Shown here piece by piece: positions 1 through 64,000 of a DNA stretch of 64,000 nt. The DNA comes from Verrucomicrobiia bacterium. GTDB taxonomy: Bacteria; Verrucomicrobiota; Verrucomicrobiia; Opitutales; Cerasicoccaceae. The notes beneath the pieces are model-generated. The model searched no databases. It was not told the DNA's origin and saw nothing but the letters and a program-made list of their open reading frames with translations. Position numbers and translations under genes: made by a program. Location: the NCBI GenBank assembly GCA_030432235.1, contig JAUIHT010000007.1, positions 124,001 to 188,000 of the forward strand. The letters are read 5' to 3'. The stretch's first letter is position 1; the number at the start of each line of letters is the position of its first letter.

Positions 1-686
1 GAATTCACACTGATGGGCTGGAAGGTGCCGAGGCCGACATGGAGCGTCAAATCGTGAAAATCCGCCCCTTTCTGCCTCATGACCTCAATGAGCTCCTTGG
101 TGAAATGCAGCCCGGCGGTGGGGGCAGCCGCCGCCACGGTCTGACCGGGGCTGGCGTAAACAGTCTGGTAGCGCTCCGGGTCGAGGGTATCCAGGCGCTC
201 ATCATGGCCTTTGTCCCGTCGAATGTAGGGCGGCAACGGCATGGAACCGTAGCGAGCCGCGATTGAAAGCGCCTCCACCGGCTCCTCGTTTTCGTGGAAA
301 CTCACGGTAAACACACCCTCGGCATCCTTGTCCAGCACCCGGGCCTCGACGGACTCGCCGACCGTGAACGTCTTTCCCGGATCAAGCTTCTTTCCCGGTC
401 GCAACAAACACCGAAACGCGCCGTCTTGAGCCGGTTCCAGCAGAAGGCACTCAACTTCGCCACCGCCGGACCGCCGCCCGGCCAATCGCGCTTTGAAGAC
501 CTTGGCGTTGTTACGGAAAAACCGGCAGTGCCCGGGCAGGAAACGCGACAGGCCACGGAAGACCGTATGCGTGATCTCGCCGCTGGCCCGATCATAGACG
601 AACAGGCGCGACTCGTCCCGGCGCTTGGCGGGCTCCTGCGCGATCAGCTCGGCAGGCAGAGGGAACTCGAGGTCGGTGGTTTTCAA
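1..686 (-). CDS. queA: S-adenosylmethionine:tRNA ribosyltransferase-isomerase, 3' end outside window
   Basis: QueA transfers and isomerises the ribosyl moiety of S-adenosylmethionine onto 7-aminomethyl-7-deazaguanine in tRNA, the step that makes epoxyqueuosine. The reverse strand reads without interruption from about 686 to the left edge. It shows the family N-terminus (FPLPAELIAQEPAKRRDESR), the FFRNNAKVFKARL stretch, AAPTAGLHFTKELI, and LHVGLGTFQPI where the window ends. About 228 residues are present of a usual 340 or so. No ATG lies at the expected start. The best candidate is the TTG at 684-686, with a GGAGG about 13 nt upstream; closer in-frame CTG and ATT codons are alternatives. It lies 37 bp downstream of the mscS stop on the same strand and may be co-transcribed with it. 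Family assignment is secure; the start is not. Confidence 0.93.
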   Translation of the reverse strand, partial: MKTTDLEFPLPAELIAQEPAKRRDESRLFVYDRASGEITHTVFRGLSRFLPGHCRFFRNNAKVFKARLAGRRSGGGEVECLLLEPAQDGAFRCLLRPGKKLDPGKTFTVGESVEARVLDKDAEGVFTVSFHENEEPVEALSIAARYGSMPLPPYIRRDKGHDERLDTLDPERYQTVYASPGQTVAAAAPTAGLHFTKELIEVMRQKGADFHDLTLHVGLGTFQPISVN

Positions 687-723
687 GACAATCAGGCGGC
701 CTCCGGCGGAAAGTACCGGCGGC

Positions 724-1542
724 TTAGGATGCCTTCCCTTCGACCTGATGCATCCAGACGTCCTGTTGCGGGAACGGGATGGTGATGCCCTCTTCGTCCA
801 GGCGAATCTTAATCGTCTCCTGCAAGCGGAAAAAGACGGTCCAGTAATCCGCCGTATTAACCCAGGGGCGCACCGCGAAGTTGATGCTGCTGTCCGCCAT
901 TTCGAGCAAACCGACCGTGTAAGCGGGGTCCTTCAGGACGCCTTCGTCGTTCTCCAGGATATCGGTGAGCACCTGCTTGACCTTGCGGATATCGTCCTCG
1001 TAGCTGACGCCTACGACGAGGTCCATGCGACGCGTATCGTGCGCTGTAAAATTGGTGATGGGCCCGCCGATGACCTGGCCGTTAGGGACAATGATCTTCT
1101 TGTTGTCCGGTGTCTTCAGGTGCGTTTCGAAGACGTTCAGGTCCATGACGACGCCCGTAATGCCCGCTGTTTCAATGAAGTCGCCCAGCTTGAAAGGCTT
1201 GAAGATGATAATCATAACACCGGCGGCGAAGTTACCCAGGGAGCCCTGCAGGGCCATGCCGACGGCCAGAGTACCGGCACCGACAATCGCCACGGCGGAT
1301 GTGGTGTTGAAGCCCAACGCTTCCAAGGCCGCAATGACAACGATGGCCAGGAGCGCGGCGTAAATCACGTTGGCCGAAAAGCTGGTCAACACCGGATCGA
1401 CATTGCGAGCCAGACAGACCTTCTTGAACAGGTCGCGCAGGAGAGCGGCGATCCATTTGCCGACGAAGAATATAGCGGCGGCGAAGAGCAGGTTCAAACC
1501 ATACTCAACGACGAGTGAGAGTACGTAATCTCCGAATTCCAT
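724..1542 (-). CDS. mscS: small-conductance mechanosensitive channel (MscS family)
   Basis: The 272-residue protein has the length and layout of a minimal MscS channel, which opens under membrane tension to release solutes during hypo-osmotic shock. Three hydrophobic segments occupy roughly residues 10-110. The pore-lining third helix is recognisable by its Gly/Ala pattern (VGAGTLAVGMALQGSLGNFA) followed by IIIFKPFKLGDFIE, the MscS signature at the start of the beta domain. The C-terminal half carries the cytoplasmic vestibule, with PNGQVIGGPITNF and a charged end. It lies just downstream of the antiporter-like gene and upstream of queA on the same strand, with short gaps. Nothing unusual is seen. 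Confidence 0.96.
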   Translation of the reverse strand: MEFGDYVLSLVVEYGLNLLFAAAIFFVGKWIAALLRDLFKKVCLARNVDPVLTSFSANVIYAALLAIVVIAALEALGFNTTSAVAIVGAGTLAVGMALQGSLGNFAAGVMIIIFKPFKLGDFIETAGITGVVMDLNVFETHLKTPDNKKIIVPNGQVIGGPITNFTAHDTRRMDLVVGVSYEDDIRKVKQVLTDILENDEGVLKDPAYTVGLLEMADSSINFAVRPWVNTADYWTVFFRLQETIKIRLDEEGITIPFPQQDVWMHQVEGKAS

Positions 1543-1580
1543 GACAGTTGCGTAATGTTGTTAGTGAGCGGTACCCCGCG

Positions 1581-3206
1581 TCAGTGCGGTATTACCATAA
1601 AGCAGATGGCCATAATAATAGTCGGGATGCAGGCCCCCAGAAATAGACCCAGAGGAGAAATCGCGCCACCAAAATGTTTGCTCAAAATGGACTGACCGGC
1701 GGGGTTGGGCGCATTGGCGATAACGGTCAGGCCGCCACCGGTCACCGCGCCGGCGACCACGGCAAATTGCAGGCTGCGCGCGACCTCAAGAGCTTCGCCG
1801 GTCTTCATGGCGCCGTGGAGGTCCAACTGGTAAAAAGCGGGCACCTGCGAAGCCAGATAGGTGATAGCGGCATTGTCATTGAAGGCGGTCAGAATCGTGG
1901 CGCCGATGAAGAGCGGCACTTCCGTCAGGCTACTCAGCACCGGCGCAATCCACCAGCCCTGCAGACCACCGTGGGTGACCAGACCAGCGAGGAAGAAGCC
2001 GACCAGCAGCGGCCCCTTCAGCTTGATGTCGTACTGGTGATGGTGCGTCGCCATGGTGAAGGCGATGAAGAAGAGGAAGCCGCCCACAAACATCGCCGGG
2101 TGGTGCAACGTCAACACGGTCCAGGCCACGAAGCCCAGGTGCACGCCAACGATCCACTTGGGCGCGGGCTCGGGTTTGGATTCGTCACCTGCACGGGCCG
2201 CACGCTGACGGGCTTTTTCGGCCAAAGCGGCAAATTCCTTCTTGAAGAAGAAGTAAAACAGAAGCGTGCTAACGACGATACCCAGAACCGCGCGGTCACC
2301 AAAATGCAGGAACATGAAACTCATGTCGAAGCCCCACTTGGAAGCGACCATCAGAACCGGAGGAGCCGCGAAGTGGGTCAGAGTCCCACCTACGGAGATA
2401 TTGACAAAAAGCAGACCGAGCGTGGCGTACTTGAACTTGTTACTCGGCTCCAGCGCATAGAATCGTTGCCCCAGGAGCATCGCGGCAATCGTCATGGCGG
2501 CAGGCTCGGTAATGAATGAACCCAGCAATGGCCCGATAATCAGGATCGAGAACCACCAGGCCGCCGGCGACTGTTTGCCGATGCCCGCCACGAGCTTCAG
2601 GCAGCTCTCCGCTATCTGGATGACCGGACGGCTGGAGGCAATGGCCATAATGATGACCACGAACATCGGCTCGGTATAGTTGCGACCATCGATGTAATCG
2701 GTGACCGAATGCCACCCATCCAGCAATGATCCGCCCGCGTCCGCCTTGAAGAAAATCATCCCGATGAGAAGCGGCACGAGCCAGATGCCGAAAATGGCCT
2801 CCACCTCGCCCAGAAAGTGAAACAATGTCGCCCTCAGGCTAACCGGCTCCTTGCCGTCCACGTAGACGTAGTCGTGGTTCTTGATGGATTCCTTGTGGGC
2901 GTGCTCGTAATCATGCGCCATCTTATTGAACTTGGCCGCGACAAAGGTGTGCGCTACCGCCAGCAGGAAGATAACCGTGGCGAAGACGTTGAACGGATCG
3001 GCCTTGGCGCGAAGTTGCAAGGTCTCCATCAGGGTGAGCTCATGGCCCAACGCTTCGGCTTCTTTGCTCTCCATTTCCGCGTAGGCCTCTTCCGACAGCG
3101 GGAAGTTACTGGGCTCGCCCCCGTGACCGCCACCGGCGGCATGGGCTAACGGTAAACCGCAGCAGAGCATGAACAGGCAAAGAAGAAGTCGTTTGAAGAC
3201 AGGCAT
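1581..3206 (-). CDS. putative Na+/H+ antiporter (NhaD/ArsB-like ion transporter)
   Basis: A 541-residue polytopic membrane protein that begins with a signal-like segment (RLLLCLFMLCCGLPLAHA), then a His/Gly-rich and acidic stretch predicted to be outside, then about a dozen hydrophobic segments. Motifs such as AIASSRPVIQIAE, GSFITEPAAMTIAAMLLG, GGTLTHFAAPPVLMVA, ATILTAFNDNAAITYLAS and GGLTVIANAPNPAG match the internally repeated ion-transporter fold that I associate with putative Na+/H+ antiporters of Chlamydiae and Verrucomicrobia. The polar residues inside membrane segments (FNDNAA, ANAPNPAG) are likely ion-binding sites. A cytoplasmic loop rich in Lys, Arg and Ala divides the two halves. 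The family is clear; the transported ion is inferred. The divergent DUF1015 gene starts about 150 bp away, so that gap should hold promoters for both. Confidence 0.85.
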   Translation of the reverse strand: MPVFKRLLLCLFMLCCGLPLAHAAGGGHGGEPSNFPLSEEAYAEMESKEAEALGHELTLMETLQLRAKADPFNVFATVIFLLAVAHTFVAAKFNKMAHDYEHAHKESIKNHDYVYVDGKEPVSLRATLFHFLGEVEAIFGIWLVPLLIGMIFFKADAGGSLLDGWHSVTDYIDGRNYTEPMFVVIIMAIASSRPVIQIAESCLKLVAGIGKQSPAAWWFSILIIGPLLGSFITEPAAMTIAAMLLGQRFYALEPSNKFKYATLGLLFVNISVGGTLTHFAAPPVLMVASKWGFDMSFMFLHFGDRAVLGIVVSTLLFYFFFKKEFAALAEKARQRAARAGDESKPEPAPKWIVGVHLGFVAWTVLTLHHPAMFVGGFLFFIAFTMATHHHQYDIKLKGPLLVGFFLAGLVTHGGLQGWWIAPVLSSLTEVPLFIGATILTAFNDNAAITYLASQVPAFYQLDLHGAMKTGEALEVARSLQFAVVAGAVTGGGLTVIANAPNPAGQSILSKHFGGAISPLGLFLGACIPTIIMAICFMVIPH

Positions 3207-3357
3207 ATCAGGATAGTATTGGCTGACAAAAGTCGGCCCATTAGCAAAGATTTGCTCACGCTCAAGGCAAGCTGTTTCCGCGCCAATCGCCGCAAAGACG
3301 ACTCAGGGGTAAATCCCACTTGCCAGTCTGAGCCTCATGTGTTCACCTCGCCGCCTT

Positions 3358-4581
3358 ATGCGAATTCGTACCTTTCAGGGCCTCCGGCCCACCCCCGAGC
3401 ACGCCGACGACGTCGCCTCCCTACCCTACGACGTGGTCAATCGCGAGGAGGCAGCCGCCCTTGCCGCCGGCAACCCGCTGAGCTTCCTCCGCGTCGTTCG
3501 CGCCGAAATCGACCTGCCCGAGGATACCAACCCCTACGCGCCGGAGGTTTACGCCAAGGCCAAGGAAAACCTTCTCAAGCTCGAGCACGACTGCCACCTC
3601 GTCCGCGAGACCGAGCCCAGCCTGTACTTTTACCGGCAGCAAATGGGCCAGCATAAGCAGACCGGCCTCGTCGCCGTCTGCCACATCGGCGATTACGAGA
3701 ACAACATCATCAAGAAGCACGAGAAGACCCGCCAAGCCAAGGAGGACGACCGCACCAACCTCAACCGCGCCCTCCGCGCCCACCCCGGTCCCGTCTTCCT
3801 CACCCACAAGGACAGCAAGGAAGTCCAGGTCCTGACCGACGACGCCGTGGCCGGCACCCCCCTGATTGACTTCACCGCCGTGGACGGCGTCCGCCACACC
3901 ATTTGGAAAGTCAGCGGTGACCTCGCCCAGGACCTCGTAGGCGCTTTTCACCACGTTCCCGTGGCCTACGTGGCCGACGGCCATCACCGCAGTGCCAGTG
4001 CCGCCCGTGTGGGCAAGGAGCTGCGCGAGGCCAACCCCGATCACTCCGGCGAGGAGGACTACAACTGGTTCCTGGCCGTGCTTTTCCCCGCCGGAGAGTT
4101 GAACATCCTGCCCTACAATCGCCTGATCAAGGACCTCAACGGCATGACCGCCGAGGGTTTTCTGGCCAAGCTCCGCGAGGTCGCCGAGGTCGCGGAGGAT
4201 GCGCCCAACTCCCCCCTCGTCCCCGGCAGCATGAGCCTTTACCTGGAAGGGAAATGGTTTGGCCTGACTTTTCCGCAGGACCCGGACGCCGGCCCCATCG
4301 AGCGCCTCGACGCCTACGTCCTGCAGGACAAGGTACTCACGCCCATGCTCGCCATCGACGACCCGCGCACCAGCGACCGCATCGACTTCGTCGGCGGCAT
4401 CCGCGGTACCGCCGAGCTGGAGAAACGCGTCAACTCCGGCGATTGGGCCGCGGCCGTCTCCATGTACCCGGTCACCATCCAGCAGCTTATGGACATCGCC
4501 GACGCCGGCGAAATCATGCCGCCCAAGAGCACCTGGTTCGAGCCGAAGCTGCGCAGCGGGCTCTTCGTCCACACTTTTTAG
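3358..4581 (+). CDS. DUF1015 family protein
   Basis: A 407-residue soluble protein with the DUF1015 hallmarks: N-terminal MRIRTFQGLRPTPEHAD and SLPYDVVN, a central KKHEKTR segment, VAYVADGHHRSASAA, and the C-terminal PPKSTWFEPKLRSGLF. The family is widespread in Verrucomicrobia, Planctomycetes, clostridia and methanogens, often beside serine biosynthesis genes. Its biochemical role is not established as far as I know. The conserved ADGHHR cluster suggests a nucleotide or phosphate site, which is inference. The ATG at 3358 is preferred to an in-frame ATG at 3337 because homologues begin at MRIR. The next gene starts 2 nt after the stop, so the two are probably translated from one transcript. 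Confidence 0.9.
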   Translation: MRIRTFQGLRPTPEHADDVASLPYDVVNREEAAALAAGNPLSFLRVVRAEIDLPEDTNPYAPEVYAKAKENLLKLEHDCHLVRETEPSLYFYRQQMGQHKQTGLVAVCHIGDYENNIIKKHEKTRQAKEDDRTNLNRALRAHPGPVFLTHKDSKEVQVLTDDAVAGTPLIDFTAVDGVRHTIWKVSGDLAQDLVGAFHHVPVAYVADGHHRSASAARVGKELREANPDHSGEEDYNWFLAVLFPAGELNILPYNRLIKDLNGMTAEGFLAKLREVAEVAEDAPNSPLVPGSMSLYLEGKWFGLTFPQDPDAGPIERLDAYVLQDKVLTPMLAIDDPRTSDRIDFVGGIRGTAELEKRVNSGDWAAAVSMYPVTIQQLMDIADAGEIMPPKSTWFEPKLRSGLFVHTF

Positions 4582-4583
4582 CC

Positions 4584-5579
4584 ATGTCCGTACTTCGCGT
4601 CGCGCAATTCGGTCTCGGCCCCATCGGGCAGGCTTGTGTGCGTCTGCTGGCCCAAAAGCCATGGGTGGAAATCGCCGGCGGGGTGGACATCCTGCCGGAG
4701 CTTCACGGGCAGCCTCTGGGCCCGCATTGCGGCATAGACCTGCCCCCGGAAGTCAAAATCTACCCGAGCATCGAAGCCCTCGTCGACGAGCAAGTCGTGG
4801 ACGCCGTGCTCCACACCGCAGGCTCCCGGGCCGCCGTCAGCCTTCAGCAAATGGCCCCCATGATCGAGCGCGGGCTGACCGTCGTCTCCTCCTGCGAAGA
4901 GCTGCTCTTTCCCCGGCATCGCGCCCCCCATGAAACCACTGAAGCGGATGCCCGCTGCCGCGAAACCGGCGCCAAGGTGCTCGGAACGGGCGTCAACCCC
5001 GGTTACGTCCTCGATGTGCTGCCGCTGGTGCTGACCGGCGTCTGCCACCACGTGCGCGGCATTCACGCTGAGCGCGTCAGTGACGCCGCCCTGCGTCGCG
5101 AGCCCCTGCAACGCAAAGTCGGCAGTGGCCTCGAACCCGCCGAATACCTGCGACTCTGGGAAGAGGGAAAAACCGGCCACGCGGGCTTCCAGGAGTCGCT
5201 CCTGCTCATCGCGCACACCCTCGGCTGGCAGGTCGGCGAAATCACCGAGACCCTCGAGCCGGTCATCGCCGAGAAAGCCATCACTACTGAGTTTTTCCAA
5301 GTGGAGCCCGGCCAGGTGCGCGGCCTGCATCAGATTTGCCGGGCTGAGACTGTCGACGGACGCACCATCCATTTGGACCTGGAAATGTCGCTCGAGACTC
5401 ACGACCCGCATGACCTCGTCCGCATCGACGGCGACCCGCCCATCGAGGCACGGCTCAACGGCGGTGTCGCAGGAGACAGCGCCACCATCGCCGCATTGGT
5501 CAACGCCCTGCCCCGCCTGCACCGCGCCAAGCCGGGCGTACGCCTCATGACCGAGCTCGCCCCACCCCACTGGTTGTGA
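4584..5579 (+). CDS. NAD(P)-binding reductase of the dihydrodipicolinate reductase / 2,4-diaminopentanoate dehydrogenase type
   Basis: A 331-residue protein with an N-terminal Rossmann fold (RVAQFGLGPIGQACVRLL) and GVDILPELHGQPLG, the pattern seen in dihydrodipicolinate-reductase-like enzymes including 2,4-diaminopentanoate dehydrogenase. Further family-like features are DAVLHTAGSRAA, VVSSCEELLFP and TGVNPGYVLDVLPL, followed by an all-beta C-terminal domain with GLHQICRAE. The substrate cannot be read from the sequence. A role in lysine biosynthesis is unlikely because the fold matches the catabolic or unknown branch better than true DapB. It begins 2 nt after the DUF1015 stop, so the two genes probably form an operon. 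Confidence 0.78.
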   Translation: MSVLRVAQFGLGPIGQACVRLLAQKPWVEIAGGVDILPELHGQPLGPHCGIDLPPEVKIYPSIEALVDEQVVDAVLHTAGSRAAVSLQQMAPMIERGLTVVSSCEELLFPRHRAPHETTEADARCRETGAKVLGTGVNPGYVLDVLPLVLTGVCHHVRGIHAERVSDAALRREPLQRKVGSGLEPAEYLRLWEEGKTGHAGFQESLLLIAHTLGWQVGEITETLEPVIAEKAITTEFFQVEPGQVRGLHQICRAETVDGRTIHLDLEMSLETHDPHDLVRIDGDPPIEARLNGGVAGDSATIAALVNALPRLHRAKPGVRLMTELAPPHWL

Positions 5580-5615
5580 TTTGGGAGCTACGCGCCCCCA
5601 AACCCCGCGGTGCGG

Positions 5616-5888
5616 TCACGCACCTTTCCGCACTTTGTCTTTCTTGTCTTCGCGTTCTTCCTGCAGGCGTTCGCGCTCGAGCCGGAGCTGCTGCTGAATC
5701 TGCTCGGCCTCTTCGCCCTGAGCGGATACGAGCTTGCCCTTGAGGAAGACCTCACGCTCGGCAATTTTGGCTTCGTAGACCTTGTCGATTTCAGCGAGCT
5801 GCGCGCGCTGCTCATCGGTCAGGGGCTTGACGGCGGAAGGGTCGTCCTTTTCCAGCCGTTCCATGGCAAGTTCGTAGGCACTTTTCAT
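5616..5888 (-). CDS. small charged coiled-coil protein of unknown function
   Basis: A 90-residue protein made almost entirely of charged residues, starting MKSAYELAMERLEKDD and continuing with a PLTDEQRAQLAEIDKVYEAK segment and a long helix rich in Glu, Gln, Arg and Lys that ends in a basic tail (EEREDKKDKVRKGA). The heptad-like spacing of Leu, Ile and Ala suggests a coiled coil. I recognise similar small proteins as conserved hypotheticals in Verrucomicrobia but cannot assign a function. The start is the ATG at 5888; a longer in-frame extension reads back through comEC in another frame and is spurious. It lies 11 bp downstream of comEC on the same strand. Confidence 0.75.
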   Translation of the reverse strand: MKSAYELAMERLEKDDPSAVKPLTDEQRAQLAEIDKVYEAKIAEREVFLKGKLVSAQGEEAEQIQQQLRLERERLQEEREDKKDKVRKGA

Positions 5889-5899
5889 AAGCGGATGGG

Positions 5900-7582
5900 T
5901 TACACCAGCCGTAGCCCCAGTACAAGCATTACCGCGAGGATGGCCGGCGGAGTCCACAAATACCCGGCGCGCTGCGTCGGCAGATGAAGAACAATCAGGT
6001 AGCCTAGAAACATCAGGCAAAGCGTGATGGGTGCCAGCGGCAGGTAACGCCACTCCGCCGCGTGAAAGAGACCCGGCGCAAGCAAACCGGCAGCCACGAT
6101 TTTGTCGAGCAGCCAGTTCAGCACCCAGCAAAGGTGGTTGATCAACAACGATACCGGCCAGGCCCCCACCAGCCCGAAGACCGCGGATACCCCCGCCGTC
6201 ACCAGGGCCACCGAAGCCAACGGCAGTAGGATGGTGTTCAGCAGCACTGCTCCGGGGGTGAAGACGCCGAAGATGGCAATGGTCAGCGGCGTGCTGAACA
6301 GCGTGGCGGCAAAGGAAACCCCGGCCGCCAGCAGGAACCAGCGCCAGGCCTTTGCCCAGGTCCGCTGCCGCAGGCTCCAGGAGTCCTCCGGCAGGAAACG
6401 GTAGGGACGAAAGCGTTCGGCCAGAAATTGCGACAGCGGCAGGCCGTACAGCAGGATGCCGCCCACCACCGCATAGGAGAGTTGGAAGCCGGGTCGCAAC
6501 AACTCCTGCGGACTCCACAGCAGCACGCCAATTGCCGAGAACAGCAAAGCGGACATCGCCGAGGGTTTTCGCTGAAAGCCAACCGCCAGCCAGAAGATGC
6601 CCACCATGAGCAGGGCGCGCAGAGCCGAAGGCGGATGCCCGACTACCATGACGTAGGCTGTTACCAAGGCCAAGCCCAGCACCGCACCGATGGGCCGGGG
6701 CAGCCGAAGCAGATCGAAAATCAAAAAAATGGCTCCTGCGATGATGCCGATATGCAGGCCACTGACGGCAAACAGGTGCATGGTGCCGCTCTCGATAAAT
6801 CGCTCCTTTTGGCTGCGGCCCAGCGCTTCCTTGCGCCCCAACAGCATGGCCTCGCTGATGCCCGCCAGGGAGCGCTCGTTCTCCGTTTCGGCCCCGAGGC
6901 GCAGGCTGTCGCGGATGCGCAGGTTGAGCGCGCGGGCAATCAATTCGTACTCCGGCGCGGGTCGCTCAAGGGCTCGGGTAGAGCCCGAGTCGAACCGGTA
7001 ATAAACGCCGCTGCGTATCAGGAAGGCGTTGAACCCGTAGTCATTGCCATCGTCTTCCAGCACACCCAAACGCCCGCGAACCCGTACGCGCGCTCCGGGA
7101 GCGTAGTCATCCACGAACTGCTCCGGCCAGACGACAAAAAAGGCCCGCTGACCACCCAAAGCAGGCAGCAACTTGGGCGGGCCTTCGATGGTTGCCAACC
7201 CGCTCAATTGGCCGTTTTGGCGCACGTCGGCAAAGAGGCGGTCAATGCGCATGGAAAATTCAGCCTCGCGTGGCGGCAGTTGAAACCCGGTCGGCGGCTG
7301 CGGCTCGCGCATCAACCAGTAGGCCCATGCCAGCAAAATCACCCCGCCGATAAACAGCCCGCCCCAGAGGCCGTATTTTAACGGCCCGCTCCCACGCGAC
7401 AGCCACAGCGCCACCATCACCAGAACCAGCCCAGGCACAATCAACCACAAAGGCGAACCTTGCCACGGCATCCCCGCGCCGAGGACATAGCCCAGCACAA
7501 TCGGCAGCAGCAGCCATAGCAGCGGCCAGTGCCCGAGACGTCCCAACCCCGCCCGGGCATCGACAGTAGCATCCAAGGACAT
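5900..7582 (-). CDS. comEC: ComEC/Rec2 family DNA-uptake channel protein, short form
   Basis: ComEC forms the inner-membrane channel through which single-stranded DNA enters during natural transformation. The 560-residue protein has N-terminal membrane segments, a DUF4131-like soluble region with an OB-like stretch (APGARVRVRGRLGVLEDDGNDYGFNAFLIRSG, quoted here only as the family pattern at about residues 165-195), and the competence domain with the hallmark MHLFAVSGLHIGIIAG, then GHPPSALRALLMVG and about eight membrane segments. It stops after the membrane domain and lacks the C-terminal metallo-beta-lactamase-like domain found in longer ComEC proteins, as in other short forms. Family is certain; the natural competence of the organism is inferred. 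Confidence 0.92.
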   Translation of the reverse strand: MSLDATVDARAGLGRLGHWPLLWLLLPIVLGYVLGAGMPWQGSPLWLIVPGLVLVMVALWLSRGSGPLKYGLWGGLFIGGVILLAWAYWLMREPQPPTGFQLPPREAEFSMRIDRLFADVRQNGQLSGLATIEGPPKLLPALGGQRAFFVVWPEQFVDDYAPGARVRVRGRLGVLEDDGNDYGFNAFLIRSGVYYRFDSGSTRALERPAPEYELIARALNLRIRDSLRLGAETENERSLAGISEAMLLGRKEALGRSQKERFIESGTMHLFAVSGLHIGIIAGAIFLIFDLLRLPRPIGAVLGLALVTAYVMVVGHPPSALRALLMVGIFWLAVGFQRKPSAMSALLFSAIGVLLWSPQELLRPGFQLSYAVVGGILLYGLPLSQFLAERFRPYRFLPEDSWSLRQRTWAKAWRWFLLAAGVSFAATLFSTPLTIAIFGVFTPGAVLLNTILLPLASVALVTAGVSAVFGLVGAWPVSLLINHLCWVLNWLLDKIVAAGLLAPGLFHAAEWRYLPLAPITLCLMFLGYLIVLHLPTQRAGYLWTPPAILAVMLVLGLRLV

Positions 7583-7629
7583 CGCCTCCTGCTATTTCCC
7601 ATGACGGCACAGGAAGCAATGATTAAATA

Positions 7630-8421
7630 TTATTTCGCCGGAAAGTGTTGGATAAAATGTGTGCCGCCGATATTCAGTCCTGCGTCTATTGCTGCCTGTA
7701 AGTAAGCATGCCCGTGTGCCACTGCCTCGGGCAAGCTCTGCCCCTTGGACAGACCGGCCGCAATGGCAGCGGATAGAATGCAACCGCTACCGTGCGTGTT
7801 GATGTCGGGATTGCGCGTGCTTAAAAATCGTTGGACCTCGCCCTCGGGAGTGACCAGCACATCGACGAGCTGGTCTGTCTCCAGATGGCCGCCCTTGATC
7901 AGGAAGGCCACCCCGTAAGCAATGGACAAGGCGTGCCCTGCCTCCTCCATCGCTTCCACGCAACCGGGACGCTCCCCCAGCAGCACGGCGGTTTCGTCCA
8001 GGTTGGGCGTGACCAGTGTGGCCAGCGGCAGAAGAGTGTTTTTCAGAGTCTCGATGGCCTCCGGCTGGAGTAGGGTCGCGCCACTGGTCGCTACCATGAC
8101 CGGGTCAACCACCAGCGGGATTCTCGTTTCCCGGATGAAGTCCGCCGTCTCCCGGATGAGCGGCTCCGAAAATAGCATGCCGGTCTTGGCCGCGCCGATG
8201 CAGTAGTAAGCACGGAGCTGGTCGAGCTGGGCCCGGAGGAAGTCGGCGGGCAACTCGTGGATGGCGCTGACGCCGTCGGGGTTCTGCGCGGTCAGCGCAG
8301 CAAAAGCGGAGACGCCGTAGACGCCATTGGCCGCGAAGGCCTTCAGGTCGGCCTGTACTCCCGCCCCACCCCCGCTGTCGGAGGTGGCAATGGTCAGGGC
8401 AACCGCTTTTTCGTCTGACAT
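7630..8421 (-). CDS. thiD: hydroxymethylpyrimidine/phosphomethylpyrimidine kinase
   Basis: ThiD phosphorylates 4-amino-5-hydroxymethyl-2-methylpyrimidine twice, supplying the pyrimidine half of thiamine. The 263-residue ribokinase-fold protein shows the substrate site ALTIATSDSGGGAGVQADLK at the N-terminus, CIGAAKTGML, PLVVDPVMVATSGA, LVTPNLDETAVLL and the catalytic anion-hole motif NTHGSGCILSAAIAAGL, which contains the general-base cysteine/glycine loop typical of this family. Length is normal. No thiamine riboswitch was seen upstream. The gene is 6 nt downstream of a PEP-CTERM gene on the same strand, probably without functional linkage. Confidence 0.95.
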   Translation of the reverse strand: MSDEKAVALTIATSDSGGGAGVQADLKAFAANGVYGVSAFAALTAQNPDGVSAIHELPADFLRAQLDQLRAYYCIGAAKTGMLFSEPLIRETADFIRETRIPLVVDPVMVATSGATLLQPEAIETLKNTLLPLATLVTPNLDETAVLLGERPGCVEAMEEAGHALSIAYGVAFLIKGGHLETDQLVDVLVTPEGEVQRFLSTRNPDINTHGSGCILSAAIAAGLSKGQSLPEAVAHGHAYLQAAIDAGLNIGGTHFIQHFPAK

Positions 8422-8427
8422 GGGTAT

Positions 8428-9156
8428 TTATCCTTTGCGTGTTTGCCGCCAGCGGCGCAGCCCGGCAGCCCCAAGGGCTAACCCCGCCAGGCCCAGGACG
8501 GCTTCGGTGGGCTCCGGTACTTGTTTCGCTTTCAGGGTTTCGTTCGGCTCGGTGTTGTAAGCCCAATCGGTGAAGTAGATCGAGGCGTTGGGCAGGCCCG
8601 AGGCCTGGACGTTGACCCATCCGTAGTAAAAGTCGGCGCTTTCATCCAACCTGAAGCGGAAGCCGAGGGTGAAGTGTGCGAGGTGCGAAGTGGCAAAGGT
8701 GTTATTGGGGTAACTGCCGGCCAGAAAAATATAGGCCTGGCTTTCCAGGATGCCCGTCGTGGACTCGATGATCTTGACGGGGTTATAATAGCCCCAGGTG
8801 AAGGGAATATCGCCCGAGGGTACTGCTGCGGTGATGGTCTCGCCGGAGTTGAACCATGCAAAGCGATAACCTTCCGTGACAAAGCCGGCGCCTGTATTCT
8901 GGATACCCGTCCGCTGGATTTTGGCGTTGTTTTGCCAGAAGGTGCTCGAACGGAGAAAGACGAAATCGTCACGTCCATCCAAATCAATGTCCCAGTTGAT
9001 GGTGGTGTTGGCTGCGTTCAAAACCACCCCGGGCGCGTTTCCGTCAGGTACGATATGGCGAATAATGGCATGCAGATCCTGGCCGGAGGATGCGGCCAGA
9101 AGGCCTATCATGGCGCCGCCGGATTGATTGAGAGAAACTTTCATTGGCATTTTCAA
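8428..9156 (-). CDS. PEP-CTERM sorting domain protein, exported, unknown function
   Basis: A 242-residue protein that ends with the tripartite PEP-CTERM sorting signal: VPEPTEAVLGL, a hydrophobic helix (AGLALGAAGL) and an Arg/Lys tail (RRWRQTRKG). Such proteins are exported and processed by an exosortase. The central part is predicted to be beta-rich, with DIDLDGRDDFVFLRSS resembling an FG-GAP-like or calcium-binding repeat, and FYYGWVNVQASG, a pattern I know from verrucomicrobial PEP-CTERM proteins. The N-terminus (MKMPMKVSLNQSGGAMIGLLAASSG) is not a clear classical signal peptide. The second methionine pair is an alternative start. Function is unknown. Confidence 0.8.
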   Translation of the reverse strand: MKMPMKVSLNQSGGAMIGLLAASSGQDLHAIIRHIVPDGNAPGVVLNAANTTINWDIDLDGRDDFVFLRSSTFWQNNAKIQRTGIQNTGAGFVTEGYRFAWFNSGETITAAVPSGDIPFTWGYYNPVKIIESTTGILESQAYIFLAGSYPNNTFATSHLAHFTLGFRFRLDESADFYYGWVNVQASGLPNASIYFTDWAYNTEPNETLKAKQVPEPTEAVLGLAGLALGAAGLRRWRQTRKG

Positions 9157-9185
9157 ATCTAAGAGTGATTATTGAATCAAGAGCT

Positions 9186-10532
9186 ATGAGCGACCAAGAA
9201 TATTTCGGCTTATTCTCCCCCGAGACCAAGAAGCCGTCTGATGATTCCGGGGAGGAAGCCACCGCGCGGCGTCCGCTGGCCGTGCGCATGCGCCCGCGCA
9301 ACCTCGGCGAGGTCATGGGGCACGAAAACCTGCTCGGTGAAGGCTCGCTCCTGCCCAAGCTCATCGCGGCGGACACCTTCGGCAGCCTGCTCTTTTACGG
9401 GCCGCCCGGCTGCGGCAAGACCACCCTCGCGGAGGTTATTGCCCACGAGACGGGCAGCCGCTGCGTGCGGCTCAACGCCGTACTGTCCAACGTGGCGGAG
9501 CTGCGGGACGTCCTGCGTCTGGCGCGTCACCGCCCGGAGGACCGCACCATCCTTTTCATCGACGAAATCCACCGCTTCAACAAGGCCCAGCAAGACCTCC
9601 TCCTGCCCGACGTCGAGGCGGGGAACGTCCGTCTCATTGGCGCGACCACACATAACCCCGGCTTTTACGTCATCCCGCCGCTGCTCTCGCGCAGCCACCT
9701 CTTCCGGCTGGAGCCGCTGCCCGAAGATGCTGTCGTCAAGGTGCTGGCCAAAGCCCTGACGGATATCGAACGTGGCCTGGGCGCAACCAAGTGCACGGCC
9801 TCGGAGGATGTCCTGCGGGGCTTGGCAAAACTCTGTGACGGCGACCTCCGCCGCGCCTTGAACGCCCTCGAGACCCTCGCACTCAGCCAGCCCACTGGCA
9901 GCGTGATCAATGAGGAAGAGCTGGAAGCCTTCGCCCGCGAACGCCGCATCCGCTACGACGCCGACGAAGACGAGCACTACGACACCATCTCCGCCTTCAT
10001 CAAAAGCGTACGCGGCTCCGACCCCGACGCGGCGCTCTACTGGCTGGCCAAGATGCTCGAAGGCGGCGAGGACCCGCGCTTCATCGCCCGGCGGCTCATT
10101 ATCCTGGCCTCGGAGGACATCGGCTTGGCCGACTCCCGCGCGCTCCCACTGGCAACGGCCACCTTGCAGGCGGTAGACTTCGTCGGGATGCCCGAGGCAC
10201 AGTTGAGCCTCAGTCACTGCACGCTCTTCCTCGCGCTTTGCCCGAAAAGCAACTCCGCCACCGAGGCCATCGGGCGGGCCAAACGGGCGCTCAAGGAAAA
10301 CTCCGTCCAGCCTGTGCCGCTCTGGCTGCGCGACGCCCACACGAAGCTGAACAAGAAAATGGGCCACGGCGCAGGCTACCTTTACTCGCACGAATTTCCC
10401 GAGGCCATCTCGGGCCAGGAGTACCTGGAAAGCCCGTTGGAGCTTTACATTCCCAAGCAAAACGGCGCCGAGGCCTCCCTGGCCGAGCGCCTCGCCCACT
10501 ACCGAGCCCTCAAGAAAGAGCGGAAATCTTGA
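9186..10532 (+). CDS. rarA: replication-associated recombination protein A (RarA/MgsA AAA+ ATPase)
   Basis: RarA is a clamp-loader-like AAA+ ATPase that acts at stalled replication forks. The 448-residue protein has Walker [15 protein letters not shown], Walker [17 protein letters not shown], sensor 1 LIGATTHNP, an arginine-finger region LLSRSHLF, and the C-terminal tetramerisation part with [16 protein letters not shown] and [11 protein letters not shown]. The ATG at 9186 is chosen because [13 protein letters not shown] begins the conserved protein; an upstream in-frame ATG at 9144 overlaps the divergent gene. Codon use is typical of the G+C-rich left part of the window. It is divergent from the PEP-CTERM gene, leaving only about 30 bp for both promoters. 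Confidence 0.95.
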
Positions 10533-10564
10533 CACCCGCGCCCAAAAGTGGGACTATCCCACCT

Positions 10565-10798
10565 ATGTCGACGGCGATAGCAGACCAGAAAAAGCGCTTG
10601 GTATTGCCCAATGCCAAGCCTGGAGATGTTTTCGACATCCAGCAGCGGAGCGAAAACGAGTACATCCTCACGCGTCTGATTAAACCCGAACCGCGCAAAA
10701 AGATGACCGTGGAAGAAGTGCGGAAGGCCATTGAGAAGTCACCGCTGACTCCGGTCATGAGTTGGGAAGAACTGAAGAAAGAGACACGCGAGTTCTGA
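10565..10798 (+). CDS. AbrB/VapB-like antitoxin
   Basis: A 77-residue protein immediately upstream of a PIN-domain toxin. The N-terminal half (KKRLVLPNAKPGDVFDIQQRSENEYILTRL, residues 9-38) has the swapped-hairpin AbrB pattern used by VapB antitoxins to bind their own operator. The C-terminal half (MTVEEVRKAIEKSPLTPVMSWEELKKE, about residues 46-72) is the flexible tail expected to wrap the toxin. The stop codon overlaps the toxin start (TGATG), which couples translation. Antitoxin role is inferred from this gene order and domain pattern. A short distance after rarA suggests insertion of the pair behind a housekeeping gene. Confidence 0.82.
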   Translation: MSTAIADQKKRLVLPNAKPGDVFDIQQRSENEYILTRLIKPEPRKKMTVEEVRKAIEKSPLTPVMSWEELKKETREF

Positions 10799-11226
10799 TG
10801 CTACTCGATACCAATGTTCTCATCGCCGCCTTTTCGCCGGATGACCATTTTCACTCATGGGCCAGGCAACTAATTGAAAGCTTCCCCGAGGGCCAGGCTC
10901 TGGCCATTGATACAATCATACTGGCTGAAGTTTGCGTCGGTGACTCCTCCCCGAATACCGTAGCGCAGAGGATTCAATCCTGGGGCATTGAGTTACTCGA
11001 TTTGCCGCTCGCGGTAGCCCCGGTTGCCGCGACAGCCTATCGTCTTTGTCGAGAGCGACGCAGCCAGCAGAGCGGCGAACCGGGCTCCCGTATACCACTG
11101 CCAGACTTTCTTATCGGCGCTCACGCCAGCGTACGGCGAATTCCTTTGGCCACAGCGGATATTGGACGCTACGCCACCTATTTTCCCGAAGTGCAGTTGA
11201 TCGTCCCACCGAACTTACCACACTAG
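10798..11226 (+). CDS. PIN-domain toxin (VapC-like ribonuclease)
   Basis: A 142-residue PIN-domain protein. The acidic residues that hold the catalytic magnesium are visible: LLDTNVLIAAFSPDD at the N-terminus, the Glu of TIILAEVCVG, the Asp of LPDFLIGAHA and the Asp of LATADIGRYA. VapC toxins cleave tRNA or rRNA when released from their antitoxin; the target here cannot be predicted. The ATG at 10798 overlaps the antitoxin stop by one base; a longer upstream reading in the same frame lies inside the antitoxin gene and is rejected. Length and motif order are normal, so the toxin appears intact. Confidence 0.87.
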   Translation: MLLDTNVLIAAFSPDDHFHSWARQLIESFPEGQALAIDTIILAEVCVGDSSPNTVAQRIQSWGIELLDLPLAVAPVAATAYRLCRERRSQQSGEPGSRIPLPDFLIGAHASVRRIPLATADIGRYATYFPEVQLIVPPNLPH

Positions 11227-11227
11227 C

Positions 11228-12451
11228 ATGATACTGATTGCCCTTCTTGTTCTGCTGGCCTGGTTGTATCTGGCCTTTGCCCACGGCCGTTTCTGGGAGG
11301 CAACCATCCCGGAGCCAGCCCCCGAGCCGTCGAAGTGGCCGTCCGTGGTAGCGGTCGTGCCCGCGCGTAACGAGGCCGAAACCATCCAGGAAACCGTCCG
11401 CGGCATTCTCGGGCAGGATTACCCCGGCACGCTGTCGCTGGTAGTGGTGGACGACCACAGCGAGGACAACACCGGCCACCTGGCATTCCTCGCCTCGCAG
11501 CAAATCAGCAAGGCCGACCGCATCACCATCCTCAAAGGCCAGCCGCTGGCGGATGGCTGGGTGGGCAAGGTCTGGGCCATGCACCAGGGCTGGGAGGAGG
11601 CTTCGAAGGTCGCCCCGGACTTCATCTGGTTCACCGATGCCGACATCGCACACGAGCCCCACGCCCTGCGCGGGCTGGTGGCCCGAGCCGTTGACGAGGA
11701 TCGCGGCCTGACCTCCACCATGGTCGAACTGCGCTGCGAGGACTTTTGGGAAAAAGCGCTCGTGCCTGCCTTCGTCTACTTCTTCAAGCTGCTCTACCCC
11801 TTCCGCTGGGTCAACGACCCGCACAAGAAAACCGCCGGTGCCGCCGGCGGCAGCATGCTGGCCCGGCAAAGTGTTCTGGAGAAAATCAAAGGCCCAGCCG
11901 CCATCAAGGGCGCGCTCATCGACGACTGCGCCTTCGCCAAGGCCATTCAGAACACCGGCGGTACGCTGTCGTTGAATTTGACCTGCGACAGCTACAGTCT
12001 GCGTGGCTACCCCCGCGCCTCCGACGCCTGGAACACCATCGCACGCACCGCCTATACCCAGCTCGGTTACAATCCATGGGCTCTGGCCGGGAGCGTCGTG
12101 GGCCTGGCGCTGCTCTTTATTTTCCCGTCATTGCTGATCGGCTGCTATCTGGCAGCGTTCGTCATCATTGCCGACGCACACTGGGCCCTCGGCATAAACG
12201 TGGAGCTCCCCACCTTTGGCAAGCTGCTCTGGTTTTCCCTGCCTCTGGTTATCTCCGTAATTACCAACTGTATTATCGCGCTCAGTTTTCGGCCTGTTGT
12301 CCGGTTCTACGGCCTTCGTCTGCGCTGGGCGTTTATCCTACCCATCATCACTATCTTTTATCTCGGGGCCACGCTGGACTCCGCCCGACGCTACCATCGC
12401 GGCTCGGGAGGACGTTGGAAGGGGCGTACCGTGGAACGGTCAATACCCTAA
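11228..12451 (+). CDS. glycosyltransferase family 2, HpnB-like
   Basis: A 407-residue GT-A glycosyltransferase with an N-terminal membrane helix (LIALLVLLAWLYLAFAHGRFW), the nucleotide-sugar site VVAVVPARNEAETI, LVVVDDHSEDNT, the DXD-like FTDADIAH, and acceptor-side QXXRW-like positions replaced by SLRGYPRASDAWNTIARTAY. Three or four hydrophobic helices close the C-terminus. The N-terminal HGRFW sequence and overall layout match the hopene-associated glycosyltransferase HpnB, so a role in hopanoid or other membrane-lipid glycosylation is likely, but no other hopanoid gene is present in the window to support it. It starts 1 nt after the toxin stop without shared function being implied. Confidence 0.85.
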   Translation: MILIALLVLLAWLYLAFAHGRFWEATIPEPAPEPSKWPSVVAVVPARNEAETIQETVRGILGQDYPGTLSLVVVDDHSEDNTGHLAFLASQQISKADRITILKGQPLADGWVGKVWAMHQGWEEASKVAPDFIWFTDADIAHEPHALRGLVARAVDEDRGLTSTMVELRCEDFWEKALVPAFVYFFKLLYPFRWVNDPHKKTAGAAGGSMLARQSVLEKIKGPAAIKGALIDDCAFAKAIQNTGGTLSLNLTCDSYSLRGYPRASDAWNTIARTAYTQLGYNPWALAGSVVGLALLFIFPSLLIGCYLAAFVIIADAHWALGINVELPTFGKLLWFSLPLVISVITNCIIALSFRPVVRFYGLRLRWAFILPIITIFYLGATLDSARRYHRGSGGRWKGRTVERSIP

Positions 12452-12522
12452 AAATCGGGTAACATTACCGGGCAAGGCCCTAAGGCATTGACGCATCTTT
12501 GGCGGTATTATAAGTAAACGTC

Positions 12523-13113
12523 ATGAAGTGCGTACTGTATCTATCTCTGCTTTGTGTGCTGACGACTCATGCCTTCGGGTTCGTCGTAATCACGGTCGAC
12601 ATCAGCAATCCCAGCGCGGTCACCTTCACCGCGACTGATAACAACTCGACCATCGACGCGGGGTTAAACTCTATTGCCGGAATTTCGCTGATCGATTTCC
12701 TGCCCGGCAACACGCAATCGCTGGACGGCGACGTGGATTCCGGCTCCATGGACATTCTCGATACCACGGTGGGCTCCGGCACCCGGATTGCCCTAGACCG
12801 GTACTACTCCGAAAACGGCTCCGGCTACTCACTTCTGGACCTGAGCTTTTACAGTCTGACCAATCACAACACTGAAGTCAGCACGACCGAGCCTGCCTTG
12901 ACCGGAGTGCTCACTCTCGATCTAAATGGGCTCACCCTACCCGCTTCCGGGAGCTCGGGTTCGGTTACGATGGGCTCGCGATCCTTTGCCGGTACGCATA
13001 CTTTCGGTACATACAATGTCGTTCCGGAGCCGGGCGCTTTCGCGGCTATTGCCGGGCTTCTGGGTCTGCTTTATGTAAGTGCCAAACGGTGGCGCAATCG
13101 CAAAGGCCTCTAA
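12523..13113 (+). CDS. PEP-CTERM sorting domain protein, exported
   Basis: A 196-residue protein with a clear signal peptide (CVLYLSLLCVLTTHAFGF) and a C-terminal PEP-CTERM signal: VVPEPGAFAAIAGLLGLL followed by a Lys/Arg-rich end (AKRWRNRKGL). The body is rich in Ser, Thr, Asn and Asp and probably a beta-sandwich, but I recognise no enzymatic motif. Such proteins are thought to be placed at the cell surface or in the extracellular matrix by an exosortase. The stop codon overlaps that of the convergent downstream gene by 4 bp (CTAA read in both directions), so no terminator separates them. Confidence 0.82.
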   Translation: MKCVLYLSLLCVLTTHAFGFVVITVDISNPSAVTFTATDNNSTIDAGLNSIAGISLIDFLPGNTQSLDGDVDSGSMDILDTTVGSGTRIALDRYYSENGSGYSLLDLSFYSLTNHNTEVSTTEPALTGVLTLDLNGLTLPASGSSGSVTMGSRSFAGTHTFGTYNVVPEPGAFAAIAGLLGLLYVSAKRWRNRKGL

Positions 13114-13925
13114 TCCTTGAAGTAGTAGGACAAATCCCAGTCCCGGATGCGCTTCATCTGCTCCGCCGTGCCGAAGTAGACGCCGCCGAAGGCCTGACCA
13201 CTCTCTGCCGGATAAAAGCTGACGTGTAGGTAGCCGTCCTGGGGAATCATTAATCGCAACTCGAACTCGCCTTCGCCTTGGGAAATCGCCTTCTTCTGGC
13301 CCGGCTGCACTTCCACTGAATCACGCGTCTTCGTCTGGGTCACGAACAGGGAGAGCTTCGCCGACTGACGACTCTCCAGCGCGTAGCGCCCGCGCACAAT
13401 CACCGTATCAGGCACCTTGAAATTCGGCGAGGTCGCCTCCACCGACGTGATGGCGATGGTGTCACCCGGTCGAAAGAGGCTCGGCCCGAGGGTAAATTCC
13501 ACTGGATTCAAAAGAGCCAGTATTTTTAAGCCGGTTGCGATGGATTGGCGTCCGGGATTCTCATCCTCACTCGACAGATTGGGAATATGCAACAGCTCGT
13601 AATGTGCGTCTTCAATAACCAGCATACGAAACGACTTCCCAACCAAATCGTCTTTATCCGGGTCCCAAAGTGTAATGGTTCGCTCGACCTCCAACTTCTC
13701 GTCGCCGATTTGCTCAACATACACTTCCAGATATTTGCTGTCCTTATGATGCTCGGGCTGGTGCTCATGTATTTGCCCCACAATATCAATCACCTCTCCT
13801 AAAGGGACCCCCAATTCACCGATAAGCACATAATCATGGCCGATTGATGAGGCTTCTATGGGCTTCGCATCCTCATAGAAAGGATTTCCGCCGAAGACGA
13901 GTAGGAGTGATACCAGAGAAAGCAT
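13110..13925 (-). CDS. hypothetical exported protein
   Basis: A 271-residue protein I do not recognise. The N-terminus (MLSLVSLLLVFGG) is a short hydrophobic segment that may be a signal peptide. The rest is soluble, mixed in charge and probably beta-rich, with two stretches that read like immunoglobulin-like strands (LFRPGDTIAITSVEAT and VPDTVIVRGRYALES). A His-rich patch (IHEHQPEHHKDSKYL) could bind metal. It is convergent with the PEP-CTERM gene and divergent from the HIT gene. Base composition is slightly lower in G+C than that of its neighbours. No function is proposed. Confidence 0.65.
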   Translation of the reverse strand: MLSLVSLLLVFGGNPFYEDAKPIEASSIGHDYVLIGELGVPLGEVIDIVGQIHEHQPEHHKDSKYLEVYVEQIGDEKLEVERTITLWDPDKDDLVGKSFRMLVIEDAHYELLHIPNLSSEDENPGRQSIATGLKILALLNPVEFTLGPSLFRPGDTIAITSVEATSPNFKVPDTVIVRGRYALESRQSAKLSLFVTQTKTRDSVEVQPGQKKAISQGEGEFELRLMIPQDGYLHVSFYPAESGQAFGGVYFGTAEQMKRIRDWDLSYYFKD

Positions 13926-14006
13926 GATGTATTAGACATATTCTATCAGTAATGGTTTCACCGCTTTTCGCTTTCAGCTTTCAGCTTTTCGCTTCAAGCT
14001 CTTCCC

Positions 14007-14339
14007 ATGACCCTCTTTGAGAAAATCATGGCCGGGGAAATCCCGGGAACCTTTGAGCATCAGGACGACCTCTGCGTGGCCATTCGGGATATCGACCCGA
14101 AGGCGCCAACGCACCTGCTGGTCATCCCGCGCAAGCCCATCCCCCGCGTCGGCGAAGCATCCGAAGAGGACAGCGCACTTCTCGGCCATCTCCTCAGTGT
14201 GGCGGGAAAACTCGGCAACAAATTCGGGCCCGACGGCTTCCGGGTCGTCATCAATAACGGCCCGGACGGCGGCGAGGCCGTCCCGCATCTGCACGTGCAT
14301 GTCCTGGCCGGACGCGCCCTGGCCTGGCCTCCGGGATAA
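14007..14339 (+). CDS. HIT family nucleotide-binding protein (HinT-like)
   Basis: A 110-residue histidine-triad protein. The active-site motif HLHVHVLAGR is at the C-terminus, with the family's N-terminal TLFEKIMAGEIPG and the nucleotide contact region HLLVIPRKPIPRV. HinT-type proteins hydrolyse adenosine phosphoramidates or acyl-adenylates as dimers. Length is typical. About 80 bp upstream lies a run of short direct repeats built on CTTTCAGCTTT and GCTTTTCGCTT, of unknown meaning. The downstream palindrome at 14385-14446 could terminate this transcript. Confidence 0.94.
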   Translation: MTLFEKIMAGEIPGTFEHQDDLCVAIRDIDPKAPTHLLVIPRKPIPRVGEASEEDSALLGHLLSVAGKLGNKFGPDGFRVVINNGPDGGEAVPHLHVHVLAGRALAWPPG

Positions 14340-14384
14340 GCAAAGCGAGGCCTTGCCTACTACTCGATTTTCCCAAGGGGATTT

Positions 14385-14446
14385 GTAGGAGAGGCTTTAT
14401 GCCTCGACACGCGCTCATACGTGTCGAGGCATAAAGCCTCTCCTAC
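14385..14446. repeat. long perfect palindrome (REP-like or bidirectional terminator)
   Basis: Two 26-nt arms (14385-14410 and 14421-14446) are exact reverse complements separated by a 10-nt loop. The arms begin GTAGGAGAGGCTTTATGCC and resemble in style the REP/BIME palindromes of other bacteria, which begin GTAGGAGCGG. It sits between the convergent HIT and isomerase genes, where a stem of this strength would stop or protect transcripts from both sides. No U-run follows immediately. A second small hairpin (AGGGGTGTAGCCCCT) follows it at about 14452-14466. Confidence 0.85.
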
Positions 14447-14467
14447 GATAAAGGGGTGTAGCCCCTG

Positions 14468-15229
14468 CTAGCTGACTAGATTCGCCGAGATGTAATCGAA
14501 GGACATCTTGAGCGAGTCGAAGGGATCGCCGGGAGTGCGGTCCTGCTCGACGATGAACCACTCGCAGCCGGAGGCTTCGCCTTCCTTGATGATACCGGCA
14601 AAGTCGAGGTTACCGTTGCCGACCTCGGCCATGTCGATCTCGTTTTTCTCGTTGATCTTGAAGTCCTTGAGGTGAAGCAGAGGCAGGCGGCCCTTGAGCT
14701 TCTTGCACCAGGCCACCGGGTCGGCGCCACCGTACTGCACCCAGTAGGTGTCGATTTCGCCGTCAATGGGGATGCTGTCGTAAATGATATCCATGATGGT
14801 CTTGCCGCCCATCTTGCGGAACTCGACGTGGTGATTGTGGTAGGTCAGCACCTGACCGGCTGCCTTGAGCACCTCGGTGGCCTTGCCCAAGTCGTCAATC
14901 AACGACTTCACGGACTCCTCGCTGCCAAAGTCCACCCCGCTCGGATAGGGATAGGCGGTGTACTTGCAGTTCAGCGCGGCCAGCTTTTCGACCACCTTTT
15001 CCGGCTCCGTGCGAATGAGATCGCTCGCCTCGTGCGTCGCGCAAATCGTCAGGCCATTGTCGGCGGCGATTTTCAGAAGCGCATCGGGCTCGATTGGGCC
15101 CAAAGCGCTGGCCTGCACGGCTTTATAGCCCATCGCGGCTACCTTCTCGAAAGACTTGGCGATATCCTCGGGGGTCTTGCAGAAATCGCGGAGTGTATAA
15201 AGTTGGACAGCAACTTGTTCAATTTTCAT
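14468..15229 (-). CDS. sugar phosphate isomerase/epimerase family protein (AP endonuclease 2-like TIM barrel)
   Basis: A 253-residue TIM-barrel protein of the xylose-isomerase-like superfamily. It shows QLYTLRDF at strand 1, GYKAVQAS, LTICATHEA, LTYHNHHVEF, the metal-ligand strand DTYWVQYGGADP, LLHLKDFK and a terminal EWFIVEQDRT, positions where such enzymes bind a divalent metal through Glu, Asp, His and Glu. Members isomerise or epimerise sugars or inositols; the substrate is unknown. The ATG at 15229, with GGAAGG just upstream, is preferred to one at 15283. No sugar-use gene is adjacent to refine the prediction. Confidence 0.85.
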   Translation of the reverse strand: MKIEQVAVQLYTLRDFCKTPEDIAKSFEKVAAMGYKAVQASALGPIEPDALLKIAADNGLTICATHEASDLIRTEPEKVVEKLAALNCKYTAYPYPSGVDFGSEESVKSLIDDLGKATEVLKAAGQVLTYHNHHVEFRKMGGKTIMDIIYDSIPIDGEIDTYWVQYGGADPVAWCKKLKGRLPLLHLKDFKINEKNEIDMAEVGNGNLDFAGIIKEGEASGCEWFIVEQDRTPGDPFDSLKMSFDYISANLVS

Positions 15230-15386
15230 AGCCTTCCAGAAATGCCCTACACGTGTAGGGCTATCAATAAAAAAGTACATCAAAAACCTCAGAATATGCC
15301 GAAATACTCTGAACGCACCAAGACAGATTCAGGTATTGCGCGCGGGCGGGAACTAACCTTTGTTCTACCTTTTCAAAAGACAAACA

Positions 15387-16406
15387 TTGAGCGAGCAGGA
15401 AACAATCGTCCAGGACGCCATCCGCGTCGAAGGCCTGAGCAAGCGTTATGGCAAGCTCAAGGCAATCGAAAGCATCAGCTTTAGCGTGGAGCGCGGGCAG
15501 GTAGTCGGCTTTCTAGGGCCCAACGGTGCAGGCAAAAGCACGACCATGCGCATCCTCTGCGGGTTGATGCCGGCCAGCTCCGGGCGTGCCTACATTTGCG
15601 GCATTCCGGTGGCCAGCCACCCCAACGAGATCAAGCGCCGCATCGGCTACATGCCCGAGCACAATCCCCTGCCCTCGGACATGCGCGTCATCGAATACCT
15701 GCGCTACCGCGGCCGTCTGCGGGAAATCCCCCGCCGTGAACTCAAGGCCCGCGTGGACGAGGCCATGGAGGTCTGCGACCTTCACCGCAAGGCCCGACGA
15801 CGCCTCATCGGCTCTCTCTCCAAAGGCTACCGGCAGCGCGTAGGCATTGCCGACGCCATCCTGGCCAATCCGGAAGTCATCATCATGGACGAGCCCACCA
15901 TCGGCCTGGACCCGCATCAAATTTTAGCCATTCGCAAGCTCATCGACTCCCTGCGGGGCCGGATGACGGTCATCATCTCCAGCCACATTCTGCCCGAGAT
16001 CGAACTGGTCTGCGATCGCGTCATCATCATCAACCAGGGCCGCCTCGTCGCCGCCGGCGAACCCGCCAAGCTGCGCCGGGAGTTTGTGACCAAGCGCAAC
16101 TACCGCCTGCGCGCCCGGGGCAGTGAAAGCGAAATGCGCTCCGCGCTGCTCAAGGTCTGCCCGAGCGTAAGGATCGAGGCCGTGGGGCCCGTCAGCGCCA
16201 CCGGCCATCGCGAGTTCCTCCTCGAAACGGATCGCGACAGCACCGAGCCCGAAGACCTGATGCATGCCCTGGCCGACCCCAAACTCGGCCTGAGCGAATT
16301 CTCGCGTCAGCGAGCCACCCTCGAAGACATTTTTATGGCAGCGACCAAACGCAGCTGGGACGAAACCGCCGCCCCCTTCCCCGGCAACAACTCCGCCAAA
16401 GCCTGA
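15387..16406 (+). CDS. ABC transporter ATP-binding protein (GldA/CcmA type)
   Basis: A 339-residue ABC ATPase with Walker A GFLGPNGAGKSTTMRIL, Q-loop region RIGYMPEHNPL, signature LSKGYRQRVGIADAIL, Walker B VIIMDEPTIGLDP and the switch histidine SSHIL. A C-terminal extension of about 100 residues follows and ends LEDIFMAATKR, as in ABC-2 exporters. No ATG precedes the conserved region, so the start is probably the TTG at 15387 or another at 15360. It overlaps the permease start by one base. With the next four genes it forms a transporter cluster of the gliding-motility-like GldA/F/G type that is common outside gliding bacteria; the substrate is unknown. Confidence 0.9.
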   Translation: MSEQETIVQDAIRVEGLSKRYGKLKAIESISFSVERGQVVGFLGPNGAGKSTTMRILCGLMPASSGRAYICGIPVASHPNEIKRRIGYMPEHNPLPSDMRVIEYLRYRGRLREIPRRELKARVDEAMEVCDLHRKARRRLIGSLSKGYRQRVGIADAILANPEVIIMDEPTIGLDPHQILAIRKLIDSLRGRMTVIISSHILPEIELVCDRVIIINQGRLVAAGEPAKLRREFVTKRNYRLRARGSESEMRSALLKVCPSVRIEAVGPVSATGHREFLLETDRDSTEPEDLMHALADPKLGLSEFSRQRATLEDIFMAATKRSWDETAAPFPGNNSAKA

Positions 16407-17170
16407 TGCGTCATTTTCTCCATTTGCTTGTCCACGAAATCCGGATGCTCTGGATCAGCCCGGCCACCTATGTGGCGGCCATCCTTTTCCTCATCCTGAT
16501 GGCGTTCATCTACGTGTTCTACCTCTATTACGGGAGCATTGGCACTCAGGATGTGCTGGTCTCGGAGTGGTTTTTCCAGTCCTTCTTCTGGCCCGTCTTT
16601 TTCATGGTGCCACTGCTGACCATGCGCAGCCTGGCTGAAGAACGCCGCCTGGGCACCCTCGAGTCTCTGATGACCACGCCGGCGACGGCCTTCCAAATCG
16701 TCGTGAGCAAGTTCATCGCGATTTACCTGTTTTATATCGGTATCTGGGCGCTGACGCTGGCCTTTCCTTACATCGTCGCCTACTTCGAGCCCGGCCTGGC
16801 CGAGGAAGGCCGCCTGCTCGACAAGGCCAGTCTGCTGGGTGGATTCCTTTTTGTCGCCCTCAGCGGCACACTCTACATCGCCCTGGGCCTCTTTACCAGC
16901 AGCCTGACCCGCAGTCAGCTGGTGGCGGGCATGCTGTGCTTCAGCCTTCTTTTCGTTATCATCGTAAGCGGCCAATTGCTCATGAAGCTGCCCATCGCCG
17001 AGTTCAAAGCCCTGTCCTGGGCGGGCGAGCCACTGGAGTACCTGCGCACCTTCAAGCATCTGGAGGATTTCAGTCGCGGCATCATCGACACGCGCCCTTT
17101 CGTGCTTTACCTCAGTAACGCCATGCTGCTGGTGGGCCTGACCACCCTGACCGTGGAGGCACGCGCATGA
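16406..17170 (+). CDS. ABC-2 type permease (GldF-like)
   Basis: A 254-residue membrane protein with six predicted helices. The N-terminal cytoplasmic stretch LLVHEIRMLWISPATYVAAILFLI is here at residues 7-30, and the coupling-helix region LAEERRLGTLESLMTTPATAFQIVVSKF at about 72-99 is the usual ABC-2 pattern. It pairs with the upstream ATPase (1-bp overlap) and the downstream GldG-like protein (4-bp overlap), so all three are translationally coupled. The cluster resembles the GldAFG ABC system of Bacteroidetes, but gliding is not implied because such clusters are widespread in Verrucomicrobia and Planctomycetes. Confidence 0.9.
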   Translation: MRHFLHLLVHEIRMLWISPATYVAAILFLILMAFIYVFYLYYGSIGTQDVLVSEWFFQSFFWPVFFMVPLLTMRSLAEERRLGTLESLMTTPATAFQIVVSKFIAIYLFYIGIWALTLAFPYIVAYFEPGLAEEGRLLDKASLLGGFLFVALSGTLYIALGLFTSSLTRSQLVAGMLCFSLLFVIIVSGQLLMKLPIAEFKALSWAGEPLEYLRTFKHLEDFSRGIIDTRPFVLYLSNAMLLVGLTTLTVEARA

Positions 17171-18648
17171 GCCGTTTCGACGACTTCAGTACCGTGCGCT
17201 GGTTCCGGCGCTGCAACCGCACCGCGCAGATCGTGCTCGCGCTGGTATTCGTGGCGGCCATCAACTTCATCGCGGCGGTGCAGTTCAGCCGCTTCGACAT
17301 GACCGAGGGCCGCCGCTTCTCCCTCTCCCCCGAGAGCTTTGCCTACCTGCGCGACCTCGACGAGCCCGTCGAAATCATCGTTACCGAGCCACCGGAAAAC
17401 GCACGCCCGGAGGCCAAGCAGATTTTCAGTCACTTGCAGCGTCTGTTGACCGAGTACGCCTACGCCGGACGTCAGGGCGGAGACCCGATGATAACCGTCG
17501 AGTACATCAACGTCTACCGCCAGACCGACCGCGCCGAGGACCTCGTCCAACGCTACGGTGTGCAACCCGAGCGTGAGAACGCCATCATCGTGGCCAGTGG
17601 CGAGCGCTACCGGGAAATCATCGGGCCGGAGCTTTACGAAGTCTCCCCCGATGGCGAAAGCTTTTTCAAGGGGGAGGAGGCCTTCACCTCCGCCATCCTG
17701 GAAGTCGCCCGTGAGGAGCCGCTCAAGCTCTACTTCACGGGTGGCCACGGCGAAATGCAGCCCGGCGCGGTCGACCCCCTGCGCGGCCTCTCTCAGGCCA
17801 CGGGCTTCCTCAAGCAACGTAACTACGAGTGGGAAGTGCTCGACCTGCTCAAGGCGCACGATGTCCCCGAAGACGCCGGAGCCATCGTCATCGCCGGTCC
17901 GCAGACGGAGTTCTTCCCGGTCGAGGTGCAGAAGTTGCGCGAGTACCTGGACGCCCGTAACGGCAGGCTCATCGTCCTGCTGGACCCCGCCCGCCAGCAC
18001 GGCCTCGAGGACCTCTTCTACGACTGGGGCGTACTGTCCGACGACATGCTTGTGCTCGAGCCCTCCGAGGAATTTATCGCCGCCGGCGGCGACATGCTCG
18101 TGAGCCGCTTTGCCGAACACCCCATCACGCAGTTACTTATCGACTCGCAGCAGCGCGTGCTCTTCGGCTTGAGCCGACCGGTCCGCGCCGACCCCGGTGC
18201 GCGTATCGACGACCGCATCACGGTCACGCCCCTGCTCGGTTCCTCCGACGCCAGTTGGGCCGAGCGCAATTACCGGCAGGATGTCGAGCAGCGCTTCGCG
18301 GAGCGTGAAGACCTGCCCGGCCCGGTGCCGATGGCAGTCATTTCCGAGCGAAGCGCCGCCAGTGGCCTTGGCTTGGACCTGCCCAGCGGCAAGCTGGTCG
18401 TCTTTGGCAACGCCGCCTTCCTCAGCAACAACCGCTTCAACTCGGCGGCTAACAAAATCCTGTTCTTTAACCTGCTCAATTGGGTGCTAGACCGTGACTC
18501 CATGCTGACCATCACCCCGCGCCCGGTGGAAGATTACCAGCTGACCGTCAGCCGCGGCGAGCTGGGTGCGATTTTCCTGCGCCTGCTCTGGATTCCCGGG
18601 GGCGTCGCCCTGATCGGATTCCTTGTCTTTCTTTTCCGTCGCCGCTAA
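17167..18648 (+). CDS. GldG family ABC auxiliary protein
   Basis: A 493-residue protein with one N-terminal helix (IVLALVFVAAINFIAAVQF), the family phrase RFDMTEGRRFSLSPESFAYL, a long extracytoplasmic domain and a final helix followed by an Arg-rich tail (VALIGFLVFLFRRR). Conserved bits of the GldG/ABC_transp_aux fold are LYFTGGHGE, RNYEWEVLDLL, AIVIAGPQTEFFPVE and RLIVLLDPA. The domain is thought to form a periplasmic part of the exporter. ATGAGC at 17167 overlaps the permease end by 4 bp. Its end is 21 bp before the DUF4340 gene. Confidence 0.9.
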   Translation: MSRFDDFSTVRWFRRCNRTAQIVLALVFVAAINFIAAVQFSRFDMTEGRRFSLSPESFAYLRDLDEPVEIIVTEPPENARPEAKQIFSHLQRLLTEYAYAGRQGGDPMITVEYINVYRQTDRAEDLVQRYGVQPERENAIIVASGERYREIIGPELYEVSPDGESFFKGEEAFTSAILEVAREEPLKLYFTGGHGEMQPGAVDPLRGLSQATGFLKQRNYEWEVLDLLKAHDVPEDAGAIVIAGPQTEFFPVEVQKLREYLDARNGRLIVLLDPARQHGLEDLFYDWGVLSDDMLVLEPSEEFIAAGGDMLVSRFAEHPITQLLIDSQQRVLFGLSRPVRADPGARIDDRITVTPLLGSSDASWAERNYRQDVEQRFAEREDLPGPVPMAVISERSAASGLGLDLPSGKLVVFGNAAFLSNNRFNSAANKILFFNLLNWVLDRDSMLTITPRPVEDYQLTVSRGELGAIFLRLLWIPGGVALIGFLVFLFRRR

Positions 18649-18669
18649 ATCCTCATACCAGATATTTCC

Positions 18670-20670
18670 ATGCGACTGCGCTTTACCATCATCCTCGTCC
18701 TGCTGAACATCGCAGCGGCCTTCTACATCCTGCACCTGGAAAAGAAGACCGCGCCGGAAGACCCTTTTGACAAAGCCATCGCCAACGTGCTGCCCAACGC
18801 GCTCACGGTGGACAAGATTACCATCTCCAGCCGCGGCGAAAACAGCAACGAGACACGCGTGCTCGAGCGCCAGCGCAACCGCTGGGAAATCGTCAGCCCC
18901 TTCCGCTGGCCCGCCAACGACAACGCCGTGCAGCGCATCCTCACCCAGTTGGAGTTCCTCGACATCGAAACCACCATCCCGCTGGACGAAATCGAAAAGG
19001 CCGGGCAGAGCCTGGCGGACTTCGGCCTGACCGAACCGCAGGTCACCCTCACCTACTCCGGCGCAGGCAAGGAAACCACACTGAAAATCGGCGCGCCGAC
19101 CAAGCTCGGCAGCCGCCTTTACATTCTGGCCCCCGGTGGCGATGACGTGCTCGTGGTCACCCGTGAGTTGCTCGAAAGCATCGATGTCTCCCTGGAAAAC
19201 CTTCGCAGTGCCCAGATTTTCAACCTGCCCATCTTTGAAATCCGCTCCCTGCGCATCCAGGCCGGTGAGCAGCGTATCGTGGTCACGAAGACCGGCGAGC
19301 AGTGGGACTTCGAAACCCCGGTCAACGTACCCGCCGACCCGGAGCTGGTTACCAGCACCCTCGGCATGCTGACCGGTTCGCAGGCCATCAAGCTCATCCC
19401 CTCCAGCGAAGTCGACCTGGCGCGCTTCGGCCTGACCAATCCCTTTATGCGCGTGACCCTGAGCGGCAATGATCGCCGCGAAAGCCTCGTTCTCGGCGCC
19501 CCCGTGCCCAACCTGCCCGAAGGCGCGACGCCCCAACGCTACGCTCAGCTTGAAACGCCCGCCGCCGACGGCACCGTCTTCACCGTCAACGCCGCTAACT
19601 TCGACTGGCTGGTCAACGCCACCGACGAACTGCGCGAACACAATTTCCTCCTTTTCGACCCGGCGCACGTCACCGCCCTGCGTATTTCACTGAGTGGCAA
19701 GTCACTCACCTTGCAGAAGATCGAAAAAAGCTCCTCCAGCGATGCCGATACCTGGCAAGTGCTCGTTACGGAGAAAGCCGGCAACGTCGTCAGCCAGCCC
19801 GGAGACCCCGAGTTGATCAACCAGCTCATGGACCGACTGAACTGGCTCAAGGCGCGCAGCTTCGTCAGCGACGCGCCGTCACCGGCCAATCTCGCCGACT
19901 ACGGCTTCGACGCCCCCAACGCCAGCGTCACCCTCGACAACGGCACACCCATCACGCTCATCCTCGGCGCAGTGGACAAGGAGGATGGTCGCCTGATCTA
20001 TGCGAAGCGCGCAGACCAACCTTACGTCTACACCGTCGCCTCGACCATTCTCGGTCTGCTCACCGCCAATCCGCTCGACTATCGCACCCGCCTGCTCGAT
20101 CAACAGCCGCCCTCCGCTCAAGTCACCTCGCTCAAGCTGACCGATCTGAAGAACGAGCGCGTCCTGTTGGACATGACCGTAGACCCGGCCAAGCAGACCT
20201 GGCCCGTCGCTCTCGAAGGCAAAGATGCGGCCTTCAAGGAGGGAGTCCTGCAGTTGGTCGAGGACGTTAAAAGCTTCCGCGTGGACAAGTATCTGGAAAG
20301 CCGTTTCCACGAACAGGAGGCCGCGCCCTGGCGTTACCAGCTTACTGCGGAAATCCTACTGCCTGGTGGCGACGGCGGCAAGAAGCTGACCCGGAACTAC
20401 TATTTCTCTTTCCGCCTGGGCGCGGGCAGTCAGATTGGCGGCAGCCCCGAGCTTGGCTACACCTTCACCCTCACCCAAGCTGAAATCGATACCTTGTTCG
20501 ACCTCACCTTCGAACAGGAGACACCCGCGCTTCCGCAGACCGGTGAAGCCGTCGAGCAAGCACCTCTCGACGACCTGTCGGCTGAACCCGATCCGCGCGG
20601 GCCGGACGCTCCGGCTTCAGAAGCCGATGCCAAGACGATCACCGAGGGTAAAGCTGATGCCGCCAAGTGA
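18670..20670 (+). CDS. DUF4340 domain protein
   Basis: A 666-residue protein with an N-terminal membrane anchor (FTIILVLLNIAAAFYILHLE) and at least two copies of the DUF4340 pattern, including WEIVSPFRWPANDNAVQRIL and LADFGLTEPQVTLTYSG early, and LADYGFDAPNASVTLDN later. DUF4340 proteins regularly follow GldG in this exporter cluster and are predicted to lie outside the membrane on a single helix. The C-terminus is acidic and low in complexity (EPDPRGPDAPASEADAKT). The next gene starts inside its last codons, so translation is coupled. Confidence 0.86.
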   Translation: MRLRFTIILVLLNIAAAFYILHLEKKTAPEDPFDKAIANVLPNALTVDKITISSRGENSNETRVLERQRNRWEIVSPFRWPANDNAVQRILTQLEFLDIETTIPLDEIEKAGQSLADFGLTEPQVTLTYSGAGKETTLKIGAPTKLGSRLYILAPGGDDVLVVTRELLESIDVSLENLRSAQIFNLPIFEIRSLRIQAGEQRIVVTKTGEQWDFETPVNVPADPELVTSTLGMLTGSQAIKLIPSSEVDLARFGLTNPFMRVTLSGNDRRESLVLGAPVPNLPEGATPQRYAQLETPAADGTVFTVNAANFDWLVNATDELREHNFLLFDPAHVTALRISLSGKSLTLQKIEKSSSSDADTWQVLVTEKAGNVVSQPGDPELINQLMDRLNWLKARSFVSDAPSPANLADYGFDAPNASVTLDNGTPITLILGAVDKEDGRLIYAKRADQPYVYTVASTILGLLTANPLDYRTRLLDQQPPSAQVTSLKLTDLKNERVLLDMTVDPAKQTWPVALEGKDAAFKEGVLQLVEDVKSFRVDKYLESRFHEQEAAPWRYQLTAEILLPGGDGGKKLTRNYYFSFRLGAGSQIGGSPELGYTFTLTQAEIDTLFDLTFEQETPALPQTGEAVEQAPLDDLSAEPDPRGPDAPASEADAKTITEGKADAAK

Positions 20671-23467
20671 GCCACACCAGACTGCTTCTCCCTGGCCGCG
20701 CCGGATACTGCGTGGCTTTCTTTTGCTGATCAATCTGTTCCTGCTGCTGGTCTTTCTCTTGCAGGGGGCACTCATTTTCTGGCTTTGGCCGGACGGCGAA
20801 ATCGATTTGCCGCAATCGATCCTGGAAAAGATCAACGAGGAACTGGCCAAGGAGGGCCTGCATTTCCAGACCAAGGATCTCGAACTCGACCTGCGCGGAT
20901 ATATTGCCGCCAAGGAAGTGACGCTCGGCTTTTCCGAAGGCGAGACCGAGGCATTCTCCGCCGAACGCATCCTGATCGGATTCCAGCCCTGGGACTTGCT
21001 TATCGGCCATTTTTCCCTGGACGAAGTACGCATCATTGGCGGCAAACTCGACTGCCCTCCGGTGGTCTCCCCCACCGGCGTTCGCGAAACCGTCGTCCAC
21101 GACATCTACCTGCGAGCCCGGCAAAAGCGGCATACATGGATGGTGGAAAACATCAATTTCGAGGCCGCGGGCTTCCGTATCGCCGTTCATGGCGAGGTCC
21201 CCACGGACATCTTTTCAGGCAAGAAAAAAGACAAGGACAAGAAAGACGACGATATTTACGCTATCTACCAGGATGCCTGCCGTTACATCCTTGAGGCCGG
21301 GGAAGAAACCAAGGCCCTGGAAAATCCGCTCCTGCTGATTCTCCTTGAGGACATGGACAGCGGTGAGCTCGGCCTTCATGCCAACTTCCAGTCCGATGCC
21401 TGCTCCTTCCCCAACGGCGCCAGCATCGGTCCCAACACGATTCTCGGCACTTTGCTGATGGGTAGCGACCAGGTCCTGCGCGCGAACCAGCCCGTCATCG
21501 CCACCTTGCATGATCTCAAGTGGCCGGAGATGGCGACGAGCCAGTCCGCCGAACTGCTGATTACGCTTCATCAAGGCGAGAAGGGGGTCGTACACATGCC
21601 GGACTATGCCACGCTGTTCCTGTACAGACTGCAGGGCAAAGGCCTGAATTTCGGCGGTGCTCTGGCTCTTGCCAACTTGACAAAACTTCCAGCGCTAAGG
21701 CTTCACGCCGGCATCAAGGAGCAGAACAACTGGGTCGAGTCCTACGGCGACATCAACATTCTGGAACAAACCGTCGACATGCACCTGGACGGGCGCTGGG
21801 ACCCGAAATTTTTCCTGCAGGCTCCCGCCTTTGCCGAATTGAAAACCTTGCCCGATCTGGAGTTTTCCGAGCGGCCCTACTTCCGCGCGCATGTGGTCTT
21901 CGACCAAGGCTGGGCCTTCAACCGCACCTGGATGCAGCTCGACAGCGGCCCCACCCGTTATGAAACACTTCAGGCCGAAAGTATTTTCGCCAATACCGTT
22001 CTGGTGCCCGGCGAGCTCGATATCAAGCAGGCCACCATCCGCACCAAGGATTACTCCGTTAGCGGCAGTTACACGCAGGACCTGAAGACGAACGACTACC
22101 GCTTCCTGCTCAATGGTACCGTGCGCCCGCTGGACATCAGTTTCCTCGTCGATGAGGACTGGTGGGACGAATTGTGGAAGGATTTTGATTTCGATAAGGG
22201 CCTCCCACGGGCCAGCCTGGACTTTAGAGGGCGCTACGGCGGCGGACGCGAGCACAAGGAGATGTTCTGCCGCGCCACCATACCTGCCTGTTCCTATCGA
22301 AAGGTGCCGGTGACCGGTGTTAGCGCCTATATATGGCAGCGCATGATGACACTCGACATCCTGGACCTCTTCATCCAGTCGGACCAGGGCAATACCTTGG
22401 CCGACCTGCAGTTCCTTTACGTCCCGAAAGGCGAAGATCGGCGCTCGCTCGCCTTCACCGGCAACAGCACCATGCCGACGAACCATATCTGCACGTTCAT
22501 CGGACCCGAGGCCGATCCCTACAAGGAGATATTCATTACCAAGACGCCGCCGCACAGCCTTGCCGCCGGCATCATCTACGGCAAGGACAGCAAACAGAAC
22601 GGCGACTTGTACCTGAAAATCGACGCAAACTTCCCCGACGAAACCACCTTCGATGACATCTCTTTCGACAAAATAGCCTTGGAGGTAGTACGCAACCCGC
22701 AGGAGGTCGCCATCAATAACATCAACGCCTCCCTGGCCGAAGGGCAACTGACCGGCAACGCCACGCTGACCGAAAACGGTGAGACCAAGGACCTGCAACT
22801 CGACCTCGACCTGAAGAACGCCTCGCTCTACGGGCTCTTCACCAAAGTCCCTGCCCTGAACAAAGTGCAAAAGAACACCGAGGAAGTGGAAGCCAAGGAA
22901 AAGGCCGAAGGAGAAGCCACGGGTGAAGCCAAATCGACCTCGGAAAAGGACAAGTTCGTGGGCATCATGGATGTCAATTTCAAGGGAGGCGGAAATCCGG
23001 ACGAGCTGGCGGATTTCAACGGCGAGGGCAAGGCCTCCCTGCGTGAGGCTCACCTGGGCCGCCTGCATCTGTTCGGTGGCCTCTCTCGGCTACTCGACGG
23101 CCTCGGTATTGGATTCGGCACGGTGGACTTCACCGCCGCCCAGGGCGACTACCAGCTCAAAGACGGCAACCTGCATGTTCCCAGTGCGGAAATCAACGGG
23201 CCAACCGCCCGCATCGACGCCAACGGTTTTTATTACATCAAAGAGAATAACCTCGATTTCATCCTCTCGCTTTATCCCCTCGGAGGCATTTCCGTGCCCG
23301 TGGTCGCCCAGGTGCTATCCGTCCTCGACCCCATCAGCAACACCATCGAGGTCGAGCTGAAAGGCCCCATCGACGACCCCAAATGGAGCACCAGCTTCCG
23401 TCTCATGCGGGCTTTTACCGGACAACAAAAAGTCCAGGACTCCTCGAGTAGCTCCAGCACAAATTAA
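20657..23467 (+). CDS. AsmA-like membrane-anchored protein, fifth gene of the exporter cluster
   Basis: A 936-residue protein with one membrane helix near the N-terminus (FLLLINLFLLLVFLLQGALIF) and a long beta-rich region. The end (GKASLREAHLGRLHLFG, DYQLKDGNLHVPSAEING, YPLGGISVPV and LKGPIDDPKW) matches the AsmA/TamB-like C-terminal pattern of proteins that bridge the envelope and move lipids. A Lys/Glu-rich low-complexity linker lies at about residues 740-765. The ATG at 20657 overlaps the DUF4340 stop by 14 bp; a longer in-frame reading starting inside DUF4340 is unlikely. Location after an ABC exporter and DUF4340 suggests a shared envelope role, which is inference. Confidence 0.8.
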   Translation: MPPSEPHQTASPWPRRILRGFLLLINLFLLLVFLLQGALIFWLWPDGEIDLPQSILEKINEELAKEGLHFQTKDLELDLRGYIAAKEVTLGFSEGETEAFSAERILIGFQPWDLLIGHFSLDEVRIIGGKLDCPPVVSPTGVRETVVHDIYLRARQKRHTWMVENINFEAAGFRIAVHGEVPTDIFSGKKKDKDKKDDDIYAIYQDACRYILEAGEETKALENPLLLILLEDMDSGELGLHANFQSDACSFPNGASIGPNTILGTLLMGSDQVLRANQPVIATLHDLKWPEMATSQSAELLITLHQGEKGVVHMPDYATLFLYRLQGKGLNFGGALALANLTKLPALRLHAGIKEQNNWVESYGDINILEQTVDMHLDGRWDPKFFLQAPAFAELKTLPDLEFSERPYFRAHVVFDQGWAFNRTWMQLDSGPTRYETLQAESIFANTVLVPGELDIKQATIRTKDYSVSGSYTQDLKTNDYRFLLNGTVRPLDISFLVDEDWWDELWKDFDFDKGLPRASLDFRGRYGGGREHKEMFCRATIPACSYRKVPVTGVSAYIWQRMMTLDILDLFIQSDQGNTLADLQFLYVPKGEDRRSLAFTGNSTMPTNHICTFIGPEADPYKEIFITKTPPHSLAAGIIYGKDSKQNGDLYLKIDANFPDETTFDDISFDKIALEVVRNPQEVAINNINASLAEGQLTGNATLTENGETKDLQLDLDLKNASLYGLFTKVPALNKVQKNTEEVEAKEKAEGEATGEAKSTSEKDKFVGIMDVNFKGGGNPDELADFNGEGKASLREAHLGRLHLFGGLSRLLDGLGIGFGTVDFTAAQGDYQLKDGNLHVPSAEINGPTARIDANGFYYIKENNLDFILSLYPLGGISVPVVAQVLSVLDPISNTIEVELKGPIDDPKWSTSFRLMRAFTGQQKVQDSSSSSSTN

Positions 23468-23608
23468 AGGGCACTTGGCTGCATGGATGCCAGAAACTCT
23501 CATGTGAACAAAAGGTGTTCTCAGGCTTTTTTGGAAAAGACTTTGATCTGCAGCGTATTCCGATCACTGAGGAGTGAAAGGTTATTGCACCGTATTTCCC
23601 CAGATTCC

Positions 23609-24766
23609 TTAAACACAATTATACAGACGCTCGGACAGCATAAGCTCTCCATTATAACAGTCGGTAAGCATCTGTTCGATACCTCTTATCGATATCTGTG
23701 AGCCGCCATACTCTCCATCGGAGGTTTCCAGCATTGACTCATCTATATCGCGAATGAGGCATTGTTCATGCAGAAGGTTGATAAAGCGAGTATGCTCGCG
23801 TGCCATTGCCAGATCACAACCTGCAGGCGTTCCTTGCCGCAATGACTCGAAAATGCTCCTGTAGACCTCCAGCTGTGTCGCATGGGTATCGGATGCTGGT
23901 AAACGCTCCCTTGATGATTCGATGAAGAAGCCCTTGTCGGCTTCCCAGATGATGCGCGAGCCACTGCATTTCAATTCGATAACGGGTGGTATCGTTTTCT
24001 TACAACTGTGAGTAACCGAATAGTATATGTGAACGCCAGTATCAGCCTCCAATTGCGCCGTTAGGGTATCAAAACTTTCAATCGCCTGGGCCCGGTAGAG
24101 CTCCGCAGTGAATTGCTCCACGCGTGCCACTTTGTTCAGGGAATCCGCGGAGAAATACAAGGCAGCCATCAGGTAATGGGCGAATGCGTTGTTAGCGGGA
24201 GAGTCGTAGACAATCCTGTCCTTTATAGCTAAACGGCCTGCCCATTCATTACGTGTGTAGTAGTAGTCGGGCCTAGGCCATGCTCCAAGGACTTTGATAC
24301 ATTGAAGTTCACCAAACTCACCATTGAGCAGTCGACGTTTAATCTCTCGAAAAGAGCTAAGATACAAGTGCTGAAATCCGACAAAAGTCCTCTTTTCCAA
24401 CTGGGTTTGGACGCCCTCCATGGCTTCAATATCCGCCAGGCTGCCCGAGGCCGGCTTTTCCACGTAAACGTGACATCCGGCCTGATATGCATCTATTGTC
24501 ATGGGACAATGCAAGTGAATGCCGGTCGGGATAACACAGAGGTCGGCCTGATCATGCAGGCTCTCCAACATGGACTTGTATTCATCGAAAACACGGCAAT
24601 CTTTACTCTCCAGATTCCGGCATTTACTTTCCAGTTTACTGCGATTGACCACCGTGGCAGCAACTAGCGAACATTCACCGGAAGCCTGAAGCTTCTGCAA
24701 TGCCTGGAGATGAATCTCTCCATAGCCACTTATGCCAATAAGACTTATACGTGGAGGTTGATTCAT
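23609..24766 (-). CDS. Gfo/Idh/MocA family oxidoreductase
   Basis: A 385-residue NAD(P)-dependent oxidoreductase. The Rossmann part has ISLIGISGYGEIHLQAL, DLCVIPTGIHLHCPMTIDAYQAG and the catalytic lysine motif VYVEKPAS; the C-terminal alpha/beta domain carries GFQHLYLSSFREIKRRL, the equivalent of the usual binding helix. Family members oxidise or reduce sugars, inositols or sugar acids; the substrate is unknown. It is followed upstream on the same strand by the GntR/LacI regulator (69 bp apart), so the two are probably in one transcript and the enzyme may act on the sugar sensed by that regulator. G+C is lower than in the left part of the window. Confidence 0.88.
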   Translation of the reverse strand: MNQPPRISLIGISGYGEIHLQALQKLQASGECSLVAATVVNRSKLESKCRNLESKDCRVFDEYKSMLESLHDQADLCVIPTGIHLHCPMTIDAYQAGCHVYVEKPASGSLADIEAMEGVQTQLEKRTFVGFQHLYLSSFREIKRRLLNGEFGELQCIKVLGAWPRPDYYYTRNEWAGRLAIKDRIVYDSPANNAFAHYLMAALYFSADSLNKVARVEQFTAELYRAQAIESFDTLTAQLEADTGVHIYYSVTHSCKKTIPPVIELKCSGSRIIWEADKGFFIESSRERLPASDTHATQLEVYRSIFESLRQGTPAGCDLAMAREHTRFINLLHEQCLIRDIDESMLETSDGEYGGSQISIRGIEQMLTDCYNGELMLSERLYNCV

Positions 24767-24834
24767 TTGCTGAATGGAACTTGAGCGACCGCCCGGGATA
24801 ACCAGCCCTGCAGTTTAGCCTTGGCCGAAGCTAC

Positions 24835-25920
24835 TTAGCCCTGTTTTTTCCGCGACGATTTTATGGGAGGACCACTGGATTCACGGACAGTTAGATAGCA
24901 TGGCACATGTACACCAAAGCTCGGGGCCGGATCGCCTCCAAACCGGGCATTGAGTACTTTCACAATGGACTTCCCCCAGTCATCCGCATGTGCGCCTGAG
25001 TCAGTGAGTGAAGGAATCGTCCAATTGTTCTCGATCTTACAACCAAAGGTACCGACGCTGCACTGCTGGGGAACGCACACGCCATTGTCATGAAAGGCTC
25101 TGAGAGCGGCCAACCCCGCGTGCTCACTAGCGGTCAGCAGTACTGTAAATGGTAAAGACTTACGATTGGATTTCAGGTAATCACTCAAGGCCTGATAACC
25201 TTTTTGGGCGCTATGCTCCCCGATCTTTGTCTGACAATCGATAATGGTTGCGGGAGGCAGCTTTTGCATCTTCAGGATTTCCTGCAGGAGTTGGCTTCGA
25301 TGGACAATTTCGTAGAAGGGGGGCTCATTCTGCAGGAAAGCAAAATGTATGTGACCTAGCTGCTTGAAGTGGTTAACCAAAAGACTCAGATACTTCCAGT
25401 CGTCTCCGGTTACGTAATCGACTTCATGCTCTCCTGGTTCACGACCCAGGAAAACGACAGGAACCTTTTGCAGCAGTATCTGGTCGAGTACTGTCGTATT
25501 GCTGAAGGCGATATCCTGGTTGACGATGTGAGCACACGCCTTGGGCTCCGGCATAACACCACCTTCAATGTTATCGTGGCGTCGAACGGTCAAAAACCAG
25601 CCCGCAGCTTGCACCGCTTTCATGAGTGAAAACTCTTTTATATCGTTATTCTGCGAGGGGTAGTTCGTACGATGATAAACGATATAACGAATGCTCCGTT
25701 TATCGCTGACATAAATACCACTACCATGCCTCCTGACGATCAGGCTCTCTTCTTCCAGCTGCTTGAGAGCCAGGATCACGGTCTGCATGCTCATTGAGTA
25801 CCGCTTCATCAAGGCACGGACCGAAGGCAGCCGCGACCCACTGGCAGCAGTATTTATCCTAGCCCGGAGGGTATCCGCTAACTGCACATATTTGTAAGTA
25901 CTGTCTTGTTGGACATTCAT
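24835..25920 (-). CDS. GntR-type DNA-binding / LacI-type ligand-binding transcriptional regulator
   Basis: A 361-residue regulator with an N-terminal winged helix of the GntR family (KYVQLADTLRARI, GSRLPSVRALMKRYSMS, QLEEESLIVRRHGSGIYV) joined to a periplasmic-binding-like effector domain of LacI/GalR type (VPVVFLGREPGEHEVDYV, FAFLQNEPPFYEIVHR, TASEHAGLAALRAFHD, SVGTFGCKI). I associate such hybrids in Verrucomicrobia with sugar utilisation genes. ATG at 25920 is chosen because homologous regulators begin a few residues before the winged helix; an upstream in-frame ATG at 26016 would overlap a palindrome. A 27-bp palindrome at 25988-26014 is probably its own operator. Confidence 0.88.
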   Translation of the reverse strand: MNVQQDSTYKYVQLADTLRARINTAASGSRLPSVRALMKRYSMSMQTVILALKQLEEESLIVRRHGSGIYVSDKRSIRYIVYHRTNYPSQNNDIKEFSLMKAVQAAGWFLTVRRHDNIEGGVMPEPKACAHIVNQDIAFSNTTVLDQILLQKVPVVFLGREPGEHEVDYVTGDDWKYLSLLVNHFKQLGHIHFAFLQNEPPFYEIVHRSQLLQEILKMQKLPPATIIDCQTKIGEHSAQKGYQALSDYLKSNRKSLPFTVLLTASEHAGLAALRAFHDNGVCVPQQCSVGTFGCKIENNWTIPSLTDSGAHADDWGKSIVKVLNARFGGDPAPSFGVHVPCYLTVRESSGPPIKSSRKKQG

Positions 25921-25987
25921 TGAGGAAAACAGTACTTTCTGAATACTCGGAGGCTTGTCCACAGCCCCATCAAACAGGGGGAATGGC

Positions 25988-26014
25988 GCATGCGCAACAC
26001 ATTGTTGCGCATGC
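25988..26014. promoter_or_regulatory. palindromic operator candidate upstream of the GntR/LacI regulator
   Basis: Two 12-nt arms, GCATGCGCAACA and TGTTGCGCATGC, are exact inverted repeats around a 3-nt centre. The site lies 68 bp upstream of the regulator's chosen start and so may mediate autoregulation. The core TGTTGCG recurs in the two sites in front of the PEP-CTERM-like and glycoside hydrolase genes (27079-27098 and 27380-27399). Confidence 0.65.
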
Positions 26015-26129
26015 ATTGGGCCGAATAATAAAAGTACTCTTTCGCTGTGTTAATGGCTGGATGAGTCTTCGTTTTGCGATTGTTGGCGTTAACTCGATTA
26101 TTCGCGGTGAAGCAATTCTCGCTTCTGGA

Positions 26130-27020
26130 TCAGGCTTTCTTGATCGCACGGCGAGATCTGCACCGGGCATAGAGAGCCAGAAGCGAGGCAATTCCGAGCA
26201 CGGCAGCACTCACTTCAACTTCCGGAATCGATGCGATGGACAAACTGTCCAACGAGAAGCCAATCGTGCTTCCTGGGGAGGCCGAAGCACCGAAATGGAG
26301 GAAATTTCCATCTGAAGTACTGTTGACCCGAAAACCGATGTTTTCATTTGTGTAGGTGCTGATTCCGTCGGTTATGGAAATGCCCCAGCTTTTGTTGGCT
26401 GGATCGGTATCGATAATGAAGCTGTAGACAGTGCCGGCAACGACTTCAAATCCGGTATTGATATTACTAAAAGCGCCGCCTGCTCCATTCCCGTCTAAAA
26501 CATACCAAGTGGTACTAGAGGGGCTGTTATATATGGCATGTATGACCCAGGTGTCATTGGAGTCGGTGCCTGATGCGGTGCCACCGACACGGTTAAATAC
26601 CTTGTAGTTCTGGTTTCCGTTAGATAACGCAGTATCAATGCGGTAATCAAATGTGTAGCGCACTGGAGCGGAAACATCGACCGTTTCGGTGCTGAATCCA
26701 CGATTGGTTGTTCCCTGACCAACGCCCGAGGCCCCCGCATACGTAAAGTTTGCATCCAGGTAATTACCGCCACCGTTCAATGGGTTGGTGTTGAGTACAC
26801 TGTTGCTGAAGGTCGCAGTTGCTGCCGGGCTGGTGAATGGTGCCCATGAGCCCAGCCATCCGTCTCCTCCGGTGCCTATATAGCCATCGACTTGGCTGCT
26901 GGTATTGCCTGCAGCAAAATCCGCTCTTATAGTTTCAGCGGAGGCAACGTATGGCAGTGCGCAACAAGCGACGCCAAGGATGAAGGAGTTTCTGATTTGG
27001 AGTAGTTTTTGGGTATTCAT
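26130..27020 (-). CDS. exported PEP-CTERM-like protein, LamG-like beta-sandwich
   Basis: A 296-residue protein with a signal peptide (SFILGVACCALPYVASA) and a C-terminal sorting signal of PEP-CTERM type, though the motif reads IPEVEVSAAVLG rather than PEP: hydrophobic helix AAVLGIASLLALYA and a basic tail (RCRSRRAIKKA). The body (FDYRIDTALSNGNQNYKVFNRVGG, KSWGISITDGIS, GSTIGFSLDSLSIASIPE) reads as a concanavalin-like jelly roll of the kind found in surface carbohydrate-binding proteins. It is divergent from the glycoside hydrolase gene and shares an operator pair with it. Confidence 0.75.
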   Translation of the reverse strand: MNTQKLLQIRNSFILGVACCALPYVASAETIRADFAAGNTSSQVDGYIGTGGDGWLGSWAPFTSPAATATFSNSVLNTNPLNGGGNYLDANFTYAGASGVGQGTTNRGFSTETVDVSAPVRYTFDYRIDTALSNGNQNYKVFNRVGGTASGTDSNDTWVIHAIYNSPSSTTWYVLDGNGAGGAFSNINTGFEVVAGTVYSFIIDTDPANKSWGISITDGISTYTNENIGFRVNSTSDGNFLHFGASASPGSTIGFSLDSLSIASIPEVEVSAAVLGIASLLALYARCRSRRAIKKA

Positions 27021-27078
27021 AGTTTCCGCAGGCTATTCCCTCGCACGGTGATAATGAAAGGCTATTGGAACCAAAATG

Positions 27079-27098
27079 AAACAAAGTGTTGCGGAACA
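27079..27098 (+). promoter_or_regulatory. operator candidate, left copy (TGTTGCGGAACA core)
   Basis: A 20-nt element lying 58 bp upstream of the PEP-CTERM-like gene's start. It is the exact reverse complement of 27380-27399. The 12-nt centre TGTTGCGGAACA is itself nearly palindromic and shares TGTTGCG with the palindrome upstream of the GntR/LacI regulator. Binding by that regulator is inferred. Confidence 0.6.
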
Positions 27099-27379
27099 AT
27101 GTATTTGGCAGACCCCTTGAAATGGAGTGCCTCGCGCGCGTCAAAATTGAAGTTTTCATTTTCGCTGCCCTCCATACAGCTTCAAGTTAACAAGCACGTG
27201 CGATTATTGATATTGCCTGAAATGCCTTTATTTATAAGGGAAAGCCGAGGGCATCAGACAGCCCAACCCGCGGCATCGGCGGCACTCAACGGGGTCGTTT
27301 GCCAATCCACTACGCCATATATAAGTGCTCCGCATCACTAATGCCGCATTGGCGTCAATGGTGCGGTTGCGAATCACTG
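27099..27379. promoter_or_regulatory. divergent intergenic region between surface protein and glycosidase genes
   Basis: Between the two operator copies I see no gene. Short open frames in it have no coding character. The region should contain the promoters of both flanking genes. TATATAAG at about 27318-27325 is a possible -10 element for the rightward gene. A G+C-rich stretch around 27260-27300 interrupts otherwise A+T-rich sequence. Confidence 0.4.
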
Positions 27380-27399
27380 TGTTCCGCAACACTTTGTTT
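27380..27399 (-). promoter_or_regulatory. operator candidate, right copy, inverted
   Basis: The exact reverse complement of the site at 27079-27098, placed 28 bp upstream of the glycoside hydrolase start at 27427. The two copies bracket the 406-bp divergent promoter region, each nearest to its own gene, an arrangement expected for repression or looping by one regulator. Confidence 0.6.
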
Positions 27400-27426
27400 T
27401 GTCGGAACGCAAATAGGCCTGACTTT

Positions 27427-28920
27427 ATGACGGCGACGAATAACGTAAAAAGCATGTTACCTTGCGCCAGATTAGTGCTTGCCCTCACCATAGCCTCCAT
27501 AACCAATAGCCATCTGTACGCTATTCAAGAGGATACTGCTTCCAGTATGATTCTCGGAGTGAATACCCATCTGCGGCATTGGAATAATGAAGACATTCCA
27601 GCGATGGTGGCAGACGCCGGTTTTACCTGGATTCGGGACGATTTCTACTGGCATGCGTTCGAAAAGGAAAAAGGCGTTTATACAATGCCTGAAGCCTACT
27701 CATTCTGGATAGACAAAGCGAATGAAGCCGGCCTGAAAGTCCTGGCCATTTTCAATGGTTCAAATCCGCTCTATGCTCCTGAGATTTACGACGCAGATGC
27801 TTATGCGCGTGCGGCGGCTGAATTCGCCAAAGCAACCAAAGGGCGTGTGCATGCCATAGAGATTCTCAACGAGCCTGCTAACTTTGGCTACACAAAGCAT
27901 TATGGAGGCACTTGGAATGGCTACCATGCGCCTACTGGCGAAGTGGACCACTGGGTGGCCGAGTATGTAGAGCTTTTGAACAAGGCAGCCAAAGCCATTA
28001 AGGACGTCAACCCCGAGGTGAAGGTGATAGGCCTTGGAAGTGTGTCCCCTGTTAATTTTCGGCAATTAAAAATGGGCATTGCTCCCGAGGTCGATGGCTT
28101 AGTCGACCACCCATACAGCTTCCGTCTGCCACCGGAAGTGATTCCCTATTCGGACAATCCCGCTATCTTAGCGCGGGATGGCATTACTGTGGCCGATGAA
28201 GAAGGTTCGTTCGCTTCTTTGATTAAAAACTATCGTGAACTCAGCCATGAGTATGATGGTCCTGGTGAAATCTGGCTGACCGAATGGGGTTGGACCACGT
28301 ATCAAGAGTCCAAAGCCGGTAAGCACATGTATGCGCCCGTGACGGAACTGACGCAGGCGAAATACACCCTCAGGCGGCTCTATGAAGCTCTTGGGACAGG
28401 TGTCTATGCTTCCTTTATTTACGATTTCATGGACGACGGCCGAAGCGCTTATAATGCAGAGGAGAATTTTGGTCTATTAACGGTAGACGGCGAGCCGAAG
28501 CCCGTGTTGGAAGCAATCAGGCTCTATGTTGATATTTCCAAGCAACTGCACCCGATCAATACGTCAGACAACGAAAAGGTTCGCATCATTCCTGCGGTAA
28601 ATCGCCCGGACCAACACCCAATCAAGTGGGATGACGCCAAACTCGAAGCACTGAATGCAGTGGTCTGCTATTCGTTTAGTACTGCCGGAGACAATACCGC
28701 GGTTGCATATTGGTCAGCAGAGCGCGTCTCTGGAGAATTGAAGCCGATGCTAGGCAAGTTCATCCTAGAAACACCGCGACAGTTGGAGTCCATATTGGCA
28801 GTGGACACACTCACGGGAGAAAGGAAGCAGCTTACTTTTTCTCAGGAAGACGGACATATCGTCGTCTCTCACCTGGAAATTCCAGACTACCCCACCGTTC
28901 TCATACTCAAATACCAATGA
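27427..28920 (+). CDS. secreted GH-A clan glycoside hydrolase (GH39/GH5-like)
   Basis: A 497-residue secreted enzyme. After a signal peptide (LPCARLVLALTIASITNSHLYA) comes a TIM barrel of clan GH-A type: GFTWIRDDFYWHAFEKEKG early, the acid/base glutamate in AIEILNEPANFG (Glu149) and the nucleophile glutamate in IWLTEWGWTT (Glu286). A C-terminal beta-sandwich domain follows. Retaining cleavage of a beta-linked glycan is expected; the closest families are GH39 and GH5, and the substrate is not deducible. The ATG at 27427 is used; 27454 is an equally possible start. The inverted operator copy sits just upstream. Confidence 0.85.
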   Translation: MTATNNVKSMLPCARLVLALTIASITNSHLYAIQEDTASSMILGVNTHLRHWNNEDIPAMVADAGFTWIRDDFYWHAFEKEKGVYTMPEAYSFWIDKANEAGLKVLAIFNGSNPLYAPEIYDADAYARAAAEFAKATKGRVHAIEILNEPANFGYTKHYGGTWNGYHAPTGEVDHWVAEYVELLNKAAKAIKDVNPEVKVIGLGSVSPVNFRQLKMGIAPEVDGLVDHPYSFRLPPEVIPYSDNPAILARDGITVADEEGSFASLIKNYRELSHEYDGPGEIWLTEWGWTTYQESKAGKHMYAPVTELTQAKYTLRRLYEALGTGVYASFIYDFMDDGRSAYNAEENFGLLTVDGEPKPVLEAIRLYVDISKQLHPINTSDNEKVRIIPAVNRPDQHPIKWDDAKLEALNAVVCYSFSTAGDNTAVAYWSAERVSGELKPMLGKFILETPRQLESILAVDTLTGERKQLTFSQEDGHIVVSHLEIPDYPTVLILKYQ

Positions 28921-29029
28921 ACCGACCAGACGCCTCGTGGGCATGTACATATTCCACGATTTAGGCCTGTCGCACTACCCTATCTTACGAAACAAAACAA
29001 GCTGCGCTTGTCACTTCCCCCCAGGTTCC

Positions 29030-29680
29030 ATGCCCCAAAACAATTACAAAACATTCCGGCCTAAGTCCGGCTTTAGTCTCATCGAATTACTGGCCACAAT
29101 TTCAGTTGTAGCCATATTGGCCACCATCCTATACGCCGTTGTGAACAGGGCGATGGCTACTGCTGCCACAACGAAAAGCGTTTCAAATATACGCCAAGTT
29201 GGCATGGCTATGCTAACCTATGCCAGTGACAACGACAATACGCTGCCAAACAAAATGCAGCCGGGTAAGCCATCAGTCGTATCTTTTCAGTTGTTCGATC
29301 CTTATTTGCACCACGATGATCCCGCCTGGATATGCCCTATCATTGCGGACTTAAACCAAGGCGGGGTTTCCCAAAGCGATCAGGGTCGATATACGTATTT
29401 TTGGCGCCTGACAAACTCGAATGACGGATGGCGTGATGGACTGAGCGCGATCTCTATCTACAATGTTGTAAATCCGTCCGAGGCTATGGTGTGTGCGAAC
29501 TTGACCACTGGTTCTCGTGGAGGCTACTGGGACGGCTATGCCAATGTTGCTTTTGTTGACGGCTCCGTGCGCCGTGTACCGGACGGCACTTACAATGGCG
29601 GCAATGTCTACAGCATCGATGGTGTAACTAAAAACTATATCCTGCTCCAAGGCGGAAAGCTTCGAGGATACGATTTTTAA
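29030..29680 (+). CDS. type II secretion pseudopilin-like protein with H-x9-DG-like end
   Basis: A 216-residue protein beginning with a prepilin leader: KSGFSLIELLATISVVAILATIL, with the peptidase cleavage Gly-Phe and the conserved Glu at position 5 of the mature form, at about residues 12-34. The following long helix leads to a globular domain with NIRQVGMAMLTYASDNDN and the late GYANVAFVDGSVRRVPDG, the pattern that marks the pseudopilin-like DUF1559/verrucomicrobial group. Such genes are numerous in Planctomycetes and Verrucomicrobia and often sit among carbohydrate genes. The ATG at 29030 is chosen because the leader begins soon after; an upstream ATG at 28937 adds an unlikely extension. 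Confidence 0.86.
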   Translation: MPQNNYKTFRPKSGFSLIELLATISVVAILATILYAVVNRAMATAATTKSVSNIRQVGMAMLTYASDNDNTLPNKMQPGKPSVVSFQLFDPYLHHDDPAWICPIIADLNQGGVSQSDQGRYTYFWRLTNSNDGWRDGLSAISIYNVVNPSEAMVCANLTTGSRGGYWDGYANVAFVDGSVRRVPDGTYNGGNVYSIDGVTKNYILLQGGKLRGYDF

Positions 29681-29724
29681 AAGTATCAATGCCGGCAAAC
29701 ACCGAACCCCGAAAGCGCTAATTA

Positions 29725-30804
29725 ATGGACGCCATTCCCTATGCTCAAGATGCCCATGCGGCTGAGATACTGACTGAATTTTCGGAAGGCTACTACTTGA
29801 CCTATCCGCATTCCAATGGTTTCTGGGACTCCGGGCGCAGGATGATCGTCGGGCAGAAGCTCGAGACCATAATTGCGCTATGGGAGATGGATCTGTCGGG
29901 CGGTTCACGTCGCAAAGTCGTGGTAAAGCCGTATGAGCCCGATGACCCGGTTGTTCTCTGGTTCGATGTTGCGTTGGAGGCAGGCATATTGGTGCATTTT
30001 GCGGACGGCGCTGTTCAGACCGTGGATTTGCATGGGGCAGATGGCTCGACGATGCTTTCCCGTGGTGCCAGCACAGCAAGCATGGAGCTGGTAATGGTCT
30101 CGATAACACCGGATGCAAATCAGGTATTGTTTTCATGCGGTAAGCCCGAGCAACGGGAAGCATGGCTGATCGATACCCTTTCCGGAGAAGCTAGCCAAAT
30201 ACTCTCGAAGTCTTGGTGCGCAAACCACTTTCACTTTTCTCCGTTCAATGCAGAGTGGATCGGGTTCTGCCACGAGGGGCCTACCGAAACGATTCCGGAT
30301 CGTGTTTGGGCATGGCATGCGCACAAAGCACCGCAAGGGCGCAGACTCTTTGACAACGGTGCCCGAGGGCTTTGCGTTGGCCATGAACGCTGGGCTTTTC
30401 ATAATGAATCTGTCATTGCCGTTGCCTATGGGCTGAGCCCGAGCGGTCCGCGTGGCCTCTATCAGCTATTTACCGATGGTACGGAAGCCAAGTTACTCAG
30501 TGAGGGGCAGAGAGATTGGCATGTGGACATCAGCAGAGATGGCCGCTGGGCCGTCGTAGATACGACAGGGCCCTTCGATGCACCTGGACGAGGCTGGGAG
30601 GGAGCGAATGGCGTCAGCGATATTATTTTGATTGATGTCACCACCGGCGTTCGAACCCCGCTGGCCCGAACTCACTATCATGCTTCACACCCCTGTCACC
30701 CGCACCCTATTTTCACACCTGATGGGCGCTGGATACTCTTTAACGACTCGCATGCGGATGGCCGGACTCGTATCGCGAAAATCCCAAACCCATGCCTGAT
30801 TTAA
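29725..30804 (+). CDS. oligogalacturonate-lyase-like seven-bladed propeller (PL22-like)
   Basis: A 359-residue protein without signal peptide, read as a beta-propeller. It shows ANHFHFSPFNAEWIGFCHEGP and HASHPCHPHPIFTPDGRWILFND, the histidine-rich positions that in oligogalacturonate lyase (PL22) hold the metal ion. Intermediate blades repeat the DISRDGRWAVVDTTG type. The PL22 enzyme acts in the cytoplasm on unsaturated oligogalacturonides, but divergent verrucomicrobial members may act on other uronic acid oligosaccharides. It follows the pseudopilin by 44 bp, on the same strand as the glycosidase, and probably degrades products of the secreted enzymes. Confidence 0.75.
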   Translation: MDAIPYAQDAHAAEILTEFSEGYYLTYPHSNGFWDSGRRMIVGQKLETIIALWEMDLSGGSRRKVVVKPYEPDDPVVLWFDVALEAGILVHFADGAVQTVDLHGADGSTMLSRGASTASMELVMVSITPDANQVLFSCGKPEQREAWLIDTLSGEASQILSKSWCANHFHFSPFNAEWIGFCHEGPTETIPDRVWAWHAHKAPQGRRLFDNGARGLCVGHERWAFHNESVIAVAYGLSPSGPRGLYQLFTDGTEAKLLSEGQRDWHVDISRDGRWAVVDTTGPFDAPGRGWEGANGVSDIILIDVTTGVRTPLARTHYHASHPCHPHPIFTPDGRWILFNDSHADGRTRIAKIPNPCLI

Positions 30805-31023
30805 TAACTTTGAGTAGTGCATAGCAGCCGTGGACCAAACCACCTGAGTCTGCTTGGCACTCTCTCTGCCATTCTGTTTTCAACAGTCGTCGACCCGTGC
30901 GCCATTGTTAGCGCCTCGTCGGGACAGCCAGGATAAACCACTCTGGTGGATATCCGAACAAACACCCCTGCCAGTCTTGTATTTCACGTTTCCTTCACCA
31001 CAACCCCAACCAACCCCTACCCC

Positions 31024-34000
31024 ATGAATATGACACGACTCCTGACACTTGTATGGTTACTCGGAATAACTCCCTGGCTGATTGGCCGCACTGAGCCTGA
31101 TTTGGTTCTATCCGATGATCTGGAGGGCGCGGCCCTGAACGCGCCGCCGTCCCAGTGGACAACTTCAGACAACTGGCAAGTGAAGGAGATCGGGGGCAAT
31201 CGCCTGGTCGGCAACTATAACTCGAGTGCGGGAGCCGGGCGGACGCTTACCCACCAGCTCGACCAACCGATCACCGATGCCTGCGAGCTCGATTTGGACT
31301 TCGACTGGGAATGGGGCGGCTCCAGCTCTCAGGGCTATGGCTTCTACACCATGAGCTTTGAAATCGACCTCGTCGATGACACCGGTAACGGTTATCGACT
31401 TCGGGTACGCCAGGGAACTCATAGTGCCGCCCCAAGCGCTAACGACAACAAGGTCGTCGAAATCCTCAAGTTGACCGCGGGCAGTCCCACCGTGCTGGCG
31501 CAAGGCCCCGGCTACAACGAGAGTGGCTGGAAAACCGCCGGGCTGAGTGCACCGGCTTTCAAGCCGGTACGACTCTTCTGGGAAAAGACCAGCGGCAAGC
31601 TCCTGGCCTATGTCGACGGCGATGGCGACGGCAGCCTCGAACTCTCAACCAGTGTGAGCGACACGACCTTCTCTTACTTCACGAAGATCATTGTCGCAGC
31701 ACGCGGTTACACCAGCAATGAAGTACCCCAGTTAGACAACCTGAAGGTCCGTTCCTTCCTCTTGCGCGAAGATTTTGAGGGGGCACCTTTGGACGTTGCC
31801 CCCAGCCAATGGACCACCTCAGATAATTGGCAAGTCAAGAGCTATGGTGGAAACAAGGTCGCCTGTAACTTTGATTCCAGCAGCGGCAGTGGACGTCCGA
31901 TCTTCCGCCAGCTCGCCGCAGAGGTCACCGATGCCTGGTCAGTCGATTTTGAATACGATTGGCAATGGGGAGGGTCCAATTCGAGCACTCCACCGTTTGG
32001 CTTCTATGCCTTAGCCATTGACATTGCTCTGACTGACAACGCGGGCAATGGCTACATGGTGCGTGTAAACCAGGGAACCCATAGCAGCACGCCCAACGCT
32101 AATGACGACCGAGTGTTGCAAATTTTCAAGATGACTACCGGCACCCCTTCACTCCTGGCCGAGGGACAAGGATACAATGTACCGGGATGGAAGACCCGCG
32201 GCCTCAGCGAGCCGACGTTAATGCCGGTGCGTTTTAGTTGGGACAAATCCACCGGCCAACTTCGTGTCTATGCAAACCCAGATGGAATCGGCGATCTAGA
32301 TTATAGCGTAGGTGTGATTGACACGACCTTCACATCCTTCACCCGATTGACGATGAGCACATCCGGTTTCACCAGCAATGAGAGACCCACGGTAGACAAT
32401 TTGGTTGTCACATCACCACGCAAGCGCATCTGGGGAATGTGCGGGCATCCCTCTTGGCCTGAGTACACGGCGATTGGTCAACAGGCCCAGATCGACCTGA
32501 TCAAATCGTTGGGATGCAGCTATTACCGGGTGGATACCTGGAATGAGTCCATTATTGATTCCTTACTGCCTATAGCCCAAGCCAATGGGGTTGAGCTTTT
32601 GCCCATTGTTTATAGGGGATTGGATATTTTCGCGACTCAGGCTGACGGCGTCACACCTGTCTATAGCCTCACGGATATCTACAACAGCTGTTATCAGAGT
32701 GGCTTGGCCTTTGGCCAGAAGTACAATGGTGTCTTTGACTATGTAGAAGTTGATAATGAGATGGTTCTACGGTGCATAGTCCCAGGTACCCACGGTAACC
32801 TCACCTCCCATTATGACGACAGCCTTCCCATGCAACGTTTCTCGCGTTGTCTCCAGGCGATCAAGGGACTCTCGGATGGACTGCGAGCCGGCGATCCCGA
32901 AGCAAAACAACTTGTGGGAGCTGCAGGATGGTACCACTACGGATTTCTGGATCGGCTAATCGCCGAAGGAGTCACTTTCGATGTACTTTCATGGCACTGG
33001 TACAGCAACATGGGCTCTTTGAGTCGAGTGATGCACAAGCTCACGTCTTACGGCGTGCCGATATGGATCACGGAAACGAACCGTAAGCATGGAAGCCTCT
33101 ACGGCGAATACCTCATCAATGATCTGGAGGGCGAGACCCTGAACGCGCCGCCGTCCCAGTGGACAACCTCAGACAACTGGCAAGTGAAGGAGATCGGGGG
33201 TAATCGCCTGGTCGGCAACTATAACTCGAGTGCGGGAGCCGGGCGAACGCTTACCCACCAGCTCGACCAACCGATTACCGATGCCTGCGAGGTCGATTTG
33301 GACTTCGACTGGGAATGGGGTGGCTCCAGCTCTCAGGGCTATGGCTTCTACACCATGAGCTTCGAAATCGACCTCGTCGATGACACCGGCAACGGTTATC
33401 GACTTCGGGTACGCCAGGGAACCCATAGTGCCGCCCCAAGCACCAACGACAACAAGGTCGTCGAAATCCTTAAGTTGACCGCGGGCAGTCCCACCGTGCT
33501 GGCACAAGGCCCCGGCTACAACGAGAGTGGCTGGAAAACCGCCGGGCTGAGTGCTCCGGATTTCAAGCCGGTACGACTCTTCTGGGAAAAGACCAGCGGC
33601 AAGCTCCTGGCCTATGTCGACGGCGATGGCGACGGCAGCCTCGAACTCTCAACCAGTGTGAGCGACACGACCTTCTCTTACTTCACGAAGATCATTGTCG
33701 CAGCACGCGGTTACACCAGCAATGAAGTACCCCAGTTAGACAACCTCAAGGTGTATACCGGTCAAGCAGGCCAAGAGGACCAGGCAAGCCAACTAGCCAT
33801 TGACCTTAATGAAATGGCAGGCTTTCCCGCCATTGAGGCTGTCTTCGTTTACGAGCTGCTGGACGAGTCCCGCTATGGCTATGATAAATCCGAGGCCAAC
33901 TATGGACTCTATACCATCGCTCCACATACTTCGGGGTCCGGTTGGCAATTGGGCACAGGCAAGCTGGCTGCTCAAGTAGTGGCCGACACGATTGCTGCGG

Positions 34001-34473
34001 TGGGCCCTCATCAAACTGGTGATGCCGATCTCGTCATCGACGATACCTATCAGGGCCCCGCCATCGTGACGTCTCTTCCTGATGTCTGGCAGGCGGAGGA
34101 TAGCGGAGCGGGTTACCTGGGCGGCTATCTTCATGACAACAACACGAACAAAGGTAATACCGTGCGCTTCTACCCCTTCGTCCCGGTGAGTGGTGACTAC
34201 ACAGTGGCCGTGCGCTGGCCCGCCTCTACTTCCCATGCCAGCAACGTGCCGGTCACCGTCCGGGATGCGACGGGGACTCACACCTTGACGATCAATGAGC
34301 AAAGCCAGGGGGAAACATGGACTCCTGTGGGTGTCTACGCCTTCGAAGCCACCGATGCAGGCGGCGCATCCCCCCAAGGCATCAGCTCAACCGCCCCCTA
34401 TGTCGAAATCGGCAACACTGGCACAGCGCAACGAGTCGCAGTCGACGCTGTCAAATTAGTGCCCGAATTCTAA
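31024..34473 (+). CDS. secreted multi-modular GH-A clan glycoside hydrolase with a module inserted in its catalytic domain
   Basis: A 1149-residue secreted protein. Order: signal peptide (TRLLTLVWLLGITPWLIG), module R1 (about residues 31-242), related module R2 (about 249-460), the first part of a GH-A barrel (from RIWGMCGHPSW) with the acid/base Glu579 in VEVDNEMV and nucleophile Glu684 in IWITETNRK, then module R3 (about 699-910), then the rest of the barrel (EDQASQLAIDLNEMAGFP, AVFVYELLDESRYG, EANYGLYTI), and a C-terminal golvesin/xanthan-lyase-like beta domain (VWQAEDSGAG, VAVRWPAS, VAVDAVKLVPE). R3 is 97% identical in DNA to R1. ATG at 31024 is selected for the signal peptide. Substrate unknown. 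Confidence 0.82.
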   Translation: MNMTRLLTLVWLLGITPWLIGRTEPDLVLSDDLEGAALNAPPSQWTTSDNWQVKEIGGNRLVGNYNSSAGAGRTLTHQLDQPITDACELDLDFDWEWGGSSSQGYGFYTMSFEIDLVDDTGNGYRLRVRQGTHSAAPSANDNKVVEILKLTAGSPTVLAQGPGYNESGWKTAGLSAPAFKPVRLFWEKTSGKLLAYVDGDGDGSLELSTSVSDTTFSYFTKIIVAARGYTSNEVPQLDNLKVRSFLLREDFEGAPLDVAPSQWTTSDNWQVKSYGGNKVACNFDSSSGSGRPIFRQLAAEVTDAWSVDFEYDWQWGGSNSSTPPFGFYALAIDIALTDNAGNGYMVRVNQGTHSSTPNANDDRVLQIFKMTTGTPSLLAEGQGYNVPGWKTRGLSEPTLMPVRFSWDKSTGQLRVYANPDGIGDLDYSVGVIDTTFTSFTRLTMSTSGFTSNERPTVDNLVVTSPRKRIWGMCGHPSWPEYTAIGQQAQIDLIKSLGCSYYRVDTWNESIIDSLLPIAQANGVELLPIVYRGLDIFATQADGVTPVYSLTDIYNSCYQSGLAFGQKYNGVFDYVEVDNEMVLRCIVPGTHGNLTSHYDDSLPMQRFSRCLQAIKGLSDGLRAGDPEAKQLVGAAGWYHYGFLDRLIAEGVTFDVLSWHWYSNMGSLSRVMHKLTSYGVPIWITETNRKHGSLYGEYLINDLEGETLNAPPSQWTTSDNWQVKEIGGNRLVGNYNSSAGAGRTLTHQLDQPITDACEVDLDFDWEWGGSSSQGYGFYTMSFEIDLVDDTGNGYRLRVRQGTHSAAPSTNDNKVVEILKLTAGSPTVLAQGPGYNESGWKTAGLSAPDFKPVRLFWEKTSGKLLAYVDGDGDGSLELSTSVSDTTFSYFTKIIVAARGYTSNEVPQLDNLKVYTGQAGQEDQASQLAIDLNEMAGFPAIEAVFVYELLDESRYGYDKSEANYGLYTIAPHTSGSGWQLGTGKLAAQVVADTIAAVGPHQTGDADLVIDDTYQGPAIVTSLPDVWQAEDSGAGYLGGYLHDNNTNKGNTVRFYPFVPVSGDYTVAVRWPASTSHASNVPVTVRDATGTHTLTINEQSQGETWTPVGVYAFEATDAGGASPQGISSTAPYVEIGNTGTAQRVAVDAVKLVPEF
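31115..31749 (+). repeat. module repeat R1 (direct repeat, 635 bp)
   Basis: First copy of a 635-bp in-frame segment coding for a jelly-roll-like module with LNAPPSQWTTSDNWQVKEIG and CELDLDFDWEWGGSSSQG. It aligns without gaps to 33119-33753, 2004 bp downstream, with 18 substitutions counted by eye. Most of these are silent, so the duplication is recent or kept uniform by gene conversion. Confidence 0.93.
31763..32412 (+). repeat. module repeat R2 (diverged copy)
   Basis: Protein-level relative of R1 and R3 (VAPSQWTTSDNWQVKSYG, DFEYDWQWGGSNSS, GNGYMVRVNQGTHS, SNERPTVDNLVV). The DNA has diverged much more than between R1 and R3, so this duplication is older. It lies directly before the catalytic barrel. 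Confidence 0.85.
33119..33753 (+). repeat. module repeat R3, inserted in the catalytic domain
   Basis: Second near-identical copy of the 635-bp segment at 31115-31749. Upstream sequence codes for WITETNRKHGSLYGEYLI and downstream for QAGQEDQASQLAIDLNEMA, which would be adjacent in an uninterrupted barrel. The reading frame is kept on both sides. Confidence 0.93.
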
Positions 34474-34621
34474 ATCCTCCTATAGGCTTCATTTCGCACA
34501 ACCCAACAGAAATTGACCTGCTCCAGCATCTCAGTCCACTGGGAGGATGGCGGGCGATCGCAGGCTGTGGATGGGAGAAAGAGACCAATGTGCCTTTTGT
34601 CGTCCATAGAGAATGGCACTT

Positions 34622-35596
34622 TTAAGTAAATTCATTCCATATATCATGGCCTGCCCGCAGTTCTCCATCCGCTTCAATGAATGACAGATTTCCTGCGCGC
34701 CCCATTGGCCCAAACTCTTCTCTGTGAGCATCTGCAATTAGGCTATGATAAAGCAAGTAACTATAATACCCAATTTTTCTTCGCACTAACTCACTGAGAG
34801 TATAGCGTATATTTTCAACTCTCTCCGCATCATCGGTGCTGCCCCAGCAGGTTTCGGTAGCCACCAGTGGTTTACCGGTCTTTTCCGAAAGGAGAACGTA
34901 TTCGTCCAGCAGGTTCACGAAGTCGCGCTTGTCATCCGGTTTGTTTCCATCAGGAATATAGTAAGGGTGTATACTTAGCAAATCACTGAATGCCTCGACC
35001 GCCGCCAAGGGTGAGTATATATGAGAGCCCACGGTAACAGGAGCTTTTGCACCCATCTTTTTGCAGCTCGTATACAGTAACTCTAGCCATGCGGCCTCTG
35101 CTTTGGCTATTTCAGGAAAATCCGTAACCGGCAGATTATACGAGAAAGGTTCGTTGCACAAATCCCAGGCAATAATCCTTGGGTCACTGGCATGAGTACC
35201 AACAATGTCCTCCAAGTAGGGCTGAAACATATTATCCTTCTGGACCCAGGACACTCCCGGCAGGAAATGGTCTATATAGATGCCTCCATAATCCAAATCC
35301 TTATCGTGCCAGCGATTGAATAAAACTGGCATCATCGACAACCCCAGTTCACTGGTAATGTGAAGCACTTCCTCAAACTTCTGCATATAAGCTTTCGGTT
35401 CGCGAATATAGGCGTCCCATGAATGCCAAAAGCGAATGCTATTCATCTTGGGAAAGTAGCTTTTTCCAATGCTCAGCTCGTGGCTAATTACCGCCGGGTC
35501 GAATCGCCCCCAAAGCTCCATGCCATTACTCCCATAGCTTGGCTGGTAGTTAAATCCACGAATAGTAGAATAGTCATATAGTGAGTCTAAGTCCAT
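34622..35596 (-). CDS. cytoplasmic GH5-like glycoside hydrolase
   Basis: A 324-residue single-domain enzyme of clan GH-A without signal peptide. The barrel shows MNSIRFWHSWDAYIREP, MMPVLFNRWHD, the acid/base motif IIAWDLCNEPFSY, LLSIHPYYIPDG, and the nucleophile strand PLVATETCWGSTDD. The end (GYYSYLLYHSLIADAHREE, FIEADGELRAGH) is typical of GH5/GH2-like enzymes that act on oligosaccharides brought into the cell. It is convergent with the modular secreted enzyme, so one may act on products of the other; this is inference. Its promoter should lie in the 200-bp A+T-rich stretch before 35801. Confidence 0.82.
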   Translation of the reverse strand: MDLDSLYDYSTIRGFNYQPSYGSNGMELWGRFDPAVISHELSIGKSYFPKMNSIRFWHSWDAYIREPKAYMQKFEEVLHITSELGLSMMPVLFNRWHDKDLDYGGIYIDHFLPGVSWVQKDNMFQPYLEDIVGTHASDPRIIAWDLCNEPFSYNLPVTDFPEIAKAEAAWLELLYTSCKKMGAKAPVTVGSHIYSPLAAVEAFSDLLSIHPYYIPDGNKPDDKRDFVNLLDEYVLLSEKTGKPLVATETCWGSTDDAERVENIRYTLSELVRRKIGYYSYLLYHSLIADAHREEFGPMGRAGNLSFIEADGELRAGHDIWNEFT

Positions 35597-35800
35597 AGCA
35601 ATTATCGTCTCTATAATTTGTTTATAACAGTTCTATATTTGACCTATTTTACCATGTCTTAATGCTCTCGGTAAAGCTATTTTATTACTCACATTAAAAT
35701 CCTCCCTAATTTCATATTTACTGACAAACTTCCGCAACTTGAATTGCCTATCAGAAGGAATTCGCTTAAGCGCACTCTAAATGTAGACACAGCTGCCTAA
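35597..35800. promoter_or_regulatory. A+T-rich upstream region of the GH5-like gene
   Basis: No gene is seen. It contains ACTTCCGCAACTT at about 35729-35741, which resembles half of the TGTTCCGCAACA operator found at 27380, and a 10-bp palindrome CGCTTAAGCG at 35763-35772. Either could be a regulatory site, but neither is convincing alone. Confidence 0.3.
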
Positions 35801-36706
35801 TTATTGTGTAAGGCTAATGATGGCATCCATGGCTGTATTGAGATGCTCCTTTAGCAATTTCTGAGCTTCGTCTTCGTGACCGGAAAGAATGGCCTCGATG
35901 ATACCGATGTGCTGCCGTACCCCCAAGCGGGCACGCTCTACAGTGAAACGCTTGCTGTGGAGCTGAAATTCGACTAAAGTGTAAATGAATGCATGTCGTT
36001 CTGCAATGATCCTGTTCCCAGACGATTCGAGTAACATCCGGTGAAAGGTCACATCCAACTCAGAAAATTTACTCATACTGAAGCCTGCTTTGGTCCCCAA
36101 GGCCTTAGTCCGCTTGAGCAGTGCCTTAAGACGTGAGCGATACCGGCCCAAGGTTTCCTCTCTCATCAAGCAACCCAAGCAATAACATTCCACAAGCTGA
36201 CGTAATTCGGTTAATTCCCGAATCTGACACTCATTGAGTTCGACGGCCTGCCATTGTCGTCTTGCCTCCTTCCGAAACAGCCCCAAGGGAACAAGGGATA
36301 GCATCGCCTCCCGTACTGGGGCAGTTGAGCAACCAAGTTCACTTGCCAATTGCCGCTCGCTGAAACGCTGCCCGGGCAATATTTTCCCTGTGCCAATCTG
36401 CTCAAGCAAATGATGTACGACCTCGCGGTCCTTTGGCAGTTCTTCAGGTATATCTTTAGGGAAATCGGTTTGCCTCACATTACGCGCTAAAACAAGGCGA
36501 CGTCCATTCTGACGGACTATTTTCTTCTTTTTCAACCAAGCGTTAGCCTCACGTACGGTGGTTCGGCTAACTGATAATTCGTGCGCAAATGCCACTTCAC
36601 CAGGAATGCACTCCCCTGGCTCTATATTCTGCAGAATACATAGTGCACCGTGCAATGTACGCTTCACAAGCGGGGTTTGTGTGCCTGGCAGTCCGTTATG
36701 GCTCAT
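35801..36706 (-). CDS. GntR/FCD transcriptional regulator with two winged-helix domains
   Basis: A 301-residue regulator. Two GntR-like winged helices occur in tandem: the first at about residues 14-75 (PGEVAFAHELSVSRTTVREANAWLKKKK) and the second at about 90-155 (PGQRFSERQLASELGCSTAPVREAMLSL), both quoted as the family pattern positions. An all-helical FCD ligand domain follows (LTELRQLVECYCLGCLM, SELDVTFHRMLLESSGNRII, HIGIIEAILSGHEDEAQKLLKEHL), with His residues expected to bind metal and an organic acid. FCD regulators usually have one HTH. It is divergent from the GlcDEF-lactonase operon, about 100 bp away, and probably controls it in response to lactate, glycolate or a sugar acid. Confidence 0.88.
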   Translation of the reverse strand: MSHNGLPGTQTPLVKRTLHGALCILQNIEPGECIPGEVAFAHELSVSRTTVREANAWLKKKKIVRQNGRRLVLARNVRQTDFPKDIPEELPKDREVVHHLLEQIGTGKILPGQRFSERQLASELGCSTAPVREAMLSLVPLGLFRKEARRQWQAVELNECQIRELTELRQLVECYCLGCLMREETLGRYRSRLKALLKRTKALGTKAGFSMSKFSELDVTFHRMLLESSGNRIIAERHAFIYTLVEFQLHSKRFTVERARLGVRQHIGIIEAILSGHEDEAQKLLKEHLNTAMDAIISLTQ

Positions 36707-36740
36707 TACTGAATGATGAAATTAAAAAAAGTGCTATAAC

Positions 36741-36770
36741 TTTAACTCCGACCTTGACCAATCTTATAAT
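36741..36770 (+). promoter_or_regulatory. candidate promoter of the GlcDEF operon
   Basis: TTTAAC at 36741-36746 and a perfect TATAAT at 36765-36770 are separated by 18 bp in an A+T-rich 101-bp divergent gap between the FCD regulator and the first operon gene. Transcription would begin about 30 nt before the ATG at 36808. No clear Shine-Dalgarno sequence precedes that ATG. An operator for the regulator is expected here but I could not identify it. Confidence 0.4.
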
Positions 36771-36807
36771 AAGCCATTTTTTGTATTTTATCGACTAAAA
36801 ACATTAA

Positions 36808-38211
36808 ATGGTTTCCCCCACCCCCAGCTACAAAAGTACCCTCCAACGCGCAATGTCCAGGGGCCAGCTATTGACACGCCCAGCCCAGCTTGTGCCCTAC
36901 GAAGCAGACGGTCTCGGCTACAAACGCTACCCGGTCGAACTAGTCGCCATCCCCGCCGATGTGGAGGAACTACAGTCCCTGCTCAAAGTACTGAAAGAAA
37001 CAAATGCACCCTTTGTCATCCGAGGAGCAGGCACCTCGCTTTCGGGGGGTCCGGTCGCGGCACAGGGGGGCATCATTATCCACCTGTCAAAGTTGCGCAA
37101 GATAGAGGAAATCAATCCCCGGGATCGGTTTGCGCTGGTACAAAGCGGCGTAGTCCTAAATGAGCTGGAGGCGGCCCTGGAGCCGCACGGGCTCTACTAC
37201 CCACCCGACCCCTCCAGCGGCTTGTCCTGTACGCTCGGCGGTAACGTCGCGACGAATGCCGGCGGCATCCATTGCTTTCGCTACGGTGTAACAGGCAACT
37301 ATATCCTGGGGTTGGAAGCCATTCTACTGGATGGCAGCATCGTACAGTTTGGCGGACCCGCCGGAGGCCGTGGTGACTGGCGTGAGGACTGGAAGCGTCT
37401 GTTCGTCGGCTCCGAGGGAACTTTGGGTGTCTTTACTCGCTTTTGGCTACGTCTCATTGCGCGCCCCGAGAAAGTCTGGACCTTCCGCGCCATGTACCCC
37501 GACATCAATAGCGCCAGCGAGGCCATTCGTCAATTGGCGCGGCATCCTTCCTATCCTGCGGCGATAGAATTCATGGATCCGCGTAGCATTGACATGGTTG
37601 AAAACAGCCCGATGTCGGTCGGCCTGCCCCGGAATGCCTATATGATCCTCACCGAGATCGACGGCCCTCCCGAGTTGGTCGATGCTCGCGTAGGGCCCAT
37701 TGCCCAGCTCCTTCGCAACTGCGGTTCGGACGATGTTTCCTACAGCGACCAAGCCAATCAACGCCAGGCCCTCTGGAAAGCACGCAAGGCGCAAGGCGGA
37801 CTGCTGGGCCAAGTAAGCCCTGATTTTGTCGTACAGGATGCAGTCATCCCCAAGTCCCGCCTGAACGAAATACTGAACTTTATCTATGAAAAAGCGGACG
37901 CGGCGGGTATCGCGGTCACGACCATCATGCATGCCGGCGATGGCAACCTGCATCCCGATTTCCTCTTCGACCAAAACAAGCCTGGTGAACTTGAGAAAGT
38001 CGAACAAATCGGAAAAGAGCTTATGAAAAAAGTTTCCGAGATAGGCGGCACCCTCTCCGGTGAGCATGGCATCGGTAATGACAAAGCAGCGTACATGGCC
38101 TCTCATTTGGGGCCACTAGGCCAAGCCATACAAATGGCCATTCCTCGCCCCTTCAATACCCGCAGTCAACTTAACCCAATGAAAGTATTTCCTGAAAGGA
38201 GGTACGCATGA
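36808..38211 (+). CDS. glcD: FAD-linked glycolate/D-lactate oxidase subunit GlcD
   Basis: A 467-residue flavoprotein of the GlcD/D-lactate dehydrogenase family that oxidises a 2-hydroxy acid to the keto acid. It shows the FAD-binding fold PFVIRGAGTSLSGGPVA, YYPPDPSSGLSCTLGGNVATNAGG and GSEGTLGVFTRF, and the C-terminal substrate domain with TIMHAGDGNLHPDFLFD and GGTLSGEHGIGNDKA. Length is normal. It overlaps the next gene by 4 bp and begins a six-gene operon. With subunits E and F it should form the membrane-associated complex that passes electrons to quinone. Confidence 0.93.
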   Translation: MVSPTPSYKSTLQRAMSRGQLLTRPAQLVPYEADGLGYKRYPVELVAIPADVEELQSLLKVLKETNAPFVIRGAGTSLSGGPVAAQGGIIIHLSKLRKIEEINPRDRFALVQSGVVLNELEAALEPHGLYYPPDPSSGLSCTLGGNVATNAGGIHCFRYGVTGNYILGLEAILLDGSIVQFGGPAGGRGDWREDWKRLFVGSEGTLGVFTRFWLRLIARPEKVWTFRAMYPDINSASEAIRQLARHPSYPAAIEFMDPRSIDMVENSPMSVGLPRNAYMILTEIDGPPELVDARVGPIAQLLRNCGSDDVSYSDQANQRQALWKARKAQGGLLGQVSPDFVVQDAVIPKSRLNEILNFIYEKADAAGIAVTTIMHAGDGNLHPDFLFDQNKPGELEKVEQIGKELMKKVSEIGGTLSGEHGIGNDKAAYMASHLGPLGQAIQMAIPRPFNTRSQLNPMKVFPERRYA

Positions 38212-39143
38212 CTTCGCTCACATCAAGGAGGGCCACAGACCCTCGCTGCTTTAACCACTTTCTGGACCCGGTTGATATGATCGGCTGTTTCCCTGCCGAA
38301 GCATCTATGGCCGAAATCAATCAACTTGCCGCCGAACACGACCTCTATTTCCCACTGGCCTGCGATCCTGTTCGAAGCGTGCGTGAGCATGTTGCCTCAC
38401 TAGAGTACGCTCCGGAATCAACACGGTTTGGGCCCTACGTCGATAACGTCCCGGGCATGAACTGGAAGCTGCCCGGTGGCCAACTTGTGCGCATCGGTGA
38501 GCAAGTAGTCAAATCCACGACCGGCTACGACCTGCTGCGCTTTTTGCTACACAGTGGTGAACGCTACGGCAGCGCACAGGACTATGTACTACGCCTTCGG
38601 CCTCTCAGCCACGAACGTTATGCAGGCATATTCACCGGAACTCCCGAGTGCCTACAAGCATTGGTAGAGGCCATTGTTTGCTCCAGCTGGAGCCATTGGA
38701 TCAACTGCTTAAACTGGGTTGTAAGCGCAGAGGACGCGCCCTTCCTTGAGTGCTATGGAGCCTGTCTTACCGGAGAAGGTGGTCATTTTATAGACTACTT
38801 TTCAGGCCTCGCGAAGGAGCACCATACCTCTTTCGAGCCAATAGCAGAAAATCCAATATGCCCTTTGCCTGCTTTCACAATTAAGACGACCCCCAGCCAA
38901 GCCCTGACGCTTGCATCCCAATGCAAGGAAGCCCTGGGGGGTCATGCGCGAATTCTCAGCGCCCTCGGTGTGGTTTTAATGTATCCGGAAATACCCATTA
39001 ACGACAAACAGCTTCGTGAGTTGCATAGTAGAACCACCATGGTGGGCGGTCACCTTTTTGGCACGGCCATCCAGCCCTACGAGTCTTCCCCAAAAGAGAC
39101 GCCCTGGATCGAGTCCATCCTAAACGACTGGAGGCAATTATGA
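38208..39143 (+). CDS. glcE: GlcE-like FAD-binding subunit
   Basis: A 311-residue protein that overlaps glcD (4 bp) and glcF (4 bp). It keeps the degenerate FAD-binding pattern of GlcE: MAEINQLAAEHDLYFPLACDP at the N-terminus, RFGPYVDNVPGMNWKLPGG, GEQVVKSTTGYDLLRFLLHSGERYG and a C-terminal domain ending in HLFGTAIQPY. The TTGYDLLRFL motif is the clearest family link. The glycine-rich PP-loop is missing, so this subunit may bind FAD weakly or not at all. Assignment rests on position and these motifs. Confidence 0.82.
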   Translation: MTSLTSRRATDPRCFNHFLDPVDMIGCFPAEASMAEINQLAAEHDLYFPLACDPVRSVREHVASLEYAPESTRFGPYVDNVPGMNWKLPGGQLVRIGEQVVKSTTGYDLLRFLLHSGERYGSAQDYVLRLRPLSHERYAGIFTGTPECLQALVEAIVCSSWSHWINCLNWVVSAEDAPFLECYGACLTGEGGHFIDYFSGLAKEHHTSFEPIAENPICPLPAFTIKTTPSQALTLASQCKEALGGHARILSALGVVLMYPEIPINDKQLRELHSRTTMVGGHLFGTAIQPYESSPKETPWIESILNDWRQL

Positions 39144-40342
39144 GTGGTGCCACCATCGAAGCTTTGGAGCTGAAATCGCAGATGGATGATCCCTTGCGCG
39201 CTTGCGTGCACTGCGGCCTGTGTTTGGAAGTCTGCCCAACTTATAAGCTGACAGGAGAAGAGGGAAACTCACCCCGCGGACGTTTGCATCTGTGGCGCTC
39301 CATAGACGAAAAACGCCTGCCCGAAGATGACGACACCGATTTTTATACGAGCGAGTGCGTAGGCTGTCTGGCCTGTGAGTCCGTTTGCCCCGCCAACGTC
39401 CCTTACGCTCATTTGCTGGAAAAGGAGCGCCTCCGGCAATACGAACGCGGCCGTTCGAAAACGGACTGGAAAGTCAGGCTGGCCGGGCGCGCCGTCAAGC
39501 AGCCCAGTCTATTCAACCTCGCCCTCACACCTGCCCGTTTATTACGCCGTTCAAACTTGCTTCCCCACCCAATGCTGTTTCCTGGGAAGCCTCCTGTTAT
39601 GGAGTCCAGTGCGGCCTATGCCAAACGACTCATGGCACAAAAGCAGCCGGATGGCCCAACCGTTGCGCTCCTAACCGGGTGCCTGATGGAGGCACTCTTC
39701 CGAGAAATCAACTTTGCCACCATCCGGGTGTTGATTGAAAACAATGTACGAGTGCTCATTCCTGATTCCCAGGGCTGCTGTGGCGCCTTCCACGAGCACA
39801 CTGGCATGCCGGGCACTGATAAGCTGTTCGAAAACAACCGCACCGCCTTCCGTGGCATAAATGTGGACCGGGTAGTGACCAACTCCGCCGGCTGCGGCCT
39901 GGCCCTCTCCAAAGCCCTCCAAAACAAACCGAAGGTTCAAGATATATTCGGCTTTCTGGGTGAACTCGGGCCAAAGCAACGTCCTCGTCAGGAAGGCACA
40001 CAGAAAGTGTATGTAGACCTACCTTGCCATCTGGTGCATGGGCAGAAAGTAGAGGGCATTCCGCCCAATGTACTCAATGCCACCGGCTACGACTGGGAAC
40101 TGGCGCCGTGCGCCAAGGACTGCTGCGGCTCCGGGGGTGTCTATAACATCCAAAAGCCTGAAAACGCGCGCGAAATCCTTAAACGGAAATCCGATTTCCT
40201 GAATCACCTCCCATCCGGCGTCCAACCGATTCTCGCCACCGCAAACCATGTCTGTATGATGCAGTGGCATACCGCCAGAGCATTCATCAAGAGCCCCTTC
40301 CAAGTAAAACATATCATCCAACTACTCGACCCAGCCTTATGA
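39140..40342 (+). CDS. glcF: GlcF-like iron-sulfur subunit of 2-hydroxyacid oxidase
   Basis: A 400-residue protein with two N-terminal ferredoxin-type 4Fe-4S motifs, CVHCGLCLEVCPTY and CVGCLACESVCPANVP, and two cysteine-rich CCG domains in the second half (GCCGAFHEHTG with GCLMEALFREINF, and CAKDCCGSGGVYNIQKPENA). It carries electrons from the GlcD flavin to the membrane quinone pool. Length and motif order match GlcF. The stop overlaps the start of the lactonase-like gene (ATGA), which extends the operon into sugar-acid metabolism. Confidence 0.94.
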   Translation: MSGATIEALELKSQMDDPLRACVHCGLCLEVCPTYKLTGEEGNSPRGRLHLWRSIDEKRLPEDDDTDFYTSECVGCLACESVCPANVPYAHLLEKERLRQYERGRSKTDWKVRLAGRAVKQPSLFNLALTPARLLRRSNLLPHPMLFPGKPPVMESSAAYAKRLMAQKQPDGPTVALLTGCLMEALFREINFATIRVLIENNVRVLIPDSQGCCGAFHEHTGMPGTDKLFENNRTAFRGINVDRVVTNSAGCGLALSKALQNKPKVQDIFGFLGELGPKQRPRQEGTQKVYVDLPCHLVHGQKVEGIPPNVLNATGYDWELAPCAKDCCGSGGVYNIQKPENAREILKRKSDFLNHLPSGVQPILATANHVCMMQWHTARAFIKSPFQVKHIIQLLDPAL

Positions 40343-41175
40343 TTGACGCCCACATTCACTTATGGAACACCAGTCACCTGGATTATCCCTGGTTAGAAAA
40401 CGTACCGGAAATCAACCGGAATTTTCTCCTTGAGGATTACGACGAAGCTCTCGGCAACGAAACTGTAGATGCCATAGTCTTCGTACAATGCGAATGCAGG
40501 CCGGACCAACACTTGGATGAGCTGGCCTGGGTACAATCTCTCGCGGATCAGGATCCCCGCCTCAAAGCCATCATCCCATGGGCGCCCCTGGAAAGCGGTG
40601 ACGAGGTCGCGGAGGAACTGTCAAACATCGCAGCAGATTCACGCGTCAAGGGCGTCCGGCGCATTATTGAGTTTGAAGAGGACATCGACTTCTGCGCTCA
40701 GCCCAGCTTCGTTCGCGGCGTCCAACTACTAGGCGAGAATAACCTACACTGCGAATTAACCATAGGCCCACGCAACTTCCCCAATATTCTCCAATTGGTG
40801 GAGGCCTGCCCGGACACTCGCTTCATCCTCGATCACATAGGATGTCCTGACATTGCCACAGGCACTCTAAAACCTTGGCAGGACTACCTAAGGGCCTTTG
40901 CGGAATCGGGACCACACTACTGCAAATTTTCCAATCTGGTTTGCAATGCCGACCTCCAAAAGTGGACCCTGGACGACCTCAAGCCATTCGCGAACTCCGT
41001 TTTTGAGTGCTTTGGTGAGGACAGAATAATCTGGGGCAGCGACTGGCCACATGCTCTGCGCGCAAGCCCATACGCTCGCTGGCTGGAAACGGCACGCCAG
41101 TTAACCCGGCCTCTTGGTGAAGTTGCCCAAAAGAAAATCTTTCATCTCAACGCGGCCACTTTCTACCGCTTGTAA
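40339..41175 (+). CDS. amidohydrolase-2 family lactonase (L-fuconolactonase-like)
   Basis: A 278-residue metal-dependent TIM-barrel hydrolase. It shows the metal motif IDAHIHLWNTSHLDYPWL, DAIVFVQCECRPDQHLDELAWVQ as the second-strand pattern, KGVRRIIEFEED, FILDHIGCPDIATG and the active-site aspartate in IIWGSDWPHALR. This arrangement is that of L-fucono-1,5-lactonase and related sugar lactonases (COG3618). The start at 40339 overlaps the glcF stop; a longer open frame from 40264 lies inside glcF. Placement with SDR and aldolase genes supports a role in converting a deoxy-sugar lactone to the acid. Confidence 0.83.
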   Translation: MIDAHIHLWNTSHLDYPWLENVPEINRNFLLEDYDEALGNETVDAIVFVQCECRPDQHLDELAWVQSLADQDPRLKAIIPWAPLESGDEVAEELSNIAADSRVKGVRRIIEFEEDIDFCAQPSFVRGVQLLGENNLHCELTIGPRNFPNILQLVEACPDTRFILDHIGCPDIATGTLKPWQDYLRAFAESGPHYCKFSNLVCNADLQKWTLDDLKPFANSVFECFGEDRIIWGSDWPHALRASPYARWLETARQLTRPLGEVAQKKIFHLNAATFYRL

Positions 41176-41192
41176 CTCAATCCATCATAACT

Positions 41193-42032
41193 ATGCACAC
41201 CCCTATTCCTCATCATATCCCTGTCTCCAATCGCTTTAAGGACAAAGTCGCCATCGTAACAGGTGGCTCTGCCGGCATCGGCTTGGCCATCGTCGAAGAG
41301 TTCTGCAAAGAAGGCGGCAAAGTGCTCTTCACGGGCATCAGTGAAAGAGGTAAAACCACTAGCGAATCGTTACGTAGCGCAGGCCACGAAGCCACTTTCA
41401 TGCAGGGTGATATGGCTGACGAGCAAGTCTGCCAGGACATTGTCCGCCAGACGATGAAAACCTATGGTCAAATAAACTATTTGGTTAACAATGCTTTCGC
41501 CTTTACTGCCAAAGCCATCGACTCCACCACGCAGGATTGGATGCGCAGCTTCACCGCCGGCCCACTCGCCTATGTGCGCATGGTACAGAATGTTCTTGAG
41601 CCCATGAAAGCCCTTGGAGGCGGAGCAATCGTCAACATGTCCAGTATTTCCGCACACATCGCCCAGAGGGACCGCTGGACTTACAACGCCGCCAAAGGGG
41701 CTGTCAAGCAACTCACCAAATGCCAGGCCCTCGATCTGGCCTCAAGAAACATCCGGGTGAACAGCGTCGATCCCGGCTGGATCTGGTCGAACGAAACCGA
41801 CAAAGCCGCCAATATGGATGGAGGCGGGCGGGAGAAATGGGGCCCGATTTGGGGCAAGTATCACATGCTGCGCCGCATGGGAGAAGCCGTTGAAGTTGCC
41901 CGTCCCACCCTCTTCCTGCTCAGTGACGACGCATCCTTTATCACCGGCACCACGCTTATGGTGGACGGCGGCTATTGCTCAATGGGTACAGAAGGCCTTG
42001 GCGAAACCTCTGTCATCGCAGGTTCCGACTAG
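41193..42032 (+). CDS. short-chain dehydrogenase/reductase
   Basis: A 279-residue classical SDR. Cofactor-binding glycine motif VAIVTGGSAGIGLAIVEEF, the NAG-like NNAFAF, catalytic serine in VNMSSISAHI and the YxxxK pair in TYNAAKGAVKQL, then RVNSVDPGWIW, FLLSDDASFITGTTLMVDGGY. The N-terminal 15 residues are an extension. In this operon it may be an L-fucose (or related aldose) dehydrogenase, or a 2-keto-3-deoxy-acid dehydrogenase; the sequence does not decide. It follows the lactonase by 17 bp and precedes the aldolase-family gene by 4 bp. Confidence 0.88.
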   Translation: MHTPIPHHIPVSNRFKDKVAIVTGGSAGIGLAIVEEFCKEGGKVLFTGISERGKTTSESLRSAGHEATFMQGDMADEQVCQDIVRQTMKTYGQINYLVNNAFAFTAKAIDSTTQDWMRSFTAGPLAYVRMVQNVLEPMKALGGGAIVNMSSISAHIAQRDRWTYNAAKGAVKQLTKCQALDLASRNIRVNSVDPGWIWSNETDKAANMDGGGREKWGPIWGKYHMLRRMGEAVEVARPTLFLLSDDASFITGTTLMVDGGYCSMGTEGLGETSVIAGSD

Positions 42033-42036
42033 TTCT

Positions 42037-43050
42037 ATGAGCGACACGATGTTAAAAGGCATTTACACGCCCAATGTCATTCCATTCCACACTGATGGCT
42101 CCATCAACGAGGCCGAGTTACGCCGCTACGTTGATTGGCTTATCGGCAAAGGCATATCCGGCCTATATCCCAATGGCAGCACGGGCGAGTTTATCCGCCT
42201 GAGCTTTGAAGAGCGAAAGCGGGTCGTCGAGATTATCGCTGACGAAAACCGAGGGCGTGTGCCAATCCTCGCTGGCGCCGCCGAGGCCAACATCGACCTC
42301 GTCCTCAGCGCGGCCACCCATTACGCCGAGCTAGGCTGCACCGCAATCTCCGTAACAGGTCCCTATTACTATAAGGTGTCCCAGGAAAGCATCGAGCACT
42401 ACTTCCGGGAGCTGGCACGACTTAGCCCGATTGATATTGTTCTCTATAACATACCACAGTTCTCAAATGAAATCAGCGTGGAGGTAGTGCGGCGCCTTGC
42501 CCTGGACTGCCCACGCATCGTAGGCATCAAGGACAGCAGCCGGGATATGCCTCGCTTCATGAACACGATTTCCAAAATCAAACCGCTGCGTCCCGATTTC
42601 AGTTGCCTGATTGGCTGTGAAGAAATCCTTCTGCCCGTCCTGCTAATGGACGGAGACGGCGGTACCATCGCCACCAGTGGCGTCGCTCCGGAAGTCGTCG
42701 TAAAGCTCTACCAGAGCGTTACGTCGGGCAATCTGGCAGAAGCCAAACAAATACAGTTCAAAATACTGGAGTTGATTGAAACCATACTCGGCGCCGGAAA
42801 CTTCCCGGAGGGCTTCCGTGAGGGTGTCAACCTGCGCGGATTTAATATGGGCCGGGCCCGTCAGCCGATGAGCCCGGGCGAGCTGAACCACTTCAATAGC
42901 ATTAGCAGCAGGCTTGCTTGTCTCTTGGGGGAATGTGGATTCCACGAAGCCGCAGCCAAGTGTAAAAACCCGTCAACTTCGGCCAATTCCCCAGCCCTCA
43001 AGAATGTCAATATCGACGCTATGGTACGCGAAATAATGCAGAAACTGTAG
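42037..43050 (+). CDS. dihydrodipicolinate synthase (DapA)/N-acetylneuraminate lyase family aldolase
   Basis: A 337-residue class I aldolase-fold protein. The pyruvate site GLYPNGSTGEFIRLSFEER, VTGPYYY, the conserved tyrosine in VLYNIPQFS and the Schiff-base lysine in VGIKDSSRDM are all present. The C-terminal 40 residues are an extension. Family members split or make 2-keto-3-deoxy acids, so a 2-keto-3-deoxy-L-fuconate-like aldolase giving pyruvate and lactaldehyde fits its neighbours, although true lysine-pathway activity cannot be excluded. ATG at 42037 is 4 nt after the SDR stop. It appears to be the last gene of the operon. Confidence 0.85.
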   Translation: MSDTMLKGIYTPNVIPFHTDGSINEAELRRYVDWLIGKGISGLYPNGSTGEFIRLSFEERKRVVEIIADENRGRVPILAGAAEANIDLVLSAATHYAELGCTAISVTGPYYYKVSQESIEHYFRELARLSPIDIVLYNIPQFSNEISVEVVRRLALDCPRIVGIKDSSRDMPRFMNTISKIKPLRPDFSCLIGCEEILLPVLLMDGDGGTIATSGVAPEVVVKLYQSVTSGNLAEAKQIQFKILELIETILGAGNFPEGFREGVNLRGFNMGRARQPMSPGELNHFNSISSRLACLLGECGFHEAAAKCKNPSTSANSPALKNVNIDAMVREIMQKL

Positions 43051-43119
43051 TTCGCCAAGCAGCCCGATACATCATCCATACGGCAGCAGGCTTGGGCATC
43101 GTACCCAGAACAAAAGCGC

Positions 43120-43258
43120 AAAAATAGCTGCGAGAGGTGGGAGCTCGAGCATATCGGCCACGATCAGTACGCACTACAGCCATGTCGAAGATGAGGCCAA
43201 GCACCAAGCCATCAAGAAGCTACCGGATGTCAGTTTATTGAACAATTGTTTGCTTAGA
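43120..43258 (+). pseudogene. possible tyrosine-recombinase C-terminal remnant, frameshifted
   Basis: On the plus strand, one frame reads ELEHIGHD and another continues ISTHYSHVEDEAKHQAIKKL, together resembling the C-terminal end of an XerC/phage-type recombinase, where a His-containing hinge (GH) and a catalytic tyrosine (HYSH) lie close together. A 1-bp shift between them and no upstream body mean that it cannot be functional. The match is short and may be chance. Confidence 0.35.
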
Positions 43259-43269
43259 TTCCCCAAGCC

Positions 43270-46005
43270 TTACTGATAATTAATCAGCCTCAATCGGTAG
43301 AAGGATTGACCATCAAGAAGAGAAATAGGAATTCGGTGCTCGCCTTCAGAATTTACACTCAATTCATACGAAACCGGTTGCCAGCTTTCAGGCGACAAAT
43401 CCGGAGAACTCTCAACCAGAGAATCAATGTCCGTGCGCGAAGGCGTAAAGCAGAATTCAAGCGATGACGCCATACCCACTAAATGGGGGCTTGCAGGAGT
43501 TTGATCGGCAAAGCGAGGATCGCCACCGAACACATATTCAATGAAATTGTTCTTACCGTCGCCATCCGGGTCCGACGATAGAGAGGATATTGGAGATTCG
43601 ACACTATCGAAATGTTCCATGAGCCAATCCAGGTAGGGTTGACGTGCCGTCACTGCGAGATCGTCGAGCACCGTTGCCGTGGCGGCACCCCCATGCTGAG
43701 TGATTTTCAAACGTGAAAATCGATTCAAATCAGGGTTAGCAAATGGAAAGTCGTTGAGGACGGAATCGCCATCGACCAGCAAATTCCAAGTTTTTGAGTC
43801 ATAGTCCAGCTCGACCTTAAAATCATACCAGGCATCTTCTGTTAGTTCCGTTGAAGTAACCGACCAATTGTCCAGTAGTCCGTTAAAAGCACTGAGAAGC
43901 CCATCCTCATTGACCATTAAAAGAGCCGCGGATTTGATCGGCTGATTGAGAGTCGGCAATGAACCACGGCTGAGTTTACCTGAAAACTCAACCGTAACGA
44001 ATGGGGCGCGTTGAACTCCCCAGTAGGCTTCGACGGCGGTGGTTTCATCGGTCTGATAAAACGCCAATCCCTGGCTGCCGCCATTGCCAACGCCTGTGTC
44101 GACGGTGGCGCTCCCGGATAGGGTTCGCCATGCGAATTGGTTCGCGATAGCGCCGAGTTGATAGGGTCCGGACTCGAAATCCGCTGACCAATTTCGCGTT
44201 CCCTCTGCAGTCCCCTGCAAACCAAAAACGGGGTCAGGCGTCAGTGGATCCGTGTTCCATAGTCTTTCCTCGGCATCCCAGAGGCCATCGCCATCGTGAT
44301 CGGGGTGCCAGCGATTCGATTCACCCGCCTCGACAACACCATCGTAGAGAATGTCCTCGCTGGAATTGGTCAGGCCATCCCGGTCATCATCCCAGTCGTC
44401 GGGTGCAATCTCTACCGCAATGGTCTCACGAGCCTCCACGTTACCAGCGGATACCGACACCATAATTCGGTAAAGCCCAGGGGTGGAAAATCGGGCAGAC
44501 ACCTCAGCAGTATCGTTGGCCGACCATTGAACGGCCCCCGGGCCTTCCAGTTGTTCCCACTCGTAGCTCAAAGGCAATACCGTGGAATGAGAAGCAGCCA
44601 CAGCCAGCACGAGTGCGTCCCGAATATTGATGGAACCTGGCGCATCTATTGAGTGAATAACCGGTGGTTCGCCGACCACGATCTCAACGACTTCAGAGGC
44701 TACCGGTCCCTCAGGTGTTTGCAGGGCCAGACTGACACTGTAGTTGCCATTTTCAGAATATTGGTGCGTTACCGAGACCCCATTTGCTTCAGTGCCATCA
44801 CCAAAGTTCCATGAATAGCCGGTGATCTCGCTCCAGGGAGCGATTGACGAAGCTGCATCGAAGGAGACCGTTCCCCGGTTGAAAGCGGAATCACTGGTAA
44901 ACGCAAAACGAGCCTGCGCAGTTGGAAGACCGACTTCGCTAAGCATATAGTCGTGCGGGTCCAAGAGAAAATCGCCATCCGTCTCTGTAACGCGTTCCGC
45001 AGTCATAGCAGCAGAATAATAGATATCCAGATCGCCGAGATAGGCCGGCCCAAATGAAATGCCCCAAAACAAATCATTCGCGAAATTGCCGGTGAACTGA
45101 TTCCGGGTGTCCAGCTGACTAAACTGTTCATAATCGTCCATCATGCGCCAGACGATGAGCTGCGCCTCCCGGGAAAGGAAAGACTGCGGTTCGTTTAAGA
45201 GCGCATTGACGCATTCGGTGAAGACGGCCAAATCGTCACCGGATTCCAAACGTGTTTCCCAATCCTCAGCCGCGGCTTTAGCCTCAGCGTATGCTCCCGG
45301 CTCAGCTGGTGTTCTATTCTCCAGTAACCAGTCGATAGCGAGGCGCTTGGTGGAATCGGGCGCGACCTGATGACCACCTGAAAATGAATAATCCTGAACA
45401 ATGACACCGAAAGTCTCAAGATACCAACGATCCTGGGAACGGTAGTATAAGGCACCGGTATCGGAGCTGCCAGTCGTCCGGGCAACCAATAACCCAGGTG
45501 CAAAACGGTCATAATTATTGTACTGAGCCCCCAGCCATCCGCCCATGGGAAGAACGCCTGTGATGTGAGGACGGTAAAATTTGGTCATGTCGTAGCTCCC
45601 CCATCCTCCGCCGGAGAAACCAGCAGCATAAACGGCCGTGGGGTCATAATTGAGCCGCTGCATCACGTCACGCAGGACAGCATGAACATTTGGATAAATA
45701 TACCGGTAGGAAAGGTTGTTTTTGCTGTCCAACAAACCGATCACGATGACCTGCTTCTCCTCGGCCACCGTCTGGAAGTTTGAGACCATTCCTCCACCGC
45801 CCGGCGCAAGCGTGAAAAACAAAGGCAGCGGATCCCCTGTCGCTGAATAACCTGATGGCAGGTAGATATCGTATTTTTCATCAGGCCACAACAGGGTCGA
45901 AACGGTGCCTCGCTCCCCAGGCCCGACAGGGAAATCGAGGTCAATCCCCTGAAGGGAAGCGTACAATGTGATTTGGGCAACAAACAGCAAGATTTTAGAA
46001 TACAT
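43270..46005 (-). CDS. secreted esterase/PHB-depolymerase-like protein with PKD and laminin-G-like domains
   Basis: A 911-residue secreted protein. After a signal-like N-terminus (SKILLFVAQITLYASLQG) comes an alpha/beta-hydrolase domain: LPLFFTLAPGGGG and AVYAAGFSGGGWGSYDM, in which GFSGGG is the esterase serine motif; the likely catalytic histidine is in SFSGGHQVAP. Next are a PKD domain at about residues 365-445 (SYEW-like YSWNFGDGTEANGVSVTHQYS) and a second Ig-like domain (YEWEQLEGPGAVQW), a calcium-repeat-type stretch (HPDHDGDGLWDAEE) and a laminin-G-like domain (WYDFKVELDYDSKTWNLLVDG). The C-terminus (FIEYVFGGDPRFADQTP) is a verrucomicrobial tail. Probably cleaves a polysaccharide ester or polyester outside the cell. 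Confidence 0.8.
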   Translation of the reverse strand: MYSKILLFVAQITLYASLQGIDLDFPVGPGERGTVSTLLWPDEKYDIYLPSGYSATGDPLPLFFTLAPGGGGMVSNFQTVAEEKQVIVIGLLDSKNNLSYRYIYPNVHAVLRDVMQRLNYDPTAVYAAGFSGGGWGSYDMTKFYRPHITGVLPMGGWLGAQYNNYDRFAPGLLVARTTGSSDTGALYYRSQDRWYLETFGVIVQDYSFSGGHQVAPDSTKRLAIDWLLENRTPAEPGAYAEAKAAAEDWETRLESGDDLAVFTECVNALLNEPQSFLSREAQLIVWRMMDDYEQFSQLDTRNQFTGNFANDLFWGISFGPAYLGDLDIYYSAAMTAERVTETDGDFLLDPHDYMLSEVGLPTAQARFAFTSDSAFNRGTVSFDAASSIAPWSEITGYSWNFGDGTEANGVSVTHQYSENGNYSVSLALQTPEGPVASEVVEIVVGEPPVIHSIDAPGSINIRDALVLAVAASHSTVLPLSYEWEQLEGPGAVQWSANDTAEVSARFSTPGLYRIMVSVSAGNVEARETIAVEIAPDDWDDDRDGLTNSSEDILYDGVVEAGESNRWHPDHDGDGLWDAEERLWNTDPLTPDPVFGLQGTAEGTRNWSADFESGPYQLGAIANQFAWRTLSGSATVDTGVGNGGSQGLAFYQTDETTAVEAYWGVQRAPFVTVEFSGKLSRGSLPTLNQPIKSAALLMVNEDGLLSAFNGLLDNWSVTSTELTEDAWYDFKVELDYDSKTWNLLVDGDSVLNDFPFANPDLNRFSRLKITQHGGAATATVLDDLAVTARQPYLDWLMEHFDSVESPISSLSSDPDGDGKNNFIEYVFGGDPRFADQTPASPHLVGMASSLEFCFTPSRTDIDSLVESSPDLSPESWQPVSYELSVNSEGEHRIPISLLDGQSFYRLRLINYQ

Positions 46006-46253
46006 GGCTAGGGTATGCTCTCAGTTTCTTTTGATATCACAAGAAAATTGGATACGAGAACGGCGTCTCCACGCACAACCGAGCACTTTTAAGACGGCAT
46101 CCGACATTCAAATAAACTGGCGTAGTCACGGAACCTGTCGTCTGTGCGCTCTGACAGTAGAGAAGCGAAGGCGAAGTACTCAGGCTCCAAGAGACACACA
46201 TCCACACAAAACGCTAATCATAGAGGTTACTCCAATTTCTAGGATACTAACTA

Positions 46254-46915
46254 TCAGACTAATAGATATACCGCATAAGGCTTTGTCACACCATTAGGCA
46301 TTTCAATAGACAGTGGAAATCGTGTATGCCCCCGTATTGCTGGGTTTTGGGGATGAACACTATGGATGTACTGCCCAGGACGTTTTCCTGGATTCAGCTC
46401 ATAGGGCGGTAAAGCAACATCATTCGTTTTTGGCCCAACCACAACGTTGTAGGAGGCGTCCGTACTGATGTTCATCTCTTTCCAAACCGATTCGCCACCA
46501 ATGGGCCATACCAGCATTCTCGGCTCTACAGTTACGAAAGCTGGAATATCAGTTTCTAAAGTAAGTCGTGCTGTAGGATGCCCTGGCTCATCCGTGGTTA
46601 CGGAAATACTTTTACGCTGGAAACCGGTACGGCCTTCAACCGAAAAAACCGCTTTCAATTCACCTGCCTCCCACGGGAGCAAATGTCCTTTTATCCAATT
46701 TAGCTACGGTACAACCACAACTGGACTGAGCGGATAATATCGTAACCATCTCGTTACAGTATTGGTAAAGCTGAACAAACCAATCACCTCCGCCTGCCCT
46801 ACATCCGCCGGGACTTTCAGGTGCATACTCCTCCATTCCAGCTCAGCTACGGATACGAGCGGTATAAGCAATATACAGAGAAAAGAGAACGTCTTATAAA
46901 GAATGTTTGTCTCAT
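46254..46915 (-). pseudogene. DUF1573 protein, broken by frameshifts
   Basis: Reading the minus strand from about 46915, a signal-like stretch (ILYKTFSFLCILLIPLVSVA) is followed in the same frame by ADVGQAEVIGLFSFTNTVT, then the frame must shift to read SSCGCTVAKLDKRTFAPV and shift again to read WEAGELKAVFSVEGRTGFQ and onward to 46254. Together they spell the DUF1573 pattern, whose hallmark is the CGCT cysteine pair. Each frame alone contains stops, so the gene is broken, unless the sequence has errors. An apparent 142-residue open frame at 46254-46682 is only its 3' third, and starts at a TTG. Confidence 0.7.
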
Positions 46916-47360
46916 CAGAATTTCAAGTAATTCACTATTTTAATCTATAAATCGATACTTAAGCAAGATAGTGTTCGGACGGTTCTCCCCGTACCAGATG
47001 TAGACGGCGGCGTTATCCTTCATGAGAAACGCTTGCCTAGATCATCCAATGGCGTTGATTTTTGTCAAAACATAACCTGGTGAGTCGCATGGCTTAGCCC
47101 CTTTTGCGGAAGAAACTCGCTGACTTGAGTGCTGTGGGCAGATTCCAAGGTTGCCGGGCAACAGCGGATGGCGGAGGCGGGACCTTTCGTTGCCATGTTC
47201 GAATGATTAGGGGGCAGTCAAGTGTGGCATCAGTCTCCAAGAAGCTCGCTACGGTGCATAAACATACGTTACCTGGCATGCCTTTCGCAACGGTTGCAAC
47301 TATTCTAACCGATTCACGGAGAACGGGCCCCAAGCCGAATACTCTTCGACCCCATAAGAG
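46916..47360. other. intergenic stretch without recognisable gene
   Basis: No convincing gene. Small open frames on both strands between 46940 and 47360 have no family signal, including a 27-codon frame at 46940-47023 minus with a readable protein-like segment (AAVYIWYGENRPNTILLKY). The mixed base composition and neighbouring frameshifted gene suggest decayed sequence. Confidence 0.5.
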
Positions 47361-47828
47361 TCAGTTCTTTTCTGGCTCGACGACATATTTCCTGGGGTCC
47401 GGCATGGAGCCGTCTTTCAGAATGAGGCGATGAATAATTACCTTTGCCTTAACTGGTTCTCCAACGGGTAATCCCTTTTCCGCAACACCAGTGTGATCAA
47501 TGGGCATTACTATTTCCCGACTTTCCTCAGCAACCAATTCAGAAGTCTTGGGTTGCTCTGAGTTGGGCTTGGTTGGATCGACTCCTTTTCCACCTCCGAC
47601 TAGCCAGCCAGCCCGTTGCCCGACTACCCGACCTTGAGCATCCACCAGCACGACCCAGCCGCGCATTCCAGTTACCGGCTGGTCGAAACTATTTTTGGCC
47701 TGAATACGGACAAGGGACTTATCCGGCGTCGATTCGGGAGCGGCCGTTGTAATCTCGACCTGCCCCGTTAGCAGTTGGGTCATGAAAAACATTCCAACCC
47801 CAAAAGAAATATAGATTCTGGATATCAT
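47361..47828 (-). CDS. hypothetical exported protein
   Basis: A 155-residue protein with a hydrophobic N-terminus (IYISFGVGMFFMTQLLTGQ) that may be a signal peptide, then a small beta-rich domain. Readable phrases are LVRIQAKNSFDQPVTGMRGWVVLVDAQGRVVG, given here as the pattern at about residues 40-70, and VVGQRAGWLVGGGKGVDP, and the end EPVKAKVIIHRLILKDGSMP. It resembles the small exported proteins with an immunoglobulin-like fold that accompany DUF1573 genes in verrucomicrobial genomes, but I cannot name it. It ends in a charged tail (KYVVEPEKN). Function unknown. Confidence 0.6.
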   Translation of the reverse strand: MISRIYISFGVGMFFMTQLLTGQVEITTAAPESTPDKSLVRIQAKNSFDQPVTGMRGWVVLVDAQGRVVGQRAGWLVGGGKGVDPTKPNSEQPKTSELVAEESREIVMPIDHTGVAEKGLPVGEPVKAKVIIHRLILKDGSMPDPRKYVVEPEKN

Positions 47829-47921
47829 TGTATTTTAAAGCTCTAATTTTACGTAGCAAATAAAAGCAAAGTACTCAAAGCAAATCATAGTTAACGGTTC
47901 CAAGCCCACAGATAATCATGC

Positions 47922-50237
47922 CTAGAAGTTCTCATTCTCACTGGGACGATACTCCCATGTGTCTGTGCTCGCATGATAAACCCAGACAGAGCCAACACTA
48001 TCCAGGTAAAAGTATGCCCATGAGTTCTCTCCATCAAAATACTGCCAGGGGTACACAGACGCACTGGTCCATTGCCATCCATCAATATCAGAATAGGACC
48101 ATATGTTTCGGCTATCATTGCCCGACGCGTAGATGAACCCTAACTTCAGATGATAAACCCATGAATTGTCCTGAGTAGAAATAAAATACCAGCCATACCA
48201 ATCAGAAAATCGCGTAGTCTCATTCACATATGCACCCTGCAACAGCGCATCTGAAGAAGCACTCTCGCCATCGGTGGCTGATAAAAAGTAAATGCCATCT
48301 TGAGACTCCGAACCACTGACTCGGATAAATTGTCCCGTCGGCATCTCGCCCAACTTTGATATGCCAAGCCTGCCTCTTGAGCCCCAAAAAGGCTCCTTGC
48401 GCTGAATCGCCGTCATAGGGCGCGTCCCGCGAGCCGTGCCATCACTCACCCATAATTGCCGGTCAACATTATCACTTGAGAAGCTAAAGACGAGTGTGTT
48501 TCCAATCACACCATGGATGTTATGATCACTATAAACGCCCTCTTCAACGATCTGCTTGATACGTCTCGTACCCGCTGGTGTACCATCTGTCCTCCACAGG
48601 GCAAAGCCTCCAGCTGAACCTCGATTCCAGTTTAAAGAGGTGAAGTAGGCAAACCTGCTTCCGGCTATATAGAATAATCCCTCGTTTGAGTCTTCACCAG
48701 GAATGGTATCTGCCAGCAATGCCGTACCCTCTTCCGTTAAATCTGTCGCCCACAATTCTCGACCATGGATGCCGTCGTCAAGCCACAGCAGATAGCGACC
48801 ATTAAGGAGTACTGGTTCATTTACGTCTGAATTAATCCTCGGAATCGATACGTTCCCCAGAGTTCGAGTGCCCGACAAAGTCCCATCCGTTACCCATGTG
48901 GATCCTTGCTCGCCGTTGGAGATGCCAAATAAGGCATGCCCATCTACCGCCTCGAAAGTACCCGGGTAACTCTGATCATTATCGGGGTCTAAATCCTTAA
49001 GCAGCTGGGTGCCTTTGGGGGTTCCATCTGTTACCCAGAGGTCCATTCTATAAACAAAGATTATCCGGTCTTCCAAGACATAATAAGAATCACGGGCCAA
49101 AAAGCTCGCCCGACCGTTCGAAAGCAGCTCATAAGTACCCTCAGGTGTTCCGTCTGTCCTGACTAAGGCTGTAATAAAGTCAAAAAAAGTAACGTATTTA
49201 CGTGTGTTAAATAGTAAAACACCCCCAATTTCGTAAGCAGGCGAATAAGGCAATCGACCTCTGAGTACCTCGCGAGTGCCTTCTGCCGTACCATCAGTAG
49301 ACCAAACAATAACGTTACTTTGAAACTTGAAATCCTTATGAATGACCAGCGCGTATTTGCTTGTTTTACCGTAAGACTGTATACTCCATTCATCACTTAG
49401 AGCATTAATAGCTTCTATTTTCTCTGTACCTTCAGCAGTTCCATCTGTCGTCCATAATTCTGCCCCTTCTTCACCGTTAGGAATTGGAAAAATATAATGA
49501 CCGTTTACTTCGGTAACCGTATGTTTGTAACCGTCACCATTATCATTTCGGCCTGGATTACCATTGCTCAGATCCATAACTAGCTCGGTCGTCTCCTCAG
49601 TACCACCAGATTTCCACAAGGCCGTGCCTCCTTCTTCCGTGGGCAACAAGAAAAGAATATATTCACCGTTTCCACCTAAATAGAAATAGGATTTAACCTC
49701 ATTCGCTATTACGGTGGTCCCCTCCTGGGTGCCATCACTAGCCCATAGATCGTATGGCCCATATTCCATATCCTGGGTTGAAAAGATCAGCATACCTTCC
49801 AAATCAACCAAACCGTCGATATATCTATAGGTTTCAACAGCCCGGACCAACGCGATAGTCCCCGCTTCAGTCCCATCGCTTACCCAGAGGTCATACGCTT
49901 TTCCATTTGAATAACCGTAGCCAGAAATCAGCAAATAGTCACCTAAGTCCGCCACCAGTTCCTTCTTCAGGGGAATATCAATCGACACATTATCGTTCGG
50001 AGTGCCGTCCATCAGACCAAAACCACCTATTGCACCAACCCTTGAAGAAGATGTTTCGATGAGCGCATAACGTCCATTCATGACTTCCCCCGCGAAGTAG
50101 TAGTCTAAATCCGCGTTCGATCTGTCACGCGTAAGCCTTTCAAGTCGCAAACTCTCCGCCGCTGACAGATTCGCAGACACGAAGATAAGCGTACAAAGTA
50201 ACGTGATGTAATGATTTTTTAGCGATGGGCGTTTCAT
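47922..50237 (-). CDS. secreted ELWxTDGTxxGT-repeat propeller protein with Trp-rich C-terminal domain
   Basis: A 771-residue protein with a signal peptide (YITLLCTLIFVSANLSAAES). The body has eleven repeats of the ELWxTDGTxxGT type, for example LWVSDGTEAGT, LWASDGTQEGT, LWTTDGTAEGT, LWVTDGTPKGT and LWVSDGTARGT, with two variants (LWKSGGTEETT, LWATDLTEEGT), about 45-65 residues apart. This is the pattern of a surface beta-propeller. The last 100 residues are rich in Trp and Tyr (GWYFISTQDNSWVYHL, GWQWTSASVYPWQYFD, NSWAYFYLDSVGSVWVY), a C-terminal domain I know from Opitutales surface proteins. Function is unknown, probably adhesion or carbohydrate contact. It lies downstream of the displaced Rhs cassettes. 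Confidence 0.78.
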   Translation of the reverse strand: MKRPSLKNHYITLLCTLIFVSANLSAAESLRLERLTRDRSNADLDYYFAGEVMNGRYALIETSSSRVGAIGGFGLMDGTPNDNVSIDIPLKKELVADLGDYLLISGYGYSNGKAYDLWVSDGTEAGTIALVRAVETYRYIDGLVDLEGMLIFSTQDMEYGPYDLWASDGTQEGTTVIANEVKSYFYLGGNGEYILFLLPTEEGGTALWKSGGTEETTELVMDLSNGNPGRNDNGDGYKHTVTEVNGHYIFPIPNGEEGAELWTTDGTAEGTEKIEAINALSDEWSIQSYGKTSKYALVIHKDFKFQSNVIVWSTDGTAEGTREVLRGRLPYSPAYEIGGVLLFNTRKYVTFFDFITALVRTDGTPEGTYELLSNGRASFLARDSYYVLEDRIIFVYRMDLWVTDGTPKGTQLLKDLDPDNDQSYPGTFEAVDGHALFGISNGEQGSTWVTDGTLSGTRTLGNVSIPRINSDVNEPVLLNGRYLLWLDDGIHGRELWATDLTEEGTALLADTIPGEDSNEGLFYIAGSRFAYFTSLNWNRGSAGGFALWRTDGTPAGTRRIKQIVEEGVYSDHNIHGVIGNTLVFSFSSDNVDRQLWVSDGTARGTRPMTAIQRKEPFWGSRGRLGISKLGEMPTGQFIRVSGSESQDGIYFLSATDGESASSDALLQGAYVNETTRFSDWYGWYFISTQDNSWVYHLKLGFIYASGNDSRNIWSYSDIDGWQWTSASVYPWQYFDGENSWAYFYLDSVGSVWVYHASTDTWEYRPSENENF

Positions 50238-50334
50238 GGGGAAAATTGCGACTAAGAATGAGCGATTTTATGATAATTTCGAGCCTAATTCAAGATATCT
50301 TCCTACTCGATGCCTTATTGTTCAAGCACCGCCC

Positions 50335-50472
50335 CCTACATCCCGGCCAATAGCGTCATCAAACATTAATAATATTGGCATGGCCGCTTACGATCCCCCC
50401 TCTCTTACGATCTCTCCCAATATGGCATGAATATCTCCAACATGCTAAGGTTGAGGTTACAAGGGTTCATGA
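50335..50472. repeat. cassette-boundary repeat, copy 1
   Basis: A 138-bp segment related to 52096-52236. Its right 56 nt (50417-50472) match the element at 52181 and 54154 with three mismatches. The left part, read on the minus strand, codes for MFDDAIGRDVGGGA, then a stop, echoing the toxin tail of copy 2. It lies 13 bp after the stop of the gene at 50486. Confidence 0.88.
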
Positions 50473-50485
50473 CTCGTTTAATACA

Positions 50486-51154
50486 CTACTGCCCTAACGC
50501 CTCTTTTTCTTTCAACAAGGCTTCGTACTCTTTATAAATCGCCGATTCCTCAAATTCCTTCTGTAAAACCTCCGGCCTGGTTTTAAATATTTTTTTCCCA
50601 AACGAGAAACTTAATAGGATTGATCCATCAGGCAACACACTAGGCACTACGTAATAATAATCCACCAGTATGCCATGAACTGCGTACCACATACTATAAC
50701 CTGATGGTAAATCAATTTTGGCAAGAGATGAACGACGCTCCTCAGACAAATTCGAGAAAAAAACAAACTCCATACCATCCGGAAGAAAAGGACTAATTTC
50801 CTTTATGTAATCATCTAGAGAGTAGACTCCTTTGAACGCATGAGGGATTCTGGCATCAGCCAATATTTCCTCATAGGCTGCTATTTTATCTTTAAAAATT
50901 TCATCAATTACTTTCAAACGAATCTCGTCAATCTTGCTATCAGTATCCTCCTCTGAATTTTTTGAAACATCTAATCCAATATCTTCAGCAACTGGCCACA
51001 AGAAACCCTCCGTACTCAAGCCAATGAAAGGATAGTAGGCAATATATAACAGATCTCCTTTAGCAACATCTTCGGAAGCAACAAAACCGTTAGCAGTTTC
51101 TCCGTATGTGCGAATCAAGAATAAAAAGACGAAAAAAGCTGGCAGTATTTTCAT
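50486..51154 (-). CDS. exported partner protein of Rhs tip, paralogue 2 (immunity candidate)
   Basis: A 222-residue protein with a signal peptide (ILPAFFVFLFLIRTYG) and no recognisable family. It is a paralogue of the protein at 54182: both have DLLYIAYYPFI/KMYIAYEPFI, IRLKVIDEI/IRLKVLDNI, GVYSLDDYIKEISPFLP/GVFTLPQFINELRPLLP, and a DIPIG/DLPSG-YYYV-GSILLSFSFG/GEILLGFSAG ending. It starts 1 nt after the end of a truncated toxin tail that matches the last 60 residues of the main Rhs tip. This conserved tip-plus-partner order suggests that the protein is the cognate immunity or accessory factor acting outside the cytoplasm. Confidence 0.75.
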   Translation of the reverse strand: MKILPAFFVFLFLIRTYGETANGFVASEDVAKGDLLYIAYYPFIGLSTEGFLWPVAEDIGLDVSKNSEEDTDSKIDEIRLKVIDEIFKDKIAAYEEILADARIPHAFKGVYSLDDYIKEISPFLPDGMEFVFFSNLSEERRSSLAKIDLPSGYSMWYAVHGILVDYYYVVPSVLPDGSILLSFSFGKKIFKTRPEVLQKEFEESAIYKEYEALLKEKEALGQ

Positions 51155-51155
51155 A

Positions 51156-51401
51156 TTAATAATTTTGGTTTAGCCTTGTGGCTGTTGCGTCATTTTGAAT
51201 CCCGGTCGCCCAAATATTTCCAAGATAGCGGACATCACCTGATGTTCGATAGATTTCATGAATGGTATCACCATTACTCGTTTGTCCAATACCTGCTGGA
51301 TTAAGTGGATTTTGAAAGTATATAAAAATATTTCCATTGTAAGTGTCACGCGAAGATGGTACGCTGCAAGGCGTGCCCGGAGGGATGTTTGAGCGGGTGC
51401 C
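51156..51401 (-). pseudogene. truncated Rhs toxin tail (JAB/DUF4329-like tip, last 60 residues)
   Basis: The minus strand reads NGNIFIYFQNPLNPAGIGQ, then TIHEIYRTSGDVRYLGN and ends ATRLNQNY, matching the end of the main Rhs protein (KNIFIYFQNPRNFDTGLGR, YRTSGDVLYFGNLNG, VDRNY). The upstream 50 bp do not match and an in-frame stop lies at 51402-51404. There is no start codon, Rhs core or metal motif. It is a remnant of a displaced tip, followed at 1 nt by the partner gene at 50486. Confidence 0.8.
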
Positions 51402-51678
51402 TCATGGGCAGAGAAAACAGCAGAGGCCGTGTACTGGGGCGTTCTGACGATAAGGCATTATGGGCAATGCGCTCCTTCTGGGCCCAAGAAGCTGAACCTG
51501 GCGCAAAAACATGGCACCATACGTGCCAGGTTCTGCCGTTTCATTTCGCGAAGGGCTGGAGGCAAGTCGCTATCGAATCCGCAGAATCGATCTATTACTA
51601 CGATGGACAATTTCAGACGGAAAACTTCCAGACGCGATTATGGGTTTCAAAGAACAGAAAGTCTACAATTCATAGGAA
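51402..51678. other. unassigned spacer inside the displaced-cassette array
   Basis: About 280 bp between a toxin remnant and the 113-residue immunity gene. Rightward open frames cross it, but neither has a recognisable family, starting site or codon pattern. G+C is higher than on either side, which suggests a separately acquired fragment. Confidence 0.4.
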
Positions 51679-52020
51679 TCATACATCCTCATTTTTACTA
51701 TAACAGACAATCCTATCATAAACATTTAATGATGATATTTCCGATTTGGACACTGAAAAGCCCCTGAGTCTACAGTGTGCTGAATTCAAAAAGTCAGTCC
51801 AGCCATTCATCGTTTCATCAATCAGAAAATCTTGACCGCCATCTGTATGAATATGCAATTCAAATATCGCTGGCTCATTATAATATAATACAATATTAGT
51901 AATCCCGTTCCAGCTAATAAAAAAAGATTTTCTCTTTTTCGTCCAATGTGAAAAAGAGACTGTAACCCCTTGCTCCGAGGGAAGAATAAAAGCTTTATCT
52001 AGAAGAAAATCAAATATCAT
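51679..52020 (-). CDS. candidate immunity protein of displaced Rhs tip 3
   Basis: A 113-residue cytoplasmic protein, mostly beta (VTVSFSHWTKKRKSFFISWN, IVLYYNEPAIFELHIHTDGG) with a short C-terminal helix and no known family that I can name. It starts 5 nt after the stop of a 33-codon toxin tail at 52026, the spacing expected of toxin and immunity genes. Its own A+T-rich composition matches the rest of the array. It has no signal peptide, unlike the partner proteins at 50486 and 54182, so its toxin probably acts in the cytoplasm. Role inferred from position. Confidence 0.6.
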   Translation of the reverse strand: MIFDFLLDKAFILPSEQGVTVSFSHWTKKRKSFFISWNGITNIVLYYNEPAIFELHIHTDGGQDFLIDETMNGWTDFLNSAHCRLRGFSVSKSEISSLNVYDRIVCYSKNEDV

Positions 52021-52025
52021 GATTA

Positions 52026-52127
52026 TTAATAGTTTTCATAAATAGAATCATAGGCCGACTCTCCAACATAGCTGCCAAAGTATCCACCACCGACTCCTAC
52101 ATCCCGGCCAATGGCGTCATCAAACAT
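52026..52127 (-). pseudogene. Rhs toxin tail remnant 3 (33 codons)
   Basis: The minus strand reads MFDDAIGRDVGVGGGYFG and SYVGESAYDSIYENY before the stop. A stop codon stands directly before the ATG, so only the tail of a displaced toxin tip remains. The first 11 residues recur in repeat copy 1. It overlaps the left part of repeat copy 2 and is followed at 5 nt by an intact small gene. Confidence 0.6.
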
Positions 52128-52236
52128 TTATAATATTGGCATGACCCCTTATGGTTCCCTTATGGTTCCTTATGGCTCTCCCAATATGGCATGAATACCT
52201 CCAACATGCTAAGGTTGGGGTTGCAAGGGTTCATGA
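52096..52236. repeat. cassette-boundary repeat, copy 2
   Basis: A 141-bp segment matching copy 1. The right 56 nt (52181-52236) are identical to copy 3 at 54154-54209. It begins 1 bp after the stop of the 128-residue immunity gene. Its middle contains a short tandem repeat of CCCTTATGGTT/TCCTTATGGCT type. It marks the downstream end of cassette 2 and the start of tail 3. Confidence 0.92.
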
Positions 52237-52237
52237 G

Positions 52238-52624
52238 TTATTTTTGCGAGAATATTTCGCTTAAATCTCCTTTACCGTTTCGTTCCAGCCATTCTAGTGA
52301 AACACAATCAGTCTCAGTCAAAGTGTTACTGATATCACGATATACCTTAATGGCTTCGGGCGATTGAATCTTAGTAAGACAAAATGCAGCCATAACCTTA
52401 GGCGAGAAGCCAAAGACAAGTCTATGTTCCGAACCTGGCCTCAAAGCAATTTCCTTTAAAACGTCAGTTAGCTCTGATGCATTTAGCCAGCTACGCATGG
52501 TAACTGCAAGCATCGCATTTAAGATTACAAAATGACTGCTCGAATCCCTCAAAATCGCAAGCAACTCTGAGTCACTTGTTTGGGGATTACGAATAGTTTC
52601 AATACATTGGTCAATTTTCGTCAT
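52238..52624 (-). CDS. candidate immunity protein of orphan Rhs tip 2
   Basis: A 128-residue all-helical, HEAT-like cytoplasmic protein (DQCIETIRNPQTSDSELLAIL, DVLKEIALRPGSEHRLVFG, KVMAAFCLTKIQSPEAIKVY). The ATG at 52624 overlaps the stop of the upstream orphan toxin gene by 4 bp, the usual toxin-immunity coupling. Helical-repeat proteins of this size often bind and block a polymorphic toxin. No family name can be given. It lacks a signal peptide. The boundary repeat begins right after its stop codon. Confidence 0.72.
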   Translation of the reverse strand: MTKIDQCIETIRNPQTSDSELLAILRDSSSHFVILNAMLAVTMRSWLNASELTDVLKEIALRPGSEHRLVFGFSPKVMAAFCLTKIQSPEAIKVYRDISNTLTETDCVSLEWLERNGKGDLSEIFSQK

Positions 52625-53778
52625 AATCCTAAATTTGCCTTCTGCTCGCGTGCGTAATTGAGTAACTCTAGACCTAAATCATAGCGACCCATTTCACGCG
52701 CCATGTTAATTTCAATCATGTAGGCGTCAAATTCAGATTGCCAATACTGTGCTGGAGTCATTCTGAAACCTGGACGCCCTAGCGCATCATAGTCCCAAAC
52801 GTGTCGGGCTTCATGCCTGAGTCCACTTATTGATATATCAAAATTGATGTTCAATTGGCCTGCTTGCCCTGGTCTTAAACCAGGCGAGAAGAAATTGGCC
52901 GATCGGCCACTTACAATTACCTCGTGTCCAGCCGCTGCAATTCGGTTTAGTGTTAATTCAAATTCCGCCGCATGACTTAAGCGAGCAGGCCCGAGGACTG
53001 ATCGCATTACGTCACCGCCCGAATTCAATGTTCTGCTCATAGCCTCACTAAAGCCCCTTCGCGCAACAGTCTTAAATCCAAAACTGCCGAGTCCAAAAGT
53101 AAAGGTAGAGGCAACGTCGATACTCGCATCCATAGCACCCATGGCAAAAAAGGTACTGGAGTAGCCGCTATAATAAGGGCTAAAGTAGGTGGTAGCACCG
53201 ACGAGCAAATTACCAAATGGCACATAACCAGCAATTCGGGTACCATCCATGAACCATTCAGCGTGCTTGGCAGCGTAATACTCACTTAGCAACATCGTAC
53301 CCTCTAGCGTTTCAACGGAGTTGGGAGCCTGACGCTGTAAAGCAGTTCCCCCGATGGTCAAATCACCATATCCACCCATATCGCGAGTATTCCAGAATGC
53401 ATTTACTCGCTGTTGCTGAGCTGCCAAGGCATTTCGATTACGTGCTTCTTGCTTCGCCTCCTCGTAGGCCTTCCTGGTATCGTCGACCTCTTTCCATGAT
53501 ATCGGCCAGCCTGCTCCACTCGCAGAATTGTTACCAAATGCTGTACCAATTACGCCGTCGTTAGCTTGCTGTCCAGCTGCCCTCCCCGTCGGGTCGACGA
53601 AGTTGATGGGGTCGCCGTTGGCGTAGGAGTAAAGGTCCATGCTGGCGGCGTGGCCGAGGGGGTCGGGCGAGAGGAAGCGCCCGGCCAGCGGGTCGTAATA
53701 GCGCGCCCCCATGGCCATGTAGCCCGTCGGGTCGATGCGCCGGCTCCGCCAGGCCGTGGCGGCGGCGAGGGCCTCCAA
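52621..53778 (-). pseudogene. orphan Rhs core fragment fused to HExxH toxin tip
   Basis: A 385-residue reading whose first 65 residues (YMAMGARYYDPLAGRFLSPD, ANGDPINFVDPTGR) are the conserved end of an Rhs core, then a variable tip. Only a TTG at 53778 could serve as a start, and an in-frame TAA lies just upstream of the shared core DNA, so it has no proper start, promoter or Rhs body. The tip has a central Ala/Gly-rich segment with hydrophobic stretches (LVGATTYFSPYYSGYSSTFFAM) and a metallopeptidase-like HEARH at residues 322-326, followed 20 residues later by SEFDAYMIEI, where a third zinc ligand could lie. The tip is intact and can become active by recombination with the main rhs gene. 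Confidence 0.75.
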
Positions 53779-53791
53779 CGGGCTGGCAGCG
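53580..53791. repeat. Rhs core repeat, orphan copy (212 bp)
   Basis: This 212-bp segment matches 55722-55933 in the main rhs gene without gaps and with five substitutions counted by eye. It codes the last part of the Rhs core up to the PTGR motif. Homology stops sharply on both sides. The copies are in the same orientation, 2142 bp apart, and recombination between them would replace the active tip with the HExxH tip. Confidence 0.95.
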
Positions 53792-53813
53792 TCGACGGCT
53801 TATCAAAGAACAA

Positions 53814-54153
53814 TTGACTTAATAAAAGTTAAACAAAATGCTTCAGGCAACACAGTAATAACACTCGCATCCATACCGTATTCGATTTCGCAGTGCAGGC
53901 TGAAACAAGCAAGAGCGCCGCGATGAGGTTACCAGGGAAAAGTGGTTAGAGGTGGGCATGCCATTTGGATGTACGGAGCGTAGGTGAAATTTGAGGGCTT
54001 GCCGAAGTAAAGAATGACAATGAAGTGACAAAGTAATTTAAAGCCGTTGAGTTAAGCGTTATCGCTCGCCCTGCTGAGTATGAACGTCATCCGGTTGCCG
54101 TCTTGAAGGCATATTTGGTTCATAGCCGAGAAGGTGTTATTGGGACTTTTTAT
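53814..54153. other. intergenic stretch upstream of the orphan Rhs fragment
   Basis: About 340 bp with no gene I can support. Small open frames on both strands lack start signals or family motifs. No promoter for the orphan fragment is evident. The sequence joins the orphan core copy on one side to boundary repeat copy 3 on the other, and is probably a recombination scar. Confidence 0.5.
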
Positions 54154-54209
54154 CCAATATGGCATGAATACCTCCAACATGCTAAGGTTGGGGTTGCAAG
54201 GGTTCATGA
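54154..54209. repeat. cassette-boundary repeat, copy 3 (56 nt)
   Basis: A 56-nt element identical to 52181-52236 and three mismatches from 50417-50472. It overlaps the 3' end of the partner gene at 54182, where it codes the last residues (HEPLQPQP) and the stop. The extended 80-nt arm seen in copies 1 and 2 is missing here. Confidence 0.93.
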
Positions 54210-54814
54210 ATTGTATGTTCTTTCTTTAAAGACTCTGGTATTTCACGCGGAAAAAAATTTCCAGCTGAAAAACCGAGAAGTATTTCTCCCATTGGAGTCA
54301 TATTCGCCGACACATAATAATATTCCAGCAAATCTCCATTAATCAATTCCCACAAATTGACACCAATCGGTATATCGAATTTCACAGCCCCAGTCTTTCC
54401 TGCCATAACAAAATCATCAAGGTACACAAACTTCATTGTAGATGGCAGTAAAGGCCTCAGCTCATTAATGAATTGAGGCAATGTAAATACGCCTATTATC
54501 GGCTTTGTAGTAGAAATTTGTGCCAATACTTCGTTATTCTGTTTGATCTTTACTTGTGCAATATTGTCTAAAACTTTTAGACGTATTCTTGATTCTAATT
54601 CAACTAAGGAAACATCTTCCAAGATATTGGCATCATTCAATCTTCCCTTTATTATTTCAAAGATTCTTTGCTCATCTCGGGGCTGAATAAAGGGCTCGTA
54701 TGCAATGTACATTTTATCAGATTCACTTAATGAATCAATAATACTTGATTCAATCCCCGATCCAAGTAATGCACACCAATAAAAAAACAATATACATAAA
54801 TAATAATATTTCAT
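54182..54814 (-). CDS. exported partner protein of the main Rhs tip (immunity candidate)
   Basis: A 210-residue protein with a hydrophobic N-terminus (YYYLCILFFYWCALLGSG) including a cysteine that could be lipidated. No known family. It starts 2 nt after the stop of the giant Rhs gene and is a paralogue of the protein at 50486, which follows a copy of the same Rhs tip. The shared parts are KMYIAYEPFI, RIRLKVLDNI, GVFTLPQFINELRPLLPS, KFDIPIGVNLWELI and GEILLGFSAGNFF. The linked duplication of tip and partner supports a dedicated pair: the exported protein would protect or guide the tip in the periplasm or at the surface. This is inference; neither protein is known to me. Confidence 0.78.
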   Translation of the reverse strand: MKYYYLCILFFYWCALLGSGIESSIIDSLSESDKMYIAYEPFIQPRDEQRIFEIIKGRLNDANILEDVSLVELESRIRLKVLDNIAQVKIKQNNEVLAQISTTKPIIGVFTLPQFINELRPLLPSTMKFVYLDDFVMAGKTGAVKFDIPIGVNLWELINGDLLEYYYVSANMTPMGEILLGFSAGNFFPREIPESLKKEHTIHEPLQPQP

Positions 54815-54816
54815 AT

Positions 54817-57800
54817 CTAATAATTTCTATCAACTCTATCTACTGCTTCCGATTCCACGCTACCATTTAAATTACCAAAGTATAATACATCACCAGATGT
54901 CCTGTAATGTACATGAAGTGGATCTAAATCATAGGGTCTGCCTAATCCTGTATCAAAATTACGCGGATTTTGAAAGTAAATAAATATATTTTTGCTGGGC
55001 TCAACAACTGTATTGAATTGGCTTCTCGGGGTAGAGTATTTGTCGCCAGCCCAATTACTGTCAGGTCCTTTAGAGAACGGATCTTGTTGCCTTAATGTCT
55101 TGCCACTATCATTAACACCAGGATGTGAATGACCTGATCCTACTCGCTGGTACCCACTCGGAATTGTTACATAAGACAAATTGACTTCACGTCCATTTGG
55201 GTCACCGGATATAAGATCAGAGATAGAATATTTTCCATTTTCTAGATTTTTAATATAAACAGTTCCAAACTCACGTCCAATCGTTACTTGCCCGAGAAAT
55301 AAAGCCCGGCTTGCGAATATAATCGCATCTGACAGTTTATCAAATTCTGGATTTAGACTATTATAACGATCATGTCCAGAATCTTTACCTTTTTCATCTA
55401 ATATCATTGTAGAATTGCCTTCATAAATACCGAGTTTTTTCGCGATTGACCTATATTCCTCCATTTGCTCATCTGAGAATAAAACAACATAGCCTCCATT
55501 AGATTGATTTACGCCTAGAACTACTACATTAGAATTTTCAGGTGTTACATTATTGAGTGTAGATATTCTTTGAGCACTGGTGATATCGCCCCTTTGCATC
55601 GCAGTCCATAGCGTAGCATCTGCTTTCTTCTGCTCACTGGTCCAGTGATCTCCAAAAATACTATCCAAGAAGTTATCTATTGGAGAATGAATCGGGTCAC
55701 CCTCTTGATAATCTTCCGCGCCCCTCCCCGTCGGGTCGACGAAGTTAATGGGGTCGCCGTTGGCGTAGGAGTAAAGGTCCATGCTGGCGGCGTGGCCGAG
55801 GGGGTCGGGAGAGAGGAAGCGCCCGGCCAGCGGGTCGTAATAGCGCGCCCCCATGGCCATATAACCCGTCGGGTCGATGCGCCGGCTCCGCCAGGCCGTG
55901 GCGGCGGCGAGGGCCTCCACCGGGCTGGCAGCGGTGCCGTCCAGCTTGTACACCGTGGTGCCGGGCAGCGGCCCGTAGGCGGCCATCAGGGTATCCGACC
56001 AGGTAACGGATTGGTTGGAGTCAATGGTGGCCACGATATTGCCGAGCAGGTCGGTGACGGCCCCGAGGGCGTCCCCGGTGTTTTGTTCTATAAAGGCCTC
56101 GATGCCACCGATGCCCTGCAGGCCGCCATAGCCGCCGCCCATATCCGGCCCATGGATTTTCCAGACCCACTGCCCCTGCGTGTACACGGCCAGCTCGAGG
56201 AACTCCACCATCGGGTCGTAGAGGCTCTTCTCCACCACGGTCGCTTCGCCAGAAGGCGTGTACTCAGTGCGCAGGCGGCGCCCGAACCCGTCGTAAACGG
56301 CCTCAAAGGTGAAGGCCCCCGTTCCGGTCTGCTCCAGCTCGATAAGACGGCCCAGCGCGTCCCACTTAAAGGCCTGAGCCTGCCCCCCACCCCAAGTCCG
56401 TGCCGTGGTGAAGCCCGCATCGTCGTAGGTCTGGCTGACGGGCTGTCCGGCGTACGCTGCCGTCACCTCGAAGCTGACCGTATCGGAGTCACTGGTCGCC
56501 AGTGGTGAACGGTACTGCTCCAGGCCTCCCTTTTTCGGAGGACTGTAGTAAATCCCACTCTCGTGGATAGCCTCTGCCTTCAGTTCGTAATTACCGGGCC
56601 CAAAGGCTATGTTAGCCTCCCAATCGCCCCTGGCCTCGTCTGTCCACTTATAGTCCTTAATTTCCTGCCAGTCGCTGCTACCAATTTCATGCCATTGCAA
56701 TTTGAATCCGTCTCCTACCTGACTGATAGAGCCCGAAAGAGGCACGAATTGGCCTCCTATATTGGTTTCTTCAAGGCGCATGTAGTTTCCTAAAGTAGCC
56801 ACAAATCCCTTGTTACTGTCGCCAGGTATATGATTATCCACCTGCATCGACTTCATGACACCGAGCTTGCTGTCATCAAAACCGTAATCAATGGTGACGA
56901 CCTGGCTGGCCGCCCGTTTCAACTGCTCCTGAGTCAATTGACCGCGCTCGTTATAGACATATATCCGGTCTTCGCCGGTGATGGGAGCCCCCACTCGCGC
57001 AATCGAAAACTGCTCCAGCTTGGAATCCTCGCGCCATTGGACACCCATCTCCGTGAGGAAGGGGCTGCTCGCACCAGAGGTCCTAATGGAAATCGACAAA
57101 GGCCTTCCGCGATCATCGCGGCTGGTAATCTCCCGCTCCCGGAAGGGCCCTGTACGCAAGTTAAGGAAGCCCGCATTGTCGTATTGATACCCAAAAGTAC
57201 GCGTGGTGCCCCCCACTCTGCTTACCACGGAAGTCATACGCCCAGCGGCGTTGTAGTCAAAGGCAAGCTCCGGCGCACTGGCCGAGGTCCCCGTTTTCCG
57301 CAGATGTTCACGACGCCCGGCGTTGTCCCAAACTTGGGTGAGATCCGTGGGCGTGTCACCGTCTCGCGTGATACGCTCGCTCAGCAACCGGCTGTAGTCA
57401 TCGTAGGTACGGATAACCTCGCTGTCATCCAGCGAGCTGTCGGTATAGTCCTGTTCGAGATTGGTGAGGTTACCTCGCAGGTCATAAGAGAAAGTCTGGG
57501 TCAGGTGATAAACTGCACTCGAGCCAGTTGTCTGCATTTCAACCAAACGCCCCAATCCATCGTACTCGTTATAGTTGTAGTCGATGGACCGCAAGTCGTC
57601 GCGACGGCGCTTGAGCTTCGCTGATTTGAAATCTGGACTCGCTGTCCCCTTCTTATAAGCAGGATAGTAAGCGTAGGAGAATTCCCGAGTCGTCTCCGCC
57701 CCCTGTGAGAGTTGCTCACTCGTGATGCGACCGGACTTGTGGTAATTCGCAGACCAAACCAAGTTTCCAGGCATCACCCGCTTGGTTAGGTTACCGATTA

Positions 57801-60800
57801 AATTGTAATCCAAGGAGGTTATGGCTCCATCAGGGGTCGTACTCGACGTTAGGCGATTAAGCCCATCGTAAGTGAACTGACTCTCCTGCCCAAGCTCGTC
57901 CCAGGAGTTGGTCAAATTGCCATTCTTGTCATATTCAGCGATGGTGTAAGTGTCGTCTGCGTGGCGTACGATTACTGGCTGCCCATAGGTATTGAACCAT
58001 GTCGTGGTCTCCGCCTGCTTCGGATTTCCGCGCCAGGTCGTTGAGCTGTAAAAGTCGGCCGAGTACTCATGCCCGACACGCTCGACCTCAACTGCGCCAT
58101 CAAATATCTGGGTCAAAACCGGCCTTCCCAGAGCATCTACCTTGGTCACCACCTTTTCCCCGGCCTGGTTGGTCACCGTCGAAAAGCGCGTCTGCGGCAC
58201 ATAGCTATACTCCTCGATTAGCTGATTGGATGTAGCGGGCCCGAAGGTTCTTTTTACGCGATTCAAACCGTCATATTGCGTAGTGAAAGTCTTACCGCCC
58301 ATATCGGTCGAAGAAATCACATTTCCACGTTTGTCGGTGACTGTCGTAACGGTAGGATTGCTTTCCCCTGAGTTTGGAGTTGCCGGCAATCCTGTCCCTT
58401 TCACCACTGCCTTAACCGTGAAGTTGTTATCATCGTAAACGTATTGGGTTCGGGTACCGTCCTTGTGAATGACTACGAATGGACGACCATCTTTGTGATA
58501 AATCCAGTTCTGGACGGTGCCATCAGGATTGTTCTGCTGGATTAATTTGCCTGTAGAACTGTATATATAGCTCGTTTTCCCACCTTCTCCGTTCGTAACG
58601 GATTTTAAGTCATTACCAGGCCAGTATGTGTAAGTCTCTTCAGACAAAGGGCCATTTTCAGAATCCGAGACTTTCATGCTGGTGGTACGGCCCAAGGCAT
58701 CGTACTCGTAAGTTGTCACGGTACCTTCCGGATCAATCATTGAGGTCAGGTTGCCAAACCCATCGTACTGATAAGTTGTCATCGCTTGACCTTCAAAAAC
58801 GTGCTGATCAGAAACAGCCTCTACCCCTGAGGCATCATTTTTAGCCTGCGTCCTCCAAACAAGCTCAGCAATCAGCCGCCCGGCTCCATCGTAATCCCTG
58901 AAGACGTAGTCCTCCGCACCATTATCATCCGTGCCGAAACCAGGCCCATCCGTCCAAGTCACTTCTCCATTCTCATTATAATAAGTGAAGTTCCAGGAGA
59001 GAGGCTCATTGTCGTTTGCGCCAGTAAAACCATCAAATACTCGTGTTCCGGTCAACCGGCCCATGGTATCATAATCATAACGCCTGACTGTTGTATCGGG
59101 TGAGTGCTCGGTCACAAGTTCACCGCGCTGATTGTATTGCAGGCTAACGGTAACGTTAGGGTCGAGCGTATCAGTTGCCTCAGTCTTAGCCACATCAGTA
59201 CGCTCATCCGCAAAACCAAGTGGAAGGCGCCTGCTGTTACTGAAGGTTGTGGTCGCTGCTTCTGGAGCCCCAAATGCCCGAATTTCCTTTTTCAAAAGAC
59301 CGTTTGCGTAATACTCTCCGACTTTGATGTCCTCATAAGAACGGAAAGTTGCAGACAATAACTTGGCCCCGTTACGCTTAATGATGAGCTTGGGCAAATA
59401 AGCATGATTAGGCTGCTGGTTACGCCTGAGAATGGAAGCAGGAAACTCCGTATAGCTGGCTAGCTCCAAATTGTAAACAAACTCCGTCACATTACGGTAA
59501 ACATTACTGTAATCGTCTATTTGGGGCTCCCAAATCTTAGTCAGGCGGTTATATTCGTCATAAGAATATTTTGTCGTTATTGTCTCGGTCTTTCCCGTTC
59601 CTGTAAAATGTCCTGTTTGTTGAGTATATTTTAAATTCCCATGGCTGTCGTACCCATAGCGGGTCACTAGACCTCTCTTATCTATGGTACGCATTAGACT
59701 GCGAGGATAACCATCCGTACCATTTGACTTGATGACTTGTTCCTTGGCGTCGAAATAATCAGTTTCGTTAATGAAATAATAGCGGTACTCAGTTTGACCC
59801 AACGGATTTATAATACCTGTAATCATACCGTCGAAAATCTGATAGGTCGTTTCATTCCCAAAAATGTCAGTGATGATGTTTTCTTGGAACGTCTTGCCTT
59901 CAACAGTTCGCTCATCGTACTTGAACTTTGCATTCTCTACGGGTATCAAATCCTTACCCACAGTTGTGTATTGTCTAACAACTCGGTTTTTCTCGTCATA
60001 CTCATTGATAAGAACACGACCATCAGGGTGCTCTACCTTTGTAATTGCCATAGTCGTATATTCAATAGTGCCTCCATTATGGTTAGCCTCTTCTATTTGA
60101 TACTCATAGGAGACAACGCTGTTGTCCGGTCGGATTACCCTACGCAATGTATTATGCTTGTCATATTCGTATTTAAACCAGCGACCATCACTGGTATTAG
60201 CCTCATAGATACGCCCATATGCATCATAAATCAGATTCAAGTAGACACCGCTCGCTCCAGCTACCCGAATCATCTGACCATAGCTACTCTTGGTGGAATC
60301 CCATTCGTATTCAAATAGAAGCTTATTGCCCTGTGGATCTGCCCATTGGACCAGATAAGGCCTCTTTCGCTCAAAACCGTTACGAGGAAACGAATAAACA
60401 ACGTATTCCCTGATCTCACCATTTGATGCGTAAAGATTGTAGCGCTCAATAATCTTTCCGTTCTCCAGGCTATTAAACTTTACAATAATATTCTGATAGG
60501 GATTCGCGAGCGACCCAATGCCATAAGTATTATTGTTGGTCATTTCCGGATTTTCATCTTGCGCAGGGAGCCAAGCCTCAGCTAACCCGTCATTATCTTT
60601 TAGGTAATTCAAACGCGCGGGCAGATCGTTAAGAGTCGCTTTTTCATACTGGATGACATTTCCATTCATCTCTGCGGCACGAATCCGCCCGTTGTTCTGA
60701 TTAAAGACCAAATACGGAAGAAAACTAAGCTTCCAACCCCAGCCGAAGTGTCCATAGGATGCATCCTGGCTGCTATAGCTTCTCCGTAGCTCAAGCGGAA

Positions 60801-63800
60801 ATGGTCCAGGTAAGGAAACATCCGTTTCATCAATGATAAAAGCCCCTGTTTTAATATTTACAGGATCCCCAGCCGTAGCAGATGTCTCTGAATTATTCTG
60901 AGTTGCGACACTGCCTTTTCCCGCACCCTGAACTGCTGCATCAGCCGCAGTTATACTCGTATCAGGATCACTATCTTTGTTGGATTGCTCAATCTGCTCG
61001 GTCTGTTGTTCCGTCGCTGCTTGTGGTGCATTGCTGGCTTGCGCAGCCACCTCAGCGGGAGTATCCGTGCTGATATCAGGAGCAGCGCTGGCAGAGCCTT
61101 GTGCCTCCACGCTACTGGTTTCGTTTGCTGGCACAGACACGTGTACCTTCTGAGTTGCTTTACCTACAGCACGTGCCACCTCCAACAGAATTCGGTTGAT
61201 GGCATCCACCAATTTGGTGATGGCATAACCACCTCCTTCTAATCCAGTACTATTTGAGCCAATCCAATCACCCCTGAATTCAGTGCCTGAACTGAATATG
61301 GATGCAGCCCTGAAAAAACGACTACCCTGCGGCGCTAAGCCCGGAGTCACCCATGCAAACGACAACTCCTTATTTTCATACTCATCATTATCAAAAACAT
61401 CTGTAATATAGCCCCACATATCACCACCCAGTTGCTGAGAAAGAGGCTCGGCGTCTGGGGAAGAGCTAGGCTCACCATATAAATATGTATCCGCACCCAA
61501 AGTTTTATAATTGCTATAGGTAAGCAGTATCGCATTGCTGTTTCGAAGCATATGCATAGTAGAAGTTGCCTCTATGCCTTTCCAAAAATCACTAATGATA
61601 CCATGCTCGAAGGCCGACCCGCCGATCTGGCTGATAATTTGTGACTCGTAATAGCCTCTATCTACCGTCGCGTCTCTTCCTCTTGGATGCAACTGACCGG
61701 ACCATATCCTTGCCTGAGTGTCCGAATGAACATCTATAGCAGGGTATGAATAATACAGTCGACCAGCTGATATGTTACTCAAAATCAGCCGAACCCTCGC
61801 CAAGCCAGAGCTAGAGCTTAATTTGCTTATTTTGTGCTTATCATTAACAAAATCATAAAAATCACCACGACGCTTCCAATACGATTGCCCCATTAAGTAT
61901 AAATTCACCCCGTGATCGTAGGCCTTATCCCGCTCCCCTTGATGCTTTACAATATCACTGGCATGCACATCCAACATCCTGTCGGTAACCCTTCCTGCAT
62001 TTGAGCAAAAAGCCACAGAATCACCAAAACTAAATCTAGAGCTATGGTCACGGGTGAAAAAAACAGATCCCTCATCCCTTTCCGGCACTACTGCCCAAGT
62101 ATTTTTACCCGAACCTGATGGTACGATATATCTAACTTTACATTCTTCTATGTATTCGGCATTTTTATAATACTCACTAAACTTAATCTCACCCGAGCTA
62201 TCCACACTTATGTTTAGCGACTTCTTAAATGCGAAAACTGCATCGGATTGTTCTGCAAAGAAATCCGGACTCGACAGCTCGGACATCTCCTCCTTAACAC
62301 TCTCCCCGGGCCTGTAGGGTTGCAAAACAATGTGGTAATTAAGTCTCCATATATTGGAGCCACTACCGTCATTGGAAAAATGTGAAGCGTAGGCGAAAAA
62401 ACGCCGATTATGCAAATCGCACTCCAGCCAATCACCGGAGTCATATATCACATCTGACGCAGTCCCATCATTATTAAAATCGTAATCAACAACAATTTTA
62501 AGTTTTTTAGTATTAAAATAGTCACGGTACTCCGAAAGCCCATAACTTTCAAAAGCAGTAGGCTCATCATCAGTATCATCATTATCATCCATAATCGAGA
62601 ACGGCCTTGGGAAGTCCTCGAAGGTGGGAAAAAAAGTAGTCCTGTTACGCCTTGAAATCCCTATATCGTCAATCGAAACGAACGGATAGTAGTGCTGCAG
62701 AGAGGTGGGATCATGGATTTGCGCTTCAATAAACTTTGGCCAAAGAACATCGGGCTGGTCGGTATCGGCTAAATCATTAATTTCTGGATCGTTTTGTATA
62801 TAACCCGCAAACCACTTGTAAGCCGTATTCCACTTTGGTGGCATCAAATCATAGAGGTCAAAGCCTTCAATAATTTCAGTATCCTTAATCCAGGGAAAGA
62901 AATACTGATATTCACCTTCAACGTAAGCTGCAACAAATGGGTAATTTACAGCGATGAGCCTATTTTGATCAAATTCCGCAATTTGAATACCCAGCATAGC
63001 CGCTAACTGACTTTCAGTTAGTTTCATTCGGTTAGGGTATGGTTGCATATAGAACGCAGGAATACCCGCCTCTCTCAACAGATACACAAGCAGAGCGCAT
63101 TGCTCAATAGGAGAGCCCTGCTCCTCCTGAAATACAGCTAACGCCGAACGACTAATGCCACGTAGCCCAAGACACACTACGCCCCCATTATTTTTAGTTT
63201 CAACCAGGGCATCCGTAAGCTCAATTTGATTTTGGACATAGTTCGCCAATGCCAAAACCATATATTTCTCTTGGCTTACGCTCGAGGACTTTTTCTTACC
63301 CATTTCTACGACAAAATCGTCTAGAATTGGGTGCCTTCGTAATTCGGGGCTATGATCGATTTTCAAAAATTCATTAATGTCGGTATTAAACGGTCCGTTA
63401 TTTGGGTCAAAATTCGCCGTTAATACTGGATACTCACTACTAAATTTAAATTTTGGTAAGTTATCTGCGATTTCATCCGGTGACATACCCCAATACATGG
63501 GCGGCATAGGCTCAGTTTCAAAAGATGGCTTTAGCAATGTATCAGAAAGCGTATCAGGCTGATCAACAAAAGACATTTCAAAGAGGCGCTGATAGACTGC
63601 TGAGCCTGAGTTGTTCTTGGCTAAGGGAATCAGGTCCGTGACAGGATCATAGTTTGGCTTTTTTACATCAATTGCAGACCCTTTACCCCAAAGCACGTAA
63701 TAGTAGTCAGGAGTACTTGCATTAAACGTTATGATATAATTTTCCGACTCGGTACCCAGAGTACTACCTGCGACTGGCCGGAATGTCAACTCCAGTCCGA

Positions 63801-64000
63801 TGCCGGTGATTCGATACGAATATGAGTCACTGCCGTTAGCCAAATCATCTGAATAGTCAACGCCACCATTAGTCCAGGGGGTTGGAATCGTGAAAAAATT
63901 AGTCCTTATATAGCCCCAAGTACCATCCTCTCTGAATCCCCATATATCCAGTTTGAAAGGCTTATTACTAGCAGCACGACCAATGTTAACCACTACAGAA
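54817..64000 (-). CDS. giant Rhs/YD-repeat protein with C-terminal JAB/DUF4329-like tip, 5' end outside window
   Basis: More than 3050 residues are visible; the frame is open to the right edge. Order: an N-terminal beta region, a transglutaminase-like domain (VVCLGLRGISRSALAVFQEE, IEQCALLVYLLREAGIPAFY), a long linker rich in Ala and Gln with collagen-like spacing, the DUF6531 segment (AGDPVNIKTGAFIIDETDV, LELRRSYSSQDASYG), about 1400 residues of YD repeats (for example RFKYEYDKHNTLRRV and YEYDALGRTTSM), and the Rhs core (ARYYDPLAGRFLSPDPLG, YSYANGDPINFVDPTGR). The last 270 residues are the variable tip, with VGSGHSHPG about 104 residues from the end and FSKGPDSNWAGD after it, a JAMM-like or DUF4329-like arrangement. 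The cage-like body would enclose the tip until delivery. Confidence 0.88.
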   Translation of the reverse strand, partial: SVVVNIGRAASNKPFKLDIWGFREDGTWGYIRTNFFTIPTPWTNGGVDYSDDLANGSDSYSYRITGIGLELTFRPVAGSTLGTESENYIITFNASTPDYYYVLWGKGSAIDVKKPNYDPVTDLIPLAKNNSGSAVYQRLFEMSFVDQPDTLSDTLLKPSFETEPMPPMYWGMSPDEIADNLPKFKFSSEYPVLTANFDPNNGPFNTDINEFLKIDHSPELRRHPILDDFVVEMGKKKSSSVSQEKYMVLALANYVQNQIELTDALVETKNNGGVVCLGLRGISRSALAVFQEEQGSPIEQCALLVYLLREAGIPAFYMQPYPNRMKLTESQLAAMLGIQIAEFDQNRLIAVNYPFVAAYVEGEYQYFFPWIKDTEIIEGFDLYDLMPPKWNTAYKWFAGYIQNDPEINDLADTDQPDVLWPKFIEAQIHDPTSLQHYYPFVSIDDIGISRRNRTTFFPTFEDFPRPFSIMDDNDDTDDEPTAFESYGLSEYRDYFNTKKLKIVVDYDFNNDGTASDVIYDSGDWLECDLHNRRFFAYASHFSNDGSGSNIWRLNYHIVLQPYRPGESVKEEMSELSSPDFFAEQSDAVFAFKKSLNISVDSSGEIKFSEYYKNAEYIEECKVRYIVPSGSGKNTWAVVPERDEGSVFFTRDHSSRFSFGDSVAFCSNAGRVTDRMLDVHASDIVKHQGERDKAYDHGVNLYLMGQSYWKRRGDFYDFVNDKHKISKLSSSSGLARVRLILSNISAGRLYYSYPAIDVHSDTQARIWSGQLHPRGRDATVDRGYYESQIISQIGGSAFEHGIISDFWKGIEATSTMHMLRNSNAILLTYSNYKTLGADTYLYGEPSSSPDAEPLSQQLGGDMWGYITDVFDNDEYENKELSFAWVTPGLAPQGSRFFRAASIFSSGTEFRGDWIGSNSTGLEGGGYAITKLVDAINRILLEVARAVGKATQKVHVSVPANETSSVEAQGSASAAPDISTDTPAEVAAQASNAPQAATEQQTEQIEQSNKDSDPDTSITAADAAVQGAGKGSVATQNNSETSATAGDPVNIKTGAFIIDETDVSLPGPFPLELRRSYSSQDASYGHFGWGWKLSFLPYLVFNQNNGRIRAAEMNGNVIQYEKATLNDLPARLNYLKDNDGLAEAWLPAQDENPEMTNNNTYGIGSLANPYQNIIVKFNSLENGKIIERYNLYASNGEIREYVVYSFPRNGFERKRPYLVQWADPQGNKLLFEYEWDSTKSSYGQMIRVAGASGVYLNLIYDAYGRIYEANTSDGRWFKYEYDKHNTLRRVIRPDNSVVSYEYQIEEANHNGGTIEYTTMAITKVEHPDGRVLINEYDEKNRVVRQYTTVGKDLIPVENAKFKYDERTVEGKTFQENIITDIFGNETTYQIFDGMITGIINPLGQTEYRYYFINETDYFDAKEQVIKSNGTDGYPRSLMRTIDKRGLVTRYGYDSHGNLKYTQQTGHFTGTGKTETITTKYSYDEYNRLTKIWEPQIDDYSNVYRNVTEFVYNLELASYTEFPASILRRNQQPNHAYLPKLIIKRNGAKLLSATFRSYEDIKVGEYYANGLLKKEIRAFGAPEAATTTFSNSRRLPLGFADERTDVAKTEATDTLDPNVTVSLQYNQRGELVTEHSPDTTVRRYDYDTMGRLTGTRVFDGFTGANDNEPLSWNFTYYNENGEVTWTDGPGFGTDDNGAEDYVFRDYDGAGRLIAELVWRTQAKNDASGVEAVSDQHVFEGQAMTTYQYDGFGNLTSMIDPEGTVTTYEYDALGRTTSMKVSDSENGPLSEETYTYWPGNDLKSVTNGEGGKTSYIYSSTGKLIQQNNPDGTVQNWIYHKDGRPFVVIHKDGTRTQYVYDDNNFTVKAVVKGTGLPATPNSGESNPTVTTVTDKRGNVISSTDMGGKTFTTQYDGLNRVKRTFGPATSNQLIEEYSYVPQTRFSTVTNQAGEKVVTKVDALGRPVLTQIFDGAVEVERVGHEYSADFYSSTTWRGNPKQAETTTWFNTYGQPVIVRHADDTYTIAEYDKNGNLTNSWDELGQESQFTYDGLNRLTSSTTPDGAITSLDYNLIGNLTKRVMPGNLVWSANYHKSGRITSEQLSQGAETTREFSYAYYPAYKKGTASPDFKSAKLKRRRDDLRSIDYNYNEYDGLGRLVEMQTTGSSAVYHLTQTFSYDLRGNLTNLEQDYTDSSLDDSEVIRTYDDYSRLLSERITRDGDTPTDLTQVWDNAGRREHLRKTGTSASAPELAFDYNAAGRMTSVVSRVGGTTRTFGYQYDNAGFLNLRTGPFREREITSRDDRGRPLSISIRTSGASSPFLTEMGVQWREDSKLEQFSIARVGAPITGEDRIYVYNERGQLTQEQLKRAASQVVTIDYGFDDSKLGVMKSMQVDNHIPGDSNKGFVATLGNYMRLEETNIGGQFVPLSGSISQVGDGFKLQWHEIGSSDWQEIKDYKWTDEARGDWEANIAFGPGNYELKAEAIHESGIYYSPPKKGGLEQYRSPLATSDSDTVSFEVTAAYAGQPVSQTYDDAGFTTARTWGGGQAQAFKWDALGRLIELEQTGTGAFTFEAVYDGFGRRLRTEYTPSGEATVVEKSLYDPMVEFLELAVYTQGQWVWKIHGPDMGGGYGGLQGIGGIEAFIEQNTGDALGAVTDLLGNIVATIDSNQSVTWSDTLMAAYGPLPGTTVYKLDGTAASPVEALAAATAWRSRRIDPTGYMAMGARYYDPLAGRFLSPDPLGHAASMDLYSYANGDPINFVDPTGRGAEDYQEGDPIHSPIDNFLDSIFGDHWTSEQKKADATLWTAMQRGDITSAQRISTLNNVTPENSNVVVLGVNQSNGGYVVLFSDEQMEEYRSIAKKLGIYEGNSTMILDEKGKDSGHDRYNSLNPEFDKLSDAIIFASRALFLGQVTIGREFGTVYIKNLENGKYSISDLISGDPNGREVNLSYVTIPSGYQRVGSGHSHPGVNDSGKTLRQQDPFSKGPDSNWAGDKYSTPRSQFNTVVEPSKNIFIYFQNPRNFDTGLGRPYDLDPLHVHYRTSGDVLYFGNLNGSVESEAVDRVDRNY
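55722..55933. repeat. Rhs core repeat, main-gene copy (212 bp)
   Basis: Same-orientation partner of 53580-53791, inside the core of the giant rhs gene. It is G+C-rich compared with the tip and the flanking array, which suggests that the core is ancestral and the tips are acquired. Confidence 0.95.

Follow-up and report, generated by a model that had tools for sequence, protein, structure and literature searches.

The DNA analysed here (hereafter the window) is a stretch of 64,000 nucleotides from a Verrucomicrobiia genome and contains, on its forward strand, a frame that stays open from a GTG at position 30946 to the stop codon at 34473. The likely start codon is the ATG at 31024; by eye, a hydrophobic stretch resembling a signal sequence comes after it. 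The encoded protein consists of two copies of a module that we call R, a glycosidase barrel divided in two by a third R module, and a C-terminal Golvesin_C domain, all on the + strand. The N-terminal module R1 (31115..31748) is followed by R2 (about 31753..32412), which shares 52% protein identity with R1 and stands where three related proteins carry their single N-terminal R. The first part of the barrel, from strand 1 to strand 7, occupies 32416..33096 (partial match to Pfam PF11790, E 3.4e-5) and includes the putative acid/base Glu605 (codon 32758) and the putative nucleophile Glu710 (codon 33073), numbered from the GTG. The third module, R3 (33119..33752), was located by alignment and with the model of an insert-free relative, and its homology starts 15 residues past the nucleophile. 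Beyond R3 the barrel continues (33754..34005, by alignment to relatives) with helix 7, strand 8, in which the motif VFVYELLDE is found, and the last helix, helix 8; the Golvesin_C domain (PF25275, E 1.9e-16) closes the protein at 34081..34461. The preliminary description, which had R3 interrupting a GH-A barrel in frame, 15 residues after Glu684, is thus borne out by a single open frame in which the barrel resumes after R3, Glu684 from the ATG being Glu710 from the GTG. No further R modules were found in the same genome.

The barrel belongs to clan GH-A, as does family GH26. The AlphaFold model of L032, an insert-free relative from a Prolixibacteraceae MAG, is a (beta/alpha)8 barrel (mean pLDDT 79.9), and its best matches among solved structures are beta-glucosidase barrels, many of them GH1 by title (Z 25-26, 12-17% identity, about 290 residues). 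The arrangement expected of the clan, an acid/base Asn-Glu where strand 4 ends and a Glu as nucleophile where strand 7 ends, was also found. At the family level the signals are mixed. The GH128 profile Glyco_hydro_cc (PF11790) was matched in part in the window with 24 bits (cut-off 21), over 78 of 237 profile positions only (97-174). A profile built from insert-free relatives found GH128 chains in the PDB (6uav, E 2e-6), but GH1 chains score equally well or better (best E 7.5e-8). The related proteins also gave a partial match to PF11790 in seven of eight cases, three of the seven falling below the cut-off. Searches of Pfam, NCBIfam (queried with five whole or catalytic proteins) and the PDB gave no name for R and did not settle the family of the barrel; we regard the protein as a clan GH-A glycosidase, apparently secreted, that belongs to an uncharacterised family.

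The 17 R modules collected share nine invariant columns, two tryptophans among them. No Pfam family was matched by more than two of the 17, a PDB sequence search with R returned no convincing match (best E 0.38), a second one returned none, and the AlphaFold model of R3 has a pLDDT below 50. Among carbohydrate-active enzymes, R is an exchangeable accessory module, found in N-terminal position, as a barrel insert and in C-terminal tandem in GH-like proteins, and it also occurs alone. C-terminal R pairs were found in three proteins with another barrel (L089), and a more distant C-terminal pair in L104, an insert-free member of the same barrel family; in addition, the 257-aa frame L094 (genome G590) is weakly R-like, and a lone R lies in the 294-aa frame L103, whose tail we take to be PEP-CTERM-like. 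This context suggests that R is probably an accessory module with a putative role in glycan binding.

The position of R3 within the barrel was examined in an alignment of catalytic domains (14 rows, inserts left out). Both barrel parts of the window protein line up end to end with the insert-free relatives, which means that the module interrupts a single barrel continuing on both sides. In the L032 model, Glu115 follows strand 4, strand 7 (231-237) contains Glu235, and a low-confidence stretch (241-246) leads into helix 7 (247-269). Transferred to the window protein, the model places the insertion point on the catalytic face, in the loop that joins strand 7 to helix 7 and adjoins the nucleophile. 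The AlphaFold model of the window barrel together with R3 (mean pLDDT 50.2) is unusable from residue 223 on and supports the first seven strands only; a Foldseek search with it matched GH-A enzymes only, via its first part. Because this model is good for the first part only, the predicted closure of the barrel around R3 relies on the alignment.

The same loop carries an R module in six barrels from four genomes, the window included. The five insert-bearing relatives are two L066 paralogues and L067, all in genome G368, together with L068 (G328) and L088 (G372). Their inserts are 30-36% identical to R3, and those of L067 and L068, which come from two genera, are 82% identical to each other. The distance from the nucleophile to the first tryptophan of the module is 29, 29, 29, 30, 30 and 30 residues in the six proteins, and the distance from the end of the module to the 'QA' of helix 7 is 15, 15, 15, 17 and 17 residues in the five relatives and 15, by eye, in the window. 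Since such diverged relatives, from three other genomes of the order, carry R at the same loop, the insertion is old and the module is a long-standing part of the barrel in these homologues, which overturns the earlier view of a recent insertion. Insert-free relatives spread over several families: they are found in G310, G685 (two), G522, G650, G590 and G1009 (two ORFs), at L032 and L095/L096, and in Caballeronia/Burkholderia, where 20 of 23 loci are insert-free, all with an intact 309-aa frame (outside this count are L053, not recovered; L054, cut by a contig end; and L055, with a short frame).

The gene is rare and patchy across the searched genomes. A whole-protein search of 177 relatives gave a match in 30, own included, and among the matches listed, all those outside this gene concern the C-terminal part around the Golvesin domain. 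In sets that overlap one another, matches were found in four of 372 genomes of the order and eight of 384 genomes of the class (own included in both; weak class-level matches in G473, G540 and G677 were left out of the protein reading), in four of 150 genomes from the family of G368, and, with an R profile, in three of 387 genomes of the phylum, own included. Searches within the genera of G372, G368 and G328 gave one match each, in 2, 15 and 1 genomes respectively, in every case the genome already known. A plasmid search and a first viral scan found no relative.

How these six barrels came to share the insert was addressed with two trees. In the tree of the 17 R modules, a single clade of inserted modules was rejected (p-AU 3.6e-65), a value driven largely by R1 and R3; without R1 it was again rejected (p-AU 0.006), as was a clade restricted to R3 and the inserts of L067, L068 and L088 (p-AU 0.008). 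In the tree without R1, R3 and R2 of the window protein pair with support 90/92, just under the starring limit, and this grouping, apart from the inserts of the relatives, suggests homogenisation of modules inside the gene. The L067 and L068 inserts group with full support in the 17-module tree. The two L066 paralogues group by position, the N-terminal modules pairing at 99/98 and the inserts at 85/88 (unstarred), which indicates that the positions stayed apart there. The tree flags long branches, both L066 inserts among them, and the R modules of L094, L103 and L104 were left out of the trees. Resolution of the catalytic tree is poor, with stars on 2 of 11 inner branches and flags on long rows; it did not reject one clade of insert-bearers (p-AU 0.37) and would thus allow a single origin of the insert. 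One old insertion followed by homogenisation of modules in the lineage of the window is the simplest account of these results.

The main alternative is that the loop tolerates insertion and that R entered it independently in several lineages, the window's included. The affinity of R3 for R2 rather than for the other inserts, together with the rejection of a common insert clade without R1, is what this would predict, and the best catalytic tree needs three changes of the insert label. Nevertheless, both junction spacings agree within two residues in all six proteins (the second one of the window by eye), the catalytic tree leaves room for one clade of insert-bearers, and the inserts of L067 and L068, as well as, with less support and on long branches, those of L066, group with each other. 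We therefore consider parallel insertions unlikely and favor a single old insertion.

A separate question is whether the interrupted enzyme still works. Glu605 (in DNEM) and Glu710 (in WITE) align with positions that are invariant among the insert-free relatives, and their catalytic roles are assigned by analogy. Five of the six insert-bearing proteins retain three motifs, namely the acid/base Asn-Glu, the nucleophile Thr-Glu and HWY in strand 6. The exception is the 932-aa frame at L066, cut by a contig end after the barrel, which has no acid/base motif and whose product is, judging from its sequence, probably inactive. This paralogue and the proximity of the insert to the nucleophile might suggest that the insert inactivates the enzyme, as the preliminary description thought possible, and that the protein is now binding only. 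With both glutamates kept in five of six, a dN/dS of 0.11 between R1 and R3, and published enzymes active with CBMs inserted elsewhere in the barrel (PMC9063844, PMC7848910, PMC13357471, PMC5725463), we regard this loss as quite improbable and catalysis by the window enzyme as presumably retained.

A few enzymes are known in which a binding module interrupts the glycosidase barrel. In the GH5_25 endoglucanase MtGlu5, a CBM29-like module lies within one (beta/alpha)8 chain of GH5, clan GH-A, and its deletion lowers catalytic efficiency (PMC9063844); this insert (236-365) precedes the nucleophile Glu393, whereas that of the window follows it, and module and enzyme family also differ. The GH10 xylanases Pm25 and Xyn10C likewise carry one or more modules in a GH-A barrel, at an insertion common to homologues, and the CBMs of Pm25 can be excised without loss of catalysis; here, however, the modules are CBM4, the loop is that between strand 3 and helix 3, and the context is a PUL in Bacteroidetes (PMC7848910). 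In EngU, the first characterised member of GH148, a binding module likewise divides a clan GH-A barrel, the enzyme is active, and other family members are reported to have different inserts at the identical position; it differs in that the module is a CBM4 in the strand 4 - helix 4 loop and in that the paper found no insert-free family member (PMC5725463). In BcWH2_GH26, a module from a previously unknown family, CBM112, is intercalated in the GH26 catalytic domain, and deleting it caused no significant change in any kinetic parameter; this enzyme is a mannanase (PMC13357471). As described in these sources, MtGlu5, Pm25 and EngU have the insert before the nucleophile, while here it occupies the loop right behind it. 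The 'disruptive CBM' of PMC10956234 was rejected as a precedent, as it is a C-terminal CBM6. Inserted accessory modules are already known, and what is new, relative to MtGlu5, Pm25 and EngU, is the position of the loop, together with an unusual record of exchange. Among the papers listed in our literature searches, judged by titles and abstract openings, none dealt with copying between inserted and terminal modules of glycosidases, which is not proof of absence.

This record of exchange lies in R1 and R3, which are collinear and gapless at an offset of 2004 (31115-31748 versus 33119-33752). They differ at 18 sites in 634 bp (97.2% identity), 13 of the changes being silent and five replacing, in line, to within one base, with the 97% identity and the 18 mostly silent differences in 635 bp reported before. 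Identity over such a length is far beyond chance, and no common 8-mer was found in the 200-bp flanks on either side. The two copies have a dS of 0.095 and a dN of 0.0104, and the low ratio between them shows constraint on the module pair, whichever copy is concerned. These data support a fairly recent common copy of R1 and R3, and to this extent the earlier claim of an internal duplication stands; as the origin of a recent insertion it does not, since the near-identity dates the copying event and not the insertion. With R2 as outgroup, R1 was matched at eight of the 18 differing sites, R3 at four and neither at six (10, 4 and 6 of 20 when the sites at the edges, 31114 and 31749, which R2 shares with R1, are included). 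This slightly favours R1 as the copy that has changed less, on too few sites to decide the direction. By position it is R1 that appears as the newcomer, because the insert-bearing relatives have one N-terminal R (three of five, the two L066 paralogues and L088) or no R match there (L067 and L068), and none of the five has two. A run of 186 bp free of differences (31557-31742) lies at the 3' end of the tract (placement test, p 0.044) and hints weakly at a later patch or at collapse of the repeat during assembly.

The high identity and the lean of the polarisation towards R1 would also be expected if R1 had recently been duplicated into an uninterrupted barrel in the window's lineage. Five relatives already carry the module at this loop, which would require all of these to be separate insertions, and a second N-terminal R is absent from all of them; we consider this alternative highly improbable. 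That the third copy is a repeat mis-joined in assembly is scarcely credible: the draft genome comprises 42 contigs and the 186-bp run exceeds common 150-base reads, but R1 and R3 differ at 18 sites, a mis-join would by reasoning be expected to swap flanks or delete rather than add an in-frame copy, and the same layout recurs with clearly different modules in other genomes, in L088 on a 7.3-Mb contig of a two-contig genome.

Taken together, these results make it likely that R was inserted long ago in one lineage, that the barrel folds around it, and that copying with the N-terminal modules followed. In this reconstruction, a single event in one lineage within the order would have brought R into the loop between strand 7 and helix 7, and the barrel would still fold around it, also in the window protein. 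The inserted module would have been maintained, and at times it would have been replaced by the sequence of an N-terminal R from its own gene or have supplied its sequence to one, possibly through gene conversion, the near-identity of R1 and R3 representing the latest such event, in either direction. R itself would most likely serve as a substrate- or matrix-binding accessory domain beside the active-site cleft.

A family with and without the insert offers a natural series in which to study the function of such an insert and its accommodation by a barrel. The near-identical pair R1 and R3 shows, moreover, that a module lodged inside a catalytic domain can be replaced from, or serve as template for, a terminal copy while the frame is kept. 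It is tempting to speculate further, as a doubtful but possible extension, that the strand 7 - helix 7 loop is a long-lived exchange slot, the embedded module being rewritten repeatedly, in each lineage, from the terminal R modules of its own gene. If this were true, terminal and embedded modules would evolve in concert, and binding specificity would be updated at the rim of the active site and at the terminus together.

The genes that flank the open reading frame of the R-module glycosidase lie at 27325-30801 and 34625-38208 of the window. The neighbours encode a GH5/GH39-like protein, whose Pfam matches fall below the cut-off, a protein whose N-terminus resembles that of type IV pilins, an oligogalacturonate lyase-like protein, a GH5-like protein whose gene runs on the minus strand, a GntR/FCD regulator and an FAD-linked oxidase. 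The neighbourhood looks like a carbohydrate-use locus.

An insert-bearing paralogue, with an R module within its barrel, is encoded on the minus strand of locus L066 (G368:C83, 2-2797) by a 932-aa frame that the contig end truncates downstream of the barrel. It carries Arg-Asp in place of the acid/base Asn-Glu and AWY where HWY is expected; this paralogue is probably non-catalytic. In locus L089 (G368:C239), the products of three adjacent genes combine a different barrel with a C-terminal pair of R modules, and the one protein of the three that was searched against Pfam contains a CARDB domain. Since the first and second modules of these pairs fall into separate clades of the R-module tree, the pairs have not been homogenised.

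Insert-free homologues of the barrel are present on two IMG/VR contigs of 168 kb each (L095, 2761-3909, and L096). Further insert-free relatives were found in Caballeronia (L033, 2408-8768) and in a Prolixibacteraceae MAG (L032), where, as read by eye, they are surrounded by glycosyltransferase- and chain-length-regulator-like genes, which suggests an exopolysaccharide role for this branch.
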